Below, piece by piece: positions 1 to 22,315 of a stretch of 22,315 nucleotides of DNA (the first letter of the stretch is position 1; each line of letters starts with the position of its first letter). The notes below the pieces were generated by a model that saw only the letters and a program-made list of their open reading frames with translations, was not told the origin of the DNA and searched no databases. Source of the DNA: a virus; the IMG/VR virus record IMGVR_UViG_3300030108_002460, positions 3,671 to 25,985 of that record, one strand, 5' to 3'. Position numbers and translations under genes: made by a program.

Positions 1-1618
1 AGCTATGGCAGATATCATGGGTAAAGATATAGGCTTCTTAGATAGGATGATGGGCGACGGTGCTGTCCTAACTGAAAGTCAACAGGCCCTAAAAGATTTG
101 GCCGAATCCGCTATGAGTGTGGGTGAGCGTGCAAAAGCTATTTTTGATAAGATTGTAGCCAAATTACAGAAGGATGGCGTCTTTGAAAAGATACAGAAAG
201 TTCTAACGGAAACCTTTGCCGAGGGTGGCCCATTTGAGAAATTTGCTAATATGATGTTACCTGTTGCGATCAGAGCAGTTAGTTATATGGTTAGCGGATT
301 TAAGACATTCTTAAATGTCGCCAACGCTGTACTGCCAGTGATTGGCTTTATTGGTCGTGCGTTCATAGACTTCGTGATGACGCCTGTTTATGGTGTTATA
401 AATCTGTTTAAGGGCTTGGTGGGTATACTTGGTGGTGTGTTTGATATTATTGTAGGTATATTTACCTTTGACTTTGGTAGAATTGTTGATGGTTTCAAGG
501 GCATCTTTGGTGGTCTTGTTAAAGGTGTGATAGGCGTATTTCAATTAGCTATTACTTTCTTTGCCCCAGCGAGGATTCTAGCTTTCTTAGGTAGGCCGTT
601 CATGATGTTTGGTGGCTTGGTTCTTAATATGTTTAAAGGAGTTGGCAAGGGCGTTGGTAGTGTATTTGGAAAATTGTTGGGCCCCATCAAATCAGTCTTT
701 GGGAAAGTAACTGGATTTATTGGTAACTTTGCTACTAAGGCGAAGGACAGCGTTAAGTCTGTTACTGCTCCATTTACAAAACTAAAAGATGGTTTGACTA
801 GTGCGCTCACAAAAGCAAAAGACTTTGCTGTTGGCGCATTTACAAAAATAAAAGACACGGCTGTTGGTGCGTTTACAAAAGCGAAAGAGATGACAGTTGG
901 TGCATTCACAAAAGCAAAAGATATGGTAGTCGGCGCATTCGCAAAAGTAAAAGATACGATTGGCGGCGCAGTGAATTTTGTAAAAGAAAAGTTTGGCGCT
1001 GTTGGAGCCGCTATAGCAAAACCATTCGTAGCTGTAGGTAACTTCATTAGAGCCAAATTAATAACACCAATTCAGAATTTCTTAGCCAAGGTCCAAAACA
1101 AAATCCGCAGTGTGATGAACAAGATCAGAAAAATACCAGGCGCTAGCTTCTTCTTTGGGCCAGCAGAAACCGTTGCTAAAGCAGGGGCAGAGGCCGCAAA
1201 AGCCACTGTAAGGGCTGGCACGGCTACGGCAGTCCAAACTGCGCAGGGCGTCGCCGTGCAGGGAGTATTGAACGCCACAGGTGGGAATGCTCTAATAGAT
1301 AAGGCAACAGGCGTTGGATCACTCACATCACCAGACTTTGGGTCAACACCTGCACCAGAGCAGGCGCTGGCCAGAGGTGGTATTATTAAGCCAGGTGCTT
1401 CAGGAATTGTTGGTGACCCAATAACACCAGGCGTGCCAAACATAGAGCGTGTGACCGTTACTTCACAAGGTGCGATGGTTCAACCCATGGCAGCCTCTGG
1501 TGGCGGCACTGGTGGCGCACAACAAGCAACTATAGTGCTTAATGTAGATGGTAACGAAATGGGTAAAACAGTTGTTGACTTGCTTGATGGTCAGTACAAT
1601 ACAGTTCTAGGAAATTAG
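1..1618 (+). CDS. Tail tape measure protein, C-terminal part (cut by window edge)
   Basis: The reading frame is open to the left edge, and the ATG at position 5 has no visible ribosome binding site, so I read this as the C-terminal ~537 residues of a longer protein. Seen: long hydrophobic helices around residues 80-215 rich in Gly, Phe, Ile and Val; a Lys/Ala/Phe-rich tandem repeat around residues 267-321; an Ala-rich stretch near 390-425; and a Gly/Pro/Ser-rich tail. Hydrophobic segments, amphipathic short-period repeats and a position just before baseplate genes are typical of tape measure proteins, which set tail length inside the tube and help DNA entry. It is followed after 11 bp by the next gene, whose AGGAGG ribosome binding site overlaps this gene's stop. 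No lysozyme or peptidase motif is visible in this part. The assignment rests on composition and context rather than a diagnostic motif. Confidence 0.7.
   Translation, partial: AMADIMGKDIGFLDRMMGDGAVLTESQQALKDLAESAMSVGERAKAIFDKIVAKLQKDGVFEKIQKVLTETFAEGGPFEKFANMMLPVAIRAVSYMVSGFKTFLNVANAVLPVIGFIGRAFIDFVMTPVYGVINLFKGLVGILGGVFDIIVGIFTFDFGRIVDGFKGIFGGLVKGVIGVFQLAITFFAPARILAFLGRPFMMFGGLVLNMFKGVGKGVGSVFGKLLGPIKSVFGKVTGFIGNFATKAKDSVKSVTAPFTKLKDGLTSALTKAKDFAVGAFTKIKDTAVGAFTKAKEMTVGAFTKAKDMVVGAFAKVKDTIGGAVNFVKEKFGAVGAAIAKPFVAVGNFIRAKLITPIQNFLAKVQNKIRSVMNKIRKIPGASFFFGPAETVAKAGAEAAKATVRAGTATAVQTAQGVAVQGVLNATGGNALIDKATGVGSLTSPDFGSTPAPEQALARGGIIKPGASGIVGDPITPGVPNIERVTVTSQGAMVQPMAASGGGTGGAQQATIVLNVDGNEMGKTVVDLLDGQYNTVLGN
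803..967 (+). repeat. Five tandem 33-bp units in the tape measure gene
   Basis: Five in-frame units of 11 codons lie end to end at 803-835, 836-868, 869-901, 902-934 and 935-967. The consensus reads roughly A-F-T-K-A-K-D-x-x-V-G. The units differ at several codons, so this is an old, diverged coding repeat and not a recent slippage product. The 11-residue period matches an amphipathic helix, as in tape measure proteins generally. Confidence 0.85.
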
Positions 1619-1629
1619 GAGGCTAATAG

Positions 1630-2451
1630 ATGGCAAGGCAAAATGTAATGACGGGCGGTGGTGCTAATGCTCCAGCTAAGAAGCAAGCTGAAGAGGGGTC
1701 TAAGAGAGATGTAGAAGAAAAAGCACGACCAGTTGGTGTACCACAAGAAGCCTCAACCGACCCAACAATTTCTGTAATGGCTAGATACGACATTGGCTTT
1801 ACTCATGTACCAACAAATAAGTTTGTTAATTTCCCTGGTGCGATGCAAAGTTATGACGATAGTTTCACAGCTAATTTCCAGGGCACAGCAGTATATGGAA
1901 GAATGGATGATATTGTTAGTTATCAGAGCACAAAAAGATCAATAAACTTTTCATTTGACGTAATGGCATCCAGCGACCTTGACGCTAAGAAAAACTTAGA
2001 GAAGTTATCTACTCTACAGAGCTTTTTATATCCAAGTTATGAGGGTGGGCCAGAAGCGAGTGTCACAACAATTCAAGCTCCACCACTCATAAGAATTTCA
2101 TTTACTAATCTAATCAAATCAAATGCAACTAATAAAGGATTGCTTGGGTACGTTAATACAGTGCAGAATGCACCTGACTTTGAAGCAGGATTTGTCACGG
2201 ACAAAGATGGCAACATGTACCCAAAAAAATATACTATAAACTTAGCCTTCACTGTTCTTCATGAGCACGAGCTTGGTTGGTATAAGGATGGCTTAGCTTG
2301 GAAGTGGCGAGGTGACAAGAACGAGTATCCTTATGATCGTGAGCTTTCAGTAGGTCAAACATCAAAGGTCACTCAGACCGCTGCGGAGAAACCAACCCAG
2401 CAGAAGAAAGCTGCTGAAAATAAGATTAATAAATCTCAAGGTAACACATAG
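1630..2451 (+). CDS. Putative baseplate/tail tube-associated structural protein
   Basis: A 273-residue soluble protein with no export signal. The first ~45 residues are Lys/Glu/Ala-rich and probably disordered, and the last ~30 are again Lys/Gln/Ala-rich. The core has alternating hydrophobic beta-like segments around residues 50-120, a loop with PPLIRISF near residue 153, and an HEHELGWYKDG segment near 210. The start is supported by an AGGAGG site overlapping the previous stop. It sits between the tape measure and the LysM-type wedge protein, where tail tube initiator or cap proteins (T4 gp48/gp54 position) are encoded. I see no motif that proves this, so the role is taken from position and fold-like composition. 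It could also be a tail tube-like or hub adaptor protein. Confidence 0.5.
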   Translation: MARQNVMTGGGANAPAKKQAEEGSKRDVEEKARPVGVPQEASTDPTISVMARYDIGFTHVPTNKFVNFPGAMQSYDDSFTANFQGTAVYGRMDDIVSYQSTKRSINFSFDVMASSDLDAKKNLEKLSTLQSFLYPSYEGGPEASVTTIQAPPLIRISFTNLIKSNATNKGLLGYVNTVQNAPDFEAGFVTDKDGNMYPKKYTINLAFTVLHEHELGWYKDGLAWKWRGDKNEYPYDRELSVGQTSKVTQTAAEKPTQQKKAAENKINKSQGNT

Positions 2452-2459
2452 GAGTTAGT

Positions 2460-2804
2460 ATGGCATACCGAAGATACACAGAACGAGATATAATACTTAA
2501 CGACGATGAGCAATATAGAAGGCAATTCTATAAAGGCAAAGATCTAGAGAATCTATCTCACTATGAGACACCCGAACTGGTTTACCCAACACCAGAAGAA
2601 ATAGAAGATCTTGATATAGTGACACTTACATGGAAAACAGGCACCCGCTTGTTTAAATTAGCGGATCAGTTTTACGGTGATCCTTCTTTGTGGTGGGTGA
2701 TAGCATTCTTTAACCAGAAGCCAACAGATGCACATTTCAAGATAGGAGATATTATCTCTGTGCCAACTCCAATAGAAAGAGTATTAAGGATAATAAAGGT
2801 ATAA
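2460..2804 (+). CDS. Baseplate wedge protein, T4 gp53-like with LysM-type domain
   Basis: A 114-residue protein. Residues ~58-103 carry the hallmark of phage LysM-like baseplate proteins: a TRLFKLADQFYGDP stretch, then LWWVIAFFN, then a GDIISVP turn. In T4, gp53 has a LysM fold and joins wedges around the hub, and similar small proteins in other contractile phages bridge hub and wedge. The N-terminal ~50 residues are polar with many acidic residues and likely bind a partner. A GGAG site 5-8 bases upstream supports the ATG. It lies 8 bp after the previous gene and 3 bp before the large hub-like gene, consistent with one baseplate operon. The family call is good; the precise wedge role is inferred. 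Confidence 0.75.
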   Translation: MAYRRYTERDIILNDDEQYRRQFYKGKDLENLSHYETPELVYPTPEEIEDLDIVTLTWKTGTRLFKLADQFYGDPSLWWVIAFFNQKPTDAHFKIGDIISVPTPIERVLRIIKV

Positions 2805-2807
2805 AAC

Positions 2808-5414
2808 ATGTCGTCAGATAATTCCGTAACTGAGAGTCAGAATAGGCGTGCTAACATACAGAATTTTTTGTTAGCAAACGCACATCTTCTTCAGCTAAAG
2901 AAAAAAAGAAATTACGATGCGCTGGGCATCAAGAACGGCGAGTACATGCACATTGTACCAACCGAGATGCAGCCAGGGCAACTTATTACCCGAGTTCTGG
3001 CTCTTACTAATACAGATGCGTACTTAAATGCAACACCAGCACAGATATCCTCCATCATACCTCAGTTAAGATTATTTTTAGTTCAAGGCGGGGATAAAAA
3101 AGATATTGAGGTTCACTTTCATGGTAAAACAACAGTTGATATGTACGATCGGAGTTCAAGATTTGAGCGACGACCAGTAACAACAAGCATGATGTTTAGG
3201 ATGCAATCTGAAAATGTAGCGGCAGGACTTAAGTCATTTAATATAAGTATTAATGATCGTTATGGGCTTAGGGCTATCACAGGTAAGATGCAGTTGTTTT
3301 TCAGAAGTCCTGGCGATCTAATACACGGGCCATACAGAGATTTTATTGAGATAATAAAAAGAGGTGGAGGAGCTATTGATCCTGATGAAAGAAGAGAGAA
3401 TAAGATTGAATCAATCCGCAAGAAAATAAAAGCAACTGAACAATTCTTAAAGGATAGAAATGACAAAAGTAAAAATGTTAAATCCTTCAACTCAAAAGGG
3501 CCAGCACCGCCATCGTTAAAAGCTGTCTTAGGGTGGGCAACCCCTGAAGGCTCAGACGCAGCAGCAACAAAGAAAAAAGATCCTAAATCAAAAAAGTTTT
3601 ATGATTTTTTGAAAAAGAACCGAGTTACCTTTATATTAAATGTATCCAAACACACCATGAGTTTTGGAGAGCAGGGCGAGCTTACTCTGGACATTGACTT
3701 GAATGGGTATGTTGATGACACAGGCGGCGCTTCTGAAGAGGCAGATATATTTAGGAACACTTACCTAATAAAGGGTCAAACAAAGAGTGGCAAAATCTTT
3801 AACTCTAAAAAGCTTAAACTAACAACTCAGCCGCTAAAAACAAGAGTCACTGGCGAAGCCTTATTTGGCACAAACAATCTTAAGGAAATTAAGGCTAAGC
3901 TTGATGAATTTCCTAAAAGCACTTATTTTGATTACCTAAGAAAATATGTTGATAAAAAGATGAGAGCTACGGGGAATGCTAACTTAGATCCTGCTGTGTT
4001 TAAGTATGCAGTAGATTTTGATGCTCTTTTAGCTGAGAGAGAGCTTGCTACGTTACGTTTGAGGCTAGCAGAATTGACTGCTAAAAATGATAAGAAAAAA
4101 GGTAACAAAAAAGATACTAACAAAGATCCGCACGGCCTCAAAAAGCTCACCCAGCAATCTAGGCTAGTTAACGAGATATACGCTAGATGTCAAAAAGATT
4201 TGATACGCATTAAGCATAAGAACTTCTTTGAGGCACTAGAGGCGGACGGCAAGATAAAGTCAATCTCAGTTGATAAAAAAGATCTTGGATTCATAGAGGC
4301 AACCTCTGATGGGTCTACTTATGTGCCTAAAACTTTTTCATCCAGAGAGGGAATTGGCAGTGTTACTCCTGCTAACTCAAGAGCAGTGAACGCTAAGATA
4401 AAGGCAAGGTTTGAAGCTGAGCGCCAAGGTAAAGCAGAAAAGATGAAGGGCGAAGAAAACAATCCGTTCTTGGTGGGCTATGATAAGGAGAACAAGACGA
4501 ACCGTGAAAGCATTAATTTTATTCGCTTGGGTGATATTATAGATGTTGCTTTCCATAACACTGATTTAGCGGTTGCGAACAGAAACAGCAAAAAAGGTCC
4601 AACTTTTAGAATGATTTTTGATAGCATAAGCTTACCAGGTCCAGATAAAAAAGAACACCGTTACTGTCTAGCCGACATGCCAATTTACCTAAATGTGTTC
4701 AATGCTTTCTTTTATAATAAGGTTATAAGACCTCAAATAAAATCAATGACAATATCTGACTTCACAGAGAAGTTGTTAGAATATATCGCTAGTATTGTCA
4801 CGCAAGCACTTTCAAGATCTGAAGTGGTACAGACATACGTCCCTAACCTTGTTCCAGTATCTAGACCTGGCAAGATATTTAATCTTAGTCCAAATGTAAG
4901 GTATAAATTCTTCAACCCAAAAGCTACAACCGCCGCTTTTGTAGAAAGCCAAATAGCTAAGGCGGAAGATCATAACCGTATGCTTTTTGTTACCATGAGG
5001 GGTGTGGAGCCAAATAGCGCTGGAGATAGAAAACGAGATGAAGAGTTAGGTATTTATCATTTGATTGTTGGTGCTGCCAATGGGCCTCTGATGAAGATTT
5101 CTTTTAGTGAACAAAATAATCCCTATATTAAGAGTATGAATGTCGTGGAAGGGTCATCACAATTTCCGATTGTCCCACAAAATGCAGAGGTAACTCTGAT
5201 GGGTTGTCCAATGTTTTATCAATCGCAGACGGTGTACATAGATGCAGACTTTGCCTTGAGGGGATCAGCTAGAGATCTTGGACTTGGTGGGTATTATGCG
5301 ATTGGATCAGTTGAGCACAGCTTTGATGGCACTATGTTTACAACAAAACTTAAATGTATTTGGCAGTCATATGCATTAGCGCCTAAGCCAAGGCGCAAGA
5401 AGCAGAGGAAATAA
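2808..5414 (+). CDS. Large baseplate hub-like protein
   Basis: An 868-residue soluble protein without a signal peptide. Residues ~195-265 and ~420-460 are strongly Lys-rich and look helical or linker-like. The N-terminal 170 residues are beta-rich. The last ~130 residues read like the end domain of a gp27/gpD-type hub: a segment with GCPMFYQSQTVYIDADF, then a Leu-Gly-Leu-Gly-Gly-Tyr-Tyr turn, then a beta strand pair with HSFDGTMFTTKL. Such hubs trimerise at the tail tip and carry the spike. It is much longer than T4 gp27 (about 390 residues), so it probably includes inserted domains. The next gene begins 3 bp after it. No peptidoglycan hydrolase motif was seen. Confidence 0.6.
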   Translation: MSSDNSVTESQNRRANIQNFLLANAHLLQLKKKRNYDALGIKNGEYMHIVPTEMQPGQLITRVLALTNTDAYLNATPAQISSIIPQLRLFLVQGGDKKDIEVHFHGKTTVDMYDRSSRFERRPVTTSMMFRMQSENVAAGLKSFNISINDRYGLRAITGKMQLFFRSPGDLIHGPYRDFIEIIKRGGGAIDPDERRENKIESIRKKIKATEQFLKDRNDKSKNVKSFNSKGPAPPSLKAVLGWATPEGSDAAATKKKDPKSKKFYDFLKKNRVTFILNVSKHTMSFGEQGELTLDIDLNGYVDDTGGASEEADIFRNTYLIKGQTKSGKIFNSKKLKLTTQPLKTRVTGEALFGTNNLKEIKAKLDEFPKSTYFDYLRKYVDKKMRATGNANLDPAVFKYAVDFDALLAERELATLRLRLAELTAKNDKKKGNKKDTNKDPHGLKKLTQQSRLVNEIYARCQKDLIRIKHKNFFEALEADGKIKSISVDKKDLGFIEATSDGSTYVPKTFSSREGIGSVTPANSRAVNAKIKARFEAERQGKAEKMKGEENNPFLVGYDKENKTNRESINFIRLGDIIDVAFHNTDLAVANRNSKKGPTFRMIFDSISLPGPDKKEHRYCLADMPIYLNVFNAFFYNKVIRPQIKSMTISDFTEKLLEYIASIVTQALSRSEVVQTYVPNLVPVSRPGKIFNLSPNVRYKFFNPKATTAAFVESQIAKAEDHNRMLFVTMRGVEPNSAGDRKRDEELGIYHLIVGAANGPLMKISFSEQNNPYIKSMNVVEGSSQFPIVPQNAEVTLMGCPMFYQSQTVYIDADFALRGSARDLGLGGYYAIGSVEHSFDGTMFTTKLKCIWQSYALAPKPRRKKQRK

Positions 5415-5417
5415 ACA

Positions 5418-6689
5418 ATGCCAAGAGATCTATCAGATGACAAAAAGGTATCATTTGGCTCAAACGATATGGGTCCACAAGAGGCATTTAAACAGAAAAA
5501 AATATATTATGAAGAAATTTTTACTGAGGATCTCATAGATAATTCGTTTTCATTTTGGGATGAGTTTTATTTGTATGGACGAGTCAGCCGAAAAGGCGAA
5601 GCGATAGTGCCGAAAGAGAGCGCCTTAGATGCATTGGCGTTCACAAAGAAGAACGAGGCAGTCTTTGCACTGAATTTTGTAGCAGATGCCTTCGCTGACT
5701 TGGTTAATAAGATGACTGAGTGTATACAGGAGCAACGAGCTTTCCCAAGTGGGCCTTATTCTAACATAGTTGCACACAAAGGGTGGTCTAGCGTCAACAG
5801 AATGTATGACAATTACATTAAAAAGTTTGTATACTCGCCGTTTGTTGAGGTCTTTATGGAAGACAAAAGAAATCAAAGAAAGTGTGTCAATTATAAAGGA
5901 TTCTTAGAGGTATTTGGCTCTTTTGTAAAGCAGAGTTCTGTTATAGTGCCAACAACACGCACTGGATTCATAGAAAGTTCTTATTGTACGCCATATATTA
6001 GTGGATTAGTCATAGACTTAGCAAAAGCCGACTATTCAGAGGACTTTCTAAAGACAAGTAAGTACATATCCGATGGTAATTTCTTTTTCTTCGCTGATTT
6101 AGCTAAGCAGCACGGTTTTATGATAGATCGTAATGCCCCATGGAGATTGATATGTAATCTAAACTCTGCGGCAACCAAAAGATACGCCTTAGCAAGAGGC
6201 ATTGACCCAGGAGAAGAAAATTTTGTTGACTTTGTTCACGACACCCTGTATACTAAATCAAATGAGCTTGACATGGTGATACATGCAGTGTATTTAAAAG
6301 ATATGTATGATTCTTATGTTGAGAGAAACCCGCTGCATTTTGATATAAGGATTCCATCACGAAAAACCTGTAGCATTATAGATGTTGTAACAGCCAGGCA
6401 AGAAACATCAGATAATGTTATGGACTTGAGTGTGGGTGAGTATAAATATAAGTGGTCTATTAGGTCTTACTATTATCTAAGGATGTTTGAGAGGAATTCT
6501 TATTTTGATTCTACAGCTAGAGTTCCTGGATTCGTCACTTTTAACGAGATACCTTCTTCAGTTCACTCTAAAAACTTGAGGTTCCTGTATGACGTATTTA
6601 AGGCCTCTGGCGGAGATGCAGATCCCCGAAGAGCATATTTGCAAACGATCGCATTGTTTGAGGAAGAAATTTTAGGGATCGCATTATAA
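5418..6689 (+). CDS. Unknown protein, probably virion structural
   Basis: A 423-residue protein that I do not recognise. It is soluble, rich in Phe, Tyr and Asp, has no signal peptide or membrane span, and has only a few scattered cysteines. A notable segment near residues 210-240 combines Phe-rich and Asp-rich stretches (GNFFFFADLAK, then DRNAPW). The gene follows the hub-like gene after 3 bp with an AGAGGA-type site, so it is probably translated with the baseplate block. A 35-bp gap separates it from the polymerase gene. Position suggests a baseplate or tail accessory protein, but no motif supports a precise role. Confidence 0.45.
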   Translation: MPRDLSDDKKVSFGSNDMGPQEAFKQKKIYYEEIFTEDLIDNSFSFWDEFYLYGRVSRKGEAIVPKESALDALAFTKKNEAVFALNFVADAFADLVNKMTECIQEQRAFPSGPYSNIVAHKGWSSVNRMYDNYIKKFVYSPFVEVFMEDKRNQRKCVNYKGFLEVFGSFVKQSSVIVPTTRTGFIESSYCTPYISGLVIDLAKADYSEDFLKTSKYISDGNFFFFADLAKQHGFMIDRNAPWRLICNLNSAATKRYALARGIDPGEENFVDFVHDTLYTKSNELDMVIHAVYLKDMYDSYVERNPLHFDIRIPSRKTCSIIDVVTARQETSDNVMDLSVGEYKYKWSIRSYYYLRMFERNSYFDSTARVPGFVTFNEIPSSVHSKNLRFLYDVFKASGGDADPRRAYLQTIALFEEEILGIAL

Positions 6690-6724
6690 TAAACAAAAGA
6701 TAAAATTTGTGATAGGTTACACAC

Positions 6725-7942
6725 ATGTTATTTCAGACACTAGACGATAAGAGACAATGCGTTGGTATTTATTTTGACAGCGAATTGTATTTTGATTTAG
6801 ATGACTTCCCGCAAGATCTGACCAGAAGCTGGAGATACACCCCATTCATGCAAGGGTATAGGGGGGTAGAATATGCAGAGATATATGCGCTAGGTAAAAC
6901 TATTGATGAGTGCTGCCCAGACCACCTACGAGATGATTGGGAACTGGCACAGCAACGCATCAAGGCTTTCATCAAAGCTAATAGAACTGCTGGCTTATCC
7001 TCCTCCGCTTATTGTATGTTTGACATGATACCACCCACCTTTCTAAAGCAATTCTGTCATGCGAAAAACCTTATCAGCGACTGGGTGATATCAAGCTACA
7101 AAAAGCCAATCAACTACAGGCACCTGTTAGCCACAACAGAGATGCTACGGGACATAGAGCACTACGATGTTCAGATTGATGATGATATATTGCAGTCTAA
7201 AGCTGATGATCCATCTGCTAGAGTGTTGCTTGAAAAGGTTAGCAATCGTAAAACAAAAGTAAAATATAATCTCTTTACCACCAGAACAGGACGCCTGGCA
7301 ACGACTAAGCGATCATTTCCCCTGTTTACTCTTAAGAAAGAGCACAGAGATGTGATAACCCCTAAGAACGATATGTTGGTAGAATTAGATTTTAACGGAG
7401 CAGAATTAAGAACACTACTGGCCTTGTCGGGTAAGGTTCAACCTGATGGCGACGTCCATGACTGGAATGTACACAATGTATTTAATGATCGTGTTAGTAG
7501 AGAGGATGCAAAGGTGCTGTTCTTCTCTTGGTTATATGGATCAAGGTCTGATGATTTGAAAGAGTGGTCTAGACCGCTTGGATTGGCTTATGAAACCAGG
7601 CAACTTAAAAGAAAGTATTTTGATGATGGGTTAGTACTAACTCCACATGGCAGAAAGCTTGAATGCAGTGATCGTCTTTTTGTCAACTACTTGATACAAT
7701 CTACAACTGCTGATCTATGTTATGAGCAATTTGTAAAAGTATGGTCTATGTTGCGGAACAAGTCTAGTGAAGTTGCCTTTGTTTTACATGATGCTGTTGT
7801 CATTGACCTAAAACTAGAGGATAAAGATTTAATAGAGCAGATGGCAAAAGTTATGAGCCAGACTCGTTTTGGTAAATTTTCAGTCAATGTTAGCATAGGT
7901 AAAAACTTTAAAGATATGAGGAAGACTAAAATAAGTGTTTAG
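6725..7942 (+). CDS. Short family A DNA polymerase without exonuclease domains
   Basis: 405 residues, about the size of a Pol I polymerase domain with a ~150-residue novel N-terminus. Family A motifs appear in order: TGRL (188-191); motif A with LDFNGAELR and Asp222; a DVHDWNVHNVF segment (243-253); motif B with Arg259, Lys263, Phe267 and Tyr271 in the exact spacing of E. coli Arg754, Lys758, Phe762 and Tyr766; a NYLIQSTTAD helix (321-330); and motif C with His355-Asp356. The usual motif C Glu after that Asp is Ala357. No 5' nuclease or 3'-5' exonuclease motif is visible in the N-terminus. It would extend primers or fill gaps during phage replication. The gene opens the replication module and overlaps the next gene by 8 bp. 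The family is clear; activity depends on whether the changed motif C is tolerated. Confidence 0.88.
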   Translation: MLFQTLDDKRQCVGIYFDSELYFDLDDFPQDLTRSWRYTPFMQGYRGVEYAEIYALGKTIDECCPDHLRDDWELAQQRIKAFIKANRTAGLSSSAYCMFDMIPPTFLKQFCHAKNLISDWVISSYKKPINYRHLLATTEMLRDIEHYDVQIDDDILQSKADDPSARVLLEKVSNRKTKVKYNLFTTRTGRLATTKRSFPLFTLKKEHRDVITPKNDMLVELDFNGAELRTLLALSGKVQPDGDVHDWNVHNVFNDRVSREDAKVLFFSWLYGSRSDDLKEWSRPLGLAYETRQLKRKYFDDGLVLTPHGRKLECSDRLFVNYLIQSTTADLCYEQFVKVWSMLRNKSSEVAFVLHDAVVIDLKLEDKDLIEQMAKVMSQTRFGKFSVNVSIGKNFKDMRKTKISV

Positions 7943-8750
7943 GGTAATAGGCGTAGGAAAAATAGGCTGCTCTGTTGCTAATCACTTTGCTGATCTGCCG
8001 CAGTATGATGTCACTCTTTTGAACGAGGAAAACTTAGGGACTTTTTCAAATATGGAGGAGTGTGAAAAAAAGGTAGATGTAAAAAAGTTTAGTGCGATAG
8101 CTAGAAGATTTCGCAAGGGAGAAGAAGTACTAATAATAACTGACGGTGCTGATTCGCTAAATGGCTGTCTTCTATTATTGGGACAGAAGATTAGTAAGTG
8201 TAAAATCTCGTTTCTTCACATATGCCCAGACTTATCTTTCAGCACTATTACAGAAGCTACCAACAACAAAATAACACTTGGGGTTTTGCAAGAGATGACC
8301 CGCTCAGGGTTGTTTGAGAGGTTCTATGTTGTATCGGCCGAGGAAATAGAAAAACATGTGGAGAATGTTGCTCTCAATGAAATAGAAGATAAGACCGCTG
8401 AATTATTGTTTGGCATGTTTAGTATGTTGATTTATTTTGATCACACAACCCCTGTTAGGTCAAACTATGAATCCTCTAAAATTGCAGTTCGGATAGGCAC
8501 AGTTGGTTACTTTGACGAAAGTAGAGAAGAGCACCCGTTGTTTGATTTAGGGAACATAAAAGAAAGAATATATTATTATGGCATACCTGAAGAGGATTTT
8601 AACACTCAAGAATTGAAGAACATCAAAGAGCATCAAATCGCCCTGAATCAACGGGAAAACAACTCCTTCTTTAAGGCTTTCTCACTTTCTGGCACACAAA
8701 CCCATAGGTACTTTGTTCATTTAACTGATATTCCGCATATTAGCAACTAA
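7935..8750 (+). CDS. Rossmann-type protein, possibly a degenerate FtsZ/tubulin homologue
   Basis: 271 residues from a GTG start that overlaps the polymerase gene by 8 bp, suggesting translational coupling. The N-terminus VIGVGKIGCSVANHF matches the GxGxxGxN-type first loop of FtsZ. The order that follows also fits FtsZ: a hydrophobic strand (VLIITDG, 65-71) where FtsZ has the strand before its glycine loop, a helix, a strand (ISFLHICPDLSF, 91-102), a helix, then LFERFYVVSAEEIEK (126-140) where FtsZ has its VDTLIVIPN-type strand, then a long helix. The tubulin signature GGGTGTG is absent; DGADSLNG stands there. I infer a diverged tubulin-like fold that may bind nucleotide weakly or not at all. 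Other Rossmann families (ThiF-like, TrkA-N-like) remain possible. Confidence 0.5.
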   Translation: MFRVIGVGKIGCSVANHFADLPQYDVTLLNEENLGTFSNMEECEKKVDVKKFSAIARRFRKGEEVLIITDGADSLNGCLLLLGQKISKCKISFLHICPDLSFSTITEATNNKITLGVLQEMTRSGLFERFYVVSAEEIEKHVENVALNEIEDKTAELLFGMFSMLIYFDHTTPVRSNYESSKIAVRIGTVGYFDESREEHPLFDLGNIKERIYYYGIPEEDFNTQELKNIKEHQIALNQRENNSFFKAFSLSGTQTHRYFVHLTDIPHISN

Positions 8751-8784
8751 TTAAACTACTGTAGAGATATGCGGAGTACGTGAT

Positions 8785-9207
8785 TTGAAGCAAAGAAAAC
8801 AAGGTATTCTATTAGCATCGTTTGTGTATGCCACTAATGACGATGAAGAGATGGATATAATTAATGAGATCATCAACAATGTTGAGTTCACTAATAAATA
8901 TATTTTCGTGCTAGCAGAGAAAGATAACCCTGAGAAGAAAGTTATCACATACAATACAAACTACGAAGGACAAACTAAGATAAAGGAGTTCTTCTATACA
9001 ATCAGGGTCCATAGAAAAAAGAAAACAAACACTCTCTACACAATAAACGGTCTCAACTTAGCGCTAGAGAAAGAGCACGATGGCAAAAGAGGCAAAGACC
9101 TCAAGCTAAACTGGGAAGCACATAGAGGCACCATTATTATGTCCCAGGCTGGCCAGCTTAAAACGCTACAGCTTGAATTACAAAAAATATTAGAGATTGA
9201 AATTTGA
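8785..9207 (+). CDS. Unknown small basic protein
   Basis: 140 residues; I do not recognise the family. The start is TTG, chosen because GGAG lies 8 bases upstream and the in-frame sequence is coherent from there. The protein is charged, with a basic patch VHRKKK near residue 75, followed by LYTINGLNLALE, a Lys/Arg/Asp run, a short NWEAHRG segment and a C-terminal Leu-rich helix. There is no signal peptide, membrane span or metal site. Its position between the polymerase pair and the ssDNA-binding protein gene suggests a replication or nucleic-acid accessory role, but that is guilt by association only. Confidence 0.55.
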   Translation: MKQRKQGILLASFVYATNDDEEMDIINEIINNVEFTNKYIFVLAEKDNPEKKVITYNTNYEGQTKIKEFFYTIRVHRKKKTNTLYTINGLNLALEKEHDGKRGKDLKLNWEAHRGTIIMSQAGQLKTLQLELQKILEIEI

Positions 9208-9232
9208 CAAAGATATAATCTTGTAGTATATT
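9204..9232 (+). promoter_or_regulatory. Sigma-70-like promoter
   Basis: TTGACA at 9204-9209, a 17-bp spacer, and TATATT at 9227-9232. The predicted start of transcription falls almost on the ATG of the next gene (9239), which has no ribosome binding site. An alternative -10, TATAAT at 9214-9219, would give a short leader but has only a weak -35. It probably drives the small membrane protein and may read into the ssDNA-binding protein gene. Confidence 0.55.
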
Positions 9233-9238
9233 TATTAT

Positions 9239-9448
9239 ATGGAAGACAACAAACTAACCAAGAAGGCACTAATGTTCATTAGCGGATATTATTTTGCAAT
9301 TATTTTCTTGACAGCTTGCGCATTACATGACATAGTATTATCACAAATAAACGGGTTTACTTTCGGCTATGTGTTTGCGCTTTTCTACTTCATCTTCAGA
9401 CTCAAAGCAGTCCGTCAGCTTATTGAAGAAAAAGAATATCACAAATAA
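9239..9448 (+). CDS. Small membrane protein, two predicted spans
   Basis: 69 residues. Two hydrophobic stretches (about residues 12-32 and 38-55) are separated by a short polar loop, with charged ends (MEDNKLTKK at the start, RQLIEEKEYHK at the end). Both ends are therefore probably cytoplasmic with a short periplasmic hairpin. There is no ribosome binding site, and the promoter upstream would place transcription start near the ATG. The size and topology would fit a holin-like or accessory inner-membrane protein, but no lysis enzyme is next to it, so I leave the function open. It stands alone between replication genes. Confidence 0.5.
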   Translation: MEDNKLTKKALMFISGYYFAIIFLTACALHDIVLSQINGFTFGYVFALFYFIFRLKAVRQLIEEKEYHK

Positions 9449-9477
9449 CTGCAAAGGCAGTAAAAACAAAAAAACAA

Positions 9478-9505
9478 TTAAAAAGACTCTACACAACGTA
9501 CAATC
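9478..9505 (+). promoter_or_regulatory. Possible promoter for the ssDNA-binding protein gene
   Basis: TTAAAA at 9478-9483 and TACAAT at 9500-9505 with a 16-bp spacer. The -35 is weak and the -10 matches at five of six bases. It would give a leader of about 40 bases before the ATG at 9552. Confidence 0.35.
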
Positions 9506-9520
9506 TGTGGTAGATTGTAT
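9500..9520. promoter_or_regulatory. Perfect inverted repeat, candidate operator
   Basis: TACAATCT (9500-9507) and AGATTGTA (9513-9520) are exact reverse complements around a 5-base centre, GTGGT. The left arm coincides with the candidate -10, so the element spans the -10 to about +9. A dimeric repressor site is the simplest reading; a small RNA hairpin at the transcript start is the alternative. Confidence 0.45.
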
Positions 9521-9551
9521 ACAGGTCAACTAACCAGCAAAGGAGAAAACA

Positions 9552-10325
9552 ATGGGTATTGATCTAGATAAAATGCGGCAGAAGCACTCTGCCTTAACCA
9601 CGAAAGGTGGCGGTGGTAACAACGACACTTTTTGGAAACCAGAAGAGGGTATTAACAACATCCGTATTGTTTGCCCAAAGGACGGTGATCCCTTCCGTGA
9701 TTACTTGTTCCACTATCGCATGGGGGCAGATGGCAACACAACCATGATCAGCCCTCGCACCTTCGGTCGCACAGATCCGATTGCTGAGTTTGGTAATCAG
9801 CTTTGGAATGAAGGCACCGAAGCCTCTAAGCAGGAGGCCCGTGAGTTCTTCCCTCGTATGCGAGTGTTCGCACCAGTGGTGGTTCGTGGCGAAGAAGATA
9901 AGGGTGTCCGACTCTGGGGGTTCTCAAAGACCACTTATGAGTCTTTGTTGAACATCGTGCTTGACCCTGAGTATGGCGATATCACTGACCCACACACAGG
10001 AACAGATTTGCGTTTGGAGTACGGGAAGAAGGCAGGACAAATGTATCCTACAACCGACATCCGTCCTTTCCGCAAGGCTTCAAAGTTAGTCAAAACTGAC
10101 AAAGAGATTGATACGCTCTTGGATACGATGCCAAACTTTGAAGAGGTATTCCCAGAGACTACGACCGAGCAAGCTCAACTATTGCTTGATCAAACTCTAA
10201 ATGCAACCTCTGAGGATACGGGCGAAGGCACTGTAAAGTACAGCAATCAAACCGCTAGTACCAAAGGCAATACTTCCAGCGATGGATCTGATATTGACCA
10301 AGCGTTTGATGATCTGCTGGCCTAG
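9552..10325 (+). CDS. gp32-like single-stranded DNA-binding protein
   Basis: 257 residues. The N-terminal region contains the pattern common to phage gp32-like proteins: FWKPEEGINNIRIV near residues 27-40, followed by an aromatic strand DYLFHYRMG. A central block (110-175) has alternating strands with VRLWGFSKTTYESLL. The C-terminal ~60 residues are Thr/Ser/Asp-rich and end with an acidic-hydrophobic tip, DIDQAFDDLLA, like the partner-binding tail of gp32. It lacks the Cys/His zinc site of T4 gp32, having only one cysteine. It would coat unwound DNA and organise the polymerase, RecA and helicase encoded nearby. AGGAG lies 6-8 bases before the ATG. Arg codons are all CGN, unlike neighbouring genes, as expected for an abundant protein. 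A terminator follows. Confidence 0.8.
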   Translation: MGIDLDKMRQKHSALTTKGGGGNNDTFWKPEEGINNIRIVCPKDGDPFRDYLFHYRMGADGNTTMISPRTFGRTDPIAEFGNQLWNEGTEASKQEAREFFPRMRVFAPVVVRGEEDKGVRLWGFSKTTYESLLNIVLDPEYGDITDPHTGTDLRLEYGKKAGQMYPTTDIRPFRKASKLVKTDKEIDTLLDTMPNFEEVFPETTTEQAQLLLDQTLNATSEDTGEGTVKYSNQTASTKGNTSSDGSDIDQAFDDLLA

Positions 10326-10343
10326 TTGACCAGGCAGCCCGCA

Positions 10344-10376
10344 GGGAGGCACGGGGTACAGGTGCCTCTCCTTTTT
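10344..10376 (+). terminator. Rho-independent terminator after the ssDNA-binding protein gene
   Basis: GAGGCAC (10346-10352) pairs with GTGCCTC (10362-10368) around a 9-base loop; the stem is followed by TCCTTTTT (10369-10376). The T-run is short, so read-through to recA is likely. The position, 20 bp after the stop codon, would separate the highly expressed gene from the rest. Confidence 0.7.
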
Positions 10377-10396
10377 GGAAATGGAGTAGAATATAA

Positions 10397-11485
10397 ATGT
10401 CAAAATCAAGTTTAGTGTCAGAACTAAGAAGTTCTCTCAACAAACAAGCCAAGCACACAATTGCTTATGATTTGCACGGCGAGAATCCAACTGAGGTGAA
10501 GACTTGGATTCCAACTGGGTCAACAGTTTTAGACTTGGTTATCGCAAACCGTGAAGGCGGCGGCATTCCAGTTGGTAAAATTACAACTATTGCTGGAGAA
10601 TCGCAAAGTGGTAAAAGTTTGATCGCCACACAGATTCTAGCTAACTGCCAAAAGATGGGCGGCATTGCAATCTACATTGACACAGAGAATGCTAGTGATC
10701 CTCGTTGGATGTCCAACTTAGGACTAACAACGGATAAAGATTTTCTGTATCTCCAGACACAAACATTAGAGAGCACTTTCCAAGCGATTGAAAATGTGAT
10801 CGGTAACGTCCGACAAAAAGCTCCTGATCGTTTGGTCTGTATTGTTTGGGATAGTGTAGCAGCTACCCCTGGGCAGGCAGAAGTAGAGGGTAGTTATGAT
10901 CCTACCTCTCAGATCGGTTTGTCTGCTCGTATTATCTCTCGTGGACTTCGCAAGATCACCGAGATGATTGGACAACAAAAGATTGCTTTAGTTCTTACTA
11001 ATCAGTTGAAAACTAACATTGGTCAGATGTTTGGGGATACCCGTGTTGAGCCAGGCGGTAAAGGTCTTCCTTATCAGGCGTCAGCTAGAATCTGGTTGAC
11101 TCGGCACACAGGCAAAGCTAACGGTATCATTACTAATGATCAAGGTCAATTGATTGGCTACAGAACGTCGGCACAAATTGTAAAGAATAGGTTTGGACCA
11201 CCAAATAGAACCTGTGAGTTCAACGTTATGTTTGACTTGGCCAACGGTGATGTTGGTATCAGAGATGAGGACTCTTGGTTGAAGGTTGTGGGAGGTTCGG
11301 ATTCATGCCCAAGATCAGGAGCTTGGTATACACTCAAGTATGCTGATGGAACCGAGAAGAAATTTCAAAAGGCGGACTATCACAAACTAATCAAAGAAGA
11401 AGAGTTTCGCCAAAGGTTCCTTGACATTCTACACAGTGAGCTTATAATAGGATATGAGCAGAGTGTAGAAGAAAATGTGTCGTGA
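10397..11485 (+). CDS. recA: RecA/UvsX-type recombinase
   Basis: 362 residues. The ATPase core is complete: Walker A GESQSGKS (67-74), the YIDTEN strand with the catalytic Glu97, Walker B ending IVWDS (149-153), and LVLTNQ with the sensor Gln in the region where RecA has its NQ motif. The L2-loop segment carries GDTRVEPGGKGLP. It promotes strand exchange in recombination-dependent replication and repair, with the ssDNA-binding protein encoded just upstream and the helicase and exonuclease downstream. The start is supported by GGAG 10 bases upstream. The last 11 bases overlap the deaminase gene. The family is certain; the choice between bacterial RecA-like and UvsX-like descent cannot be made without a tree. 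Confidence 0.92.
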   Translation: MSKSSLVSELRSSLNKQAKHTIAYDLHGENPTEVKTWIPTGSTVLDLVIANREGGGIPVGKITTIAGESQSGKSLIATQILANCQKMGGIAIYIDTENASDPRWMSNLGLTTDKDFLYLQTQTLESTFQAIENVIGNVRQKAPDRLVCIVWDSVAATPGQAEVEGSYDPTSQIGLSARIISRGLRKITEMIGQQKIALVLTNQLKTNIGQMFGDTRVEPGGKGLPYQASARIWLTRHTGKANGIITNDQGQLIGYRTSAQIVKNRFGPPNRTCEFNVMFDLANGDVGIRDEDSWLKVVGGSDSCPRSGAWYTLKYADGTEKKFQKADYHKLIKEEEFRQRFLDILHSELIIGYEQSVEENVS

Positions 11486-11885
11486 GAACAAGTTTCTAAA
11501 AGCAGCCATCAGGAAGATAGACTCTGCCAACTCCGATTACAGTGTACAGCACAGACATGCTGCTATCATTGTGAAGAGTGGCAGGGTTTTATCTTCTGGT
11601 GTCAATCGCATCAAGACGCATCCAGATGCAGTTGTAGAGGCTGACGACGGTGAGATAATCTGTAAGTCAATTCATGCAGAGATGGATGCAATATTAAAAG
11701 TAAAGAACAAAGATCAACTCAAGGGGGCAACAATGTATATTGCTCGTAAAGGTAGGTTGGATCAAATAGGTTTGTCATTGCCCTGTAGCATGTGTCAAAG
11801 AAATTTGGCCAAGTATGGTTTTCGTAAGGCAGTGTTTACTACAGAGCATGACCATGGCGTAATATATTTTGGAGAGGAAGAATGA
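11475..11885 (+). CDS. Zinc-dependent cytidine/deoxycytidylate-type deaminase
   Basis: 136 residues with the deaminase zinc motif intact: His67-Ala-Glu69 and Pro103-Cys104-x-x-Cys107. His67, Cys104 and Cys107 would bind zinc, and Glu69 would be the proton shuttle. By family, dCMP deaminases make dUMP for thymidylate synthesis, which fits a phage that also encodes ribonucleotide reductase, but substrate specificity cannot be read here. At 136 residues it is shorter than T4 dCMP deaminase (about 190) and lacks that enzyme's extra zinc insert, so action on another cytosine-containing substrate is possible. The ATG lies within recA (11-bp overlap, different frame), and the stop overlaps the next ATG as ATGA, so translation is probably coupled on both sides. 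Confidence 0.85.
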   Translation: MCRENKFLKAAIRKIDSANSDYSVQHRHAAIIVKSGRVLSSGVNRIKTHPDAVVEADDGEIICKSIHAEMDAILKVKNKDQLKGATMYIARKGRLDQIGLSLPCSMCQRNLAKYGFRKAVFTTEHDHGVIYFGEEE

Positions 11886-12043
11886 GAGGATTTATAATGC
11901 TGGAGATGCCGCAAAAGATCAAGATCGCAGTTCCGATTGAAGACGATGGTCAGATTTGTGCATTTACATTGAAAAACATGAGGGACCGTGCCTGGGGTAT
12001 AGTGGCAGATATGGAATATGAAGATGACCGACGTGACGCATAA
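11882..12043 (+). CDS. Small unknown protein, 53 residues
   Basis: An ATG overlapping the deaminase stop as ATGA opens a 53-codon frame ending TAA at 12041-12043. The product begins MRGFIMLEMPQKIKIAVP and ends with an Asp/Arg-rich tail, with no membrane span. It fills the only gap between the deaminase and exonuclease genes and overlaps the exonuclease start by 26 bp, which is the behaviour of a real coupled gene in a dense phage operon. GGAG inside its 5' end could instead serve an internal ATG at 11897. I do not recognise a family. Confidence 0.5.
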   Translation: MRGFIMLEMPQKIKIAVPIEDDGQICAFTLKNMRDRAWGIVADMEYEDDRRDA

Positions 12044-13007
12044 AAGATTATTACTTGTTGATGGAATGAACAATTTCCTCCGATGCTATGTTGTCAACCC
12101 AAGTTTAGACTTGAATGGCAATCATGTAGGCGGTGTTGTCGGATTTTTGAATGCGCTAAAGAATATCATGATTCAGACTAAACCTGATGAAGTTATTATT
12201 GCCTGGGAAGGCGCTAACGGCTCACGTAAGCGTAAAGAGATTTACAAGGGTTATAAAGCAGGAAGAAAACCACCTAGACTAAATAGAGAATATGAAATCT
12301 CACCCGAAGACGAGGCAGAGAATAAATTACAGCAAATCATCAAGCTGACGGAGTTACTAGAACTCCTTCCCGTACATCAGCTTAGCTTAGAAGATGTAGA
12401 GGCTGATGATGTAATCGCTTGGGCTAGTAAGCAGCAAAAGTATTCTGATTGGCAAAAAGTAATCGTATCAAACGACAAAGACTTTTTGCAACTGTGTGAC
12501 GATACAACCATCGTGTTTAGGCCAACACAGAAACAAATCTATACCTCAAAGAAAGTTTTAGATGATTTTTCCATCCACCCCTGCAACTTTGCAATTGCTA
12601 AAGCCATAGCGGGTGACAAATCTGATAATATTATTGGTGCAGACAGAGTTGGTATAGCGACTGTGGCTAGAAGAATACCGTTCCTATCAGAAGATAAAGA
12701 CTACACATTGCAGCATGTGTTTGACTACTGCGAAGAGCAGGCCGCTAAACCAAAGTGCCCCAAAGCATATTTGTCTATCTTAGAGCATCGGGATGTTATA
12801 AGCATGAACTATGACATCGTTCAGCTTTATGAACCACTCATTTCTCTCCAGGGTAAATCTAGATTGATGGAGGCTGTTAGTCAAGGTGAACCAGGGCTAC
12901 AAAAAAATGCCTTTCGGTTGATGATTAAGAAAGAGGGTTTTACCAGTGTAGCCACTGATAGTTTATTTGAAAATTGTATGAAAATCGTGGTAAACAAAAA
13001 GCAATAA
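12018..13007 (+). CDS. FEN-type 5'-3' exonuclease (T4 RNase H-like)
   Basis: 329 residues with the FEN family metal-binding set: LLLVDG with Asp15; the helical arch region with basic residues KRKEIYKGYKAGRK (71-84); VEADD with Glu128, Asp130 and Asp131; SNDKDFLQL with Asp153 and Asp155; and GDKSDNIIG (199-207), leading into a helix-hairpin-helix-like segment. It would remove RNA primers and flaps from lagging strands, the job of T4 RNase H, and supplies the 5' nuclease activity that the short polymerase here lacks. Two ATGs (12018 and 12024) are possible starts; neither has a strong ribosome binding site and both lie within the upstream 53-codon ORF. The C-terminal ~80 residues are specific to this protein. 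Confidence 0.88.
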   Translation: MKMTDVTHKRLLLVDGMNNFLRCYVVNPSLDLNGNHVGGVVGFLNALKNIMIQTKPDEVIIAWEGANGSRKRKEIYKGYKAGRKPPRLNREYEISPEDEAENKLQQIIKLTELLELLPVHQLSLEDVEADDVIAWASKQQKYSDWQKVIVSNDKDFLQLCDDTTIVFRPTQKQIYTSKKVLDDFSIHPCNFAIAKAIAGDKSDNIIGADRVGIATVARRIPFLSEDKDYTLQHVFDYCEEQAAKPKCPKAYLSILEHRDVISMNYDIVQLYEPLISLQGKSRLMEAVSQGEPGLQKNAFRLMIKKEGFTSVATDSLFENCMKIVVNKKQ

Positions 13008-13044
13008 ATAATGTACTCTAGTATTCCACCACAATGGAGAAAAC

Positions 13045-14571
13045 ATGACTGAAGCCAACATTAGCCAAGAGGAAAGTTTCTCTAAGTTTGGTAAGGCTTT
13101 CCAAGAGAAATTAGGCAGAGCTATCTTAGAAGATCGTTCATTTAGTAATCAGATGGTAGAGGTTCTAGATATTGGGTATCTAGAATTAAAATACCTACAA
13201 GCGTTTGTGCAACTAATATTTAGCTACAAAGATAAGTACAGCGTCCACCCCACGTTTGATACGCTGGTTTCTGTAATCAGAACAGAGATGGAAGATTATC
13301 CAGACGTTATTAAGAAGCAGGTCATTGAGTACTTGTCCAAGATAAAATCAGGGCAGATAAACGCTGACGATCGTGATTATGTCAAAGAGAAGTCACTAGA
13401 TTTCTGTAAGAAGCAAAAACTAAAAGAGGCTATCCTTAAATCAGTAAACCTTTTACAAACATCTTCGTTTGAGGAGATCCAAAAGGTTATTGACGGCGCT
13501 CTCAATCTTGGACTGGACGACAGTCATGGACATGATTTTGTGCAAGACTTTGAGGCAAGATACGTCAAGATATCTCGTGACCCCTCCATGACAGGCTGGC
13601 AAGAGATAGACAACATTACTAGGGGTGGATTAGGAAAGCGAGAGTTGGGTGTGGTTATTGCACCAACTGGTGCTGGTAAATCTATGGCATTAGTTCACTT
13701 GGGTGCGATGGCTGTTCTTAGCGGTAAGAATGTTATCCACTACACATTAGAGTTGGCCGAGGGAGTCGTAGGTCAGCGGTACGATTCGTGTCTGACTGGT
13801 GTCCCTCTGTCAAATCTTTTTGACCACAAAGATAAAATTAAAGAAAAAATATCACAGGTTGATGGACAGCTAATTATTAAAGAGTATCCAACAAAATCTG
13901 CAACTACAATGACTTTGGAAACGTCGCTAGAGAAGATGAGGCAAAGAGGGATAGAACCAGATTTTATAATTGTGGATTACGCAGATTTATTGCGTCCTGT
14001 GACGACTAGTTATAAACAAGAGCATCGCCACAACATAGAGACAATCTATGAAGAGTTGAGGGGAATCGCCCAAAAATTTGACATTCCTGTTTGGACCGCA
14101 TCGCAGACAAACAGAAGTGGACTTAATGCGGAGGTTATTACTATGGAGTCAATCAGTGAGGCATTCAATAAATGTTTCGTTGCCGACTTCATTTGCACCA
14201 TCTCCAGAACAGCAGACGACAAGGTACAAGGTACAGGGCGAATGTTTGTGGCAAAGAATCGGAATGGGCCAGATGGTTTAGTTTTCCCCATGTCTATTGA
14301 TACTAGTAAAGTAAAACTACGTGTTCATCAACCACAGGCTGGCGATGATCTCAATACTATTGTTACCCGAACTGCTCAGGAGCAAAAGCAGCACCTACAA
14401 CAAAAGTATAAGAAGTTCAAACAAAAACGAAAAACTGAAACAAATACAACAACTAACAATCAAGAGAGAGACCCTCTTAGTAATCCTCTTAGCAAGGAAA
14501 GTTTGCGTAAACTTGCAGAGGAAACAAGAGCAAATAAAGAAGCACAAAATAGGAGCGCAGCACAGCAATGA
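13045..14571 (+). CDS. dnaB: DnaB-like replicative helicase
   Basis: 508 residues. An all-helical N-terminal domain (to ~155) is followed by a RecA-fold SF4 helicase domain: Walker A APTGAGKS (206-213), Walker B FIIVDYADLL with Asp311, and ASQTNRSG (352-359) matching DnaB motif H4. The C-terminal ~75 residues are a Gln/Lys/Asn/Thr-rich tail, probably disordered and possibly a partner-binding tether. It would unwind the fork as a hexamer; no separate primase gene or zinc primase domain is visible in this window. TGGAG lies 7 bases before the ATG. The stop overlaps the RNR start as ATGA, so the two are coupled. Confidence 0.9.
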   Translation: MTEANISQEESFSKFGKAFQEKLGRAILEDRSFSNQMVEVLDIGYLELKYLQAFVQLIFSYKDKYSVHPTFDTLVSVIRTEMEDYPDVIKKQVIEYLSKIKSGQINADDRDYVKEKSLDFCKKQKLKEAILKSVNLLQTSSFEEIQKVIDGALNLGLDDSHGHDFVQDFEARYVKISRDPSMTGWQEIDNITRGGLGKRELGVVIAPTGAGKSMALVHLGAMAVLSGKNVIHYTLELAEGVVGQRYDSCLTGVPLSNLFDHKDKIKEKISQVDGQLIIKEYPTKSATTMTLETSLEKMRQRGIEPDFIIVDYADLLRPVTTSYKQEHRHNIETIYEELRGIAQKFDIPVWTASQTNRSGLNAEVITMESISEAFNKCFVADFICTISRTADDKVQGTGRMFVAKNRNGPDGLVFPMSIDTSKVKLRVHQPQAGDDLNTIVTRTAQEQKQHLQQKYKKFKQKRKTETNTTTNNQERDPLSNPLSKESLRKLAEETRANKEAQNRSAAQQ

Positions 14572-16445
14572 GTGATCAAGATCTATCAACACAGATTCTA
14601 TCTGATATAACGGTTTACATGAAATATGCCAGGTATCTTCCTGAACATAAGCGTAGGGAAACGTGGCAAGAATTAGTAAGTCGTAATATGCAAATGCATA
14701 TCAAGAAGTATCCAAACCTCAAGAAAGAGATAGAGGAAACATATCAGCTTGTGTATGATAAGAAGGTCTTGCCTTCTATGCGTTCCATGCAGTTTGGTGG
14801 TAGGCCCATTGAAATAGCTCCTAATAGAATATTCAACTGCGCCTATTTGCCAGTTGATGACTGGCGAGCTTTTGGTGAAATTATGTTTCTCTTACTGGGA
14901 GGAACAGGTGTGGGATTCTCTGTCCAACAACATCACATTGATGATTTACCAGAGATTCAAAAACCTAATCAAAATAGAACTCGGAGGTATCTAATCAATG
15001 ATAGTATTGAAGGGTGGGCTGATGCAGTCAAATATCTTATGCGTAGCTACTTCTATGGTGGCTCAAAGTTACGATTTGATTTTAGTGACATTCGCCCTAA
15101 AGGTGCTCGCCTTGTAACTTCTGGTGGTAAGGCTCCAGGCCCTCAGCCACTAAAAGAGTGTTTGGTTAAAATTGAGGGGATGCTCGCTGAAAAGGAGAAC
15201 GGTGATAAGCTAACTCCCATTGAAGTACACGACATTGTTTGTCACGTTGCTGATGCAGTTCTAGCAGGTGGTATTCGTCGTGCTGCTCTTATCTCCTTGT
15301 TCTCAGCAGACGACCAAGAGATGATCGCTGCCAAGTCAGGCAACTGGTGGGAAACTAATCCACAGCGAGGTAGAGCTAACAACTCTGTCGTATTGCTTCG
15401 TCACAAGGTAGAAGAAGAATTCTTTAACGCTTTGTGGGAGCGAATTGAAGCATCAGGAGCAGGCGAGCCAGGCTTCTATCTTTCCAATGACAAAGATTGG
15501 GGAACAAACCCATGCTGTGAAATTGCTCTAAGACCATATCAGTTCTGCAACCTAACAGAGGTGAACGTCAGTAATATCACAGGACAAGAAGACCTTGAGG
15601 AGCGTGTCCGTGCCGCAGCATTTATTGGCACACTTCAAGCAGGCTACACAGACTTTCATTACCTACGACCAGTATGGCAACGCACCACAGAGCGTGATGC
15701 ACTCATTGGTGTCTCACTAACTGGTATTGCATCAGGTCGTGTATTGGCAGACGATGTGTCGCTAAAAACAGCCGCAAGCATTGTCAAGCAGGAAAACCAG
15801 CGAGTAGCTGAATTGATTGGAATCCGAAAGGCTAACCGCACGACCTGTGTTAAGCCAGCAGGAACAACCAGTCTGACACTTGGAACGTCCAGTGGTATTC
15901 ATGCTTGGCACAATGATTATTATATCCGCCGTATTCGTGTTGGTAAGAACGAACCAATCTACTGGCACTTGGCTGTCAATCACCCAGAGTTAGTAGAAGA
16001 TGATTATTTCCGTGCTCACGATACGGCAGTGATTTCTATTCCGCAGAAGGCACCAGACGGTGCAATCTTAAGAACAGAAAGTGCGTTTGATTTACTGAAG
16101 AGAATTCAGAAGATCACTACCGAATGGATTCGCACAGGCCACCGCAGCGGACAGAATACGCACAATGTTTCTGCTACTGTGTCTATCAAGGCTGATGAAT
16201 GGGGCAAAGTCGGAAAATGGATGTGGAAGAACAAAAAGGCATACAATGGTCTCTCAGTGTTACCACATGACGACAATGAGCACACATACGTTCAAGCTCC
16301 CTTTGAGAACTGCACAAAAGAAAAGTATGAGGAAATGATGCAGTCCTTGTTATCAGTTGACCTCACTCAGATTGTTGAAGAGGATGATAACACGGATCTC
16401 AAGGGCGAGGCAGCTTGCGCTGGTGGAGCTTGTGAGATCACATAA
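14568..16445 (+). CDS. nrdJ: Class II (adenosylcobalamin-dependent) ribonucleotide reductase, monomeric type
   Basis: 625 residues. It makes deoxyribonucleotides using cobalamin and needs no separate radical subunit. The key residues match the Lactobacillus leichmannii triphosphate reductase layout: Cys91 (FNCAYLP) and Cys327 (FCNLTEVN) as the redox pair; Asn314, Cys316 and Glu318 (NPCCE) as the active site, with Cys316 and Cys327 11 residues apart as in the model enzyme; and a C-terminal CAGGAC with Cys617 and Cys622, 5 apart as in the model. It is about 110 residues shorter than the 739-residue enzyme, mostly lost between the first redox Cys and the active site. It overlaps the helicase stop by 4 bp. 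Its Arg codon use shifts to CGN in the second half. Confidence 0.92.
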   Translation: MSDQDLSTQILSDITVYMKYARYLPEHKRRETWQELVSRNMQMHIKKYPNLKKEIEETYQLVYDKKVLPSMRSMQFGGRPIEIAPNRIFNCAYLPVDDWRAFGEIMFLLLGGTGVGFSVQQHHIDDLPEIQKPNQNRTRRYLINDSIEGWADAVKYLMRSYFYGGSKLRFDFSDIRPKGARLVTSGGKAPGPQPLKECLVKIEGMLAEKENGDKLTPIEVHDIVCHVADAVLAGGIRRAALISLFSADDQEMIAAKSGNWWETNPQRGRANNSVVLLRHKVEEEFFNALWERIEASGAGEPGFYLSNDKDWGTNPCCEIALRPYQFCNLTEVNVSNITGQEDLEERVRAAAFIGTLQAGYTDFHYLRPVWQRTTERDALIGVSLTGIASGRVLADDVSLKTAASIVKQENQRVAELIGIRKANRTTCVKPAGTTSLTLGTSSGIHAWHNDYYIRRIRVGKNEPIYWHLAVNHPELVEDDYFRAHDTAVISIPQKAPDGAILRTESAFDLLKRIQKITTEWIRTGHRSGQNTHNVSATVSIKADEWGKVGKWMWKNKKAYNGLSVLPHDDNEHTYVQAPFENCTKEKYEEMMQSLLSVDLTQIVEEDDNTDLKGEAACAGGACEIT

Positions 16446-16448
16446 ATT

Positions 16449-16476
16449 TTAACAAGTTTGATATATAAGATATAAT
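16449..16476 (+). promoter_or_regulatory. Sigma-70-like promoter for the co-chaperonin pair
   Basis: TTAACA (16449-16454), a 16-bp spacer, and TATAAT (16471-16476), directly after the RNR stop codon. The predicted start near 16483 leaves a ~20-base leader containing AAAGGG (16489-16494) before the ATG at 16502. Confidence 0.65.
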
Positions 16477-16501
16477 CAACACAAGTTGAAAGGGTTATGT
16501 T

Positions 16502-16735
16502 ATGAGCAAAACACTAAATCATATCATGCCATCAAGTTTGGCGAGAGGCTTGTGTAAGCGTGAAGATAAAAATAAAGTACCTCACCGTTGGCTGCCCAGC
16601 GGGCAGTCTCGGGCGCTTCATGATAATTATGTAGGCGTTGAGTGTTACTGCAAGCACTGTGGATTACGAGAGTGGGGCACAGTTACTCGTCATGAATTTG
16701 TCGTACTAACAGAGTCTTGGAAGGAGTTACAATGA
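16502..16735 (+). CDS. Small unknown protein with a CxCxxC cluster
   Basis: 77 residues. The centre holds ECYCKHCGLREWG (about residues 48-60), a C-x-C-x-x-C cluster with a nearby His and a second His in TRHEF, so a single metal site is possible, but a full two-knuckle zinc ribbon is not present. The N-terminus is basic. AAAGGG lies 7-8 bases before the ATG. The stop overlaps the co-chaperonin start as ATGA, so the two proteins are probably made in step; whether they interact is unknown. I do not recognise the family. Confidence 0.6.
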   Translation: MSKTLNHIMPSSLARGLCKREDKNKVPHRWLPSGQSRALHDNYVGVECYCKHCGLREWGTVTRHEFVVLTESWKELQ

Positions 16736-16989
16736 GGCCAGTAAACAGACGATTACTCGTAGAATTATTTGAGGAAGAAGAAGAGAGTCCACTTTTTATT
16801 CTACCTGAAGACTTCCAGGAAAAATCTCATAGATCGTACAAGGTACTAGCCACGGCAAGGGATTGCAGTATGGATCTAAAAGTAGGAGAGGTTGTTATTG
16901 CTCACACTTCAGACCCAGAAACAATTACCTTTGAAGGCAAAGAACACTTGTTATTGTTAGAGAATCATGTTGTCTGTGTGGTTGATTAG
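16732..16989 (+). CDS. GroES-like co-chaperonin (gp31-type)
   Basis: 85 residues from ATG 16732, chosen over an upstream in-frame TTG (16717) because AAGGAG sits 5 bases before it and because it makes an ATGA overlap. The fold signature is that of GroES: RPVNRRLLVELFE at the start (GroES has IRPLHDRVIVKR), a short loop carrying a hydrophobic LFILPE where GroES has its GroEL-binding Ile-Val-Leu, a YKVLATA strand (GroES GEVLAVG), LKVGEVVIAHTSD (GroES VKVGDIVIFND) and LLLLENHVVCVVD at the end (GroES VLIMSESDILAIVE). The loop before LFILPE is a run of acidic residues. By analogy with T4 gp31 it would replace host GroES on GroEL to fold a phage protein. No GroEL is in view. Confidence 0.75.
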   Translation: MRPVNRRLLVELFEEEEESPLFILPEDFQEKSHRSYKVLATARDCSMDLKVGEVVIAHTSDPETITFEGKEHLLLLENHVVCVVD

Positions 16990-18254
16990 TTACCGATACA
17001 CAGATCCTGGAAGATATTTTTGATCTGCAAAAACACCGTTTCTGAATTTGCAGTTGGTGTGTAGAGCCTGTCTCTTTCACCCCGCACACAATTTATAAAT
17101 GTGTTATGATGTTGCTCAAGGGCGAAAACAAATAGTTCAAACCCTAAAGTGTTTGATAACTCGCCAACTTCAAAACAAGTCATTGGGTGGGAATACATTG
17201 TCTGTGCTTCTTCATCAGTCATTGTTATAATAACTTTCTGTGCGTCTGGCCGCCAGGAAAATGGATAGGTGTTCATTGACCAGTACATCGTGTCTATTGT
17301 TGGTTCTTGACCAGCACTGTCAATCATTCTACCAGCCTCTATCACATCAAGAAACTCGTCAGCATAGACAAAATCAGACACCATCCTAGCGAGATGGTAT
17401 TCTGGTCTTAGATCTGATCCTGCCCTAGCACCAACAACAACTAATCCAAAACGAAATGTACTTGTAATCGGGTCTTCTAAAAGAGGGGCTATACCTTGGA
17501 TCATAGAGTCAATCTCATCTCGGAAAGAACCAGATATATCTAAAACAAATACTAGGTCTACACCACGACTATCAAAGCCCTCATCCACTTCGCCATCACA
17601 ATCATTATCTAGATTATCGCATCGCTCAATAACTGGTAAAACTTGACCATCACAAGGACCACCAAAGTCTCCATCCGTACAATAACGGACACCTGCTCGG
17701 CACTCACCGACAGCGAGCGTGCCCTCTGGACCCTCATAACACACAACAGCAGTTGCACCGACTATCCCTTCGTCAGCCGTGCCATTGCAATTATTATCAA
17801 TTCCATCACAGGTTTCTTCAGTTGGTCCAACATGGCCATCACAATATAATCCACCATTGTCACACTTCATTACACCTGGCGTACATATGCCTACACCATA
17901 GTCCACGTTTTCTTGGAACCCACACAGTTGGTGTTCTTCTGGGTATGTTTCATCAATAGCTGCATCGCAGTCATTATCTATGCCATCGCAAATTTCTTCA
18001 CTTGATCCCCTCGCACCCACACATTCTGACCACCCGTTAAGTGTGCAGGTTCTTAATCCATAGGAGCATTGCCCTGCTCTTTGGGGTATATCAACTGGAT
18101 CTGCATTAGGGAAGTCTTGATCAAGTTCATCGCAAACAATTTGTTCGCCTGGGACACACTCCAGCCTCACTAGATCTTCGTCTGATGAACAACCGCTGAA
18201 TAGCGAGGCAACACATAATAATAATGCTATTTTGTTCTTACTTGTTCTAAACAT
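16986..18254 (-). CDS. Lipoprotein with MopE-type Cys/Asp repeats and a VWA domain
   Basis: 422 residues. The N-terminus is a lipoprotein signal: basic start, hydrophobic core, and a LFSGC box with Cys22. Three copies of a C-D-x-x-D-N-x-C-x-x-x-x-D-E motif (residues 89-102, 149-162, 212-225) match the metal-binding repeats named after MopE, and Cys-rich spacers probably form disulfides. A von Willebrand A domain follows (about 232-420) with the MIDAS Asp239-x-Ser241-x-Ser243 and a later TMTDEE with Asp347. The protein would sit on the outer membrane, periplasmic or surface side, and bind metal and a ligand. Such proteins are known mainly from bacterial genomes, notably myxobacteria-like groups, so capture from a host is likely. 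It is the last gene of a three-gene minus-strand unit and its stop overlaps the co-chaperonin stop by 4 bp. Confidence 0.85.
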   Translation of the reverse strand: MFRTSKNKIALLLCVASLFSGCSSDEDLVRLECVPGEQIVCDELDQDFPNADPVDIPQRAGQCSYGLRTCTLNGWSECVGARGSSEEICDGIDNDCDAAIDETYPEEHQLCGFQENVDYGVGICTPGVMKCDNGGLYCDGHVGPTEETCDGIDNNCNGTADEGIVGATAVVCYEGPEGTLAVGECRAGVRYCTDGDFGGPCDGQVLPVIERCDNLDNDCDGEVDEGFDSRGVDLVFVLDISGSFRDEIDSMIQGIAPLLEDPITSTFRFGLVVVGARAGSDLRPEYHLARMVSDFVYADEFLDVIEAGRMIDSAGQEPTIDTMYWSMNTYPFSWRPDAQKVIITMTDEEAQTMYSHPMTCFEVGELSNTLGFELFVFALEQHHNTFINCVRGERDRLYTPTANSETVFLQIKNIFQDLCIGN

Positions 18255-18682
18255 TCTTCTCTGCTACTAAACATGTGTATGGACAACACATCGCTACCAA
18301 GCCAGGTGAATTTTGCCTTTTGAAGTGGCAAGCTGCTTGGTACTGCTGCTGATAATACAATAGGGACAGAGGACATACTAGGTAAATTGAAAGCCATAAG
18401 AAGTTCGTTAGATTTAGAAACTTGTATAACTCCTGGCAAAGCTCCTGCTTTAGTAGCGCTAGGTATACCTATTACCATGCGTGTTATGGAGTTTGGTTCC
18501 TTCTGTAAGATATCAAGTGTTTGTAATATCCACAAACAATTACTTTTTTGCCCCGCAAGGTAGTAAACGCTTTGCTTTGGGATGACTACTTCTATTTTTG
18601 GTTCAGCGTTAGCCATGATGTATATCACGGCAGTTGAGATGGCGGCCATTGCCACTAAGAGAATGTTGTATTTCTTAAACAT
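18227..18682 (-). CDS. Unknown exported or membrane-anchored protein
   Basis: 151 residues. A basic MFKK start is followed by a hydrophobic stretch (about 7-24) ending ANA before EPK, which can be read as a cleavable signal peptide or an N-terminal anchor. The rest is soluble with alternating hydrophobic strands and two cysteines (49 and 144) that could pair in the periplasm. Its 3' end overlaps the start of the VWA lipoprotein gene by 28 bp, and it begins 15 bp after the upstream gene, so the three are one transcription unit. I do not recognise a family. A partner role with the VWA lipoprotein is inferred from coupling only. Confidence 0.6.
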   Translation of the reverse strand: MFKKYNILLVAMAAISTAVIYIMANAEPKIEVVIPKQSVYYLAGQKSNCLWILQTLDILQKEPNSITRMVIGIPSATKAGALPGVIQVSKSNELLMAFNLPSMSSVPIVLSAAVPSSLPLQKAKFTWLGSDVLSIHMFSSREECLEQVRTK

Positions 18683-18697
18683 CCAGATACTGCAAAC

Positions 18698-18982
18698 TTA
18701 TTTACCACTATAGGTTATAAATGGTAATTTAGTTATCTCCTCTCGTAAAGGCTTGGACTTCTCTATATTCAAAAGAGACTTACCCTTTACAAGAGTAACT
18801 AGTATTTGGTTTTGAATCTTTATATCTTGTTCGGTGTATTGCCAGCCACCTCTGGTTTCTTCTTTCCAAACTTCCATGATAGCTTGCTTACCAGCATCAG
18901 CGGGTCCAGCGTCGTTTGCGAGTGTATTTATGGGGGTTAGGAGAAGTAAATAAAAACTAAATAAAACACTTTTGTAATTCAT
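18698..18982 (-). CDS. Small secreted protein
   Basis: 94 residues with a clear signal peptide: a short Lys-containing start, a hydrophobic core to about residue 20, and a cleavage-like TLA site before NDAG. The mature ~70 residues are soluble and charged, with WKEETRGGWQYTEQD in the middle, and contain no cysteine. It is first in the minus-strand unit, with a promoter immediately upstream. I do not recognise the family; a periplasmic location is the only supported statement. Confidence 0.55.
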   Translation of the reverse strand: MNYKSVLFSFYLLLLTPINTLANDAGPADAGKQAIMEVWKEETRGGWQYTEQDIKIQNQILVTLVKGKSLLNIEKSKPLREEITKLPFITYSGK

Positions 18983-19074
18983 AACTTATTATATTCCTAG
19001 TCTAATTTTCAAGCAATAGCTCAAAATCACCTGTAACTAGTAAACAAAACCCTAAAAAGCCTCATATTTAAAGT
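18983..19074. other. Divergent intergenic region
   Basis: 92 bp between the minus-strand cassette and the plus-strand protease. It holds the minus-strand promoter. No convincing plus-strand promoter or ribosome binding site is seen before the ATG at 19075, so a weak or regulated promoter is likely there. Confidence 0.5.
18988..19016 (-). promoter_or_regulatory. Sigma-70-like promoter for the minus-strand cassette
   Basis: Read on the minus strand: TTGCTT (19016-19011), a 17-bp spacer, and TATAAT (18993-18988). The -10 lies only 5 bases before the ATG (18982-18980), so the predicted transcript would have almost no leader. An AGGA in the spacer region is too far upstream to serve such a transcript. 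Confidence 0.5.
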
Positions 19075-19938
19075 ATGAACACTAAGAAAACATTTCGTAA
19101 TCTGGTTTACTTCTTAATTTTGTTGCAAGTTGGATGTTCCACAACAATATCTAATAATAACAAAGCAGTTTCTAGTGTTGCGGGCTTGCCTGTCAGCCAA
19201 AGTATGCCAAAAGAGTCTTTCTTTAAATTTCAAGTGGCTCAAGCCGTTGAGGCATGTTTGCACTACGAAGATAAGAAAGATGAATGCACTGTTGGTGTCG
19301 TTCGGCATACGTCATCAGGAGCTTTTGTAGGTAGGAGCGAAGTCAGGAAAGATGTAGCATATGGTCTAACAGCAGGACACTCTTGCCAGGATAAATTTGC
19401 TAAGAAGTCTAACAAGGATATTAGCTTCAAGGTAGTCTCGGCAGATTATCTTGCACTTATGTTCAATGGCAAACTAAGAAGGGCAGAAATTATTTCATAT
19501 GATACAAAGTCAGACTTATGTCTACTTCGTGTGTATGGTTTCAACAATAACAGGCCTGCCCCACTAAAAATCGCAGATAAATTTCCTAAGTGGGGAGAGA
19601 AGGTGTATAACATGGCAGCACCACGAGGAATATTTAGCCCAGGGATGTTGTTAATGTTTGACGGATACTACGCTGGGATAGGGTTTGACAACTACATGTT
19701 CTTTTCATTGCCAACCAAGCCAGGGTCCAGTGGTTCACCAATATTAAATGCAAAGAAGGAATTGGTATCCATGATATTTGCTGGGTTTCCTGCAATGGAA
19801 AATATTGGACTTGGATCAAACCTAACAGCTATAAGAAGCTTTGTAACAAATAAAGTTGCGCTGTCGGAGGCTGACCTATGGGCAAAAAAGAATTTGAATA
19901 AAGATAGAACTGAAACTACCACAACAGAGGGCAGGTAG
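19075..19938 (+). CDS. Trypsin-like serine protease, lipoprotein-type signal
   Basis: 287 residues. The N-terminus (basic MNTKK, hydrophobic core, LLQVGC with Cys21) looks like a lipoprotein signal, although Gln at the -3 position is unusual. The chymotrypsin-fold triad is complete: His102 in LTAGHSC, Asp147 in DTKSDLCLLRV, and Ser219 in PGSSGSP. No PDZ domain follows; the chain ends ~50 residues after the Ser strand region in a polar Thr-rich tail. The family resembles the protease half of DegS/HtrA, and the membrane anchor would place it in the periplasm. It begins a plus-strand trio ending in a site-2 protease, with the next gene 6 bp away. It could be a site-1 protease for that cascade, or it could degrade envelope proteins. 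Confidence 0.82.
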   Translation: MNTKKTFRNLVYFLILLQVGCSTTISNNNKAVSSVAGLPVSQSMPKESFFKFQVAQAVEACLHYEDKKDECTVGVVRHTSSGAFVGRSEVRKDVAYGLTAGHSCQDKFAKKSNKDISFKVVSADYLALMFNGKLRRAEIISYDTKSDLCLLRVYGFNNNRPAPLKIADKFPKWGEKVYNMAAPRGIFSPGMLLMFDGYYAGIGFDNYMFFSLPTKPGSSGSPILNAKKELVSMIFAGFPAMENIGLGSNLTAIRSFVTNKVALSEADLWAKKNLNKDRTETTTTEGR

Positions 19939-19944
19939 ATTGCC

Positions 19945-20433
19945 ATGGACAGAGAAAGAGAAGCCTGGCAGAACATGAGAGACAGTGCTTACGAGACGAT
20001 CAGCGACTCGCAGGTATATGAATATGATCTCTTCCCCATCAAGGAGGCCAAGCCAAACTATCTTTCAGCATTTGTTTGGACAACTTTAGTTGCAGCAATG
20101 GTCTGCGCAATATATACGGGCTTCTTGCTGTACTTGTTTAATAGTAGTGGACTAGAAGATAATCTTAGGAAAGCTACTAACCATGCGATCATTAATTTAG
20201 AGCGAGTCATAGAACTACAGAACAAAGAGATATCAGCGCTCAAAACCGAAAACAAAAAGATATATGACTATCTGCAACTCTGGACACCGCTTGATGTTCA
20301 AAAGTATCGTCGGCAACAAGAAAATAAATATAAGCCACCTACAGAGGAAGATGTGTGGAACTTAGGTCCAGATATACCAATCAATAGATACAACCTCTGT
20401 GATGAGGAGCGATTACTATGGTCTTGCTATTAG
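19945..20433 (+). CDS. Single-span membrane protein with coiled coil
   Basis: 162 residues. Residues 1-38 are polar and lack a signal peptide; one membrane span lies at about 42-66; residues ~70-110 form a heptad-like coiled coil (LEDNLRK, then IELQNKEISALKTEN), and the end is polar with two cysteines. Short N-terminal cytoplasmic segment, one span and a larger periplasmic part is the topology of RseA-type regulated intramembrane proteolysis substrates. The gene sits exactly between a trypsin-like protease and a site-2 protease and overlaps the latter by 16 bp. It is not recognisably RseA. An inner-membrane spanin is an alternative, but those usually have the span at the extreme N-terminus. 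Confidence 0.6.
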   Translation: MDREREAWQNMRDSAYETISDSQVYEYDLFPIKEAKPNYLSAFVWTTLVAAMVCAIYTGFLLYLFNSSGLEDNLRKATNHAIINLERVIELQNKEISALKTENKKIYDYLQLWTPLDVQKYRRQQENKYKPPTEEDVWNLGPDIPINRYNLCDEERLLWSCY

Positions 20434-21218
20434 CAATTATAATAGGTTTAATATTCATTCATGAGCTAGGTCACTATGTCGCTGGGCGTCTTAGTGGTTT
20501 TGGCATAGAGGAATTTGCAATTGGTTTTGGTAAAGAACTTGCCAGCTTCAATGCACTAGGGAACAAGTGGTCTTTTAGACTTATACCACTTGGTGGTTAT
20601 GTTCGTTTTGAGGGCGAGGCAGACTATGATAATGTTCTTCAGAGTAAAACATCTTTTTGGGGTAAGCATCCATTACAAAGATTATTTGTTGCGCTTGCGG
20701 GACCAGCAGCAAATTTACTTTTGCCTTACGCTTTGTTCTTTGTGTATTTCCATGGTATGCCCTGGCCAGATGTGAAAGCCCCTGATGGTTCTGAGGTTGG
20801 TAAAATCAGTGCTTACTGGGCTGCCAAGGCCAGCATAAACACAACCAATAATTTATACGCTAGTATAGGAGAAGCTGTCAGCCAGCTAGGTGATCGTGGC
20901 ATAAAAGCAACTGATGTCGGTGGACCAGTGGCGATGTATGATATGACGGAGCAGGCTAGGAAACAATCGTCCTCCACTAAAGACAATGGCTTTTTATATC
21001 AGTGGATCGCATTCCTTAGTATTAATATTGGGTTCATGAATTTATTACCAATACCTTTACTAGATGGAGGACATGTGGTAATATCAATTGTAGAAACAGT
21101 AATCGGTAGAAATATAAAACGTAGAACAAGAAACATATTAACTTATGTAGGGTTAGCGATTGTCGGTCTTATAATGTGTTTGGCTATCTTCTCTGATGTA
21201 GGCAGACTGTTTTCTTAA
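20418..21218 (+). CDS. rseP: RseP-like site-2 protease (M50) lacking PDZ domains
   Basis: 266 residues against ~450 for E. coli RseP. The first span carries HELGH (15-19), the zinc site with Glu16 catalytic. It is followed by GFGKEL, LIPLGGYV and ALAGPAAN, all matching RseP in order. The C-terminal half has VGGPVAM, then SINIGFMNLLPIPLLDGGH with Asn208 and Asp216 (third zinc ligand), then a last span ending IFSDVGRLF; RseP has the same sequence pattern. Where RseP has two PDZ domains there are only ~65 residues here, so the PDZ pair is missing. Site-2 proteases cut single-span membrane proteins after a first cut, as RseP does to RseA and to spent signal peptides. It overlaps the upstream membrane protein gene by 16 bp and has GAGGAG 8 bases before the ATG. 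Confidence 0.9.
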   Translation: MVLLLAIIIGLIFIHELGHYVAGRLSGFGIEEFAIGFGKELASFNALGNKWSFRLIPLGGYVRFEGEADYDNVLQSKTSFWGKHPLQRLFVALAGPAANLLLPYALFFVYFHGMPWPDVKAPDGSEVGKISAYWAAKASINTTNNLYASIGEAVSQLGDRGIKATDVGGPVAMYDMTEQARKQSSSTKDNGFLYQWIAFLSINIGFMNLLPIPLLDGGHVVISIVETVIGRNIKRRTRNILTYVGLAIVGLIMCLAIFSDVGRLFS

Positions 21219-21252
21219 ATGGTAATTATTTATTAGTCAGGAGGCATATAAA

Positions 21253-21618
21253 ATGTCCGAAGCCAAAAGTAAAACAGAAAACAAGGAAGAGGTTACTGAT
21301 GATCTAATTCCAAAACCCCCACCAAAACTTGCCCCACGAGGCATCACAAGTTTCACGGTCTATAGAACTCAGGATGAAACAGGTGTATCAGGAGAAGGGG
21401 TTGTTATTGAAGGCGTCGTTATGGCGACAGGACAATGTGTTGTCCACTGGCTTTACCCACCACCCCGTGGAGGTATTGCTATATTTGATAGTATGAGTGA
21501 TTTTGTAAAGGTTCACATTGAACCACACCCAGCCAATCAAACTATCATCACTTATCAGGATGGACATAAAGATGTCTATGGCAAGAAGCCACAAGAAAAT
21601 TCTGAAGAAGATACTTGA
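21253..21618 (+). CDS. Small protein of a recurring phage/bacterial unknown family
   Basis: 121 residues. The core has the pattern SGEGVVIEGVVMATGQCVVHW, then a short loop and IAIFDSMSDFVKVH, a small beta fold that I have the impression of seeing in many phage proteins of unknown role (SGTGVVAEGV and similar). The N-terminal ~30 residues are charged and Pro-rich, and the last ~15 are acidic. No signal peptide or membrane span. A strong AGGAGG lies 8 bases before the ATG. It separates the envelope genes from dnaE, and the dnaE promoter -35 overlaps its stop codon. Function unknown. Confidence 0.6.
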   Translation: MSEAKSKTENKEEVTDDLIPKPPPKLAPRGITSFTVYRTQDETGVSGEGVVIEGVVMATGQCVVHWLYPPPRGGIAIFDSMSDFVKVHIEPHPANQTIITYQDGHKDVYGKKPQENSEEDT

Positions 21619-21643
21619 CACAAAGTATAAAGTAAATTATAAT
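21615..21643 (+). promoter_or_regulatory. Consensus sigma-70 promoter for dnaE
   Basis: A perfect TTGACA (21615-21620) and TATAAT (21638-21643) separated by 17 bp. Transcription would start near 21650, with AGAAAGG (21656-21662) before the ATG at 21672. The -35 overlaps the stop codon of the preceding gene. Confidence 0.8.
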
Positions 21644-21671
21644 AAAGCCATAAGATAGAAAGGTTTCTTAT

Positions 21672-22315
21672 ATGACTAAACGTATTGCTAGTAAGATCCC
21701 GTTTGTGGGTCTACATGCTCACTCAGGCCTATCTCCATTTGATGGGTTAGGTATGCCAGGCGAGCATATGGACTTTGCCTACGAGAATGGGATGAGTGCC
21801 CATTCGCTTACCGACCACGGACACATGAACGGCTTATCCTTTCAGGTTGAGCACTTAAAGAAAATGAGGGCAGATGGCAAAGAGTTCAAAGCAATCTATG
21901 GTTGTGAGGCTTACTTTATTAAGTCACATAAGAAGTGGCGGCAGCAGTACGAGGAGCACAAAGCCAACAGCAAGCGGCAGAAGAAAGAAGAGTTTGCTAT
22001 GGTTGTTGAGGATGAGAACAGACAGAAGAAGTTCAATCCTCTAAACATTCGCAGGCATTTGGTTTTGTTGGTTCAGAATCAGGTAGGATTGAATAATCTT
22101 TTCAAGCTTGTATCGGACAGTTATCGTCCCGAAAATTTTTACCGTTACCCCCGTATTGACTTTGAGATGTTGAGACAATACAATGAGGGTTTGATCGTTA
22201 GCACCGCTTGCATGTCGGGTCCGCTCTTTGGAGACTTTTGGAAACATCGTGATCCAGTCACCCACGAGTATGATGCAGATAAAGTTTTAGCATCAATGCG
22301 CAATACGATTGCCGA
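21672..22315 (+). CDS. dnaE: DNA polymerase III alpha subunit (DnaE-type), N-terminal PHP domain; cut by window edge
   Basis: The first 214 residues are in view and the frame is open at the right edge. The PHP domain is plain: FVGLHAHSGLS with two metal-binding His at 15 and 17, LTDHGHMNG (DnaE has LTDHGN), an IYGCEAYF strand with the conserved Glu, RHLVLLVQNQVGLNNLFKLVS (DnaE HLVLLAKNETGYRNL), and LIVSTACMSGPL (DnaE GCLSGE). The metal-ligand positions look intact, so the PHP part may be an active exonuclease or pyrophosphatase as in some bacterial DnaE proteins. As a C-family polymerase it would be the replicative enzyme of the phage, leaving the short family A enzyme for another job. A polar Lys/Glu/Gln insert lies at about residues 85-120. 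Confidence 0.85.
   Translation, partial: MTKRIASKIPFVGLHAHSGLSPFDGLGMPGEHMDFAYENGMSAHSLTDHGHMNGLSFQVEHLKKMRADGKEFKAIYGCEAYFIKSHKKWRQQYEEHKANSKRQKKEEFAMVVEDENRQKKFNPLNIRRHLVLLVQNQVGLNNLFKLVSDSYRPENFYRYPRIDFEMLRQYNEGLIVSTACMSGPLFGDFWKHRDPVTHEYDADKVLASMRNTIA

Follow-up and report, generated by a model that had tools for sequence, protein, structure and literature searches.

Uncultured T4-like phages carry a PDZ-less RseP-type protease together with a coupled membrane protein and an exported serine protease

Introduction

Do some phages carry their own set of genes for regulated intramembrane proteolysis (RIP)? This question is raised by three adjacent plus-strand genes found in a stretch of 22,315 nucleotides (hereafter the window), which belongs to an IMG/VR virus record of 28,843 bases. 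An earlier note on this DNA had read these genes as a site-1 protease, its membrane substrate and a site-2 protease, arranged as in the DegS-RseA-RseP system, and its author knew of no described phage system of this kind. A search of the open-access literature bears out this last point: intramembrane proteolysis is established for bacteria, archaea and eukaryotes alike, and neither a phage encoding such a set nor a paper on a phage-encoded site-2 protease or on phage RIP was found there. If working, the set would offer a phage a new means of acting on the envelope of its host during late infection.

A conserved gene set in an uncultured phage group

According to the ORF calls, the first gene (S1P, 19075..19938, 287 aa), the second (MID, 19945..20433, 162 aa) and the third (S2P, 20418..21218, 266 aa) all lie on the plus strand, with a 6-bp gap between S1P and MID and a 16-bp overlap of the MID end with the S2P start (20418..20433, plus strand), exactly as previously described. 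The two protease families recognized in the earlier note were also recovered by Pfam searches, S1P being assigned to Trypsin_2 (PF13365, E 8.6e-11) and S2P to Peptidase_M50 (PF02163, E 2.8e-53). The catalytic residues are indeed intact and, moreover, are kept in essentially all distinct relatives. They comprise His102 (codon 19378-19380), Asp147 (19513-19515) and Ser219 (19729-19731) of S1P, a triad invariant in two alignments, and the HELGH (20460-20474) and LDGGH (21060-21074) motifs of S2P, all encoded on the plus strand.

Each of the three genes was found again in several independent metagenome contigs, so the gene set is not a chance arrangement. Since the same genes are found amid tail, capsid and replication genes in many independent contigs, bacterial contamination or misassembly was ruled out. 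Comparison of the window with the related locus L003 revealed purifying selection, with dN/dS values of 0.05 for S1P and 0.10 for MID and no amino-acid change at all in S2P.

The phages carrying the set belong to an uncultured T4-like group. In one of them, G001, the terminase is 41-44% identical to those of Microcystis phage Mel-JY01, Flavobacterium phage immuto and similar phages, and more distantly similar to those of many T4-like phages. A search of 50,697 phage records gave no match for MID (by tblastn), S1P or N1, a neighbour of S1P described below, so that neither a host nor a cultured member of the group is known. The possibility of an already known phage system was rejected; the S2P matches in this set appear to be RseP genes of hosts in records labelled as phage. 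An anti-phage defence family was also set aside, as S1P gave only weak protease-domain matches, to Avs1b and PDC-M35A, and the other proteins gave none. A perfect match to a sigma-70-type promoter (TTGACA-17-TATAAT) lies at positions 21615-21643 of the window, directly ahead of a DNA polymerase III alpha gene; near the gene set, such promoters show no excess over shuffled sequence.

S2P is an RseP-type protease without PDZ domains

S2P scored 186 bits against the NCBIfam RseP model TIGR00054, above the cut-off of 147.55, and its structure model (mean pLDDT 89.6) matched RseP and RasP in Foldseek with E-values of 1e-15 to 3e-13 and TMq of 0.79-0.80 (0.80 for RseP), the TMt being about 0.5 (0.49 for RseP). 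M50B intramembrane proteases are characterized by HExxH in their first membrane helix and by (L/N)DG in a later one, and S2P has HELGH and LDGGH. The HExxH motif is present in 23/23 distinct phage relatives and LDGG in 22, the remaining one being truncated. The alignment of S2P to E. coli RseP skips RseP residues 127-318, which correspond to both PDZ domains. Group I proteases have one or more PDZ domains in the periplasmic part that follows membrane helix 2 and precedes helix 3; S2P has none, and the spacing from HExxH to LDGG is 187-202 residues in the phage proteins versus 270 or more in the bacterial relatives that were retrieved. In the S2P tree, these phage proteins are grouped in a single clade (100/100) with a long stem, and no close bacterial donor was found in a bacterial sample composed of best pattern matches only.

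In E. coli, full-length RseA is kept away from RseP by the PDZ tandem until its cleavage by DegS, a requirement from which PDZ mutants are freed (PMC7728848, PMC10202637). Since this size filter is missing in S2P, the phage protease would not be expected to need a site-1 cleavage. If it works, S2P would be a naturally occurring RseP devoid of the PDZ gate, and useful for testing the role of this gate.

Two further M50 proteases on contigs of uncultured phages are BFVD entries A0A6J5SMS1 ('Peptidase M50') and A0A6J5RHB6. In addition, in a second phage group (L047:5306-6103, L048 and L049), a QueE-like gene is immediately followed by one for a PDZ-less M50 protease. These proteases form a long, separate branch in the tree, neither MID nor S1P was found as their neighbour at the three loci, and a Trypsin_2 gene occurs, unlinked, on one of the three contigs.

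S1P belongs to an envelope module with N1, N2 and N3

Trypsin_2 is the only domain of S1P, a PDZ domain giving no match in the family search. A lipobox-like signal ends at Cys21, and an equivalent Cys is present in most relatives; by this motif, S1P looks like a lipoprotein, with predicted lipidation. The earlier description of S1P as an anchored protease is thus retained in the form of a probable lipid anchor rather than a DegS-type membrane helix. More generally, the membrane helix, trypsin fold and PDZ domain that together mark proteases of the DegS/HtrA kind were not found combined in S1P.

A divergent intergenic region of 92 bp (18983..19074) separates S1P from three minus-strand genes, all of them its invariant neighbours. 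N3 (18698..18982), which is divergent from S1P, encodes a small exported protein, and N2 (18227..18682) encodes an N-terminal membrane anchor or signal followed by an exported domain of ~125 residues, with no match in the family searches. The product of N1 (16986..18254) is a lipoprotein with a lipobox, Cys-rich MopE-type repeats (Pfam MopE, E 4.4e-11) and a VWA domain (E 3.1e-5). S1P, N1, N2 and N3 are all predicted to be exported. This N1-N2-N3/S1P arrangement is almost invariant across about 50 loci: wherever the flanks of an S1P locus could be used, S1P is divergent from N3-N2-N1, the sole exception being the very divergent L234.

The N1-N2-N3 envelope module (16986-18982 in the window) is, with S1P, among the most constant neighbourhoods of this phage group. 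In the exceptional locus (L234/L243), which carries a divergent S1P relative, N1-N3 are absent, and neither MID nor S2P was found on the contig concerned (G037, 235,672 bases).

MID is a predicted single-span membrane protein

MID is composed of a predicted cytoplasmic head (residues 1-38, 19945..20058), a transmembrane helix (residues 39-67, 20059..20145), located by AlphaFold and by the hydropathy of the G001 relative, and a periplasmic coiled coil (residues 70-113, 20152..20283, from AlphaFold) that leads to a conserved W-x-P motif, all three being encoded on the plus strand. The AlphaFold model (mean pLDDT 70.7), which also has a head helix (residues 3-20) and a low-confidence tail, therefore agrees with the single-span, coiled-coil protein of the earlier description. 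An N-in/C-out orientation is predicted from the long hydrophilic N terminus, and the flanking charge supports it in the relatives, though not clearly in the window protein. The M-x-R-E-R start of the head and Asn38-Tyr39 are conserved in clades A and B of the S2P tree (see below), and four residues of the transmembrane helix (W45, T46, C54 and G59) are invariant.

Neither Pfam nor further family searches returned a family above cut-off for MID, and no anti-sigma domain was recognized, the head being only ~38 aa long and matching no family. Moreover, the divergent MID of clade C (L241, on contig G038) has only ~14 residues ahead of its membrane helix, which weakens the previous proposal that a released head signals; the S2P of G012, for which no recognisable MID was found, weakens it further. 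On the same contig, an M23 (LytM)-like peptidase gene with a signal peptide (L241:8307-8873) is located about 1.4 kb downstream of this short-headed MID. The MID C-terminus CLPFLE was considered as a functional tail and set aside; its conservation was discounted because the DNA encoding it overlaps the S2P start. On two short contigs, L064 and L067, MID is not accompanied by S2P but followed by a phytanoyl-CoA-dioxygenase-like gene (assigned by sequence reading) and then by DNA polymerase III alpha (L064:337-1663, L067:10001-11362).

Gene order and a promoter-like element point to two probably linked modules

Profile scans of IMG/VR detected S2P at 31 loci, MID at 28 and S1P at 56, these sets overlapping in part; nearly all contigs are incomplete fragments, and absences from them weigh little. 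MID and S2P form a pair overlapping by 16-40 bp in 28 contigs, window included. An overlap in this range is kept in all contigs where the two genes are adjacent. An independent MID search returned nearly the same contigs as the S2P search. The overlap is likely to result in translational coupling of the two genes.

Three layouts were observed. In layout A (the window and L002-L012), N1-N2-N3 are divergent from S1P, which is followed by MID and S2P (N1<N2<N3< >S1P>MID>S2P). In layout B (G003, G011, G013 and G014), over 60 kb of sequence separates the S1P module from MID-S2P. In layout C (G012, L226, L227, L231 and L232), S2P stands tail-to-tail with N1, and MID is located elsewhere (G038, G050) or was not found. 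Layouts A and C each correspond to a supported clade of the S2P tree, and B lies inside a third. The S1P-MID-S2P order thus marks one lineage only, clade A. Conservation of this order in related phages, on which the earlier note had made its cassette depend, fails in clades B and C. What stands is a phage-encoded set with intact parts and a conserved MID-S2P pair; what falls is the three-gene order as a unit, since S1P-MID adjacency occurs in clade A only and a linkage of the DegS-RseA-RseP type was not found across the relatives.

In clade B, both modules are preceded by the same short element, CTA[GT]TTA[CT]T: in most contigs, the MID start codon is exactly 11 nt, and the S1P start exactly 14 nt, after the first base of the element. 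It also occurs on the coding strand ahead of scaffold, capsid, tail-sheath (all three assigned by sequence reading) and other genes in G001 (L083-L091), G011 (L245-L254) and G013 (L255-L263), where 13/14, 10/10 and 14/14 of its copies, respectively, lie on the main coding strand. Since the copy excess is small, only about 1.5-3x the order-2 Markov expectation, the case for this element rests on strand and position. From its position, we read it as a probable late promoter. The exact element was not found ahead of S1P or MID in clade A, window included.

S1P is present in 7/7 contigs longer than 125 kb that carry this S2P family, and MID in 6/7; within one phage group, the co-occurrence of S1P and S2P partly reflects common descent. 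S1P and S2P seem to be co-regulated. Because S1P accompanies S2P in all seven long contigs and the promoter-like element is common to both modules in clade B, a functional link between S1P and MID-S2P is likely.

A different explanation is that the two modules are unrelated, S1P processing or protecting N1-N3, MID-S2P acting separately and the layout of clade A being accidental. The near invariance of N1-N2-N3/S1P over about 50 loci, as compared with an S1P-MID adjacency confined to one clade, agrees with this explanation. Nevertheless, S2P adjoins the S1P module in two different layouts, via MID in clade A and tail-to-tail with N1 in clade C, one promoter-like element precedes both S1P and MID even at a distance of over 60 kb, and every long contig with S2P has S1P. 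We consider it rather unlikely that the modules have nothing to do with each other.

A recognisable MID was not found with the PDZ-less S2P in G012 (235 kb) or in the L047 phage group. This distant group, with a similar S2P and no MID, could suggest that S2P cleans up the membrane in general or works as an anti-toxin, removing residual signal peptides and small host proteins of the membrane, such as Hok-type toxins, with MID as an adaptor. In E. coli, HokB is among the small membrane proteins that RseP degrades, along with signal peptides (PMC10470546), and a PDZ-less form should accept more substrates. However, the coupling of MID and its conservation in 28 contigs, as well as the late-promoter-like element common with S1P, would be left unexplained, and such a role appears improbable.

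Comparison with known systems and proposed function

Similarly to DegS-RseA-RseP, the phage set includes an exported serine protease, a predicted single-span type II protein (MID) and an RseP-type S2P. Unlike in that system, the phage S2P has no PDZ tandem that could serve as a size filter, S1P is also devoid of PDZ and looks lipid-anchored, and MID has no anti-sigma domain. Furthermore, linkage of the S1P and MID genes is not maintained across the relatives, the invariant neighbours of S1P being N1-N3. These differences weaken the DegS-RseA-RseP logic proposed in the earlier note.

The SpoIVB-SpoIVFA-SpoIVFB set of the B. subtilis sigma-K checkpoint appears to be an equally good analogue, with its exported serine protease, a partner with an extracytoplasmic part and a PDZ-less S2P. 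SpoIVFB is controlled by membrane partners, among them SpoIVFA, which SpoIVB, a secreted serine protease, cleaves (PMC9042235). On the other hand, SpoIVFB belongs to another S2P group, characterized by a CBS domain, and its structure matches the phage S2P only weakly (8vjl, E 0.14); in addition, SpoIVB has a PDZ domain and S1P has none. By this analogy, MID would be a regulator that retains or gates S2P, S1P would clip the periplasmic part of MID to activate S2P, and the substrate would be some other phage or host membrane protein. S2P is devoid of PDZ, as is SpoIVFB (PMC10202637), and a tightly coupled, faster-evolving membrane partner suits a regulator as well as a substrate. However, S2P is of the RseP type by both sequence and fold, and it persists without a recognisable MID in G012 and the L047 group; a purely regulatory MID thus seems doubtful.

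The layout of MID, with its cytoplasmic head, one membrane helix and periplasmic coiled coil, is also FtsL-like, and in B. subtilis the S2P RasP cleaves FtsL. RasP differs from the phage S2P by the presence of a PDZ domain (PMC7728848). An assignment of MID to FtsL/DivIC itself was rejected, the matches being at noise level only.

The reading that we prefer, with a probability of roughly 0.38, is that MID is the dedicated partner and probable substrate of S2P, and that the periplasmic S1P acts on MID or on an N protein. Envelope proteolysis would then be performed by two separable modules, S1P with N1, N2 and N3, and MID with S2P, both acting in the host envelope, presumably late in infection. 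S2P would reside in the inner membrane, with MID as its membrane partner in the predicted topology. In the periplasm, S1P would clip MID or an N protein and thereby trigger or speed the cleavage by S2P, although prior action of S1P is probably not strictly needed by S2P. Control of S2P could then come from the bulk and coiled coil of MID or from late expression. MID being a predicted type II single-span protein supports its role as substrate, since the substrates of RseP are generally type II single-span proteins (PMC10470546).

It is conceivable, and put forward tentatively, that the whole amounts to a late, phage-made RIP, of a kind new to phages, in which S1P and S2P process MID and thereby set the timing of an event in the envelope or bring it about. 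The candidate events, proposed with the same reserve, are lysis, disruption of the outer membrane and control of superinfection. Within the preferred reading, six conserved genes (N1-N3, S1P, MID and S2P) gain a common, testable frame.

A possible relation of MID to spanins

MID resembles the i-spanins, such as lambda Rz and T4 PseT.3, in its predicted N-in/C-out topology, periplasmic coiled coil and late-promoter-like element. MID might thus be an i-spanin-type lysis protein, with S2P and S1P tuning or replacing outer-membrane disruption at lysis. The similarity to PHROG 739 ('Rz-like spanin') is weak but repeated, being detected for 8/9 members (best E 7e-5, and between 7e-5 and 0.01 in several of them) and for 0/9 segment-shuffled controls; other families that combine a membrane segment with a coiled coil nevertheless match MID at somewhat weaker levels. 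The N-in/C-out layout with a coiled coil is that of Rz (PMC6139136), the promoter-like element is found ahead of MID in clade B, and an M23 peptidase gene lies near MID in G038. In contrast to i-spanins, MID is coupled to an intramembrane protease gene, its cytoplasmic head is ~38 residues long in most members, and no o-spanin neighbour, in the form of a small lipobox ORF, was detected by a pattern scan near MID in the window, L005, L013 or L241. Moreover, the lysis genes could be others, namely g17-g19 of G001 (6800-7654), which encode small membrane proteins and have the late-promoter-like element. Taken together, a spanin function of MID seems improbable.

The genomes in which the promoter-like element was followed also contain runs of small genes, otherwise unrelated, whose products have a common start peptide, MKKLLTEWRKFLKE- or MKITKSQLRQIIKEE-. 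Such runs are located in L090-L091 (G001, 164-174 kb), L097 (G013) and L253-L254 (G011), with 5-8 of each start peptide per genome. These peptides could possibly represent a targeting or packaging tag.
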